Source of the DNA: Vicinamibacteria bacterium | GTDB taxonomy: Bacteria > Acidobacteriota > Vicinamibacteria > Fen-336 | Direction: 5' to 3' | DNA length: 39,944 nt | NCBI GenBank assembly: GCA_035570235.1 | Contig: DATMML010000098.1 | Coordinates: forward strand, 1 to 39,944 | Part shown: in pieces, positions 1 through 39,944 of the stretch | How the letters are laid out: every line of letters begins with the position of its first letter | How positions within the stretch are numbered: position 1 is the stretch's first letter | Notes under the pieces: model-generated | Database searches by the model: none | What the model was told of the DNA's origin: nothing | Seen by the model: only the letters and a program-made list of their open reading frames with translations | Translations under genes and position numbers: made by a program

Positions 1-3000
1 AGGGGGCGGCGGTAGCTTCGTGGCAGATGGTTGCGTTCTCGGCACAACGCAGGTCGGCACTCCCAGGATGCTCTCGGCAACTTCGGACCAGCCTGGCAAG
101 ATGAATGATCGGGATCGCTTCCGCAACTCGGACCCCTCGCATGATCCGGCGGGGGCCGGGGTGGGCGGAAGCTCCAACCTCGACCTCAGCAATATCGTGC
201 CCAAGGGTCAGGGGACGGGCGGAAAGATCGTGGTCTATTGGACGGGAGCTCCAATGGACCCGACAGCGGACGATCCGTCTGCCCGGCCCGATTGCGATGA
301 CTGCAACCAGAGCGCAGGTCAGCCGATCGAGGTCACCACGGGCAACGTCTACTTTGACCAGGTCGACGCAATTGTCCCCGGTTTTGGCCCGGGGCTCCGC
401 TTTGCGCGAAGCTACAACAGTATCAATGCTTCCACCGGCGGCATCTTCGGCCCTGGCTGGACCTACTCGTACGAGAAGGCGTTGCGATTCCCATCCTCAA
501 CCAAACTAAAGCTTAGTGAGGGCAGCGGCGTGCCGCGCTTCTACCAAGACCAGACGGGCAGCGGGACTTTTGTCGGCACCAATCCCACGACGCAAGAAGA
601 CTGGTTTGTGCTCACGTCGGGTTCCTACATTCGGCATTTTCGCCGGGGAGGTCAAGAAGCCTACGACGCCAATGGCCGCTTGAACAAGATCACCTCGGTC
701 ACTGGCGCCGTCCTCCTCTTGGGGTATGACACGTCGAACAGGCTGATCAGTATCGGAAACGCACCTGACAGTAACTCTCCGATCACTCGGTCCCTCACCC
801 TAACGTACGCCGGCAATCAAGCCCAGAGCCTGATCGGGCCGGACGGAAGCACTGCGATAGCCACGTACTCCTACAACGGAGCGTTCCTTCAGCAGGTGAC
901 ATATGGGGACGGGAGCGGATCCTCGTACACCTACGATCAGACAACGGGCGGGTTAGCGACAGTTGCGGACCTAACTGGGACCGTCCTTGAGACCCATACC
1001 TATGATCGAGCGACTGGGAAGGGCCTGACATCTGAGATCTCCAATGGCCAGAAGAGATACACGTTCTCGTACAGCGCCAACCAGACCACAGTGACGGACG
1101 CGATTGGAAACGTGACAACCTACCAATGGGGGAGTTTCGGAGGAGTCAACCACACGACGAGCATTACGGGCGCCTATTCATTCGGGGGCGGCTCGCAGAG
1201 CTGGAGCTACGACACCCAAGGGAACGTAACGACGTACACGGACGCGAATGGAAAAATCACTCAATCCACCTACGATCCCGTCACGAACGACTTGCTGACC
1301 GTGACCGATCCGTTGCTGAATGTAACGCGCTACACGTACTGGCCCGACGGTCGGGTACACACCATCACTGCCGCAGACAATGGCGTAATCACCTACCTGT
1401 ATGACCAAACAGGAGGCCCAAGCTCGATCACCGATCCCTTGAATCGTCCCCCGACAGTCTTTTCCTACTACTCGAACGGGAAGCTGCACACCATCCAGGA
1501 CTCGCGCGGCAAGACGACCACCATGACCTATTACCCAACCGGCGACCTCCAGAGCGTGATGGACCCCTTGCAGCACACGACCACCTTTGGTTACGACGCG
1601 ATGGGCCGGCGAACAACGGTCACGGATGCGATGACGCCAAGCAACACGACCACTACAACCTACTGGCCCCAGGGCCAAGTCAAGCAGATCAAGTATCCGG
1701 ATCAAACCCACACTGACTACACCTATGACCTGGGTGGTCGTCTGAAGACCGTCAGTGACCCCCTCCAACACGTAACGACGATTGGCTACGATGCATACGG
1801 GCGCCGCCAAACGGTTACCGACCCCAACAGCCCCGCCGGCGTTACGACGTACGCTTATGACAACATGTCAAACCTAACGACAATCACCGATGCACGAGGC
1901 AAGGGCACGACCTTCGGATACAGCGATGGTTTCAACCGACTCAACTCCATCACGTATCCTGGACAAGCAGCGATCGAGACGCTTACGTACGATGCCGTAG
2001 GGAGGCTCAAGACGCGAACGGATCGAAAGGGTGTGACCACGACGTACACCTACTATCCCACGGGATGGCTTCAACAGAAGTCTTACTCGGACGCGACGCC
2101 CTCAGTCAGTTACACGTATGACCCTGTTGGGAGGATGGCGACGGCGACAAACAGCACCGACTCTCTGACGTGGAGCTACGATCTCGCCGGGCAGCGTCTG
2201 TCTGAGGCGAGTTCGCTAAACAGCTCGACAGTCGGCTACCTATTCGACAATGACGGCAACCGGACGACACTTGAGTTGAACGGGACGCCCTACCTGACTT
2301 ATGGGTATGACGACGCCTCGCGACTAACCACGATCACGGTGGGCTCGAACAACTTCACGTTCGGGTACGACAACGACAACCGCCGCACTTCGCTCCTCTA
2401 CCCGAACCAGTTGACTACGCTCTACTCCTACGACACCCTCTCGCGCCTCACGCTGGTCCACACAACCAACTCGGTGTCGGATCTTACTTCCGCTGGCTAC
2501 GCTTATGACAACGCTGGGAACAGGACTAGCAAGAGCATCCCGAGTTATTCGGAAACCTATGGCTATGACGCCCTCAACCGCCTCACTCAAGTCAACCGTG
2601 GGACGCCCATGACGGAGCAGTATACCTATGACGCAGTGGGGAATCGCGCGACGTCGCTAAACACCACTGGCAATTGGGTGTACGACGATCGGAACGAGTT
2701 GAAGTCCAACAGCAACGACGCGTTTACCTACGATCCCAACGGCAATCTCATCCAGAAGGTGGAAGGGTCCGACACCTGGACCTATCAGTGGGATGCGGAG
2801 AACCAGCTCCAGTCTGTGTCGAAGAATGCTTCGGCTGTGGCGAGCTACGCCTACGACCCGATAGGAAGACGGGTGAGGTACGTTACCGGAACGAACACGA
2901 TCGCCTACGGGTATGATGGGCAGAACATTCTGACGAAGGCCGGTAGTTGGTTCGTCCAAGGACCTGGGATCGACGAACCACTCGCCATCGAAGGCACACC

Positions 3001-3871
3001 ACAGGGCGCCTTCTACTACCATTCCGACGGTCTCGGCAGTGTGGTTCTGACTACGGACCCGAACGCAGTGGCGGCCGGGAGCTACCAGTACGACGCCTTC
3101 GGCAATATTCAGGTGGGCGCGACCATTGGAGGCTATGCCTTTACAGGACGGGAGTGGGAGTCTGAGACGGGCCTCTTCTACTACAGAGCCAGATACTACG
3201 ACCCGAAGGTGGGAAGATTCATCTCCGAAGACCCGATCCAGGCTGGGAGCTACGGCTACGCTGGTAACAACCCTGTTGTCTTCGGCGACCCCAGCGGCCT
3301 GTATCTGGAACTGACGGGCGCTGGCTGGCAGAAGTCGCTTGGGTTTCTGCAACAACTCGTTGGTCCTGAGGCTGCCGGTCTCCTCCGGACGCGAGCTATT
3401 GGCGATGATCGACACCAGGTCTACTGCGGGGGTGATCTTTCGGCTGGCGGGCCGCTTGGTGGTCTGCTGTCCGCCATTATCAGGAGCAACAAGCTGCTGG
3501 AGATCACACTGGCCGACCCGTCCACAATGATCAGCACCCTCAGCGGGAGCATGTCAGTCGCGTCGCTTGGTGGGGCCGGAACCGTGGGAGCAGAGGAGAG
3601 CCTGGTAGGAATCACGCAGATCTTCATCTCGGAAGACGCGGGCGCGATCACATCCGCGCTGATGACCAGTGTTCTCTATCGCTCGGCCAGCAGCGACAGC
3701 AATCCTCTGACGTACACGACAGCTGGTGTCCTGGCCCACGAACTTGGTCACGCCTTCCTGAACATGCTCGGTGCACCGACGAACTCCGCCGAGAACAACG
3801 CCGGAGCGCTATACTGGGACCGGATGTGGCAGGCCTCGGCCGGCAACTCGAACTACCGCGTTCGGCACTGA
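1..3871 (+). CDS. Rhs/YD-repeat protein with C-terminal zincin-like tip (5' end outside window)
   Basis: The frame is open to the first bases of the window, so the N-terminus is missing; the GTG at 20 is not a convincing start. Tandem YD repeats (variants of YDxxGRxxxxxxD) fill most of the visible 1283 residues counted from base 20. They end in the Rhs-associated core around residues 1055-1095, with the typical RARYYDPKVGRFISEDPI and DPSGLY motifs. About 190 residues follow that are not Rhs repeats. They hold HELGHAFLNML at residues 1240-1250 (bases 3737 on), the HExxH signature of zinc metallopeptidases, with a downstream glutamate in SAENNAG as a possible third ligand. In the Rhs family the shell encloses a variable C-terminal effector, so this tip is inferred to be a peptidase toxin or effector. 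The Rhs call is firm; the toxin role is inferred. Confidence 0.93.
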   Translation, partial: GGGGSFVADGCVLGTTQVGTPRMLSATSDQPGKMNDRDRFRNSDPSHDPAGAGVGGSSNLDLSNIVPKGQGTGGKIVVYWTGAPMDPTADDPSARPDCDDCNQSAGQPIEVTTGNVYFDQVDAIVPGFGPGLRFARSYNSINASTGGIFGPGWTYSYEKALRFPSSTKLKLSEGSGVPRFYQDQTGSGTFVGTNPTTQEDWFVLTSGSYIRHFRRGGQEAYDANGRLNKITSVTGAVLLLGYDTSNRLISIGNAPDSNSPITRSLTLTYAGNQAQSLIGPDGSTAIATYSYNGAFLQQVTYGDGSGSSYTYDQTTGGLATVADLTGTVLETHTYDRATGKGLTSEISNGQKRYTFSYSANQTTVTDAIGNVTTYQWGSFGGVNHTTSITGAYSFGGGSQSWSYDTQGNVTTYTDANGKITQSTYDPVTNDLLTVTDPLLNVTRYTYWPDGRVHTITAADNGVITYLYDQTGGPSSITDPLNRPPTVFSYYSNGKLHTIQDSRGKTTTMTYYPTGDLQSVMDPLQHTTTFGYDAMGRRTTVTDAMTPSNTTTTTYWPQGQVKQIKYPDQTHTDYTYDLGGRLKTVSDPLQHVTTIGYDAYGRRQTVTDPNSPAGVTTYAYDNMSNLTTITDARGKGTTFGYSDGFNRLNSITYPGQAAIETLTYDAVGRLKTRTDRKGVTTTYTYYPTGWLQQKSYSDATPSVSYTYDPVGRMATATNSTDSLTWSYDLAGQRLSEASSLNSSTVGYLFDNDGNRTTLELNGTPYLTYGYDDASRLTTITVGSNNFTFGYDNDNRRTSLLYPNQLTTLYSYDTLSRLTLVHTTNSVSDLTSAGYAYDNAGNRTSKSIPSYSETYGYDALNRLTQVNRGTPMTEQYTYDAVGNRATSLNTTGNWVYDDRNELKSNSNDAFTYDPNGNLIQKVEGSDTWTYQWDAENQLQSVSKNASAVASYAYDPIGRRVRYVTGTNTIAYGYDGQNILTKAGSWFVQGPGIDEPLAIEGTPQGAFYYHSDGLGSVVLTTDPNAVAAGSYQYDAFGNIQVGATIGGYAFTGREWESETGLFYYRARYYDPKVGRFISEDPIQAGSYGYAGNNPVVFGDPSGLYLELTGAGWQKSLGFLQQLVGPEAAGLLRTRAIGDDRHQVYCGGDLSAGGPLGGLLSAIIRSNKLLEITLADPSTMISTLSGSMSVASLGGAGTVGAEESLVGITQIFISEDAGAITSALMTSVLYRSASSDSNPLTYTTAGVLAHELGHAFLNMLGAPTNSAENNAGALYWDRMWQASAGNSNYRVRH

Positions 3872-3905
3872 AGAACCGCCTGTGACCCAGCTGGTGTCTA
3901 AGCCT

Positions 3906-4232
3906 ATGGGGGTTTCCGTGGGACCGCTCGGCCGCGTGTCAGGAGAGCTGCTGATCCTTCTCGTCGCACTTCCAGCGCTGCTGTCACCCCTCATCGTCTT
4001 GCCGCTTCCAGAGGAGACTTCCCCGGCGCTCATTGCAGCCCTAAAAATGCTTCTCCCCATGTGTGGGTATCCGCGAACGTGGGCGCTTGCGGCCAGTGCT
4101 GCAGCAGCCCTTTGGGCGTGGCGTGGTCCCGCGGCATGGTGGAGAAAGGCCCTCGGAGCGGGCATCGCGGCCCTCGCGTGGATTCCCGCGACATACACGG
4201 CAAGCACGATGGCAGCCCTCGTACGTTTCTGA
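3906..4232 (+). CDS. small membrane protein, possible immunity partner of the Rhs tip
   Basis: An ORF of 108 codons starts 34 bp after the Rhs stop codon. ATG 3906 was chosen; an in-frame GTG at 3882 would add eight residues. The protein has three hydrophobic stretches: LLILLVALPALLSPLIVLPL, WALAASAAAALWAW and a last segment rich in Ala, Ile and Val. It is therefore likely an inner-membrane protein. No family was recognised. Its place straight after an Rhs C-terminal tip is where immunity genes normally lie, but a membrane-spanning immunity protein for a peptidase-type tip cannot be shown from sequence. It could also be an unrelated hypothetical protein. There is no strong Shine-Dalgarno sequence before either start, which lowers confidence. 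Confidence 0.5.
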   Translation: MGVSVGPLGRVSGELLILLVALPALLSPLIVLPLPEETSPALIAALKMLLPMCGYPRTWALAASAAAALWAWRGPAAWWRKALGAGIAALAWIPATYTASTMAALVRF

Positions 4233-4374
4233 TCATAGCTCTAGAACACCACCGAACGATGCTGCTCAGGGAGGACTCCTTGCCACGATTGGCTCGCGGG
4301 AGTTCTAGGGGCATAGGTCTCGGTAGTTCGAAGCAGCGACCCGCCGGCCAGTCTGCCTCCCACTATAACTTTAC

Positions 4375-4457
4375 TTATCGCGTCAGTTCGGGTTAGACTC
4401 ACGCGATAACCGAAGGCAAGGCGGCTCTCGGAGAAGGCCACAACTCACGTGATAACC
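4375..4457. repeat. inverted and direct repeats upstream of the tyrosine recombinase
   Basis: The 290-bp gap before the recombinase gene has no gene but is structured. TTATCGCGT (4375-4383) and ACGCGATAA (4401-4409) form perfect 9-bp inverted arms with a 17-bp spacer. ACTCACGCGATAACC (4397-4411) is repeated directly as ACTCACGTGATAACC (4443-4457), 14 of 15 matching. A near-palindrome GTCGTTAATAAC lies at 4476-4487. Its motif recurs as the perfect palindrome GTCATTAATGAC at 16043-16054, again close to ACTCAAGTGATGATAACC (16070-16087). Repeats of this size beside a tyrosine recombinase are typical of core and arm binding sites, so this may be its recombination or autoregulatory site. That role is inferred. 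Confidence 0.45.
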
Positions 4458-4522
4458 AGTCTCGACCTGGCTGAGGTCGTTAATAACAGCCATAAGAATA
4501 AGGATAGTCGGCGGACCTTCCG

Positions 4523-5446
4523 ATGATGGAGCCGGGTGCTTTCGCTACCGATGCCGAATGGGAGCGGCATGAACGTTTCCTGACGACATTGCGCGAACGC
4601 GGACGCCGCGACCGCACCGCGGATGCCTATGACTCCGACTGGCGCGCCCTTGCGCGCTGGTACGTGGGTTCGACAGGCCAGAGTTTCGACGTCGCGAATC
4701 TCACACCCATGGACGGAGCCGACTACCAGAACTTTCTGATCCGGAGCGCCAAACCCGCCACGGCTGCTCGGAGACTTCTGTTTCTGCGGACCTACGTCAC
4801 CGAGGCCTTTCGCCGCAAGGAGGTCTCCCGAGACCTCCACGAGCACATCCAGAAGCTGCGGGCACCCAAGCCTCAGCCGGCTGCGCCCCGCAGCCTGACT
4901 GCCCAAGAGGCGAGGGCCGCCTTGCGCAAGGTCGAACGAGAGGGCAGCCTCCGGGACAAGGCAATCCTCTTCGCGTTCCTCCTTACCGGCGTCCGGGTCG
5001 GGGAGCTATCCGGCCTCGAGGTTCGTGACCTAGAGCTGACGGAGCGGCGGGGGGCGTTCCACATACGGCCGGAGATTGCGAAGGGCGGTCGGGAGCGCGA
5101 AGTGCCGCTCCCCAAGACGGCCCGCGACTACCTCAGGGAGTATCTGGCAGAACGAGAGGATACTGACGCCGCCCTGTTTGTGGGCCAGCGCGGGCGGATG
5201 ACCCCGGCTGGGATCCGCGACGTGGTCGTTCACTTTGCCGGCGTACCTCCCCACCGGCTGCGGCATACCTATGCCTACGAGTTCCTTCGCGACAACAACA
5301 ACGACCTCGTCGCCCTCGCCGACATCCTCGGGCACGCCTCCCTCAACACCACCCGCGGATACACACGCCGCCGGAAGGAGGACCTCGAGGAGGCCGCCGA
5401 GCGCGTCCACTATGCTCGGGACCCGAAGCGCGGGCCGTCGCGCTAA
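4523..5446 (+). CDS. tyrosine recombinase / site-specific integrase (XerC/D-like)
   Basis: This 307-residue protein has an N-terminal core-binding (SAM-like) domain at about residues 10-110 and a C-terminal catalytic domain. The catalytic set is complete: Arg in TGVRVGELSG, Lys in AKGGRERE, HxxR in PPHRLRHTYA, His in LGHASLNTT and the nucleophilic Tyr in TTRGYTRR. It cuts and joins DNA through a 3'-phosphotyrosine link. The start is ATG 4523; a second ATG follows directly. Length is normal for the family. It is not next to dif-like or cell-division genes, and the flanking repeats suggest a mobile-element recombinase rather than the housekeeping XerC or XerD. A hairpin with T-rich tail follows 48 bp after the stop. 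Confidence 0.93.
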   Translation: MMEPGAFATDAEWERHERFLTTLRERGRRDRTADAYDSDWRALARWYVGSTGQSFDVANLTPMDGADYQNFLIRSAKPATAARRLLFLRTYVTEAFRRKEVSRDLHEHIQKLRAPKPQPAAPRSLTAQEARAALRKVEREGSLRDKAILFAFLLTGVRVGELSGLEVRDLELTERRGAFHIRPEIAKGGREREVPLPKTARDYLREYLAEREDTDAALFVGQRGRMTPAGIRDVVVHFAGVPPHRLRHTYAYEFLRDNNNDLVALADILGHASLNTTRGYTRRRKEDLEEAAERVHYARDPKRGPSR

Positions 5447-5493
5447 GGGTGCCATCGTGTCACAAGGCTACTGGTCGGGTTTGCGCGAGCCCT

Positions 5494-5519
5494 TTGGGGG
5501 TCGGACCCCAATTTCTCCT
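5494..5519 (+). terminator. probable intrinsic terminator of the recombinase
   Basis: TTGGGG (5494-5499) and CCCCAA (5506-5511) form a stem around a six-base loop, followed by TTTCTCCTC. It lies 48 bp after the recombinase stop codon. The T-tract is short. The same bases also fall inside dispersed repeat copy A. Confidence 0.5.
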
Positions 5520-5620
5520 CGGACGGGCCCTCGGGCCCGCGATTCAGGTTCTGATAGCCGGCAATATCGCGCGTCAGTCGAGCGTCTAGGGCTGTCCGGT
5601 CGAAACGGGGGCTAGATCAG
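5505..5620 (-). repeat. dispersed mobile-element remnant, copy A
   Basis: Bases 5580-5620 run GAGCGTCTAGGGCTGTCC on into a GGGGGCTAGATCAG end. They match copy B (16108-16148) at 36 of 41 positions and copy C (26731-26772) nearly as well. Similarity to B continues leftward through CGCGCGT(C/T)AGTC and TATCAGAACCTGAATCG (read on the minus strand) to a GTCCGAC motif near 5500. The strand is given by the integrase relic in copy B. No coding sequence of the element is left here. The rest of the 5447-5730 gap holds a GGGCCCTCGGGCCC palindrome and nothing else that I recognise. Confidence 0.65.
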
Positions 5621-5730
5621 TGGGCGAGATCAGTACGGTTCTTCCCCAGTCTCGGAAGCGAACGGTCCGTCGGGAAACCACTTCGGTAGGAAGATATCGA
5701 CCAGCAGCAAGACTAAAGGCCGACACCTGC

Positions 5731-6591
5731 TCAGGTTATTGCTCGGCCGGTGGGGCCCGCCTTGGAGGGGGGCTCCAGATGGCGTGGCCCGGGGAGGTAC
5801 TGGACCGTTTCCTGGCGTCTGACTGGCTGCGAAAAAAGCCGCATGAGCTCAAGTATGTCCTTGGGCATGTCGGAGGTAACCCGCAGCCCGAGCTCTCTGG
5901 CCTCCGTGAATGTTATGGGGTGGTCATGCGTCCATCGACCCTCGGAGAGCAGCCCGGCGAGTTCTTCCGCCTTCTCCGGCGGGGAGGTATCGCCTAGCAA
6001 CTCCTTGACGCTGTCCCGAACCTGGACGACGGCCTTCCTGGCTTGATCAGCGAGGATTAGAGTCTCGTCGTCGATGTCCGCGATCGGTTTTTCGGCGACC
6101 ACCTTAAGGAGAGAGGCTGCTGGATATTTCCCGAGCTGTGGATCCACGGGTCCGAGCACCGCATGCTCGCTCATCACGATCTCGCGGGCCGATAGTGCGA
6201 TCAGGGTGCCTCCCGACATCGCGTAGTGCGGCACGAAGACTGTGACCTTGCCCGGATGACTCTTGATCGCTCGTGCGATCTGCAGCGAAGCCAGTACCAG
6301 CCCCCCGGGCGTGTGCAGCACGAGATCCACCGGCACCTGCGGGTCGGTGAGACTGATCGCCCGGACGACCTCCTCCCAATCGTGCAGATCGATGTAACGC
6401 ATCAAGGGGAACCCGAGGAGCCGCATGGTCTCCTGGCGATGAACCAGGAGGATCACGCGCGAGCCCCGCCGCTTCTCGATACTCGCCATAAGCCGCTGCC
6501 GAGAGGCCTCGAGGGCGCGTTGTTTGAGCCACGGCTGTACCGCGGAGAAGACGAAGAAAGCCCAGAAAAGGTCGGAGATGCTGAAAGCCAT
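5731..6591 (-). CDS. SDH-type Clp-fold serine protease, membrane-anchored
   Basis: The 286-residue protein belongs to the crotonase/ClpP-fold serine protease group with a Ser-Asp-His arrangement (SDH_sah/SppA-related). An N-terminal hydrophobic stretch (DLFWAFFVFSAVQPWL) is a likely membrane anchor. LVLHTPGG at about residue 110 forms the oxyanion region, HYAMSGGTLIALSA carries the nucleophilic Ser, LGPVDPQLG the Asp, and HRQE near residue 50 may supply the His. Relatives are bacterial membrane proteases of unclear substrate. The start ATG 6591 is preceded by a GAGGAC ribosome site. It stands alone between two mobile segments, so its operon context gives no hint of function. Confidence 0.87.
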   Translation of the reverse strand: MAFSISDLFWAFFVFSAVQPWLKQRALEASRQRLMASIEKRRGSRVILLVHRQETMRLLGFPLMRYIDLHDWEEVVRAISLTDPQVPVDLVLHTPGGLVLASLQIARAIKSHPGKVTVFVPHYAMSGGTLIALSAREIVMSEHAVLGPVDPQLGKYPAASLLKVVAEKPIADIDDETLILADQARKAVVQVRDSVKELLGDTSPPEKAEELAGLLSEGRWTHDHPITFTEARELGLRVTSDMPKDILELMRLFSQPVRRQETVQYLPGPRHLEPPSKAGPTGRAIT

Positions 6592-7090
6592 GGTCGTGTC
6601 CTCTTGCCAGCCGGGGATCGTACTTCATCGGGGGCCCACCTGCTCATGATTGATGGTCAGGCTCCCGCCCCCAGTGTCCCCTTTTCGGTCTGGCCCCCCC
6701 CGGGGGCCGGAGCCCGTCTCCCCGCCCCGGAGGGGCCCGGCGGAGGCGAGTCAGGTGACGACAACCCAAAGGAGTCCTTCGCCTGGCGCGAACGCGAGGA
6801 CCGTCGCTCCCGAGGTGCCTTCTTGCGCTTGGCGAAGGACCGCGGTTAACGGAGCCGCGGGACGTTGAAATGGGGTTTCGATTGGGAAGTTTTGGGCTGG
6901 TGCGGTCGGGAAGACGAGGCCAGCGTGCTTGAACGGTAGGAGGTGGCCGTTGTGCCGCTTGGTCGGTGCTGCTCGATGGGCCAGGGCGGTAGTCGATAGA
7001 CCTCGATCGTGGGCGCGTGCGGGCCAAGGCAGACGACGGCCCTTCGCGGGCCAAGCGCGTTAGAAGAGCGATGGCGGTTCGTGGGGCGCC

Positions 7091-8287
7091 TCACGGGGCC
7101 CTTGCCCCAGCCACGGCGATGGGTCGGAGCTGATGTGAAGGGACCCATTCGTAGAGTCGCTGCATCCGGACTTGGCCGCAGGCTGGACACCGGGTGGGAT
7201 CCTTGCCGAACAGGCGCAGACAAGCGGCGGCACGGTCCTCCTTGTCGATATGCCGCCGGACGGGTGGCGCGACGTCGCCGCCGGGAACGAGCTCACGGCA
7301 ATGCGCGAGTGCGGTCTCGCGCACGCGGTTGGATAGCAGGCCGTAGTGACGGATCCGTACGAAGTGTGCCGGCAGGACATGGAGCACGAAACGGCGGGCG
7401 AACTCTGGTCCAGACAGCCGCAGGATCTTCTGGCGGTTGCCGTGCGCGCGGTCGCGCCAACGGAAAGCGACCTCCTTGCCGTCGTAGTCGAGGATGCGGG
7501 AGTTGGAGAGGGCGATCTTGCGCGTGTAACGCGACACGTAACGGACGACCTGCTGGGGGCCGGCTAGCGGAGGCTTCGCGTAGACCACCCAGCGCTGACA
7601 GGCCGCGCGTTCAAGGAGATGACGCCCGAGGGGGGGAGCGATTCCAAAGGCGTTTTGGTCGTGGGCCGCTTCGAGCTTGCTGAGCAGTTTTCCCCGGAAG
7701 ACCTTGCGCAGCACACCGTAGGGGACGAAGAATCCCGGACGGCAGGCGATCCATCGCGTGCCATCCTCGGATAGGCCGCCACCGGGGACGATGCAGTGGA
7801 CGTGCGGGTGATAGAGCAGCTTCTGAGTCCAGGTGTGGAGCAGCGCCGTGAAGCCGATCCTGGCCTGCAACCGGCGGCGGGCAACCGCGAGCAGCGTCTC
7901 AGCGACCGCCTCAAAGAGCAGGTCCAGGGCGAGGGCGGGGGCCCGACGGAAGAAGGGGTGGAGGGTCGGGGGGACGGTCAAGACGGCGTGGTAGTAAGGG
8001 ACCGGGAGCAGCGAGGCTTCCTGGGCCTCGGCCCACAGGGCCTGCTCCAAGCTGCCACAGCGAGGGCAGTGGCGGTCGCGGCAGGAGTGATAGGCGAGGC
8101 GGGCGTGGCCACACTGTTGGCACTCCTCGAGATGGGCACCGAGTTGTCCGGTCCGGCAGGCGACGAGGTGGCGGACGACACGTGCCTGTTGGCGACCAAG
8201 GCTCAGAGACCCCGCGTGATCGCGCAGGATCTCACCAACCCCTGGCTTACGATCGCCGCCTTCCCCGCCCCCGTGGGGGCAGCCCAC
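7091..8287 (-). CDS. IS91-family transposase (HUH rolling-circle type)
   Basis: This 398-residue protein starts with GTG directly after the recombinase stop codon. The N-terminal zinc-binding part has Cys/His clusters (CQQCGHARLAYHSCRDRHCPRC, about residues 58-79; 22 residues, key Cys and His only). The HUH motif is HPHVHCIVPGGG at about residue 160. The catalytic tyrosines lie in VVRYVSRYTRKIALSN near residue 255. A C-terminal CPACG pair follows. The enzyme nicks single-stranded DNA through a tyrosine and drives rolling-circle transposition. Length fits full-length IS91 transposases (about 380-430 residues) and no frameshift is seen, so the element may still be active. Confidence 0.94.
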   Translation of the reverse strand: MGCPHGGGEGGDRKPGVGEILRDHAGSLSLGRQQARVVRHLVACRTGQLGAHLEECQQCGHARLAYHSCRDRHCPRCGSLEQALWAEAQEASLLPVPYYHAVLTVPPTLHPFFRRAPALALDLLFEAVAETLLAVARRRLQARIGFTALLHTWTQKLLYHPHVHCIVPGGGLSEDGTRWIACRPGFFVPYGVLRKVFRGKLLSKLEAAHDQNAFGIAPPLGRHLLERAACQRWVVYAKPPLAGPQQVVRYVSRYTRKIALSNSRILDYDGKEVAFRWRDRAHGNRQKILRLSGPEFARRFVLHVLPAHFVRIRHYGLLSNRVRETALAHCRELVPGGDVAPPVRRHIDKEDRAAACLRLFGKDPTRCPACGQVRMQRLYEWVPSHQLRPIAVAGARAP

Positions 8288-9154
8288 CTACTCGCCGTCG
8301 GGCTTCTTGTCCTTGCCCAGCCCATCGAGCGGGCTGGGGGTGTCGTGGATGTAGGTCTTGGCGAGGTGGGTGTAGATCTGAGTCGTGGCGAGGCTGCGGT
8401 GACCGAGAAGGGCCTGAATGTTGCGGATGTTGGTGCCGCGCTCGAGGAGGTGTGTGGCGAAAGCGTGCCGTAGGGATCGCAACGACACGCGCTTGCGGAT
8501 CCCGGCCTTTCGCCTGGCGCGCGCGAAGGCCAACCGCACCGACGTTTGCGTCAACTGCCGACCCGGGACCGCTCCCTCGAACAGGAACTCCTTTGGTCGG
8601 TAAGTGCGCCAGCAAGCGCGTAGCTGCTCGAGCAAGCGCTCCGGAAGCATGACGTAGCGGTCCCTCCGCCCCTTGCCCTGCTCGACCCGGATCACCCTGC
8701 GCGTCGAGTCGATATGGGTCGCGCGGAGGGCGAGGATCTCCGACAAGCGCAGGCCACACCCGTAGCCGGTCATGAAGATCGCACGGTACTTGGTGTTAGA
8801 AACCTCGAAGAGAGCGGCCACCTCCTCTGGGGCGAGCACCTGGGGTAGCGTGCGGCCACACTTCTGGAAGGGGATGCGGGTGTAGTCCCAGTCACGGTGA
8901 CCGAGGTAGTCGCGGTAGAAGAAACGCAAAGCGCAGGTGTAGAGGTTGAAGGAGGACCAGCTCAGCTCGCGCGACGCGAGGTGGCGCTGATACTCCACCA
9001 GACGTTCGGGCACCACCTGGTCAAGCGGGACGTCACCGAGGTAGTGGTCGAACCGGCGCAGGGCCCCGAGGTACAGCTCGCGAGTCCTGGGGGTGTGTCC
9101 ACGGGCAGCCAGGGTCAGTTCGAATAGCGGGGCGTGGCGGGCAAAGTCGCACAT
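8288..9154 (-). CDS. tyrosine recombinase of the IS91-type element
   Basis: A 288-residue phage-type integrase with an N-terminal SAM-like domain (from residue 8) and a complete catalytic domain: Arg in GCGLRLSEIL, Lys in QGKGRRDR, HxxR region in SLRSLRHAFATHLLERG, His in LGHRSLATT and Tyr in QIYTHLAK. The stop codon TAG is followed at once by the GTG start of the transposase, which implies translational coupling. A consensus-like AGGAGG ribosome site precedes ATG 9154. Pairing of IS91 transposases with an upstream integrase is known in several proteobacterial and acidobacterial elements. The integrase may resolve intermediates or fix the insertion site, but its role is not established. Confidence 0.93.
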   Translation of the reverse strand: MCDFARHAPLFELTLAARGHTPRTRELYLGALRRFDHYLGDVPLDQVVPERLVEYQRHLASRELSWSSFNLYTCALRFFYRDYLGHRDWDYTRIPFQKCGRTLPQVLAPEEVAALFEVSNTKYRAIFMTGYGCGLRLSEILALRATHIDSTRRVIRVEQGKGRRDRYVMLPERLLEQLRACWRTYRPKEFLFEGAVPGRQLTQTSVRLAFARARRKAGIRKRVSLRSLRHAFATHLLERGTNIRNIQALLGHRSLATTQIYTHLAKTYIHDTPSPLDGLGKDKKPDGE

Positions 9155-9166
9155 GGCTTCCTCCTG

Positions 9167-9190
9167 GGTCGCATACCAGGACGCGACCCA
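9167..9190 (-). promoter_or_regulatory. hairpin directly before the recombinase ribosome site
   Basis: TGGGTCGC and GCGACCCA form a perfect 8-bp stem with an 8-base loop. On the coding (minus) strand the stem ends directly against the AGGAGG ribosome site of the recombinase gene. It may be an element end or may control translation. Function is inferred only from position. Confidence 0.4.
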
Positions 9191-9203
9191 AAGGAAGCTT
9201 CGG

Positions 9204-9362
9204 CTACGAAAGCGCCTTTAGCACGTGACCTAAGACTCGGCTCACATCCGCCGCGAAGCGGCTCCGTTCAACCGACATTGTCGCAAGCCAGCGTTCGATC
9301 TTGCCAAGGCGGCTCTGAACCTGACCTGCCGGCACCCTTCTTTTAGCTGAACCTCCCCACAC
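9204..9362 (-). CDS. short possible ORF or coding relic upstream of the IS91-type element
   Basis: A 52-codon frame from GTG 9362 to TAG 9204 reads like real protein in its last half (KIERWLATMSVERSRFAADV, then SRVLGHVLKALS), with an amphipathic helical pattern. There is no clear ribosome site and no family was recognised. It could be the 3' relic of a gene cut by insertion, or a small gene of the element. The rest of the gap up to 9657 contains only the hairpin at 9553-9577. Confidence 0.25.
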   Translation of the reverse strand: MWGGSAKRRVPAGQVQSRLGKIERWLATMSVERSRFAADVSRVLGHVLKALS

Positions 9363-9552
9363 GTTCCGAGCGTTCTAGGAGTGGCGATCTTCCCGAGGAG
9401 GCCGTGTGACACCTGCAGCGATTTCTCCCCAACCACACTCCTCCACCGGCTGACCGCCCCTTTGAGCTTGGTAACCCCCAACTCGCAAATAGCGCACGAT
9501 CGGATCCCCTTGCGAGCAGAGAAGGACACCACTGCTGTCGAGCAGCAACCTT

Positions 9553-9577
9553 CTAGACTCCCCGGGAGGGAGTCTAG
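9553..9577. terminator. strong hairpin downstream of the NTF2-like gene
   Basis: CTAGACTCCC (9553-9562) and GGGAGTCTAG (9568-9577) are perfect 10-bp arms with a five-base loop. The hairpin is about 80 bp past the stop of the minus-strand gene ending at 9658. No T-run follows on that strand, so it is a doubtful terminator and may be a processing or recombination structure. Confidence 0.4.
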
Positions 9578-9657
9578 GGTTCCTACCAGAACACGCCGCC
9601 CGCTGTGGAATTCTACGAATTACCTGTAGTGCGGCAATGGCACAGATAGGATCGGTG

Positions 9658-10137
9658 TCACTTCTTCCCGTCCACTGCGGACGGAAAACTGGATTGCTCA
9701 CCGAAGTAACACTCGATGGCCTCCACCTTGTCGTCGGTAACTCGAAGGTATTCCACGTTCCGGAAGGACTTACTGTTCTTGGTGTGACAAAGGTACTTCA
9801 CGAACGCCTCATTGCCGTTTCCGACCACCCGCTCCAGGTCAAATCGCTTGATAAAGTCGATCTGCGTCTCCCAGCAGCGCGTCTTGAAAACGCTCTTACT
9901 GATGTGATCGTCGCCGGCCGCGCTCGTAAAAGTAAAATTGTCGGCCAGCAGGGCATCCACGGGACCCCAATCCTTCTTCTCCCACGCCGCATACCACCTT
10001 CGGATGACTTCTTCTTTCCTCGTACCCAGCCCGCTCAATTCACGCGCGCCTGCTGCTACCGGGGAAACCACCGCTCCAGCCAGTGCGCAGGCCCCCGCTT
10101 CTAGTAGATTCCGGCGCGACACTTCGATCCTTGTCAT
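9658..10137 (-). CDS. exported NTF2/SnoaL-like protein (Tat signal)
   Basis: A 159-residue protein with an N-terminal twin-arginine-like signal (SRRNLLEAGACALAGAVV, residues 7-24) and a small alpha+beta NTF2-like domain starting at RKEEVIRRWYAAWEKKDWGP. The domain pattern (long first helix, then LLADNFTFTS, then a curved sheet ending in VEYLRVTDDKVEAIECYFG) fits SnoaL-like polyketide-cyclase or ketosteroid-isomerase folds, whose substrates vary widely. ATG 10137 was chosen because AAGGAGAG lies seven bases upstream and the signal peptide begins there. It probably belongs to a small TetR-controlled group with the broken VOC gene upstream. Confidence 0.8.
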   Translation of the reverse strand: MTRIEVSRRNLLEAGACALAGAVVSPVAAGARELSGLGTRKEEVIRRWYAAWEKKDWGPVDALLADNFTFTSAAGDDHISKSVFKTRCWETQIDFIKRFDLERVVGNGNEAFVKYLCHTKNSKSFRNVEYLRVTDDKVEAIECYFGEQSSFPSAVDGKK

Positions 10138-10226
10138 AGTCCACTCTCCTTTATGTTGCCGCCCTAACGGCACTCGTAGAAACGCAACCAAACTCAGGGT
10201 GTTATCAACAGGCAGCCAAGACCCAC

Positions 10227-10450
10227 CTATCGCGCTGGAGGGGAGTACGAGATTTCTAGGAGCTCTGTCTTTCCAATCCCCCGGTGCGCGTGGAGGATGG
10301 CGTCTTTCGAATAGGGTGGACCATCGCTTGGATTCGACGCTTCTGCATGAGTCATCATCATGGTGATTGTTCCGCCGAGATTGCTGTTCGCAGAATCGAA
10401 ACGCCTCTCGACAGCGGCCGTTATGGTTGATATAGGTGAAGACTTCATCA
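10227..10450 (-). pseudogene. broken VOC-family gene (PhnB-like)
   Basis: Two reading frames together give one VOC N-terminal half. One frame reads VFTYINHNGRCREAFRFCEQ. The next reads NLGGTITMMMTHAEA and continues through KDAILHA to a stop at 10227-10229. This matches the start of PhnB-like glyoxalase-fold proteins (fold of beta-alpha-beta-beta-beta), but the frame shifts near 10385, and only about 70 of the usual 140 residues remain. Its start overlaps the TetR stop codon (ATGA), so the two genes were once translationally coupled. The stretch 10138-10226 holds nothing else that I recognise. Confidence 0.7.
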
Positions 10451-11077
10451 TTTCTCCGCTCGATTCGTGCTACCGGGTTGACTGAATAGAGCGCCCAGGT
10501 AGCGGCGCAAGTGCTCAAGGCTCTCCCGCACGACCTCGGGACCCTGCTTGGCCTTGGCCAAGATGAATGAGCCCTGCAGCACGGCCAGAATGAAATATCC
10601 AACGCTTTCCGCGCTCCAATCCGCCTTGGGCGCGTAGCGTTGCTTGGCGGCTTCGATGTCGCGGCTCAGCTGAGCGTGGTGGGAAGACAGGCCCTGGGCA
10701 CAAGCTGCGCGAATGTCCGGGTGGGTCGCGTAGGTTTCTTGAACCAAAGTGCCGAGCAGGCACGTGTAGTCGGGCAGGTCCCCGTTCAGCATCGCTGCTC
10801 GGAAGTCCACGTAACCGAGGAGGCGGTCCAGCGGGTCTACGAGTTTGCGGTACGGTGCAGCGGCGAAAAAGGCCTCCGTCGTCGCTTCCCAATATGAGGC
10901 AGCGGCGAGTGCCAGCTCGTCCTTGCTCTTGAAGTGATAGAAGAAGCTCCCCTTGGTGATCCCGGCTGCGTGGCAGATGTTCTCGACCGTTGTCGCCGCG
11001 TAGCCCTTGGCCCGGATGGCATGGAGGGCCGCCTCGAGAAGCCTGGTCTTCGATTGGTGCTGGGGCTCCGTGGCCAT
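10448..11077 (-). CDS. TetR/AcrR-family transcriptional regulator
   Basis: A 209-residue protein. The helix-turn-helix lies at residues 10-56, with the family pattern RLLEAALHAIRAKGYAATTV, then ICHAAGITKGSFFYHFKSKD. The larger C-terminal part is a helical ligand-binding and dimer domain related to the TetR_C_6/YfiR-like group. ATG 11077 is preceded by a strong GAGGAGG ribosome site. Promoter and palindromic operator lie immediately upstream, so it very likely represses itself. Its own operon (the former VOC gene and the NTF2-like gene) is the likely target. The ligand is unknown. Confidence 0.95.
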   Translation of the reverse strand: MATEPQHQSKTRLLEAALHAIRAKGYAATTVENICHAAGITKGSFFYHFKSKDELALAAASYWEATTEAFFAAAPYRKLVDPLDRLLGYVDFRAAMLNGDLPDYTCLLGTLVQETYATHPDIRAACAQGLSSHHAQLSRDIEAAKQRYAPKADWSAESVGYFILAVLQGSFILAKAKQGPEVVRESLEHLRRYLGALFSQPGSTNRAEK

Positions 11078-11089
11078 CGGGCCTCCTCA

Positions 11090-11134
11090 ATACCGCCTAG
11101 TCGGTACCATACCGATTAGACGGTATATTGTCAA
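11090..11134 (-). promoter_or_regulatory. tetR promoter with overlapping palindromic operator
   Basis: Arms ATACCGCCTAGTCGGTA (11090-11106) and TACCGATTAGACGGTAT (11110-11126) are inverted repeats with 15 of 17 positions matching and a 3-bp centre. On the minus strand TTGACA (11134-11129) and TATGGT (11111-11106) are spaced by 17 bp, a good sigma-70 promoter. The operator covers the spacer and the -10 box, so bound regulator would block RNA polymerase. Binding by the adjacent TetR protein is inferred from position and symmetry. Confidence 0.8.
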
Positions 11135-11221
11135 AGGAGAAAAAGGGATTGGCCAGGTTCCTCAGGTGACAGCCGCGCGACAGCGCGACATCTGGCCTTA
11201 GCCGCCGCCCCCCGCCACCGC

Positions 11222-13450
11222 TCAGCGAACGATTTCGAAGTCGATAGTCTGAAGGGCTTCTTGTTTCTTGGGTGGTGCCAGAGCGTCGATCACAGTTACC
11301 TGCAAGACATAGTGACCCTCAGGCATTTCAGTCGGAAGGAGCAAAGTGCTCCCCGTGAAAACAGCCTTCATGTCGTTCGCGTTAGCGACCTCCAGCCGAC
11401 GTGGCTCCCCCGTCACGACCACGCGACCATCATGCAGCAGTCGCATCTGAGTCGTGACGTCGACGCCGCGGCCATCGTGGGTCACCTGCGCGTTGTAGAT
11501 CACTAAACCGTACGAGAGGGGTTGGCCTCGGGAGAAGACACGGGAGGCTTGGATCGCCGCGCCTCGTTCCGTATCCAGAACCTCAGCACGCGCGGGCTCG
11601 CCCGGGGCGAGGCCGTCGCCCGAGGGCGCGTCGCTCATGAGAATGCCCGACAGCGACAAGCGATTGCGTCTCAGATCCGGTACCTCAACGAACTGATACG
11701 CCGAACCCACGCGACCCGAGGCCGTGTCGCGAAAGGCAACCCGCAGCTGGTATGCGCCGGGCTTCTTCACGGGCATGTCGACTGTGTAGTTGATGCCGCG
11801 CTCCAGAGCCCTTTCGAGGGCGTCTTGCGAGAGCCGTATCTTCCCGTCTCGGCCGAGTTGTTCGATGACTCGACCTTCGTCATCGAAGGTAGCGCCCAGA
11901 GCCTCCACCTGTGCTACGAGGAACCCCTGGTCCTGAGCGAAGCTCAGATTGCTCGCGTCAACACGGAGGAAGGAGTGAAGCAGCGGGCCCCGCACCGCGT
12001 CCTGGAAGAAGAGTGTGCTCAGGTGCAAACCGACGTCGCGGGAATCAAAGGGAGACACGAGCGCGTTCAGCAGCGTCGCCGCCTCTCGCTCACGCGCAAG
12101 CTGTGGATCGTCTTCGGGGATGCCGTAGTACCCGCTGCGTGACCGCACGGCCAGGCCCTTTCGTTTCACCTTGAGCCTGATCCTGTGGAACCTTGCTTTT
12201 CCCTTCTCGGGTCGGAAGGCGAGGGCCGGGGGGACGTATCCGATCAAATAGTAGCCTCTCTGGTCTTCAAGGACTGTTCTCAGCTGTCGTGAGATGTCGT
12301 TCTGGTCGTGAAGGAAGAGACCGCCGGTTGACTCCGCGAAAGCCGAGAGGCCGTCTTGGCCGTCAAGGCGGCCCGCCAGGCCGCGCGCATTCAGCATTCC
12401 CTTGAAGTCAGAGATTGACGTATCGGCCATGCCACCAGGGCTGATCGTATTGTCGGTTGCGGTGAGCTGGCCCGTCGTTAGCCCCCGCGTATCCACGGCG
12501 TAGACGACGACCGAACCCTGATTGGCAAGAGTGATGAGCGCCGACACGGCTCTTCCGAACGCGGTGGGGCCATCACCATTCGGGAGGTAGAGCGGCAACC
12601 CGTTTGACAACAGCACCAGCGATTTGCGGCCCGGGAGTTCTCGTAAGCCCGTGAGCGCGAAACGGAGGGCCCCGATGGTGCCGCCCGTGAGCAAATCCCT
12701 TCGTTCAGGATCTGGGTTGCGAGCTGCCAAACCGCCCGGCGAGCCCCTCCCGCTCGTCGGGGAAGGGAGAACGGGAATCGCTCCCACCGGCTCAAAGGCA
12801 TCGACATCCGCCAGCGGATTGAATCTCACGCGACCGATCGCGGCGCCGAGGATTCGCTTGTCGCTTGTGAACTGTTGCAGCGCTCCGACTCCCCCTGCCG
12901 TGCGAAGGATGGAAACCAGGTCTCCAGGCACCATTTGGCTGTCGACGTAAGTCCTAAGTGCGCGCTGTACGGAAGCCATCGACACGAGGTCGAGACGAAG
13001 ATCGTCGACGACAAAGACGGTGGTGCGTTGCACCTGCTCTCGTCGGAGCGGTTCCCGTGGACTGACTTCTCCTGGCATCGCGTGGGGCGCAACTTCGCCG
13101 ACGCCCCGACTCTCGATCGGGATGTACGAGCAGTTCGACACCCGTTGGCGCTTCCCATCCTCAAGAAGCTCGAAATCGTCAGCCCCAAGGTCCGTGACGT
13201 AGTGCCCATTCCTGTCCGTGACCACGGCGTCAATCTGAACCAACGAGACTGTTGCTCGAAAGACGGGAGCAGGCTCATCTAGAATCGCGGCTGGCTGCTG
13301 AGCGTTGGCAGCCGGACCGAGGACGGCGGCCAATCCAAGGAGCAGGGCACCATGACCCAGCGAAGAGGAGCGGTGCAGCTGTGGAAGACGACCCGACGAG
13401 CCACCTCGCCTTTGCTTTCGAAGCGATGCCAATTGGCTTACCGTCATCAT
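11222..13450 (-). CDS. secreted VWFA-related domain protein (acidobacterial type)
   Basis: About 742 residues from ATG 13450 (or 13447). An N-terminal signal region has a hydrophobic core (LGHGALLLGLAAVLGPAANA) and a likely cut before QQPAAILDEP. The mature part starts with FRATVSLVQIDAVVTDRNGH and DFELLEDGKRQRV, which is typical of the VWFA-related family TIGR03436, abundant in Acidobacteriota. A von Willebrand A-like domain follows, running to YYLIGYVPP and the RRIRLKVKRKG-like sheet. The usual DxSxS metal site is replaced by VFVVDDLRLD, so metal-dependent adhesion is doubtful. C-terminal beta-rich segments suggest a surface or periplasmic binding role. No strong ribosome site was seen at the chosen start. 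Confidence 0.85.
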   Translation of the reverse strand: MMTVSQLASLRKQRRGGSSGRLPQLHRSSSLGHGALLLGLAAVLGPAANAQQPAAILDEPAPVFRATVSLVQIDAVVTDRNGHYVTDLGADDFELLEDGKRQRVSNCSYIPIESRGVGEVAPHAMPGEVSPREPLRREQVQRTTVFVVDDLRLDLVSMASVQRALRTYVDSQMVPGDLVSILRTAGGVGALQQFTSDKRILGAAIGRVRFNPLADVDAFEPVGAIPVLPSPTSGRGSPGGLAARNPDPERRDLLTGGTIGALRFALTGLRELPGRKSLVLLSNGLPLYLPNGDGPTAFGRAVSALITLANQGSVVVYAVDTRGLTTGQLTATDNTISPGGMADTSISDFKGMLNARGLAGRLDGQDGLSAFAESTGGLFLHDQNDISRQLRTVLEDQRGYYLIGYVPPALAFRPEKGKARFHRIRLKVKRKGLAVRSRSGYYGIPEDDPQLAREREAATLLNALVSPFDSRDVGLHLSTLFFQDAVRGPLLHSFLRVDASNLSFAQDQGFLVAQVEALGATFDDEGRVIEQLGRDGKIRLSQDALERALERGINYTVDMPVKKPGAYQLRVAFRDTASGRVGSAYQFVEVPDLRRNRLSLSGILMSDAPSGDGLAPGEPARAEVLDTERGAAIQASRVFSRGQPLSYGLVIYNAQVTHDGRGVDVTTQMRLLHDGRVVVTGEPRRLEVANANDMKAVFTGSTLLLPTEMPEGHYVLQVTVIDALAPPKKQEALQTIDFEIVR

Positions 13451-13562
13451 TATGCTGGTTGTTGAGAAGCGACCGCATGTGACCGGCTTAGCGACGCCTG
13501 CACCGAGTTTTGGGAAGAACCGTAATCCGGGTGGAACCCCTCTCTGATGCGGCGTAGCTAGA

Positions 13563-15764
13563 CTATTTCGCGAGCCGCCGGACCTGCACGCCGCGGAAGC
13601 GCAGCGACCAGAGGTTCTCGTCCGGATAGCCCGCAAAGCCAACCACCGCCTCGCGGTCAGCCTTGTCCCAGCCCGCGGGCGGCACGAAGTGGTGCTGGAC
13701 CTGCTTTCCGTTGACGAAGGCGGCCATGACGCCGTCCTCGACGTGGATCAGGATGTCGTTGGCGTCGTGCACCTCCACCATCGGCGCGACACCCTCTGGT
13801 CTCGAGAGGTATTGTGCGAAATACGCCACCGTCCCCTCGCGGGCGTTGCGCTTGACGCGGAAGCTGAACCAGTTGTCCTTCTCCCAGGCCGGATGCCCGA
13901 ACACGAAACCGCCCTGAAACGCGCCATTCGTGCTCGCCGCCATCTCGACCCTCCCCTTCATCTCGAAGTTCGGCCCCACCCGGGCGTCCGAAACCATGAG
14001 CAGCCCGCGGGCGCCCGCCGTCCCGGTGAGGGCGCCGTCCTTCTCGACATGCCAGGTGCCCATAAGCGGACGCCAGCCTTCGAGAGCGTCCGATTGGGGA
14101 AGGATGGGTACCCAATCGCCGCGGCCCAGGCGCTGCTCCGTCTCGAGGGCGGCCACCCAGCGGCGGAGCGCGGGCGCGGTGTGGGCTGAGGGGTCCTTCG
14201 ACAACGCCGCCCGATAGGCCTCGAGGGCGGCCCCGTTCTCGAAAGCCAGCCGCAGCGAATCGCCTCGACGGGCATCTGCCGCGGCGGGCCCGGCCGCGAG
14301 CGCGATCCGAGCCACGAACTCATCGCGGGTCTCGCCCTCGAGATGGCCGGCGGCTTCGGACGTGAGCTGGAACCCCGCCGCCTTGAGATGGGCGAGCGCC
14401 TCCTGGGGCTTACCCGCGTGGTCGGCGATGGTCGTCCAGAGCGATTCGAAGCGGGCCTTGCAGCATGCCTGCTTCGGTTCCTTGAGGTAGCTCTCGAGCA
14501 TCTGAACGAGCATGGGATAGGTCTCGGGCCACTCGTAGATCGGGATACCGCCGGCGCCCCCCACTGTGTCTTTCTGGTCATGGTGGATCTTCGTAACCGC
14601 GCGCAGCGCGTAGAGCGGCACCTCGGTATCGAAGCGCCCCGTATCGAGAGCTTCGCGTCCGAAAGCCAGCATGGCCTCGTAGCTCCCGCCCCACCGTGGC
14701 AAGAGGTGCCGGAGCGCGTCTTCGTACGCGCCGAGGGCGTCGAGTTGGGCCGCGACGGTGCGGTCGAACCAGACCCGAGGGTCCTCGTCCGGAACGGGGT
14801 CATCCTCGGCGACCCCCATCATGTAGTAGGGTGCTTCGAGGTGGTCCGGCCGCAGCATCCAGGCTTCGCTGAGATCATGACGAGCCTGGGCGCTAAGGCT
14901 CTTAAACCGCGCCAAGGCCTCCGGTTTCACCTCGTTCGCCCACCCGTGGCCGCGGGCCTCCCACGCCTGGCGGTGGCGTACCACGCCCAAGAGGCAGAGC
15001 CGGACCCAGGGCTCAACCCAGGTTGCTTTCTGCAACGCCGCCTCCGCCCCTACGCTCGAGCGTGTGAGGAAGTCCGGGCCGGTCCCGTTGTCGAGGAAGG
15101 AGAGCAGCACAGGAGAATCGCTGGGCTCGAAGCTCCCATCGACCAGAGACTGCTCAAACCACTCCAGCTCAAGCGGCCGGAGTGTCTCCCGCAGCCCAAC
15201 GCCCTCTCTCCGCCACTCGTATCGGCCGTAGAGCGCGGAAGCCGCCCACCGAGCCACCGCGCGGGGATAGGGTACCGTCTTCATCCCCTCCACGGCCTGG
15301 GCGAAGAAATACTCCGGCTCCGCGGAGTCCCAGGTCCCATCCAAGAGCGCACGGCCGAAGAGGTAGAGCACGAGGGGATCCTTGCCGCCGCGGTCGACGA
15401 TCGCTCTCCCGGACGCGATGCGCCGGTCCGCGGGCACCGTGCCCTCCCCGCCTACGATCGTGGGGAGCGAGGCCTCGATGAACTGGCGCGCGGCGTCGTC
15501 CCATTTCGGATCCCGGAGGCCCACTTTGTCATAGTTCGAGAGCATGTGCTTACGGCCCCACGCCATACGGGCTGCGATTTCGTCCTTCCGGTCGGCCCAA
15601 ACGGGGGCGTTTCGCGGAATTGGCTTGGCGGGTGCCGGCGTCGGCCCCCTCGCGCCCGGGAACAGCAGCCCCACGAGCCGAGCGTCGCAAGCCACGCCAC
15701 CAAGCAGGCCAAGAAGGACCGGGATGAAGACGCCCCCACGAGCTCTCATAGGTTCATGCTTCAT
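13563..15764 (-). CDS. large putative lipoprotein with helical repeats and C-terminal LamG-like domain
   Basis: A 733-residue protein. The N-terminus has a signal peptide with a lipobox-like LLGGVAC near residue 26, so it is probably a lipoprotein. Residues 60-520 are alpha-helical and rich in Trp and Ala, with TPR-like pairs (EALAHLKAAGF, ALEAYRAALSKDPSAH). They resemble DUF4034-type proteins with a HLEAPYYMMGVAEDD segment. Residues from about 560 form a beta-sandwich (WHVEKDGALTGTAGARGLLM, then WFSFRVKR, VHDANDILIHVEDGVMAAFV) like LamG or DUF1080 domains, which often bind carbohydrate. The exact function is unknown. It precedes the VWFA-related gene by 112 bp on the same strand and may be co-transcribed. 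Confidence 0.75.
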   Translation of the reverse strand: MKHEPMRARGGVFIPVLLGLLGGVACDARLVGLLFPGARGPTPAPAKPIPRNAPVWADRKDEIAARMAWGRKHMLSNYDKVGLRDPKWDDAARQFIEASLPTIVGGEGTVPADRRIASGRAIVDRGGKDPLVLYLFGRALLDGTWDSAEPEYFFAQAVEGMKTVPYPRAVARWAASALYGRYEWRREGVGLRETLRPLELEWFEQSLVDGSFEPSDSPVLLSFLDNGTGPDFLTRSSVGAEAALQKATWVEPWVRLCLLGVVRHRQAWEARGHGWANEVKPEALARFKSLSAQARHDLSEAWMLRPDHLEAPYYMMGVAEDDPVPDEDPRVWFDRTVAAQLDALGAYEDALRHLLPRWGGSYEAMLAFGREALDTGRFDTEVPLYALRAVTKIHHDQKDTVGGAGGIPIYEWPETYPMLVQMLESYLKEPKQACCKARFESLWTTIADHAGKPQEALAHLKAAGFQLTSEAAGHLEGETRDEFVARIALAAGPAAADARRGDSLRLAFENGAALEAYRAALSKDPSAHTAPALRRWVAALETEQRLGRGDWVPILPQSDALEGWRPLMGTWHVEKDGALTGTAGARGLLMVSDARVGPNFEMKGRVEMAASTNGAFQGGFVFGHPAWEKDNWFSFRVKRNAREGTVAYFAQYLSRPEGVAPMVEVHDANDILIHVEDGVMAAFVNGKQVQHHFVPPAGWDKADREAVVGFAGYPDENLWSLRFRGVQVRRLAK

Positions 15765-15800
15765 TCAGACAGCCTCCACGGTACACGACTCCGCGGGTGC

Positions 15801-15999
15801 TCACCTCTGAGCGAACCTCCCCAACGGCGCCTCCGCGACGGGCCAGCCGTCTGGGGCATGGTACCCGATAGCCTTGCTGTAGGCCTTCCGGGAGTGCTCA
15901 GAGGAGACGGTGTCTAGTGCGAGCGCCTTTAGGCGGGTCAGGCCGGGGGGGGTTCTCCCCTTCAGGCCCGCCTTCCGGACATGGAACGAGGTCGGACAC
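15801..15999 (-). pseudogene. integrase N-terminal relic in repeat copy B
   Basis: From GTG 15999 the frame starts SDLVPCPEGGPEGENPP. After a run of eight C (15945-15952) the reading frame shifts by one and continues GLTRLKALALDTVSSEHSRK, then AYSKAIG. This second part matches the start of the SAM-like DNA-binding domain of phage-type integrases (the HSRRAYxxAL pattern). The match is lost after residue 45 and a TGA ends the frame at 15801. No catalytic domain is left. The N-terminus recurs in copy D as MSDLLPRPEAG, so both belong to one element family. Confidence 0.6.
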
Positions 16000-16148
16000 T
16001 TACCCTTTCCACCCCCTTCCCGGGGCCCCGCGAGGCCACAGCGTCATTAATGACAGCCGTAGCGCAACGACTCAAGTGATGATAACCGCGCGTTAGTCCT
16101 CCAGTGGGAGCGTCTAGGCCCGTCCTGGCGAAACGGGGGCTTGATCAG
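16000..16148 (-). repeat. dispersed mobile-element remnant, copy B (conserved end and integrase leader)
   Basis: 16108-16148 is the conserved ~41-bp end shared with copies A and C. 15965-16090 aligns with copy D (28755-28880), including GTCGGACAC against ATCGGACAT and CGGGGCCCCGCGAGGCC against CGGGGCCTCGAAGGCC. A perfect palindrome GTCATTAATGAC lies at 16043-16054 and ACTCAAGTGATGATAACC at 16070-16087. Read on the minus strand the order is conserved end, palindromes, GC-rich leader, then the integrase relic. Confidence 0.65.
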
Positions 16149-16195
16149 AAGGCTAGATAAATCACCTCGCGGAGTCCGCCGAGGCTCTGATCAAG
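16140..16195. terminator. nested hairpin downstream of the LysR gene
   Basis: CTTGATCAGA (16140-16149) and TCTGATCAAG (16186-16195) are perfect 10-bp arms. Inside them CCTCGCGGA and TCCGCCGAGG form a second imperfect stem. The structure lies 55 bp past the minus-strand LysR stop and begins within the conserved end of repeat copy B. It may stop transcription or be the folded end of the element. No T-run is present. Confidence 0.45.
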
Positions 16196-16249
16196 AGATC
16201 GCCCTCGACGACCACTCCTCGCCGGTCGTTTACGTACGCACGGCGCGAG

Positions 16250-17191
16250 CTACGCGATCGAATCGGCGCCGCTGTTCACGGTACGTGTAGGCGCCCGCGT
16301 TTCGACGAGTTGCCGCCGCACGTCCGCCACGAATCTGGCCAGCAGCGGCGACCCATTGTCCTTCCTCGAGATGAGGGATACCGTGATCGGCAGACGCAGG
16401 TCGATGACTCTCCGAAGCACGACGTCCTTGGGACAGCGCCAGCGCGTCGCGTCGGTGACGAACGCGACTCCCAGACCGCAGGACACGAGACTCAGCATCG
16501 TGGCCTCGTCCACGGCCTCCTGCACGATCCGTGGCTTGGTCAGGCCGCCGCGAGAGCACGCTTGTAGAAGGCGGTCGTAGTTCGCTGGATGCTGCCGCCG
16601 TGGAAACCAGACGAAGTCGGTGTCGGCCAGGTCACGCAGCCGGAGATGCTTGAATCTCGACACTGGGTGCCGTTTTGGAGTGGCGAGCACGACCTGATGC
16701 GAGCCGACATGAACCTGGTCCATATCCGGATCGGGTCTCGGCACGTGGTAGACGAACCCCGCATCGAACCGGCCCGATCGGACCGCTTCGACCTGGTCCA
16801 GCGAGATCAGAGGACTGAGCTGCAGCTCCACCTCCGGGTGCCTTCGGCGGAATTCCCGAAGCGTGTCGGGAACGACGCCGTGCCAGGACGCGCTTTCCGT
16901 GAAACCCACCCGCAGCGTCCCAATCAGCCCGCGCGCCGCACGCTCGGCGCGGATCGCCGCGTCGTTCAGTTCTTGGAGAATCCGCCGGCAGTCCTCCAGG
17001 AACACCTTCCCGGCCGCACTCAAGCGAACGCCCCGCGGCAGGCGGTTGAAGAGCTGGAATCCGATCTCACGCTCCAGGTCCTGGATCTGACTGGAGAGTG
17101 CCGGTTGGGCCACACGCAGCCGTTGTGCGGCGCGTCCGTAGTGCTCGTCTTCTCCGACGGCCACGAAGTAGCGCAGATGCCGTAGTTCCAT
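16250..17191 (-). CDS. LysR-family transcriptional regulator
   Basis: A 313-residue LysR-type regulator. The winged helix-turn-helix is at residues 1-60 (MELRHLRYFVAVGEDEHYGR, then AAQRLRVAQPALSSQIQDLE). The inducer-binding domain follows with GTLRVGFTES near residue 90. ATG 17191 starts at the family's usual first residue; a further in-frame ATG lies upstream at 17296 but would add sequence foreign to the family. It is divergent from the cytochrome-oxidoreductase operon, separated by 107 bp with a LysR box. It is therefore the likely regulator of that operon, with an aromatic or heterocyclic inducer as in relatives such as BenM/CatM. That ligand is an inference. Confidence 0.94.
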   Translation of the reverse strand: MELRHLRYFVAVGEDEHYGRAAQRLRVAQPALSSQIQDLEREIGFQLFNRLPRGVRLSAAGKVFLEDCRRILQELNDAAIRAERAARGLIGTLRVGFTESASWHGVVPDTLREFRRRHPEVELQLSPLISLDQVEAVRSGRFDAGFVYHVPRPDPDMDQVHVGSHQVVLATPKRHPVSRFKHLRLRDLADTDFVWFPRRQHPANYDRLLQACSRGGLTKPRIVQEAVDEATMLSLVSCGLGVAFVTDATRWRCPKDVVLRRVIDLRLPITVSLISRKDNGSPLLARFVADVRRQLVETRAPTRTVNSGADSIA

Positions 17192-17210
17192 ATCGATAGG
17201 CTCCGGATAT
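17190..17210. promoter_or_regulatory. LysR box (ATATC-N11-GATAT)
   Basis: ATATC at 17190-17194 and GATAT at 17206-17210 are perfect inverted arms around 11 bases, matching the T-N11-A recognition rule of LysR-type regulators. The site overlaps the lysR start codon and lies about 90 bp before the divergent cytochrome gene. A second related half-site, TTCGATAA, is at 17214-17221. Autoregulation and activation of the operon are inferred. Confidence 0.65.
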
Positions 17211-17298
17211 TGGTTCGATAACAACAGTGTGTTGGACGGGCGGGCAGCAGAAACATGAACCTTAAGGCGTGCGAAGGCAACTCGGAAGGAGATCACTC

Positions 17299-17934
17299 AT
17301 GGGCCTCCATACAGCACTGCAGCCAACCTCGCTGGCTCTGGTCACATGCGGGGCATGGGTCGCTTTGGCCTCCCCCGGTTCGTCTCGCGACCACGTTGCC
17401 CGGCAATCGGACGCGCCGACATCCGCGGAGGGCGTCGCCGCCTGGCAACAGGTCTACTCCGTGCTGACCTCTCCCCGCTGCATCAACTGTCACACCGCCA
17501 CGAGCCATCCTCAACAAGGTGACGATCGCCAGCGCCACTTCGCCAACGTGGTACGCGGGCCCGAGGGTAAGGGTGTTCCGGCGCTGCAATGCGTGACCTG
17601 TCATCAGGAGTCCAACGCCGACAGCACCGGCGTCCCGGGCGGGCACGGCTGGCACCTGGCGCCGTTGTCCATGAGGTGGCAGGACACGAGCGGGAAGATC
17701 CTGTCCAGCACCGAGGTCTGCCGGGCGATCACCGATCGCTCGAAGAACCACGACCTCGATGGACCGGGCATCGTGAAGCACCACGAAGAAGAGGCCCTTG
17801 TCAGTTGGGCCTTCCAGCCCGGCCGGCGGATCGACGGCACCGCGCGCACGCTGCCCCCGCTGACGCATGAGCAGTTCGTCGCCGCCACACGCAGATGGGT
17901 CGAGGCGGGAGCGCCCTGTCCCGGGAATCGCTGA
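17299..17934 (+). CDS. exported c-type diheme cytochrome-like protein of the oxidoreductase operon
   Basis: A 211-residue protein with an N-terminal signal (LALVTCGAWVALASPG). Two heme-binding CxxCH motifs, CINCHTATSHP and CVTCHQES, lie at about residues 60 and 98. A conserved C-terminal part follows (LVSWAFQPGRRIDG, then WVEAGAPCPGNR). Proteins with this layout accompany isoquinoline 1-oxidoreductase-like enzymes and probably take electrons from the molybdenum enzyme. ATG 17299 was chosen over an upstream ATG because AAGGAGA lies six bases before it. It is the first gene of the operon; the next starts 14 bp after its stop. Confidence 0.85.
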   Translation: MGLHTALQPTSLALVTCGAWVALASPGSSRDHVARQSDAPTSAEGVAAWQQVYSVLTSPRCINCHTATSHPQQGDDRQRHFANVVRGPEGKGVPALQCVTCHQESNADSTGVPGGHGWHLAPLSMRWQDTSGKILSSTEVCRAITDRSKNHDLDGPGIVKHHEEEALVSWAFQPGRRIDGTARTLPPLTHEQFVAATRRWVEAGAPCPGNR

Positions 17935-17948
17935 GTCGGGAGGTCGTC

Positions 17949-18413
17949 ATGGAAACCTACAAGCTCTCCGTTAACGGTCAGCAGAAGGAGGTCACCGTCG
18001 ATCCCGGTACTCCGCTGCTCTGGGTGTTGCGCGAAGACCTGAAGATGACGGGCACTAAGTACGGTTGCGGGATCGCCGCCTGCGGCGCCTGCACGGTACA
18101 TCTCGGTGGCATCGCCACGCGCTCCTGCGTGGTGCCGGTCTCTATGGTTGGCGGTCGCCCAATCGTGACCATCGAGGCCATGGCCGAGGATCCGGTGGGG
18201 CGCGCCGTGCAGGACGCCTGGGTCGCGCACGACGTCGTCCAGTGCGGCTACTGCCAAAGCGGACAGATCATGAGTGCAGTGACCCTTCTCAAGAGCACGC
18301 CCCGACCAAGCGACGTCAACATCGAGGAGTCGATGGGCGGGAATCTCTGCCGCTGCGCGACCTATGTTCGCATTCGCGAGGCGATTAAGACGGCTTCGCA
18401 CCAGCTGGCGTAG
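17949..18413 (+). CDS. iorA: [2Fe-2S] subunit of isoquinoline 1-oxidoreductase-like molybdenum hydroxylase
   Basis: A 154-residue ferredoxin-like subunit. The N-terminal plant-type [2Fe-2S] site is in TKYGCGIAACGACTVHL with a further Cys in TRSCVVPV. The C-terminal helical site is in VQCGYCQSGQIMSA and GGNLCRCATYVRI. Both cluster sets are complete. Electrons pass from the molybdenum site in the large subunit through these clusters. There is no FAD subunit nearby, as in the isoquinoline 1-oxidoreductase type, which uses cytochrome or another acceptor. A GGGAGG ribosome site precedes ATG 17949. The symbol is given by family likeness; the true substrate is unknown. Confidence 0.93.
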   Translation: METYKLSVNGQQKEVTVDPGTPLLWVLREDLKMTGTKYGCGIAACGACTVHLGGIATRSCVVPVSMVGGRPIVTIEAMAEDPVGRAVQDAWVAHDVVQCGYCQSGQIMSAVTLLKSTPRPSDVNIEESMGGNLCRCATYVRIREAIKTASHQLA

Positions 18414-18423
18414 GAGGCATCGC

Positions 18424-20625
18424 ATGAGCGCCGCAACCAATGCCGCCAACGACTTCCTGCTCGGCCGGCGGAGCTTCTGCCGTGTCTCCGCGACGATCGC
18501 CGGCGGCCTGATCGTTTCCCTCCATCTCGATCTCCCGGTGCATGCGCAAGAGGCAGGTCAGGCGACGCCCGCACCGACGGTCTACCCGCCGGACGCCTTC
18601 GTACAAATCAGGCCCGACGGCAAGGTCCTCGTCAAGGTGAACCGGCTGGAGTTCGGGCAGGGAGTCCAGACGTCCCTTCCCATGATCCTGGCCGACGAGA
18701 TGGACGCAGACTGGTCGCAGGTGATCGCGGAGCTGGCGCCCGCCGCTGAGGTCTACAAGGACCCAATCTATGGCTTCCAGATGGTGGGAAGCTCCAGCTC
18801 CATCAAACATTCGTTCCAACAGTACCGGGAACTGGGCGCCCGGACACGCGCCATGCTCGTGGCTGCTGCCGCCCAGCAGTGGGACGTCTCCCCCCCCCAA
18901 TGCCGCACGGAAGCCAGCGTCGTGCACGGTCCCGGCGGCCAGTCGGCCAGGTACGCCGAGCTCGCGGAAGCGGCAGCAAAGCAACCGCTGCCCGCTACGG
19001 TGTCGCTCAAGAATCCTTCACAGTTCCGTCTCGTCGGTAGAAGGGTCCGGCGCCTCGACAGTCGCTCCAAGTGCGACGGCTCGCTCAAGTTCGGTCTCGA
19101 CCTCGACCTCCCCGGCATGCAGACGGCCGTCGTCGCGCGGCCGCCGGTCTTCGGGGCGCGCGTCAAGCGCTTCGACGACGAGGGCGCTCGCCGCATTGCC
19201 GGCGTCCGGGACGTATTCGAGATCCCGCTCGCCCGAGGCACCGGCGTCGCGGTCGTCGCCGACAGGTTCTGGGCCGCCAAGCAGGCTCGAGACCGCTTGA
19301 AGGTCGATTGGGACCTCTCCGCGCTGGAGCGACCTGACAGCGCACTGCTCTGGGCGAAGTACAAGACGCTGGCGAGCATGCCCGGCAAGGTAGCGGCGAG
19401 CCGTGGGGACGATAAGAAGATCGAGGCGTTCGCTGCTCCCACCCGGATCGTCGCCGAGTACGAATTCCCTTACCTCGCCCATGCCCCGATGGAGCCGTTG
19501 AACACGACCATCCGTTTCGACGGCGACCGCGCGGAAGCGTGGGCCGGGTCGCAGTTCCAGACCGCCGACCAGGCAGCCATTGCCGAAGTCCTGGGTCTCA
19601 GGCCCGAGCAGGTCACCTTCCACACCGAGATGGCCGGTGGGGGCTTCGGACGGCGCGCCACTCCCGACAGCCACGTGGCGCGCGAGGCCGCGGCCATCGC
19701 CAAGCGCTCTCCTGGCACTCCGGTCAAGCTCGTCTGGACTCGTGAAGACGACGTCCAGGGGGGGTACTACCGCCCGATGCACGTACACCGAGTCGAGATC
19801 GGCGTGGGCCCGAACGGAACGCCGCTGGCGTGGCGACACGTGATCGTCGGCCAGTCCATCACCGCGGGCACGCCGTTCGAGGCCATCATCGTCAAGGACG
19901 GCGTCGACAGCACGGCTGTCGAAGGGGCGGCCGATACTCAATACGACATCCCCAACTTCCACGTCTCCGCTCACCATCCGACAGTCAACGTGCCCGTGCT
20001 CTGGTGGCGTTCGGTCGGGCATGCGCACAGCGCCTTCGTCATGGAGACGCTCGTCGATGAGCTGGCCACACGCGCTCAAGCTGACCCCATCGCCTACCGG
20101 CGCAAGCTCCTCAAGCCGGACGCAAAGAAGCTCCGCGCGGCCCTGGATCTCCTGGACCGGAGGAGCGCACGGTGGCGCAGCACGTTGGCGGCGGGGCACG
20201 CCGCCGGCATCGCGTGTCATGAATGTTTCGGGACCGCCGTCGCCTGCGCCGTCGATGTCTCCATCGAGAACGAGAGGCCCCGCATCCACCGGGTAACCAT
20301 CGCCGTCGACCTGGGGCTCGCCGTCAATTCGCTGGGCGTGGAAAGCCAGTTCCAGGCAGGAGTCGCGTTCGGCCTCACGCAGCTCATGGCCAAGGGAGCG
20401 ATCACACTCAAGGACGGGCGGGTGGAGCAGCGGAACTTCGACGGTTTCACGCCGCCGTATATCGTGGATGCACCGATCGCCGTGGACGTGCACATCGCGC
20501 CGAGTAGCGAGGCACCCTCCGGGGGCGGCGAGCCGCCGGTCCCGGTGATCTCACCGGCAGTGGTCAATGCCTTGGCCCGGCTGACCGGGAAACGCTGTAG
20601 AAGCCTGCCGCTGGTAACCGTCTGA
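18424..20625 (+). CDS. iorB: molybdopterin-binding large subunit, isoquinoline 1-oxidoreductase-like
   Basis: A 733-residue protein of the xanthine dehydrogenase family. The start has a twin-arginine-like signal (GRRSFCRVSATIAGGLIVSL), so folded enzyme is likely exported with its cofactor. Molybdopterin-binding motifs include NRLEFGQGVQTSLPMILADE near residue 75, EYEFPYLAHAPMEPLNTTI and GGGFGRRATPDSHVAREAAA. Near the end SGGGEPPVPVISPAVVNAL carries the catalytic glutamate position. Length fits IorB (about 740). ATG 18424 follows a TAGGAGG ribosome site, only 10 bp past iorA. The enzyme would hydroxylate an N-heteroaromatic or aldehyde-like compound using water. The substrate is not predictable here. 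Confidence 0.93.
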   Translation: MSAATNAANDFLLGRRSFCRVSATIAGGLIVSLHLDLPVHAQEAGQATPAPTVYPPDAFVQIRPDGKVLVKVNRLEFGQGVQTSLPMILADEMDADWSQVIAELAPAAEVYKDPIYGFQMVGSSSSIKHSFQQYRELGARTRAMLVAAAAQQWDVSPPQCRTEASVVHGPGGQSARYAELAEAAAKQPLPATVSLKNPSQFRLVGRRVRRLDSRSKCDGSLKFGLDLDLPGMQTAVVARPPVFGARVKRFDDEGARRIAGVRDVFEIPLARGTGVAVVADRFWAAKQARDRLKVDWDLSALERPDSALLWAKYKTLASMPGKVAASRGDDKKIEAFAAPTRIVAEYEFPYLAHAPMEPLNTTIRFDGDRAEAWAGSQFQTADQAAIAEVLGLRPEQVTFHTEMAGGGFGRRATPDSHVAREAAAIAKRSPGTPVKLVWTREDDVQGGYYRPMHVHRVEIGVGPNGTPLAWRHVIVGQSITAGTPFEAIIVKDGVDSTAVEGAADTQYDIPNFHVSAHHPTVNVPVLWWRSVGHAHSAFVMETLVDELATRAQADPIAYRRKLLKPDAKKLRAALDLLDRRSARWRSTLAAGHAAGIACHECFGTAVACAVDVSIENERPRIHRVTIAVDLGLAVNSLGVESQFQAGVAFGLTQLMAKGAITLKDGRVEQRNFDGFTPPYIVDAPIAVDVHIAPSSEAPSGGGEPPVPVISPAVVNALARLTGKRCRSLPLVTV

Positions 20626-20650
20626 CTCGCGCGAGAGGGGAGACCAACTT

Positions 20651-21115
20651 ATGAGCAAGCACGCCGCCATCGCTCCTGACGAGGCCGCGGATCGCCTCGC
20701 CATCCGGGAGCTCGTCGAGGCCTACGCACACTGCGCCGATCGGCGCGATGCTAAAGGCCAAATGGCTCTGTTCACCGCGGACACCCACTTCGCGGTGTAC
20801 ATGAACGCCAACGATCCGAAGCCGTCACAGGACCTGCACACGCGGGAGGCGCTCGCTCCGGTCTTCGCCGAGCTAAGTAAGTACGCTGCCACCACGCACT
20901 TCGTCGGCCAGAGCACGATCTCCACGCTGGCGGCCGACCGCGCCAGCGGGGAGGCCTACACCCTGGCGCACCACGTCACGGTCGATGGTGGAACGCGGCG
21001 CTTGATGCTCGCGTCGCTGCGCTACCTCGACACGTTCGTGAAGAGGGACGGCGCGTGGCTGTTCGCGGAGCGCCGGCTCTATGTCGACTGGCTCGAAGAG
21101 CGCGCTCTCTCGTGA
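20651..21115 (+). CDS. SnoaL-like / nuclear transport factor 2 family protein
   Basis: A 154-residue protein with the typical SnoaL-like start (ADRLAIRELVEAYAHCADRR) and DAKGQMALFTADTHFAVYM, a conserved NTF2-fold pattern. The end YLDTFVKRDGAWLFAERRLY is also typical. It has no signal peptide, so it is cytoplasmic. It follows iorB by 25 bp with a GAGAGGGGAG ribosome site and belongs to the operon. It may act on a product of the hydroxylase as an isomerase, hydrolase or dehydratase, but the exact reaction is unknown. Its stop codon directly abuts the stop of the convergent DUF362 gene. Confidence 0.9.
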   Translation: MSKHAAIAPDEAADRLAIRELVEAYAHCADRRDAKGQMALFTADTHFAVYMNANDPKPSQDLHTREALAPVFAELSKYAATTHFVGQSTISTLAADRASGEAYTLAHHVTVDGGTRRLMLASLRYLDTFVKRDGAWLFAERRLYVDWLEERALS

Positions 21116-22687
21116 CTACTCCGGCCCGGTATAGAGCTCGATCCCTTTGTCTGTCCCGAGGTTCCGGGAGTACTTTTTGTGGACGGCGTCGTTCCAGTGC
21201 TCGTGGACTCCGAGGCTCGTGAGCCGAGTTCCGTCGCCCTCGGGGTCGTAGACCGTCTTGGACGGGGGATTGTCGGCCAGCGCGGCCTCGCGCATGTAGT
21301 CGTCGCAGTAGGAGAGGTCCGCGAGATTCGGCCACTCCGACCGCAGGAAGTCCAGGGATACCGAGTCGAGGGCTACGCCGTCCTGGGATGCGAGCAGGCT
21401 CGCGGGCCATTGGCCGTTGAACGGCGGCATCTTCCACTTCAAGTGCGGTGGATCGTCCACGAGGTCGTTGGCGTAGAGCGCGTCCATCAAGAACAGCACC
21501 GTCTTCTCCCCCATGTCCTTGTGTCCCAGGAAATCCGTGAAAGCCGAGTAGCTCGGCGTGCCGTCCCGCTTGGGGCCGAAGCCGTTGTGCGCGTTCTTGT
21601 GCCAGTCGGGATCGATACTGGTCAAACCAAACAGGTTCTTCGCCGAGAGGGTGACGCCGCTGGACACGTGCCCCTTGAGAACCGATGCGTCGATCAGATA
21701 GGTCGCTTCGAGCGCGGCGGTCGCGATGCCGGTGGCATTGCCGCCGGGACTCGAGAACGGGATGGCGCCCAGCTTGAACTCGGCCTTGATCCGGCCATCG
21801 CCGCCGATATGGTCGACGAACACGACGTCGGGATACGAACCGTGGACTTTGTCGTACAGGTTTGAAGGCACGAAGCGGCTGGGGTCCAGGATCGTGATCG
21901 CGGAAGGCTTCAGGCCGACGACACCGACGAGCTCTTTCACGAGCGATAGCGTCAGGTGCGGCGACGTGTTCAGTCGGGGAATGGTGTTGTGCCCCGTCGT
22001 GTTGTTGAGGTTGACCTTGATGGCGATCTTCTCGCCAGCCTTGTAGCCCGCGTTCCCACGCCCATGTGTCCGGTTGAAGTGCCGGAAGAGCGCGTCCCAG
22101 GCCTTGGCATCCGTCTTCTGGTTGGTCAGCCACTGGAGGGAGTGGGAGAGCATGCCGTCGATGGCCGCCTGGTCGTTGTAGGCATCCTCCCACCAGGAGC
22201 CCGTCAGCTCCCAGTGCACGGCCTTGGGGTCATGCACCCAGACCACGCGGCCGGGGACGATGCCTCTACCGATGCCGACTGGCTCCAGCGGGCCGTCGAA
22301 CAGCACGTAGGGCGGTTCGGTTGCCGCGTGCGCGCGGAGCAGGGCGGGAAAACTCGTCAGCGACCAGGCTCCGCCCGCGACCGCCGCAGCCGCCGCGAGG
22401 AGCCACGCCGATCTTGATCGGCCCGCCACCGAGAGAGCGCGAGCCTTTCGGAACAGAACCGCCGGCGCCGCGAGGCTCGCCAGCCACGCAAGGAATCCCG
22501 CCGCCAGGGGCGCTGCTGCCCTCTGGCAGGGATAAGTCGCGCGAGTCGGCTTGGGCACCACACGGATCAGGAACCAGGCCAGGGAGGCGAAGCCCAGAAT
22601 GGTCAGGGGCCGCAGGTCTCGTGTTCGCGGCGACGGCGAAGGGATTGGCCGTCCGGTCTTGGGGCACGTTCGATTAGCGTCTTCCAT
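21116..22687 (-). CDS. DUF362 family membrane-anchored protein
   Basis: About 523 residues. Three N-terminal hydrophobic segments (LTILGFASLAWFLIRVV; AAPLAAGFLAWLASLAAPAV; AWLLAAAAAVAGGAWSL) anchor a large domain. That domain carries the DUF362 pattern: IAIKVNLNNTTGHN, SAITILDPSRF, then ATYLIDASVLKGHVSSGVTL, SAKNLFGLTS and LDSVSLDFLRSEW. The family's role is unknown; members are often redox-linked or ferredoxin-fused, but no Cys cluster is seen here. ATG 22687 was chosen because AGAGGAG sits at better spacing than for the ATG three bases upstream. It is convergent with the SnoaL-like gene with zero bases between the stops. Confidence 0.87.
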   Translation of the reverse strand: MEDANRTCPKTGRPIPSPSPRTRDLRPLTILGFASLAWFLIRVVPKPTRATYPCQRAAAPLAAGFLAWLASLAAPAVLFRKARALSVAGRSRSAWLLAAAAAVAGGAWSLTSFPALLRAHAATEPPYVLFDGPLEPVGIGRGIVPGRVVWVHDPKAVHWELTGSWWEDAYNDQAAIDGMLSHSLQWLTNQKTDAKAWDALFRHFNRTHGRGNAGYKAGEKIAIKVNLNNTTGHNTIPRLNTSPHLTLSLVKELVGVVGLKPSAITILDPSRFVPSNLYDKVHGSYPDVVFVDHIGGDGRIKAEFKLGAIPFSSPGGNATGIATAALEATYLIDASVLKGHVSSGVTLSAKNLFGLTSIDPDWHKNAHNGFGPKRDGTPSYSAFTDFLGHKDMGEKTVLFLMDALYANDLVDDPPHLKWKMPPFNGQWPASLLASQDGVALDSVSLDFLRSEWPNLADLSYCDDYMREAALADNPPSKTVYDPEGDGTRLTSLGVHEHWNDAVHKKYSRNLGTDKGIELYTGPE

Positions 22688-22782
22688 CATGCACTCCTCT
22701 AGTGCCGAACATCCCGCATGCGCTCGTGAGCACAACGAGGCCGACGACCTCGGGGTTCGCCCACCGCTGAGCGTGTCGATTC

Positions 22783-22944
22783 GTGGGCTTCGTAAGAGTC
22801 TCTCGGCCAGGCGTGTAGCTTCAGGGCGGCCAGCAGGCCGCGAGAGAGGCGGCGGCCTTCCCCCGCGGCGCAGTTCTCCTCCACGCGACCCGTCTTCCCC
22901 ATGCCCGGGAACGCGGTGGTCACGGCGTCATGGCTGGCCCAGAA
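22783..22944 (-). pseudogene. aldo/keto reductase 3' relic
   Basis: A minus-strand frame reads FWASHDAVTTAFPGMGKTGR, then VEENCAAGEGRRLSRGLLAA and LKLHAWPRDSY. This closely follows the last 60 residues of aldo/keto reductases (HPAVTTAIPGMxxxEQVEEN pattern, then the C-terminal helix). Nothing of the catalytic barrel is found upstream and there is no start signal. The remaining gap 22691-23118 contains a CGGCCAGCAGGCCG hairpin at about 22837 and one copy of the CTCAAGTGA motif at 22982. Confidence 0.5.
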
Positions 22945-23118
22945 CCAACGGTCGTGCGGCCAGGGGCAAGGTAGTCGTGTCGCCTCAAGTGATTCAGCGA
23001 CTGGTGGGCGTGGGGTTCTGCAACGGTAACCATTGCGATGCATCCTCGTAACTCCTTGACTACAAAGGATGGGTCGCAACACTTTGCCCTTGGTTACGCG
23101 AGGGTTGGTTCTGCCCCT

Positions 23119-24009
23119 TCATGGGAGGGCAATCACGCTGCCCACGCCCGCATACACGTAATCACTTCCCCAAGTCTTCTGGAACAAGGCGAAGGCGGGT
23201 TCCCCGGTGCAGTGCCCCGGAGCCAGCCTCTCGACCTTGAAGCCGTCGTGCAGCGCCGTAGCGATGCGAGAAACCTCCTCGTCCTTCGCCGTCGGGAGAT
23301 GGAACCCGCCGAACACAAGGCGCACCCGCTTGTCGATCCCGGTCGCGGCCTCGACGATGCGCTCGATGCCGGGATGTGAGCAGCCCACCACTAAGACGAC
23401 GCCTTCGGGCGTCCGGATAGCCAAGGAGAGCTCGCGCATCTCCTTCGTTCCGGGAGTGTCCGAGACCGTCGAGATCAGGAACATCGCTGGCCCGATCTCT
23501 TGGGTCTTGTCGATGTGCTCGAACCTGGCACCCACCCACGCCGTGCCAAGAACGATCCGCTCCGGCGGGTGGTCGCCGAAGTAGCGCATGTGCTGCGGGA
23601 GCGTCGGGTCCCTGCGATAGAACGTGCCGGGCACGGACGTCCCGAAGACGCCGCCCAGGACCTCCTGGGGGACGTAGATCTTCACACTTGGGTTCACGGA
23701 CAGCAGGTGGCTCAGTCCTGCGGTGTGATCGAGGTGGCGATGCGAGATCACCACGAAGTCGACCTTCTTCAGGTCAATCCCCGCCGCCTTCACGTTCTGG
23801 GCGAAGAGTTCCGAGTCGTTACCGGTGTCGAACAGCACTCGCTTCCCGTCGTACTCAATGAGTGCCGAGAACCCCCAGTCCTTCTTCATCGCGGCGTCCT
23901 TGCCGAACGCGTCGTAGAGGATCGTCACCCGGTTGGTCTGCTCGGCTGCGAGCAGCCAGCCGATGGACAGGGCAAGGACGACGCCGGTGAGCCAGAGCTT
24001 GCGCACCAT
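23119..24009 (-). CDS. exported MBL-fold metallohydrolase (dihydropterin-synthase-like group)
   Basis: A 296-residue protein with a signal peptide (KLWLTGVVLALSIGWLLAAE). The metallo-beta-lactamase signature is SHRHLDHTAGLSH near residue 88. Further ligand regions are GCSHPGIERIVEAA and FGGFHLPTAKDEE. The GCSHPG and GGFHL motifs mark the group called 7,8-dihydropterin-6-methyl-4-aminobenzene-phosphate synthase-like, which in archaea acts in methanopterin synthesis. In bacteria these are usually unassigned hydrolases, and the signal peptide argues against a role in cofactor synthesis. ATG 24009 follows a GGAGGT site. The 24010-24434 gap upstream holds nothing that I recognise besides GC-rich sequence. 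Confidence 0.87.
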   Translation of the reverse strand: MVRKLWLTGVVLALSIGWLLAAEQTNRVTILYDAFGKDAAMKKDWGFSALIEYDGKRVLFDTGNDSELFAQNVKAAGIDLKKVDFVVISHRHLDHTAGLSHLLSVNPSVKIYVPQEVLGGVFGTSVPGTFYRRDPTLPQHMRYFGDHPPERIVLGTAWVGARFEHIDKTQEIGPAMFLISTVSDTPGTKEMRELSLAIRTPEGVVLVVGCSHPGIERIVEAATGIDKRVRLVFGGFHLPTAKDEEVSRIATALHDGFKVERLAPGHCTGEPAFALFQKTWGSDYVYAGVGSVIALP

Positions 24010-24434
24010 ATCGACCTCCGTGCGTGTGCGGCGCGCCCGCGAAGCTACCACGTTCCCGGGGAAAGGGCCAAGGCCTGCACTCACAGGACCAGTTGGCGCA
24101 CAGCAAGGGACATTCTGCGCGATCCTCGGAGCGCTTGACCGAACGCGACCCCCTGCAGCCGGTTGCGACCAGCAGAGCCTGCCCAAGGCTATCGGACCTG
24201 CCCAGCCGTCGGTTCGTGGTACCGTGGCATCCTGACTCCCCCACATGACGGGCGCGGCCTCGAAACGACTCCCACGTTTCTTGGACGCGCTACGAAACAT
24301 CAGCCTTGGGGGTCGCGTCCACAACCACCACAGAGCCCCCCTCAGGGTCCCCCCCGATCGGGCTTCGGATAGGGGGCCCGTGCAGCAGCGAAAACCGCGG
24401 ACGGCCGCGACTTCCTTGTTACAGCCGCCAGGGC

Positions 24435-24476
24435 TTGACAAAGGCGTATCTACTCCTATGTTATGTGTAGATACGC
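24435..24476 (+). promoter_or_regulatory. marR promoter and perfect inverted-repeat operator
   Basis: TTGACA (24435-24440) and TATGTT (24457-24462) are separated by 16 bp. GCGTATCTAC (24444-24453) and GTAGATACGC (24467-24476) are perfect 10-bp inverted arms with a 13-bp spacer that contains the -10 box. The right arm ends two bases before the ATG at 24479, which has no ribosome site. The transcript would start only about 8-10 bases before the ATG, so it may be leaderless. Control by the adjacent MarR protein is inferred. Confidence 0.75.
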
Positions 24477-24478
24477 TT

Positions 24479-24970
24479 ATGACACGACACCCCGAACAGA
24501 CCGCCGGCCAAGTCGCCCCACCCCCATCGACCCGGTGCAACTGCGCGGCGTTGCGCGAAGCGGCTCGCTACGTGACCCAGGTGTACGACCAGCGCCTGGC
24601 GGCGGCGGGCTTACGGAGTACGCAGTTCTCGATCCTCGCGCGGCTCAAGGAACTCGGACCGACAACAATCAACGCCCTGGCGCGCGCCATGGTGATGGAC
24701 CGCACGACGCTGGGACGAAACATCCTGCCGCTCCAGCGGAGACGCTTGATCCTCGTGAGGAGGGGTGGGGGCGACGCCCGGCGGAAAGAGCTGCATTTGA
24801 CGACGGCGGGCCTGGCGCGCGTCGAGGCCGGCTTCGATGGATGGGCCAAAGCGCAGGCTCAATTCGAAGAGACGCTGGGCAAGGAGCGGGCCTCGCAGTT
24901 GCGCGAGCTGTTGCGCGCCGTCGTCCGCACGGATTTCCGCGCCGAACCCGGCCCACGAAGCCGCCTTTGA
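24479..24970 (+). CDS. MarR-family transcriptional regulator
   Basis: A 163-residue winged-helix regulator. It starts MTRHPEQTAGQ. The dimerisation helix carries ALREAARYVTQVYDQRLAAA. The recognition region is QFSILARLKELGPTTINALA, then RAMVMDRTTLGRNILPLQRR, and the wing is ILVRRGGGDARRKELHLTT. CNCAAL near residue 22 has two Cys that could make it redox-responsive. ATG 24479 is preferred over upstream starts because the promoter and operator end two bases before it. Its stop overlaps the start of the D-2-hydroxyacid dehydrogenase relic. The target is unknown; the operator suggests autoregulation. Confidence 0.92.
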   Translation: MTRHPEQTAGQVAPPPSTRCNCAALREAARYVTQVYDQRLAAAGLRSTQFSILARLKELGPTTINALARAMVMDRTTLGRNILPLQRRRLILVRRGGGDARRKELHLTTAGLARVEAGFDGWAKAQAQFEETLGKERASQLRELLRAVVRTDFRAEPGPRSRL

Positions 24971-25173
24971 TCAGCGTCTTGAAGAACAAGCAGATTGCCG
25001 GCGCGCCCATCGACGGATTCGCCATTGAGCCGCTGCCTCCATTTCGCGCCTTCCGGACGCAGGACAACGTGCTGGCAACGCTGCATATCGCCTACGTATC
25101 GCCTGGCCTTTACAAGACGTTCTACGAGGACACCGCCGCGAATATTCGGAAGTGGCTCGACACGAATAGATGA
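24967..25173 (+). pseudogene. D-2-hydroxyacid dehydrogenase 3' relic
   Basis: The frame reads LISVLKNKQIAGAPIDGFAI, EPLPPFRAFRTQDNVLATLH and IAYVSPGLYKTFYEDTAANI, then RKWLDTNR and a stop at 25171-25173. This is the C-terminal 68 residues of NAD-dependent D-2-hydroxyacid dehydrogenases (the IAGAALDVFEVEPLP and NVLATPHIGY region). The usual catalytic His of TPHIGY is retained in LHIAY with changes around it. The other 250 residues are absent and the relic begins within the end of marR, so it is not functional. Confidence 0.75.
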
Positions 25174-25202
25174 GAGGGAGTGGCCGAAAGGGGGAGGGAA
25201 CT

Positions 25203-25691
25203 ATGGGAAACGAAGGCGCTTATGTAGCTCTGGCACTGAAGGTGTGGAAGGCGCAAATTGAACGAGCGGACAAGCTTTTTGGAAGCCTTTCATCCGAGGA
25301 GGTCCAGCGGGAAATAGCGCCGGGCAGGAACAGACTGCTTTACTTGTGGGGGCATCTCACAGCCGTACACGACGCGATGCTGCCGTTGTTGGGACTGGGA
25401 GCGCGGCTCCATCCGGAGTTTGACGCCGCCTTCGTCTCCAATCCCGACAAGTCGCAGGCCGCCACTCCTTCGCACGAACAGGTTCGCCAGGCATGGGACG
25501 CCGTTAACAGTGATTTGCGGAAGGGCATCGAAGGAATGGCGTGGTCCGACTGGCTCCAGCGGCACACTGCCGTATCGGAAGACGATTTCTCCAAAGACCC
25601 CTCGCGCAATCGCTTTGCCGTCCTGCTGAGCCGTACGAGCCATCTGTCCTATCACCTCGGCCAGGCGGTCCTAGGATTGGCCAAGTCGTAG
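25203..25691 (+). CDS. DinB-like four-helix bundle protein
   Basis: A 162-residue protein. Helix 1 holds LKVWKAQIERADKLFGSL; HLTAVHDAML and HLSYHLGQAVLG supply metal-binding His residues, as in DinB/YfiT proteins (usually three His). These proteins bind a divalent metal and act as thiol transferases in some cases, but most roles are unknown. ATG 25203 is preceded by a strong GGGGGAGGG site; an upstream start would add residues with no family match. The next gene (MBL-fold) starts 27 bp after its stop, so they may be co-transcribed. Confidence 0.87.
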   Translation: MGNEGAYVALALKVWKAQIERADKLFGSLSSEEVQREIAPGRNRLLYLWGHLTAVHDAMLPLLGLGARLHPEFDAAFVSNPDKSQAATPSHEQVRQAWDAVNSDLRKGIEGMAWSDWLQRHTAVSEDDFSKDPSRNRFAVLLSRTSHLSYHLGQAVLGLAKS

Positions 25692-25718
25692 GCTGTCGCT
25701 TCAGAAAGGGCGCAAAGT

Positions 25719-26723
25719 ATGCGGTCCGCAAAGGCAATAACGACTTCAAGACGGGAGTTCCTCTCGGATGCTCTCGGAATCACTCTCGTAACGGCCTCGA
25801 CTTGGCCAATGCACCAAGCCCCTTCGATGCACGAACAATCCGACAGCGGTGCCTCCAACTCCGGACGTACAACTCAAGAGAGATCCCTGAGGTGGGACGT
25901 GTTCTTGGCGCCCAGCATACCTGCCATCACGAGCGATCTGCCTCCAGGTGAAAAAGAGCGGCCGTGGCCGCCGATTTCGTCAACCCTTATTTCTGGGGAG
26001 CGGGACGCTGTCCTGATCGACACCCCTATTACGGTCGAGCAGGCTCGGGCCCTGGCGAATTGGGTGGTGGCGAGGCGCAAGAATCTGACGACGATCTATG
26101 CCACCCATGGCCACGGCGATCATTTCTTCGGCACCAGTACAGTTCTGGAGAGATTTCCGGGTGCCCGTTTCGTCGCGCGGCCGGAGGTGATTGAGATCAT
26201 GCGCCAGCAAGCATCGCCAGAGTCTCTCGATACGTTTTGGAATCCGCGCTTTCCCGACCAGATTTCCAGCCAGCTTGCGATCGCGGAAGAGCTGACTGGA
26301 AGCGTCATTAAGCTGGAAGGCCACGACTTGGTCAGTGTGCCACTCGGATTCACCGACACTGCTAGCACGACCTGCCTTCACGTTCCATCAATCGGTTTGA
26401 TCGTTGCCGGTGATGCCGCCTACAACGGAGATCATCTGCATCTGTCAGAGTCGCCAGATCAGCAGAAGCGCCAAGAGTGGATTGCTGCCCTCGACAAAAT
26501 GGAGTCGCTTAAGCCACGCGCAGTAGTCGCCGGGCACAAGCGCGTCGGGAACGATGATAGCCCTGGGATCATTGGAGAAACCCGGCAATATATCCGCGAG
26601 TTCGAGCGCCTTGCCATGCAGACGACGACCGCGCGGGAACTATATGACGAAATGCTCAAGCTGTACCCTGATTGGATCAATCGAGGTGCGCTCTGGAGTT
26701 CAGTGCGTGCTATGAGAACTTAA
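25719..26723 (+). CDS. exported MBL-fold metallohydrolase (Tat signal)
   Basis: A 334-residue protein with a twin-arginine signal (SRREFLSDALGITLVTAS). The metal motif is THGHGDHFFG near residue 128, followed by a later His in TTCLHVP and Asp in VAGDAAYNGDH, then AGHKRVGND. This is a complete MBL-fold hydrolase set. Homologues are often called MBL-fold hydrolase or beta-lactamase-like without a known substrate. ATG 25719 is preceded by a weak AAAGGG. It lies 27 bp after the DinB-like gene. Confidence 0.9.
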   Translation: MRSAKAITTSRREFLSDALGITLVTASTWPMHQAPSMHEQSDSGASNSGRTTQERSLRWDVFLAPSIPAITSDLPPGEKERPWPPISSTLISGERDAVLIDTPITVEQARALANWVVARRKNLTTIYATHGHGDHFFGTSTVLERFPGARFVARPEVIEIMRQQASPESLDTFWNPRFPDQISSQLAIAEELTGSVIKLEGHDLVSVPLGFTDTASTTCLHVPSIGLIVAGDAAYNGDHLHLSESPDQQKRQEWIAALDKMESLKPRAVVAGHKRVGNDDSPGIIGETRQYIREFERLAMQTTTARELYDEMLKLYPDWINRGALWSSVRAMRT

Positions 26724-26730
26724 CGAATCG

Positions 26731-26772
26731 GAGCGTCTCGGGCTGTCCAGTCGAAAACAGGGGCTAGATCAG
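26731..26772 (-). repeat. dispersed mobile-element end, copy C
   Basis: GAGCGTCTCGGGCTGTCC continuing to GGGGCTAGATCAG matches copy A (5580-5620) except for about three substitutions and one added base. It begins nine bases after the stop codon of the MBL gene. Only the conserved end is present; no integrase or leader can be seen. It fills the 74-bp gap between two genes in convergent orientation. Confidence 0.65.
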
Positions 26773-26797
26773 AGTGGGAGTCGGCGTCGCGCCAGGT

Positions 26798-27241
26798 CTA
26801 CTTCGGCATCCTCTTCATGACCTCCTCGACCGTGAGGGTCTCCTTGACCGTGCTGAAGTACCAGATGTGGCCGAACGGGTCCTGAAAGCCTACATTGCGC
26901 TCGCCGTAGAATTGATCGGCCACGGGCCGTATCACCGTCGCCCCCGCAGCCTCGGCCCGCTTGGCGAATGCATCCACGTCCTTGACGTACACGGAGACTG
27001 TCACCGTTGTCCCGCCTAGCTGCTGCGGACTCCGCATCCCCGACTCCGGACTCTCGTCGGCCAGGAAGACCGGGGCGCCCTCGATCTGGATCTCCGCGTG
27101 CCCGATCTTCCCGTCGGGCATCGGGAACCGCATTGTCTCCCCCGCCCCGAAGGCCTTCTTGTAGAAGTCGAGAGCTTCCGCCGCCCCCCGGATCATGAGG
27201 TAGGGGATGGCGGCCGCGTGGTAAGTGGGGTTCTTGCTCAT
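26798..27241 (-). CDS. VOC-family protein (PhnB-like glyoxalase fold)
   Basis: A 147-residue protein of the VOC superfamily in the PhnB-like group: IPYLMIRGAAEALDFYKKAF, then GAGETMRFPMPDGKIGHAEI, PVFLADESPE, VSVYVKDVDAFAKRAEAAGA and DPFGHIWYFST. All parts of the two beta-alpha-beta-beta-beta units are present. These proteins bind a metal or small ligand; relatives include resistance and isomerase enzymes, and most are unassigned. A strong AAGGAGGA site lies before ATG 27241. It is monocistronic. Nothing was recognised in 27242-27524. Confidence 0.93.
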   Translation of the reverse strand: MSKNPTYHAAAIPYLMIRGAAEALDFYKKAFGAGETMRFPMPDGKIGHAEIQIEGAPVFLADESPESGMRSPQQLGGTTVTVSVYVKDVDAFAKRAEAAGATVIRPVADQFYGERNVGFQDPFGHIWYFSTVKETLTVEEVMKRMPK

Positions 27242-27524
27242 CGTTCCTCCTTCTTTAAGCCGAGACGCGCTCCGTCACGACTCATCGGGCCTACCTTGCT
27301 CTCCCTCGTCATACTTATGGCAGACGACGACTAGCCGGCCTCAGGCCCGACGTTCCTACGTTGATCTCACGACGTCAAGCTTCGTGCTGCTCGGATCCGC
27401 AATGGTTGCGGCCGTAATGGGATCGTGGAAGACCGTCATGGGCTGGCCGCCCGCGACGGCGAGCCCGACTCGAAGGAGCGGTACCGGCTAGCAGAACGGC
27501 CGCGGGTCCGACAGAGTCCGCACG

Positions 27525-28439
27525 TCATCGCCGGCACTCGCACGTCCACGCCCTAGGGGGGCACCCCGTGCAACCGCGCATGCAAGCGCCGCCGCATGTG
27601 GCCAGCAACGTGGCGGCTCGCTGATCGATGTAGTACGCGGGCCCGTCGGCCGCCGAGTTGCAATCGATGAGGATGACGTCGCCGCACTCCTGGATGAACT
27701 TGCAGCTCCTGGGTGCGTCAACGAGGCCGAGCCGCGCGAGCAGCTTCGACTCCTCGGCGGTGAGTCCCCGTGGCTCGCAGGCCGATCTCGCGAGCGTCGG
27801 CGGCGGCGTCACTCCGCCGCGGGTGAATGCCTCGGCGGCCGGCTCGTTGCCACTCCTCCGCGCCGCCTCGTAGGCCGCGAGCACCTTGGGCGACTGCGTG
27901 TCCTTGACGTGCTTCATCATTTCGGCGACCGACCCCGGCCGCCCGGCCAGCGCTGCGTCCATTAGAGCGCTGCCCATCGCGGCACCCTCGGTCGGGTTGG
28001 CCCCCGCCTCGAGAAGGACCCGGACCGATTCGAGGTCGTCGCGGCTCGCGATGGCCCGCAGCGCCTCGGTCGGATCGCCTGCACCGCGCTTCGACGCGAG
28101 GAAGGCGAGCGTCCTGGGCATGCGTCGCGGCGCGAGGTTAGCCAACAGGCTGGGGCCGGACTTCCCAGAGGAGCGTTCGAACCTGGCCCCATGCTCGTCG
28201 AGCAGCTTCGCCACCTCGAACGCATCCGCGTCTGTGCACCCACTCCTGCCGGAGGCGAGCCAGCGGATGATCGGCTCTCCCCGCTCGTCTGTGGCATTGA
28301 CGTCGGCACCGGCTTCGAGCAGCTGGCGCGTGACCTCGACCTGGCACCTAGAGATCGCGATCATGAGCTTCGTCGCCCCCGAGGCGGCCGCGGCGCTCGC
28401 GAGCGCGGCGGTGCTTAAGAGAAGCGCGATGACCCTCAT
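27525..28439 (-). CDS. exported ankyrin-repeat protein with Cys-rich tail
   Basis: A 304-residue protein. The start has a signal peptide (VIALLLSTAALASAAAASGA). Residues 22-190 hold ankyrin-like repeats (KLMIAISRCQVEVTRQLLEA, GADVNATDERGEPIIRW, LESVRVLLEAGANPTEGAA), which usually bind protein partners. The last 60 residues carry 12 Cys (SCKFIQECGDVILIDC, then CGGACMRGCTGCPPRAWTCEC), suggesting disulfides or metal binding outside the cytoplasm. ATG 28439 follows a CCGGAGGC site; the upstream frame lacks family features. Its partner is unknown. Confidence 0.85.
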   Translation of the reverse strand: MRVIALLLSTAALASAAAASGATKLMIAISRCQVEVTRQLLEAGADVNATDERGEPIIRWLASGRSGCTDADAFEVAKLLDEHGARFERSSGKSGPSLLANLAPRRMPRTLAFLASKRGAGDPTEALRAIASRDDLESVRVLLEAGANPTEGAAMGSALMDAALAGRPGSVAEMMKHVKDTQSPKVLAAYEAARRSGNEPAAEAFTRGGVTPPPTLARSACEPRGLTAEESKLLARLGLVDAPRSCKFIQECGDVILIDCNSAADGPAYYIDQRAATLLATCGGACMRGCTGCPPRAWTCECRR

Positions 28440-28754
28440 AGTTGCCTCCGGGGCCCTTCTTGTGCGTCGCACCAACGCGTCGAGCCGATCCAGACGCTTC
28501 AATGATACGCAGAATGGCCCGTCAGGAATTGCTTTCGTGTGCAACCCGCGGGGCCCATTGCGGCGGTTGTCGTCCATGGCTTCAGTAGCTGCTCGCAGAG
28601 CCTACGGCTTTGCGTAGGGGCTGCGCGGTTCGGCAAGATCCGCGCTTCGGCGTAACCCGTTGGTACCCCGAATGAACGGTCGGTGCGATTGGCCACCGTG
28701 AACATGCAGGCAACATACTGGATGGAAGGGGCAGCCGCCGCCCTGCCCCTCTCT

Positions 28755-28880
28755 GCCGGCCTCGGGACGTGGAAGGAGATCGGACATTTGGGCTTCCCAC
28801 CTCCCTCTCGGGGCCTCGAAGGCCCCAGGGCGGGTGACTACAGCCCCCCCGCAGGGGTCAGGTGATGAAATCCGGCTATG
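28755..28880 (-). repeat. dispersed mobile-element remnant, copy D (integrase leader and start)
   Basis: About 125 bases align with 15965-16090 (roughly 65-75% by eye). On the minus strand it reads TCATCACCTGA, a GC-rich leader with a GGGGCCTCGAAGGCCCC hairpin, then ATG at 28787 and MSDLLPRPEAGREGQGGG, matching the SDLVPCPEGGPEGENPP start in copy B. The integrase frame is lost after about 18 codons. The conserved ~41-bp end of copies A-C is not found beside it. No other gene was recognised in 28440-28875. Confidence 0.6.
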
Positions 28881-29231
28881 GACAACTCACCCCTTCGCTT
28901 CGCGTCCGTAAATGACTCTTACGCTCGGATAGGCTCTCGGCGCAGGGCCTGGCCCACTCGACTGCCTCGTCCAGCGACTTCATTTGCCAGATCGAATGTC
29001 CGCCGACGAGCTCTTTGGTCTCGGCGAAGGGACCGTCGATGAGCGTCTTCTTGCCGCCCGCGATGTGCAAGTGCTTGCCTCTGCCGCTTGGGTGTAGTCC
29101 CTCTCCGGCGAGCATGACACCGGCTTTGACGAGCTCCTCTCTGAACTTGCCCATCTCGGCGAGACCTTCTCGTCTGGCATCATCCCCGCCTCGGACTCCT
29201 TCGTGGCCTTGACGAGCACCATGACTTTCAT
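28876..29231 (-). pseudogene. frameshifted YciI-family (DGPF domain) gene
   Basis: The first frame reads MKVMVLVKATKESEAGMMPD then EK. At about 29168 the match moves to the next frame and continues LAEMGKFREELVKAGVMLAG, EGLHPSGRGKHLHIAGGKKT and LIDGPFAETKELVGGHSIWQ to a stop at 28876. Together these cover nearly a full YciI-like protein with its DGPF signature (about 118 residues). A single missing base explains it. It may be a true pseudogene or a sequencing error. It lies 24 bp after the RibD-like gene, so the two form an operon. Confidence 0.8.
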
Positions 29232-29255
29232 AGCGCTCTTCTCGCTGGCGTAAGG

Positions 29256-29921
29256 CTATTTCATCAGGACGACGTGGGTGGCGTGGTCCGTGGAGGCGTG
29301 CTCCGTGCACTTGTAGCCGAGGCCCACCGTATCGATGCCGGCGAGGAGGTGCTCGCCCCTGCCCAGAAGCACAGGGGAGATCGCGAGGTGGATCTCGTCG
29401 ATTAGCCCAGCGGTGAGGTACTGGCGAATGGTGGCAACGCCACCGCCGAGTCGGACATCCTTGCCGTGGGCGGCCTCCTTCGCGCGTTCTAGAGCGGCAT
29501 GGATGCCATCGGTCACGAAGTAAAAGGTCGTTCCGCCCTCCATCCTGATGGGCGAACGAGTATGGTGGGTACACACGAAGACGGGGACGTGGTAGGGCGG
29601 GTTTGTGCCCCACCATCCCCTCCAACTGTCGTCGGACCAGGGGCCCCGCACGGGCCCGAACATGTTGCGGCCCATGATCCAGGCGCCGATGTTCTTGAAG
29701 CCGCGCGCGGCGAAGTCGTCGTCGACGCCTTCTCGGCCGACCTCGTCACCGATCAGCGATGCAGCGAAGTCGACGGCCATTTTCTGGAACGTCTTCGTGC
29801 CGAAGACCCACTCGTGCAGTGCCATCCCTCCGACGCCCATCGGATTGGCCAGAGCTTGGTCGGGCCCGGCGCCATGACCATCGATGGAGATTCCAAATGC
29901 GTTTACCCGAAGCCTCGACAT
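29256..29921 (-). CDS. dihydrofolate reductase family protein (RibD C-terminal-like)
   Basis: A 221-residue protein of the RibD C-terminal/DHFR-like fold: MSRLRVNAFGISIDGHGAGP, then GGMALHEWVFGTKTF, DFAARGFKNIGAWIMGRNMF, GPVRGPWSDDSWRGWWG, THHTRSPIRMEGGTTFYFVT and DVRLGGGVATIRQYLTAGLI, then LAISPVLLGRGEHLL. All segments of the family are present. These reductases probably use NADPH on a pterin- or flavin-like compound, but most lone members are unassigned. ATG 29921 follows AAAGGAATT. The frameshifted YciI gene follows in the same operon. Confidence 0.93.
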   Translation of the reverse strand: MSRLRVNAFGISIDGHGAGPDQALANPMGVGGMALHEWVFGTKTFQKMAVDFAASLIGDEVGREGVDDDFAARGFKNIGAWIMGRNMFGPVRGPWSDDSWRGWWGTNPPYHVPVFVCTHHTRSPIRMEGGTTFYFVTDGIHAALERAKEAAHGKDVRLGGGVATIRQYLTAGLIDEIHLAISPVLLGRGEHLLAGIDTVGLGYKCTEHASTDHATHVVLMK

Positions 29922-30434
29922 GAGCTTAATTCCTTTCCGTACAGGGCATCGCCCGCGATCCTCCTGACACCGTTCTTCTAAAGTGGCGACGAACGAGCCA
30001 GCGCCGCATCGACAGGCCGACGCATGTCTTTCACTGGATGGGCGTCACATAAAAGCGCAGTCTATTCCATGTGTTAGATGACCCCGGGCGGGCGGCCCGA
30101 CGCTTACACGACTGCGAGCGTCGTGGTTCTGCCGAGAGCGTAGTTGGTGGCAACCCGATGCCGACCGCCCGGAGCGCAGCGTCGGAGGCGAGCGCCGGGA
30201 ACTCGCGGCGATCGTCCGGGGTGCCGAGCGCTGAGCGTGCGACCTCGGCGAGGTCGGTCCGGCCGGCGCCGCCGTTGTCGCGCTGCTGAGGGCTGCAAGA
30301 TGGGCCCGCACGCGTTCAGTCTACGATTTGACGGCCCCGCTACACCAGCCTAGAAGAGCCAGCCTCTCCACGGTCCTCCCCTTCAAAGCCGCCCTCCCGC
30401 GGGGAGAGACCGAGCGGGAAGACGAATCCCTGAC
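29922..30434. other. 513-bp stretch with no recognised gene
   Basis: Reading frames on both strands are short, rich in Arg and Ala, and match no family that I know. One minus-strand frame around 30100-30280 (TDLAEVARSALGTPDDRREF) looks protein-like but has no start, stop or conserved motif. It may be another gene relic. Confidence 0.4.
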
Positions 30435-30718
30435 CTAGCGCTCTTGCGCATGCGTCGTGGGCATCCGCTTCAGCCTCTCTGGAGGAAGCCATTGCCCTCG
30501 AATCATCACGCCCAGCGGCTGCTTCAAGCTGCCGAGGTCCACAAGCGGATTCGCCTGGACGAGGAGGAGATCGGCCGCTTCCCCACGCTTATCGTACCGA
30601 ACTCAAGCTTCTCTACCGAGAAACTGAGCCGGCACGACGGTCGCCGTCCGGAGCGCTTGAAAGGGCGTGAGACCGATCGTCACGAGGAGCCGCAGTTCCC
30701 ACTCCTCGTCGATACGGG
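30435..30718 (-). pseudogene. amidohydrolase 3' relic with two frameshifts
   Basis: On the minus strand the frame reads EEWELRLLVTIGLTPFQALR then TATVVPAQFLGREA and a TGA. The next frame gives EFGTISVGKR. A third shift restores ADLLLVQANPLVDLGSLKQP, LGVMIRGQWLPPERLK and a TAG at 30435-30437. This is the C-terminal part of amidohydrolases (the GTISVGKxADLLLL region closing the beta-domain). The catalytic barrel with its metal-binding His residues is absent. Two indels and the missing N-terminus make it a clear relic. Confidence 0.75.
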
Positions 30719-30799
30719 CTTCCCGTGGGCGAGACGGGTTGCAAGGCAGCGCGGGCGGACGCTAGTCTTTGCCCGAGCGATTGACTCGGGAGGCGAGCC

Positions 30800-31180
30800 A
30801 TGGGGATCGGGCGCACGTTCGGAGCCGCCATCCGGGCGGCCATCAGCGACGGGCAGGTCCTGGGCATCCGGGCGGGCACAAGGACCCACCGCTTCATCCG
30901 CATCTGGGCCGTCGTGGTGCAAGGCCGCGTGTTCGTCCGGTCGTGGAGCCTGAAGCCACGGAGCTGGTACCGCACGTTTCTCGAGGAGCCGCGCGGCCTC
31001 ATTCAGGTCTCTGGTCGGGAGATCCCGGTCCGCGCCGTGCGGACGAGGAGCGAACGACTGAAGGATTTGATCGATTCGGCCTACCTGGAGAAATACCACA
31101 CCCCGGGCGCGGTCAAGTTCGCACGGGACCTGGGCCGGGCGAAGTCCAGGGCGACGACCACGGAGCTGGTGCCGAGGTAG
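30800..31180 (+). CDS. DUF2255 family protein
   Basis: A 126-residue protein with the DUF2255 pattern: RAGTRTHRFIRIWAVVVQGR, then VFVRSWSLKPRSWYRTFLEE and PRGLIQVSGREIPVRAVRT. The fold is small and resembles flavin- or deazaflavin-binding nitroreductase-type proteins, but no function is established. ATG 30800 follows a GGGAGGCGAG site. It begins about 80 bp past the amidohydrolase relic and is read in the opposite direction. Nothing obvious follows it before 31277. Confidence 0.85.
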   Translation: MGIGRTFGAAIRAAISDGQVLGIRAGTRTHRFIRIWAVVVQGRVFVRSWSLKPRSWYRTFLEEPRGLIQVSGREIPVRAVRTRSERLKDLIDSAYLEKYHTPGAVKFARDLGRAKSRATTTELVPR

Positions 31181-31276
31181 CGGAACCTCAGGGATCGCCA
31201 GGCCACGGCTGCGCGCTTCGTAGCGCGCCACTGCGATCGCGCGCCGCCTCAGGTGATTGAGACGTTCGTTATTGAG

Positions 31277-31756
31277 CTATGGGGGCGTATAAAAATCGAC
31301 AAGATTTCCGTCCGGGTCACGGAAGTAAACGGAACGAGTTCCCCAGGGCTGGGTGGTAGGCGGCTTGACCCAGATTTTCACAGAGCTCTGCAGTCTTCGG
31401 TATTCTTGATCGACGTCGGTGACCCTGAATTCTAGGACCATGCTCTTGTTCTTTGCTGCTTCCGTCGAGCCGGGAATGTACTTCTCTTGAGCCTCCTCCG
31501 AGAAAATCGCCAGCACTCCAACGCCCGTCGGAAACTCCGCATAATCTTCACTGGACCACTTCGCTCTCATGGCCAGGATGGGTTCGTAAAAATCCACAAG
31601 GCGTTTCACGTTGTTGGTAATCAAACATGTATTTATCAGTGTCGGGTCGTGGCCAGGGTCCGGCGGCAGGCTGTGGGGTCTTTGAGGACTCGATGACCAT
31701 CCAGCGGTGATCACCGCTAGCAAAACTGCCGAAGACCAGACGTGATGCGTCGTCAT
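31277..31756 (-). CDS. exported VOC-family protein
   Basis: A 159-residue protein with a signal peptide (HHVWSSAVLLAVITAGWSS), unusual for VOC proteins, which are mostly cytoplasmic. The single VOC unit pair reads PTLINTCLITNNVKRLVDFY, EPILAMRAKWSS, VGVLAIFSEEAQEKYIPGS, MVLEFRVTDVDQEYRRL and TRSVYFRDPDGNLVDFYTPP. Ligand and reaction are unknown. ATG 31756 follows GAGGAG; a GTG three bases upstream is also possible. Nothing was recognised in 31757-32065. Confidence 0.87.
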   Translation of the reverse strand: MTTHHVWSSAVLLAVITAGWSSSPQRPHSLPPDPGHDPTLINTCLITNNVKRLVDFYEPILAMRAKWSSEDYAEFPTGVGVLAIFSEEAQEKYIPGSTEAAKNKSMVLEFRVTDVDQEYRRLQSSVKIWVKPPTTQPWGTRSVYFRDPDGNLVDFYTPP

Positions 31757-32065
31757 CACGATTTGCTCCTCGCTGGATTCAAGAGCTGCTCACCGCTTCA
31801 GCTCAACACAGGTTGTCGCGCTCCTGAATCGGTTCATCCGCACTTTCGGTGCTCGCGGAGGTCGTGTGCTTGGACTCAAGCGACTCAGAATCACAGTGTT
31901 GCAGATCGGAGGCCCTTGCGGGGCTCACGCTACTCGGCAGCCAGCCTTCGAGGCGAGCTAAGTTATTCACCGTCTACCAGATGAGTGTCATCGGGGCGCT
32001 TTTCAGCACCGCGATGGAAGAACGGATTCAGAGGCCGGTGGGGTTGCTCTAGCACCGAAGGTGGC

Positions 32066-33364
32066 TCAGGAGGTCACGGTCCGGAACTTGGCGTAGGGAT
32101 ACGGGTAGCGAGAGCGGTACCAGTTCCGAAACGTCCGGCGCACCAGCGCGGCGGCGGTCGCCGGCGAGGCGCCCTTCAACACGTAGTGGCGACCATCGAA
32201 GAAGTCGGACGAGTAGGCGGGATAGGAGGCCATAGGCTCGAATCCGGGAAAGCCGTGGAATGGCGTCGCGGTCCACTCCCAGCCGTTTCCGACGAGCTCC
32301 TGGACGCCGAAGGCGCTCGCTCCCGCCGGGCACGAGCCCACGGGCCACGGATCCCAGGACACGAAGCCGAAGTTGCCGTGGTGCCCAGGCCGGGGGGCGT
32401 TGTCGCCCCAAGGATGGGGGCGTTCTCCTCCCTCGGGAGACCCGAAGGCGGCGCGGTGGAACTCCGCCTCGGTCAGAAGGCGGCGCCCCCGGAAACGACA
32501 ATATGCCGAGGCCTCCGCGTGGCTGACGTACACGGGCCAGGAAAGCGGCAGCGGCACCTCCTCGAAGAGAGCTCGCCAGGACCAGCGTCCTTGTCCCCGC
32601 TCCCAGTAGAGCGGCGCAGCCAGGTGGTGCCGGGCGGACCAGGTCCAGCCTTGGTCGTCCCAATGGCGCCGCTCCTGATAGCCCCCCGACTCCACGAACT
32701 CCAGATAGTCGCCGTTCGTGACCGGGAGAACGTCCACCTCGAAGGTCGGAACGTCGACCACCTGGCGGGGGAACTCGTTGTCCCAGCCGAAGCGAGGCGG
32801 GGAGGGATCCGCGCCCAGCGTCGCGCAGCCGGAGGGCACTCGGGTGGCCCCCCCGGCACAGATCGCATCCGACTCTAGACGCGGCCTGTCGCCCTGAGGC
32901 CGCAGACGCTCCAACGGAAGCCGGTGAAGCATGTAGAGGAGCGTTTCCTGGTGCATCAGCTCGTGTTCCAGGATCGTCCCCACCGCGAGCGCCGCGCGGG
33001 CGCCATCCGCCGCCAGGGCGTCCTCGACCGCACGGTCGGCGAGGCGCGCGAACTCCTGGACCCGAGCGCGCTCCGGCCAGGCTCTTGGCGCCGGCTCCGC
33101 CGTCTCCTCCTCCGGATCTATGCCCCGTTCGAAGAGCACCTCGAAATCGGCGTCGATTCCGGGCCTACCCAACGCCCATTTGACCAGCGTGTTCAAGGCG
33201 AAGGCGGGGAGATGGCCCTCATAGAAGACGATCGGGTGACGGAGCGCGATGGGCCGCTGGTAATACGCGTCCTCTCCCACCACTTCCTCCAGCAAACGCC
33301 GGGTGCGCTCGCGCGTGGCCCGGAACAACTCGCGGCGGCTCGGTTGCTCCCGCAAGATCGTCAC
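32066..33364 (-). CDS. EgtB-like non-heme iron sulfoxide-synthase family protein
   Basis: A 432-residue protein with the two-domain EgtB layout. The N-terminal DinB-like domain holds the iron ligands HELMHQETLLYMLHRL (HxxxHxE, about residue 135) and an earlier His in FYEGHLPAFAL. The C-terminal formylglycine-generating-enzyme-like (SUMF1) domain holds PSGCATLGAD, WDNEFPRQVVDV, LTEAEFHRAAFG, NFGFVSWDPWPVG, ELVGNGWEWTATPF and ending YPYAKFRTVTS. EgtB joins cysteine-type thiols to hercynine in ergothioneine synthesis. No EgtD methyltransferase lies nearby, so another substrate is possible. GTG 33364 follows a GGAGG-rich site. Confidence 0.88.
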   Translation of the reverse strand: MTILREQPSRRELFRATRERTRRLLEEVVGEDAYYQRPIALRHPIVFYEGHLPAFALNTLVKWALGRPGIDADFEVLFERGIDPEEETAEPAPRAWPERARVQEFARLADRAVEDALAADGARAALAVGTILEHELMHQETLLYMLHRLPLERLRPQGDRPRLESDAICAGGATRVPSGCATLGADPSPPRFGWDNEFPRQVVDVPTFEVDVLPVTNGDYLEFVESGGYQERRHWDDQGWTWSARHHLAAPLYWERGQGRWSWRALFEEVPLPLSWPVYVSHAEASAYCRFRGRRLLTEAEFHRAAFGSPEGGERPHPWGDNAPRPGHHGNFGFVSWDPWPVGSCPAGASAFGVQELVGNGWEWTATPFHGFPGFEPMASYPAYSSDFFDGRHYVLKGASPATAAALVRRTFRNWYRSRYPYPYAKFRTVTS

Positions 33365-33566
33365 CCCTCGCCTCCGTCTTTTTCGGCGGGCTCAAGCCCC
33401 GGCCATAAGCGTCGACTCAAGCTGATCATGCACAGGGGCTGCGCCGGGCGTGCGCCGTGGCGCTGCAGCGAAAGTGTGAATCGCGCGCCCGATCGGCTCA
33501 CCAGGTCTCGGGAAATGAATTCACCTCGGTGCGTGGCGTGGCTACTCGCCTAACTGCCTCGTGGCC

Positions 33567-33839
33567 TCAGTACTCGACAGCAGCGTCGTCCGGGTAACAG
33601 TACAGCCAACGCTCGCCCGGCTCCGCCGAGCACACCACCGGGTGGCCGGACGCCCCCGCGTGCTTGCTGGCGTGGCGGTTCGGCGAGGAGTCGCAGCAGC
33701 GCGTGCCACCGCAGTTCTGGCAGGTCCGCAGGTGCAACCACGTACTCCCGATCTTCACGCACTCCTCGCACTCCCGGCGCTTCGCCTTCTTGATGTCCTT
33801 GACGCTCTCGATGTGGGCACATCCTCCGTCCGCGGCCAT
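33567..33839 (-). CDS. UBP-type zinc-finger protein
   Basis: A 90-residue protein made almost wholly of a zf-UBP domain: CAHI, ECEECVKIGSTWLHLRTCQN, CGGTRCCDSSPNRHASKHAG and HPVVCSAEPGERWLYCYPDD. Cys and His ligands for the expected zinc sites are present. In eukaryotes this domain binds the free C-terminus of ubiquitin; bacterial stand-alone copies are of unknown role and may bind protein C-termini. A strong AAGGAGGG site precedes ATG 33839. It lies 22 bp after the DUF5996 gene on the same strand, so the two are probably co-transcribed. Confidence 0.93.
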   Translation of the reverse strand: MAADGGCAHIESVKDIKKAKRRECEECVKIGSTWLHLRTCQNCGGTRCCDSSPNRHASKHAGASGHPVVCSAEPGERWLYCYPDDAAVEY

Positions 33840-33861
33840 CTCTAAGACCCTCCTTCCCGCG

Positions 33862-34773
33862 TTACGGCGACGCGGAGCGCTCGAGCGCCGGACGGTCCCA
33901 CTTCGCGAGGCTCGCCCCCGCCTCGTAAGTGGTTTGAAGAAACTCGAGCAGCGCTGCCCGGGGATCCGGGGTGGAGCGCATGTCGTCGTAGCGGTAGATG
34001 AACTCCTTCATGTCCGCGCTGTAAAAGGCGGCGCCGGGCCCGATGCCGGCCGCAGACAGGCCCGCGGGCTCGGGCGCCGCGTAGGCATAGAAGGCTGGGC
34101 CATCGATGGCGCCGCCGCCCGGCCACCATCCCGCGCTGTTGCACTCGTGGGAATACGCCTCGCGCGTCATGGCGTCGGCGCCGGGCCGGGGCGGCGCCGG
34201 ACGGCCCGAGAAACGGGTGACCGCGAGGTCGAAGCTTCCCCAGAAGAAATGCACGGGGCTGCACTTGCCGATGAAGCGGGCCCGGAACTCTCCGAGGATG
34301 GCGTCCACCCGCACGAGGATGCGCCAGAAGCGCTCGACGGCAGCGGCATCGTAGGCGCCGGCGGTGTCCCCGTCGAAGCGGATGGGATCGGGCACCTCCA
34401 CCGGCATCGGCCAGATCCGGGCTTGGATGCCGAGCGCGCGGAGCGTGGCCATAAAGCGCTCGTAGAACTGGGCAATCGGCTGAGGGGCGAGCGGAATCAA
34501 GCGTCGGTCGCCGTGGCCGACGTCGATGCGCAGCACGTGGTCGACGAAGTCGAAGTCGATCGTGCAGGCTCCGGTCCCGACGGGTATCGCCATGGTGGTG
34601 AGCCCGCGGGCATTCAGGTGGAGGGTGACGTTCCAGAAGTGGTTCGTGCGGGGCGTTAGCGCGAGCTGGACCTTGCCCACCATCTGCGTCCACCGGTGCA
34701 GGGTGCGGTAGGTGTCCTTCCACTCGGCAAGGGGCAGGGCCGGCCACTTGTCGGTCAGGTCGGCGGGGCTCAT
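33862..34773 (-). CDS. DUF5996 family protein
   Basis: A 303-residue cytoplasmic protein with the DUF5996 pattern: WPALPLAEWKDTYRTLHRWT, QMVGKVQLALTPRTNHFWNV, LHLNARGLTTMAIPVG, FARFIGKCSPVHFFWGSFDL-like segment (FIGKCSPVHFFWGSFDLAVT), RFSGRPAPPRPG and EAYSHECNSAGWWPGG. No function is established. It is normal in length, with no signal peptide. It heads the pair with the UBP zinc-finger gene. Confidence 0.9.
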   Translation of the reverse strand: MSPADLTDKWPALPLAEWKDTYRTLHRWTQMVGKVQLALTPRTNHFWNVTLHLNARGLTTMAIPVGTGACTIDFDFVDHVLRIDVGHGDRRLIPLAPQPIAQFYERFMATLRALGIQARIWPMPVEVPDPIRFDGDTAGAYDAAAVERFWRILVRVDAILGEFRARFIGKCSPVHFFWGSFDLAVTRFSGRPAPPRPGADAMTREAYSHECNSAGWWPGGGAIDGPAFYAYAAPEPAGLSAAGIGPGAAFYSADMKEFIYRYDDMRSTPDPRAALLEFLQTTYEAGASLAKWDRPALERSASP

Positions 34774-34999
34774 CCCCGGTCATCATGCGCGAAGGAGAAC
34801 ATGGCGGCAAGCGGGGGTGGAACGAGCGGGAGGGCAATTGCGGTGCCTCGAGGTACGACAGTGGTTCATAACCCACGAGGCCGCCGGCGACCATACGCCA
34901 GTCTCGAGCGTCTTTCAACGCCACACGGCGCGGACGGTGCAGCCCATCGCGGCACATCTCTCTCCACAACGCTACAACACCCTGCCGTGGGTTTCAGCC

Positions 35000-35122
35000 A
35001 ACCTCGAGGCGTCGGTGGCGGAAATTGCGGCTTCGCTGGGCTTCACGGACCAGAGCCATTTCACAGTCGTGTTCCGGAAGCTCATCGGGATCACTCACGG
35101 CATCTGGCGGCGCGAGCGCCAG
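35000..35122 (+). pseudogene. AraC-family regulator HTH relic
   Basis: A plus-strand frame reads NLEASVAEIAASLGFTDQSH, then FTVVFRKLIGITHGIWRRER. This is the second helix-turn-helix of AraC-type regulators (VAxxxGFxDQSHFxRxFKxxxGxTP). The first helix-turn-helix and the ligand domain are missing, and the frame around it has no family match. The rest of 34774-35351 holds no recognised gene. Confidence 0.7.
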
Positions 35123-35351
35123 CCCAACGGCAAGGTCCAGGCCCGGTCAGGGCCTTCACACCCCACGACCGAGTTCACCCGTGTCGGCCTGGAGTCGGCA
35201 ATGTCCGGTCTGCGCAGGCGTCCCAGGGGCTGCGCAATACGCGGGTGGGGGGCCGAAAGGCCTGACGGGCCAGCCTGGAACCCACACGCTCGAGTTCTTG
35301 CGGGGCGGGCTTATGCGCCTCCTGTCCCTACCCTTTTGCCGTGAAAAGCGC

Positions 35352-36269
35352 TCAACGGCACTTGAACTCGGTCACCTCGTGGAGCAGTCGCTCATCGCTT
35401 GCATCGTGGTCCTTGTCGTGCCCCAGCTTGTCCAGGACCTCTCGCGTGACGCGGAGGTGGAAATCGCGAATCTTGCCGAGTTCGGCATGGCTTTGCGCTG
35501 GAATCCGGGCCAGATAGTCCTCACCGTGCGGGCTTTGGCTCCAGTCGTTGCCCGGGAAGGCGGCACCCCCCTGGAAGAGTGACGGTAGTCCATTGACGAT
35601 CGGAGTGTATTCGACGCCGAACTGCGCCGCCGCCTGTACGTAGCCGGTGATGAACTCCGCGTCCGGCACAGCGGACTCCAGCGAAAGGTACGCGCGGCCG
35701 TATTGCGTGTAGCCGCTGGTGTCGGTTACGAAGATCTGGGGATCGATACGGCCGACGGTATCGAACAGGGCCGCCGATCGCTCGAGCGGCGGAGGCGTGC
35801 CGAAGTTCAAGACCACGTAATTCGCTGGAAAGTCAAAGCTGGCCGTATTGTCGGCGTCGAGCAGGAACGCGCTCCCCTGTGACAAGACGTACCCGAGGCT
35901 GTCGGTCAACACCTTGATGTCGTCGATACTAGCCGCGTTTGGGCCGCTGTCGATCACGGTGTAGACGTAGGCCGGATTGGTATGTCCCGCGAAGCCTCCC
36001 GCGCCGACCTCGAAGTGTGTGTTCAGGCCGTTTATCGTAGTGATGGAGCGGGTCGTGGAGAGCGCGTGGATCACCCGGTCCACGATGCCGCACTGAAGGA
36101 GGCGCGCGGCAAAGGCCCCCCGAACATCGAGGGGCTGGTCTCTGAGCAGCTGGGTGTCGATGACTGCCGGGTTGGCGATCGGTTCGACCGACCCGTAGGT
36201 ACTGGCCGTGGCCGTGCCAAGAAACGAGAGCGAGAGAACCGTGCCGAGAAGAGTGGTCGCCGCTTTCAT
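35352..36269 (-). CDS. secreted protein of unknown function
   Basis: A 305-residue protein with a clear signal peptide (MKAATTLLGTVLSLSFLGTA, cut near TAS). The mature part is mixed alpha/beta, with FDFPANYVVLNFGTPPPLER, VTDTSGYTQYGRAYLSLESA and a His- and Asp-rich end (KLGHDKDHDASDERLLHEVT). No family was recognised. Only two Cys remain in the mature part. ATG 36269 follows GGAAGGCAGGGG. It stands alone, so there is no functional hint from context. In the gap 36270-36578 the only feature seen is a 12-bp tandem duplication at 36408-36431. Confidence 0.75.
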   Translation of the reverse strand: MKAATTLLGTVLSLSFLGTATASTYGSVEPIANPAVIDTQLLRDQPLDVRGAFAARLLQCGIVDRVIHALSTTRSITTINGLNTHFEVGAGGFAGHTNPAYVYTVIDSGPNAASIDDIKVLTDSLGYVLSQGSAFLLDADNTASFDFPANYVVLNFGTPPPLERSAALFDTVGRIDPQIFVTDTSGYTQYGRAYLSLESAVPDAEFITGYVQAAAQFGVEYTPIVNGLPSLFQGGAAFPGNDWSQSPHGEDYLARIPAQSHAELGKIRDFHLRVTREVLDKLGHDKDHDASDERLLHEVTEFKCR

Positions 36270-36578
36270 GCCCCTGCCTTCCTTTCCGATTTGCACCTAG
36301 GGATCTGCTCCAACGCCGCCGCCTCGGGGAGTATTGGACGGATCGCGGCCCCTCGAAAGCGTGTGAACTACAGCGAGAAACCCTATGTCCCAGAGGGACG
36401 CGTGTCAAGGACCGTCTCGAGGACCGTCTCCCGAAGGTAACTCCGCTTGGAGCGTCTATGGGACATCACGCGATGGCCTCCGCTGGTGGAAACGTGGCTG
36501 GGGACGATCGGAATGATCCGAACTAAAGACTCTTGCCGTACGGTTCGACTCCGACGCCCTCCGTACCCCGAGGCTCGA

Positions 36579-36905
36579 CTAGCCTGGCGAATGGAGTGCC
36601 ACGAAGGATTCGATCCGAGCCAGCGTGAACGGAGGCAACGGGGCAAAGAAGATGGCCAGTCTGTGCGCGCCTTCGACGTGCGTGACCCTAACGACCTCGC
36701 CCCGCACGAGTGTCTCCCCGCCCGTTCCGGGCAGCTCCAGAACTACCTGAAGGGGCGTGCCGACGGGAAAGGCCTCCGTCGTCTCGATGAGAGCGCCTAG
36801 GCGGGACAGTGATTTGAGTTGTGCGGCGAACGAGCACTCCCCTCGCCGAACACGGACTGGCACCTCGACCTCTCCTCGGGGGGCTCCGCGGCGGTCGCTG
36901 GTCAT
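36579..36905 (-). CDS. PilZ-domain protein
   Basis: A 108-residue single-domain PilZ protein. It begins RRGAPRGEVEVPVRVRRGEC with the Arg-rich N-terminal c-di-GMP motif, followed by SLSRLGALIETTEAFPVGTP, where the usual (D/N)xSxxG is LSRLG, and then GEVVRVTHVEGAHRLAIFF. It probably binds or once bound cyclic di-GMP; the altered second motif may weaken binding. No strong ribosome site precedes ATG 36905. Confidence 0.8.
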   Translation of the reverse strand: MTSDRRGAPRGEVEVPVRVRRGECSFAAQLKSLSRLGALIETTEAFPVGTPLQVVLELPGTGGETLVRGEVVRVTHVEGAHRLAIFFAPLPPFTLARIESFVALHSPG

Positions 36906-36996
36906 CTTGTTTCAGCCCGGTGGGGACTTGCTGCTGCCGAGTCACGCCGTCATGAGCGCGTGCGAGGTCCTCTCTCTCCCCCACATCGGATGAACG

Positions 36997-37629
36997 TCAA
37001 TCGTGCCTTGAGCCCGACAATGCGGTTGCCAAGCCCAGAGTGATGTAGGTCGACCCGGCCAGGTACCTTCCCGACCGAGCCAGGCCGGTACGACCCTTCA
37101 GCCAGACGGCGGCCGTGCTGGCGGCGAGAGCCCACGCCGAGTCCGTCACAATCGCCATAGTGACGAAGGTCATCCCCAAGAAAAGTACCTGGGGGACCAG
37201 GGATCCTTGGGGGTTAACGAACTGCGGAAGAAAGGCCAAGAAAAACAGAGCCGCCTTTGGGTTAAGAGCATTGACAACTGCGCCCTGCCAGAAGATTCGC
37301 CGAAGAGACTCGCGGGCGGGAGCCGCCTCCGCAACCTCAGTGCCGGCGCTTAGGAGTTTCTGTAGTCCTAGCCAAATCAAGTAGGCGGCGCCCGCGTACT
37401 TCAAGACACTGAAGGCGAGCGCTGACGACGCGATGATCGCGGAAAGGCCCAAGGCGGCTGCGGTCACGTGAAGGAGACCGCCAAGGCCAATTCCGAGGGA
37501 CGAGACAAGCCCCGCGGTGCGACCCTGGCTCAGGCTTCTAGCAACGATATACGTGACAGCTGGCCCCGGCGTCATGAGGAGAATGAAGGCTGCAACCACG
37601 AACAGACTCATCGCGGCACTGCTTGGCAT
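36997..37629 (-). CDS. LysE/RhtB-family amino-acid exporter
   Basis: A 210-residue inner-membrane protein with six hydrophobic segments and family motifs: LFVVAAFILLMTPGPAVTYI, then GLVSSLGIGLGGLLHVTAAA, KYAGAAYLIWLGLQKLLSAG and WQGAVVNALNPKAALFFLAF, LPQFV. The NPGP-like MTPGP and NPKA elements mark the LysE/RhtB export family, which moves amino acids such as threonine or homoserine out of the cell. The substrate is not predictable. A GAGG site precedes ATG 37629. It stands alone. Confidence 0.95.
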   Translation of the reverse strand: MPSSAAMSLFVVAAFILLMTPGPAVTYIVARSLSQGRTAGLVSSLGIGLGGLLHVTAAALGLSAIIASSALAFSVLKYAGAAYLIWLGLQKLLSAGTEVAEAAPARESLRRIFWQGAVVNALNPKAALFFLAFLPQFVNPQGSLVPQVLFLGMTFVTMAIVTDSAWALAASTAAVWLKGRTGLARSGRYLAGSTYITLGLATALSGSRHD

Positions 37630-37804
37630 GAGACCTCCCCGCCCCAGAGGAGACTCTAGTCTCTCACGATTGGTCGGCCAAGAGGCTACCGCGAGGACGT
37701 AATTTGCCCGACGGTCGCTGGGATCTGACGCTCGCCGACGTTCGGAGCAACCTTGGGGCCGACCAGTAGTCGCGCCTCGAGAAACTGACTCTCCCCCCGA
37801 CCGA

Positions 37805-39944
37805 CTAGAATGCGAACCCGGCGCGGGCGTAGATGCCGTTGTGTCCCTCGCTCCGCCCGTAGGAGACGCTCAGGGTGTTGGCGCGGTCGAGCCAGGCGAA
37901 CCAGAGCCCGCCCCCGTAGCCGGCGTGCCACTTCGTGGAGGTCTCAAGGCTGTAGTAGACGCGACCCACGTCGCCAAAGCCGAGGATTCCCCAGGACCCG
38001 GGCAGGAAGATGTGGAATTGCGAGATGTAGATGCGGAGGTCGGCGTTTCCGTAGATCGCGGCGTCGCCGGCGTACCGGTGGCGCTGCAGCCCCCGCACCG
38101 GCTCGTCTCCCGCAGACGGCCCAAACCCGCCCAGCCCCCCGCCCAGGTAGGCTGCCTCGAAGTAAGGGTAGTTGCCGAAAACCTTCTTCCCGCCCGCCCG
38201 CAGGGCCAAGGTGGGGGCCTTGTCACCCCCGGGGGTCAAGTAAGCAGCGGCCCTTCCCTCCACCGAACCAAACGTCTCCAATACGTCCCAGGCCTTGGGC
38301 CAGACCTGGCCCGTGACGCGTACCTCCGCCCCGCCCCGGGGGTAGCCGAGGCTCCGGAAGGCCATGCCCCCCGGCGCCTTGGACGCCTCGACACGGGTGT
38401 CCAGCTCCAGGGTGCCCGTGCCCCCGACCTCACCAAAGTCTCCGTACCCGTACGGCCGCTGCAGGTTGATGAGGGCGAGGTCCTGCTTGTGTTGGCTGGA
38501 GCCGTACTTGATGGTCGGGCCCAGGGAGAAGGTGAGGTCCTTAGCGATGGGAATGAAGACGCTGGGCGTGAAGCCGTACTGCAGCTGCCTGGACTTGAAG
38601 ACATCGGAGTTCTGGTTCCCGCCGTCTCCTGTCTCGTTTCCGAAGCCGAAGAAATGGCTCGCCTCGACCCCGGAGGCAAAGGCATACCAGCCCACGTAGA
38701 CTCCCCGGTTCTCGAACCGGAACTCCGCCTTGTAGTCGGCCCGGAACGTGCTCTCCGCCGTGGCCCAGGCGGCGCGGATGATGTGGCGGCTCGAGTAGGG
38801 CTCCTTGCGAAACCCGAAGGCCTGGGTGTCAATCCCGCCCCCGATGAGGGCGCCGAGGTCGCTGCCGTACGAGAGCCAGGGGACAAAAAGAATGTCTCGC
38901 CCCCAGTCCCGGGGTGGGATCCAGGAGGCGTTCTTGGGGGGTAGCGGGGGGGTGTAGGGCTGGCGGTCGAGGTGAGAGCCGGGCCCCGGGAGGAGCTCGC
39001 CCGATCCGGTGTCACTGAGCCGCGTGCCCCCGCCCTTGGTATCGTCCACCACCGCATGGCCGCGCCCTCCGATCACGCGCACCGTGATGCTGTTGGGCTT
39101 GCCCAGCGTGACGACGCGGTCGTTGCCGCCCTCGAGGTAGATCTGCACCTCCTGGGTCTCGCCCTTGTGCAGGGTGCGACGGAAGAAGGGCTCCCCCGTA
39201 GGCTTGCCGTCCTCTCCCTGCCGCCAGACCTGGACGAGGGTGTCCCCGTTGTCGAGCCGCTTGACCTCTACGTACTCCGGCCCGTCGGTCAGGTAGACCT
39301 TGACCTTGTCCGCGATGTACTCGTAGAAAGCCTCCGCCCCCGCCACCAGCCGGTCGCGCCGGCCCTTCAGGTCGTGGATGAGCCGCGCCCCATCGATCTC
39401 GAAGTACTCGGGGGGCATGCGATGGGCCGCTTTCTCGATCGCTTCGTCCGTGATCTGAGACTTGAGCTCCTGGGCGACCTCCTTCCAGACCGGCCGCTCG
39501 AGGCCAGCCAGGAGCTGACGGTCCTGGTCCCGGCCGTTCCAGGTGAGACCCTCCATCCCGGGATAGTGGTCGCTGTAGTTCTGGAGGATGGGGACGCGGG
39601 GCCGGGCGAGCGCGAGAACGAGGCCTTCATAGCGACAAAACGCCTGGTCCCGGTCGTCCGGGATCGGCTGCCAGAGCTCCTTCTCCGGGAACTTCGCCCA
39701 GCGCCACTGGTCGCGGTGCCGATCGAAGTCCCCGATCATGATGTCCAGAAGGCGCGCCTTCAGCAGGGCCCGGGCGTCCGCCCGATCCTTGGAGTCTGTT
39801 TCCATCCGCTTGTAGAACACGTCGTGTTTCAGGACCTCCGTCGCGCCCTGGAAACCCGGGTTCTTGTCGGACTTGGCGCCCGGATACTCGTAGACCTGGC
39901 CCACCAGACCCGCAAAGTCCTTCCGGAACTCCCCCAGTGCCGGG
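37805..39944 (-). CDS. surface protein with kinase-like motif and C-terminal outer-membrane barrel (5' end outside window)
   Basis: The frame is open to the right edge of the window, so the start is missing; about 713 codons are visible. Near its visible start IMIGDFDRHRDQWRW and PIPDDRDQAFCRY resemble the catalytic and metal-binding loops of HipA/FAM20C-like kinases. A beta-rich domain follows (VEVKRLDNGDTLVQVW, IYLEGGNDRVVTLG). From about residue 320 a membrane barrel with alternating aromatic strands begins (FGFGNETGDGGNQ, PYGYGDFGEVGGTGTLELD) and ends IYARAGFAF with a terminal Phe, typical of BamA/D15-type barrels. In relatives the missing N-terminal part is often a metallophosphoesterase. 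The function is unknown; it is probably in the outer membrane. Confidence 0.8.
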   Translation of the reverse strand, partial: PALGEFRKDFAGLVGQVYEYPGAKSDKNPGFQGATEVLKHDVFYKRMETDSKDRADARALLKARLLDIMIGDFDRHRDQWRWAKFPEKELWQPIPDDRDQAFCRYEGLVLALARPRVPILQNYSDHYPGMEGLTWNGRDQDRQLLAGLERPVWKEVAQELKSQITDEAIEKAAHRMPPEYFEIDGARLIHDLKGRRDRLVAGAEAFYEYIADKVKVYLTDGPEYVEVKRLDNGDTLVQVWRQGEDGKPTGEPFFRRTLHKGETQEVQIYLEGGNDRVVTLGKPNSITVRVIGGRGHAVVDDTKGGGTRLSDTGSGELLPGPGSHLDRQPYTPPLPPKNASWIPPRDWGRDILFVPWLSYGSDLGALIGGGIDTQAFGFRKEPYSSRHIIRAAWATAESTFRADYKAEFRFENRGVYVGWYAFASGVEASHFFGFGNETGDGGNQNSDVFKSRQLQYGFTPSVFIPIAKDLTFSLGPTIKYGSSQHKQDLALINLQRPYGYGDFGEVGGTGTLELDTRVEASKAPGGMAFRSLGYPRGGAEVRVTGQVWPKAWDVLETFGSVEGRAAAYLTPGGDKAPTLALRAGGKKVFGNYPYFEAAYLGGGLGGFGPSAGDEPVRGLQRHRYAGDAAIYGNADLRIYISQFHIFLPGSWGILGFGDVGRVYYSLETSTKWHAGYGGGLWFAWLDRANTLSVSYGRSEGHNGIYARAGFAF

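Follow-up and report, generated by a model that had tools for sequence, protein, structure and literature searches.

The window, by which we mean the whole 39,944-nucleotide stretch analysed here, ends in a gene whose product joins a predicted kinase-like domain to an Omp85-type outer-membrane barrel. Its frame, referred to below as the window gene and its translation as the window protein, is open at the 5′ end because the contig (C98) stops there, and comprises the following features:

37805-39943, minus strand: 3′ part of the kinase-like and Omp85 barrel gene, 712 amino acids, with the 5′ end past the contig end
39311-39943, minus strand: C-lobe side of the predicted kinase-like domain, fragment residues 1-211, boundary transferred from the model of a relative, L008
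39698-39733, minus strand: GDFDRHRDQWRW, putative catalytic-loop motif (DRHxxQ), conserved in relatives
39638-39658, minus strand: DDRDQAF, putative DFG-equivalent metal-binding motif, conserved in relatives
38954-39310, minus strand: predicted β-strand linker with GGxxD-like repeats in the usual POTRA place, boundaries approximate, from the alignment and strands 347-458 of the L008 model
37808-38953, minus strand: predicted outer-membrane barrel of Omp85 type with a terminal Phe, left limit approximate, from the Omp85_fam match and the homologous barrel model
38066-38098, minus strand: VRGLQRHRYAG (consensus LRGY), which we take to correspond to the 'RGY/RGF' loop motif of Omp85 proteins
Contigs C26 and C27 (loci L007 and L006): N-lobe of the kinase-like domain, from a match to profile A1

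The next genes on the same strand, at 36579-36905 and 36997-37629, encode a LysE-type exporter and a PilZ-domain protein with no evident link to the kinase-barrel gene. Neither points to a substrate, and the conservation of operons around the window gene was uninformative.

The last 106 bases at the cut end recur without mismatch on both C26 and C27, contigs that extend the frame and encode an N-lobe, so that the N-terminal continuation of the window copy has two candidates; profile A1 is matched over positions 135-353 in the window gene, 3-167 on C26 and 4-167 on C27. A second copy of the gene lies on contig C84 of the same genome, with 90% DNA identity to the window copy. Comparison of the two copies gives a dN/dS of 0.125 overall, 0.124 in the barrel and 0.076 in the kinase part (9 replacements), and that of the N-lobe pieces of C26 and C27 gives 0.234; both copies thus look maintained, with purifying selection acting between them. 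The first-pass annotation had suggested that a phosphatase domain might lie beyond the window edge. Since both possible continuations carry only a signal-peptide-like stretch and the N-lobe, with no PF00149 match on either, this genome's gene does not include one, and a search elsewhere in the genome for a relative of a split phosphatase found none, although that search ran without a positive control and shows little.

In its relatives such a fusion is common. We found 62 loci, mostly in Bacteroidota, with others in Acidobacteria, Ignavibacteria and a bin that is labelled Chlorobiota yet falls within Flavobacteriaceae. In the class of the window, 35 of 193 genomes match, its own included, although in ten of these the match is confined to the barrel end (E ∼4e-5 to 4e-4), and G016 contributes just a piece of barrel close to where a contig ends. 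The kinase profile matches 8 of 396 genomes of the window's phylum (again counting its own) and 143 of 395 genomes of Bacteroidota, the phylum of L063, with fused and unfused forms taken together. From 143 profile matches we removed 11 partial ORFs (ten pieces of this genome's two copies, and L078) and 6 identical domains, which left 126 distinct domains, 64 of them from the originally found loci, most of which had built the profile. The A1 and A2 alignments hold 55 and 51, respectively, of the 63 available domain sequences.

Three architectures make up this set, where "barrel" stands for a tail of over 330 residues behind the kinase domain (the shortest being 353) and not for a barrel match: phosphatase-kinase-barrel (81), kinase-barrel (29) and kinase without a barrel tail (16). 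Three of the last are unsure, L091 and L098 being truncated or interrupted and the second gene of L033 entering a masked stretch. The phosphatase was assigned by a profile built here, and Pfam confirms PF00149 in L011 and L063. In a tree of 99 rows, from which L091, L098 and near-copies were left out, the 19 Acidobacteriota rows, the window included, form one kinase-barrel set (100/96), and the distribution of architecture labels over the tree requires 7 changes.

The same components also occur as neighbours. In L136 and L137, a kinase-like gene whose N-terminus is lipobox-like, a Metallophos gene (E 2.6e-8 and 1.9e-6) and an Omp85 barrel gene (8e-13 and 2e-11) stand side by side on one strand, and in L033, from Ignavibacterium, the order of genes is kinase-barrel, SdiA-regulated propeller, Metallophos and, directly after the latter, the second kinase-like gene. 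These gene sets indicate that kinase, phosphatase and barrel belong together even where they are not fused.

Two further gene types recur nearby. An SdiA-regulated (PF06977, phytase-like) β-propeller gene lies within 1.6 kb at 26 of the 66 loci with both flanks read, in three phyla (L033:5849-6715; L080-L084; L011, L015, L020, L042, L052 and 21 Flavobacteriia loci). It is downstream on the same strand in L033 and five Acidobacteria loci of one genus, whereas the 21 Flavobacteriia loci have it downstream in convergent orientation; six of these genes were checked with Pfam. The propeller is a possible fourth partner; a search of the window's genome, with a control that was positive in E. coli, found no PF06977. 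A gene that combines an HD domain with a Pycsar effector membrane domain (PF18967) occurs near 27 loci, in many Flavobacteriia (e.g., L029:3139-4344 and L018:3073-4383), and is usually divergently upstream (23 of the 28 ORFs of the cluster, two of which were run through Pfam); this proximity may be plain synteny.

The first-pass annotation described the chain as ending in a BamA-like barrel with a terminal phenylalanine, and this description holds. The window protein ends in GFAF, and its residues 560-712 match NCBIfam Omp85_fam with an E-value of 5.6e-20, at 72 bits against a curated cut-off of 200. In Pfam, the barrel of the window protein itself goes undetected, and PF01103 is silent at both window-type copies; four of six relatives tested pass PF01103, and among 51 relatives PF01103 is found in 11 and ShlB in 27, with neither in L008. 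L008 belongs to Acidobacteria and shares 39% identity with the window protein, and both structural models discussed here are of L008 and not of the window protein itself. Its kinase and barrel model (51 sequences; pLDDT 83.8, pTM 0.80) places on one chain, in this order, the kinase part, short strands with GGxxD-like repeats and, from about residue 481, a barrel that superimposes on TamA with a Z-score of 24.9 (rmsd 3.3 over 294 residues); Sam50 and BamA score nearly as high. The proposed fusion of a kinase or pseudokinase to a membrane barrel is thus borne out at the level of a predicted structure.

No POTRA family was detected in the window protein or in the relatives searched, and the linker of L008 is modelled as strands throughout. 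Where the Omp85 superfamily is defined by the barrel alone, as in PMC4104836, the modelled C-terminal barrel would place these proteins within it, the window protein itself scoring below the NCBIfam cut-off; where at least one POTRA domain is part of the definition, as in the abstract of PMC11116518, window-type proteins fall outside. We also considered whether the window barrel is the BamA of this genome and rejected it: a separate frame on contig C15 matches the whole Omp85 profile (E 3.4e-54) and is the likelier BamA by sequence.

The kinase-like part is all but invisible to sequence searches. No Pfam family matches it in the window protein, and we know of no Pfam or NCBIfam kinase model that reaches its cut-off in this domain. 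Among 55 relatives, the Pfam CotH model is approached in one (L008; E 0.072, 13.0 bits against a cut-off of 23.8), Fam20C (E 0.0078) and HipA_2 (E 0.058) are matched weakly in one each, next to weak matches to unrelated families, and the kinase profile, run against PDB sequences, produced chance matches only. The AlphaFold2 model of the L008 domain (55 sequences; pLDDT 91.4, pTM 0.90) is more informative. Foldseek places Helicobacter pylori CtkA first (E 3e-5), followed by HipA (3e-4), and chains of these two proteins are the only ones to reach E <= 0.001; HipT, VPS34, CotH, PI4K-II and Fam20C follow lower down. TM-scores are modest (<= 0.53 among the matches listed), as expected for relatives this distant. 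By VIA, CtkA (Z 14.7, rmsd 4.3, 237 residues), CotH (14.5, 4.3, 254) and PI4K-II (14.4, 5.0, 265) are tied, at values to be read against the up to ∼13 that a common arrangement can produce in helical models. We conclude that the L008 domain is, as modelled, a bilobal protein kinase-like fold of the PI3K/HipA/CotH/FAM20 branch, and that the combination of this fold with a barrel is well supported by prediction, on a relative. Foldseek and VIA on this model rule out a non-kinase fold for the motif, which the first-pass annotation had named as the outcome that would refute it, and they agree with the initial view that GDFDRHRDQWRW and DDRDQAF resemble the active-site loops of HipA/FAM20-type kinases. 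A HipA toxin-antitoxin locus was considered as well and rejected, there being no HipB-like partner among the neighbours tested in this genome (LysE, PilZ, CarboxypepD_reg and a TIM barrel).

Several features bear on where this domain resides. Somewhere ahead of the kinase domain, a hydrophobic 15-residue stretch is present in 26 of 29 kinase-barrel chains, 75 of 81 phosphatase-kinase-barrel chains and 14 of the 16 others, a check that is a crude test for export and involves no signal-peptide predictor. A lipobox-like cysteine is present in 7 of the 16 chains without a barrel tail, and the kinase-only paralogues of L132-L135 have a strong N-terminal membrane anchor. These paralogues, of about 430 amino acids, share a C-terminal CF[ED]C ending, and their genomes contain, in addition, kinase frames some 1,200-1,270 amino acids long. 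Omp85 barrels have their N-termini in the periplasm. By analogy with this topology and that of PlpD, whose enzyme domain is placed in the periplasm by PMC11116518, and considering the lipobox and anchor of the paralogues, the kinase-like domain most likely lies outside the cytoplasm, in the periplasm. Delivery of the enzyme domain to the cell surface, where it would meet external targets, has a precedent in the original description of PlpD as surface-delivered (PMC4104836), but the later periplasmic placement of PlpD and the membrane-anchored, kinase-only paralogues both speak for the periplasm, and we regard this alternative as very improbable.

The putative active site is conserved and atypical (residue numbers refer to the A1 alignment and counts to the 126 distinct domains). 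The motif GDFDRHRDQW corresponds to a catalytic loop and DDRDQ to a metal-binding site; we take Asp208-Arg-His-x-x-Gln to be the DRHxxN loop of PI3K-type kinases with Gln in place of Asn, and Asp231/Asp233 (DxD) occupy the DFG position. Conservation is close to complete for Gly53 (125), Arg73 (125), Lys77 (125), Asp98 (126), Asp206 (121), Asp208 (119), Arg209 (125), His210 (120), Gln213 (124), Asp231 (126) and Asp233 (125), which rules out that the motifs arose by chance. All of these but Gly53 form a ten-residue set that is intact in 113 domains from three phyla and in the window copy, where the first three residues are on the C26/C27 continuations. A check of the ATP site, recommended at the outset, therefore gives a divided answer, as this set is kept while two canonical positions are changed: the strand-3 Lys is Arg73, and the Asn five residues past the catalytic Asp is Gln213, with Asn itself in 2 domains. 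That Arg73 marks the strand-3 position is supported by a degenerate member, L100, which has Lys there. In WNK kinases, a relocated Lys takes over the role of the strand-3 Lys, and Lys77, four residues beyond Arg73, may by analogy do so here.

Not every member appears to be functional. Asp208 is absent from seven domains, namely those of L012, L014 and L025, which are short forms of a Chitinophagaceae branch, one kinase-only gene each in L129, L130 and L131, and L100, and the loss of the catalytic Asp makes it probable that some members are inactive. L129 (3436-6775), L130 and L131 each hold two head-to-head kinase-only genes, one without the catalytic Asp (DWSRR) and one with it (DWDRH), reminiscent of FAM20A and FAM20C, which are a pseudokinase-kinase pair. 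The member in L100 (5920-8379), a short protein of Parabacteroides distasonis annotated as hypothetical (WP_005858089.1), has an eroded catalytic loop and adjoins a galactokinase gene set.

The changed Lys and Asn positions, together with the question of periplasmic ATP, which is not known to be available in that compartment, keep two alternatives to a classical kinase in play. One is a pseudokinase scaffold that performs no catalysis, binds a nucleotide or other ligand and substitutes for POTRA domains in gating or guiding the barrel during protein or lipid assembly. The nearly family-wide Arg for Lys and Gln for Asn, the seven domains without the catalytic Asp and the clearly degenerate P. 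distasonis member would fit this, as would the usual involvement of Omp85 barrels in assembly (PMC4104836). A binding scaffold, however, needs neither the joint retention of Asp, Arg-His, Gln and DxD in so many members across three phyla nor a phosphatase that is coupled to it repeatedly, and we consider this explanation rather unlikely. The other is a different transfer chemistry in the envelope, either AMPylation, which the kinase fold of SelO carries out, or phosphate transfer from a donor other than ATP. Its case is built on the atypical Lys and Asn positions and on the scarcity of ATP in the periplasm, but the order DRHxxQ ... DxD is, we presume, that of phosphotransferring PI3K/FAM20-type kinases, and the recurrent partner is a calcineurin-type phosphoesterase, even if phosphodiesterases share that fold; such a chemistry is, in our view, improbable.

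Residue conservation makes catalytic activity likely, and the reading we favour, with slightly better than even confidence, is that the window protein is a phosphotransferase of the PI3K/HipA/CotH branch that is tethered to the outer membrane by a POTRA-less Omp85 barrel, faces the periplasm and acts on an envelope substrate. A short β-strand linker would tie the kinase domain to the barrel, and the domain, presumably with ATP as donor, would phosphorylate a protein, a lipid head group or a glycan. In many Bacteroidota, a calcineurin-type phosphatase sits at the front of the same chain, so that one protein could both set and reverse the mark; in the lineage of the window, the phosphatase is absent.

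Parts of this family may already have been catalogued. Heinz and Lithgow (2014) described a 'Metallo' Omp85 subfamily with an N-terminal PF00149 domain, there called a metalloprotease, and a C-terminal barrel, and a 'noNterm' subfamily with no recognised N-terminal domain and a barrel similar to that of Metallo; the word 'kinase' is absent from the main text (PMC4104836). Our long relatives likewise have PF00149 at the N-terminus and an Omp85 barrel at the C-terminus, but with a kinase-fold domain in between, and the window gene lacks PF00149; the window form would look to Pfam just like noNterm but has about 350 residues of kinase fold. From these descriptions of the two groups, rather than from noNterm sequences, we infer that the survey missed a kinase-like domain in Metallo and that noNterm proteins may be short forms with this domain. 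The patatin-Omp85 proteins of the PlpD type also present a periplasm-facing enzyme domain on an Omp85 barrel, according to PMC11116518, but pair a phospholipase with POTRA, as opposed to a kinase fold and no detected POTRA in the window type. CtkA and HipA/HipT are the best Foldseek matches, yet share only 8-16% identity among the matches listed, and the window type differs from them by its membrane barrel, its putative export and the lack of a HipB-like gene among the tested neighbours. CotH, FAM20C and PI4K type II belong to the same fold branch and presumably have in common with the window family a DRH-type loop and an Asp-containing metal motif, but the window family is set apart by the strand-3 Arg with a Lys four residues on, the Gln for Asn and the barrel fusion.

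In the literature searched, by titles and the starts of abstracts and with subscription papers, preprints and supplementary tables outside its scope, we found no description of a kinase domain on an Omp85 barrel, and neither 'kinase' nor 'phosphatase' occurs in the main text of PMC12045153 and PMC12611786. A further paper, PMC10281475, has no relation to the subject. The Omp85 part has thus been on record since 2014, while the kinase in it goes unmentioned in the papers found. More tentatively, and at somewhat less than even confidence, we propose that these proteins represent an unrecognised, Omp85-anchored kinase family outside the cytoplasm of diderm bacteria, which in Bacteroidota is often fused to a phosphatase and would there constitute a self-contained, reversible periplasmic switch in need of a nucleotide supply. 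If active, they would be kinases fixed at the inner face of the outer membrane, in many cases together with a phosphatase of their own, in an envelope where kinases are not expected, and would raise the questions of what they phosphorylate there, which source supplies the phosphate and what makes an Omp85 barrel necessary.
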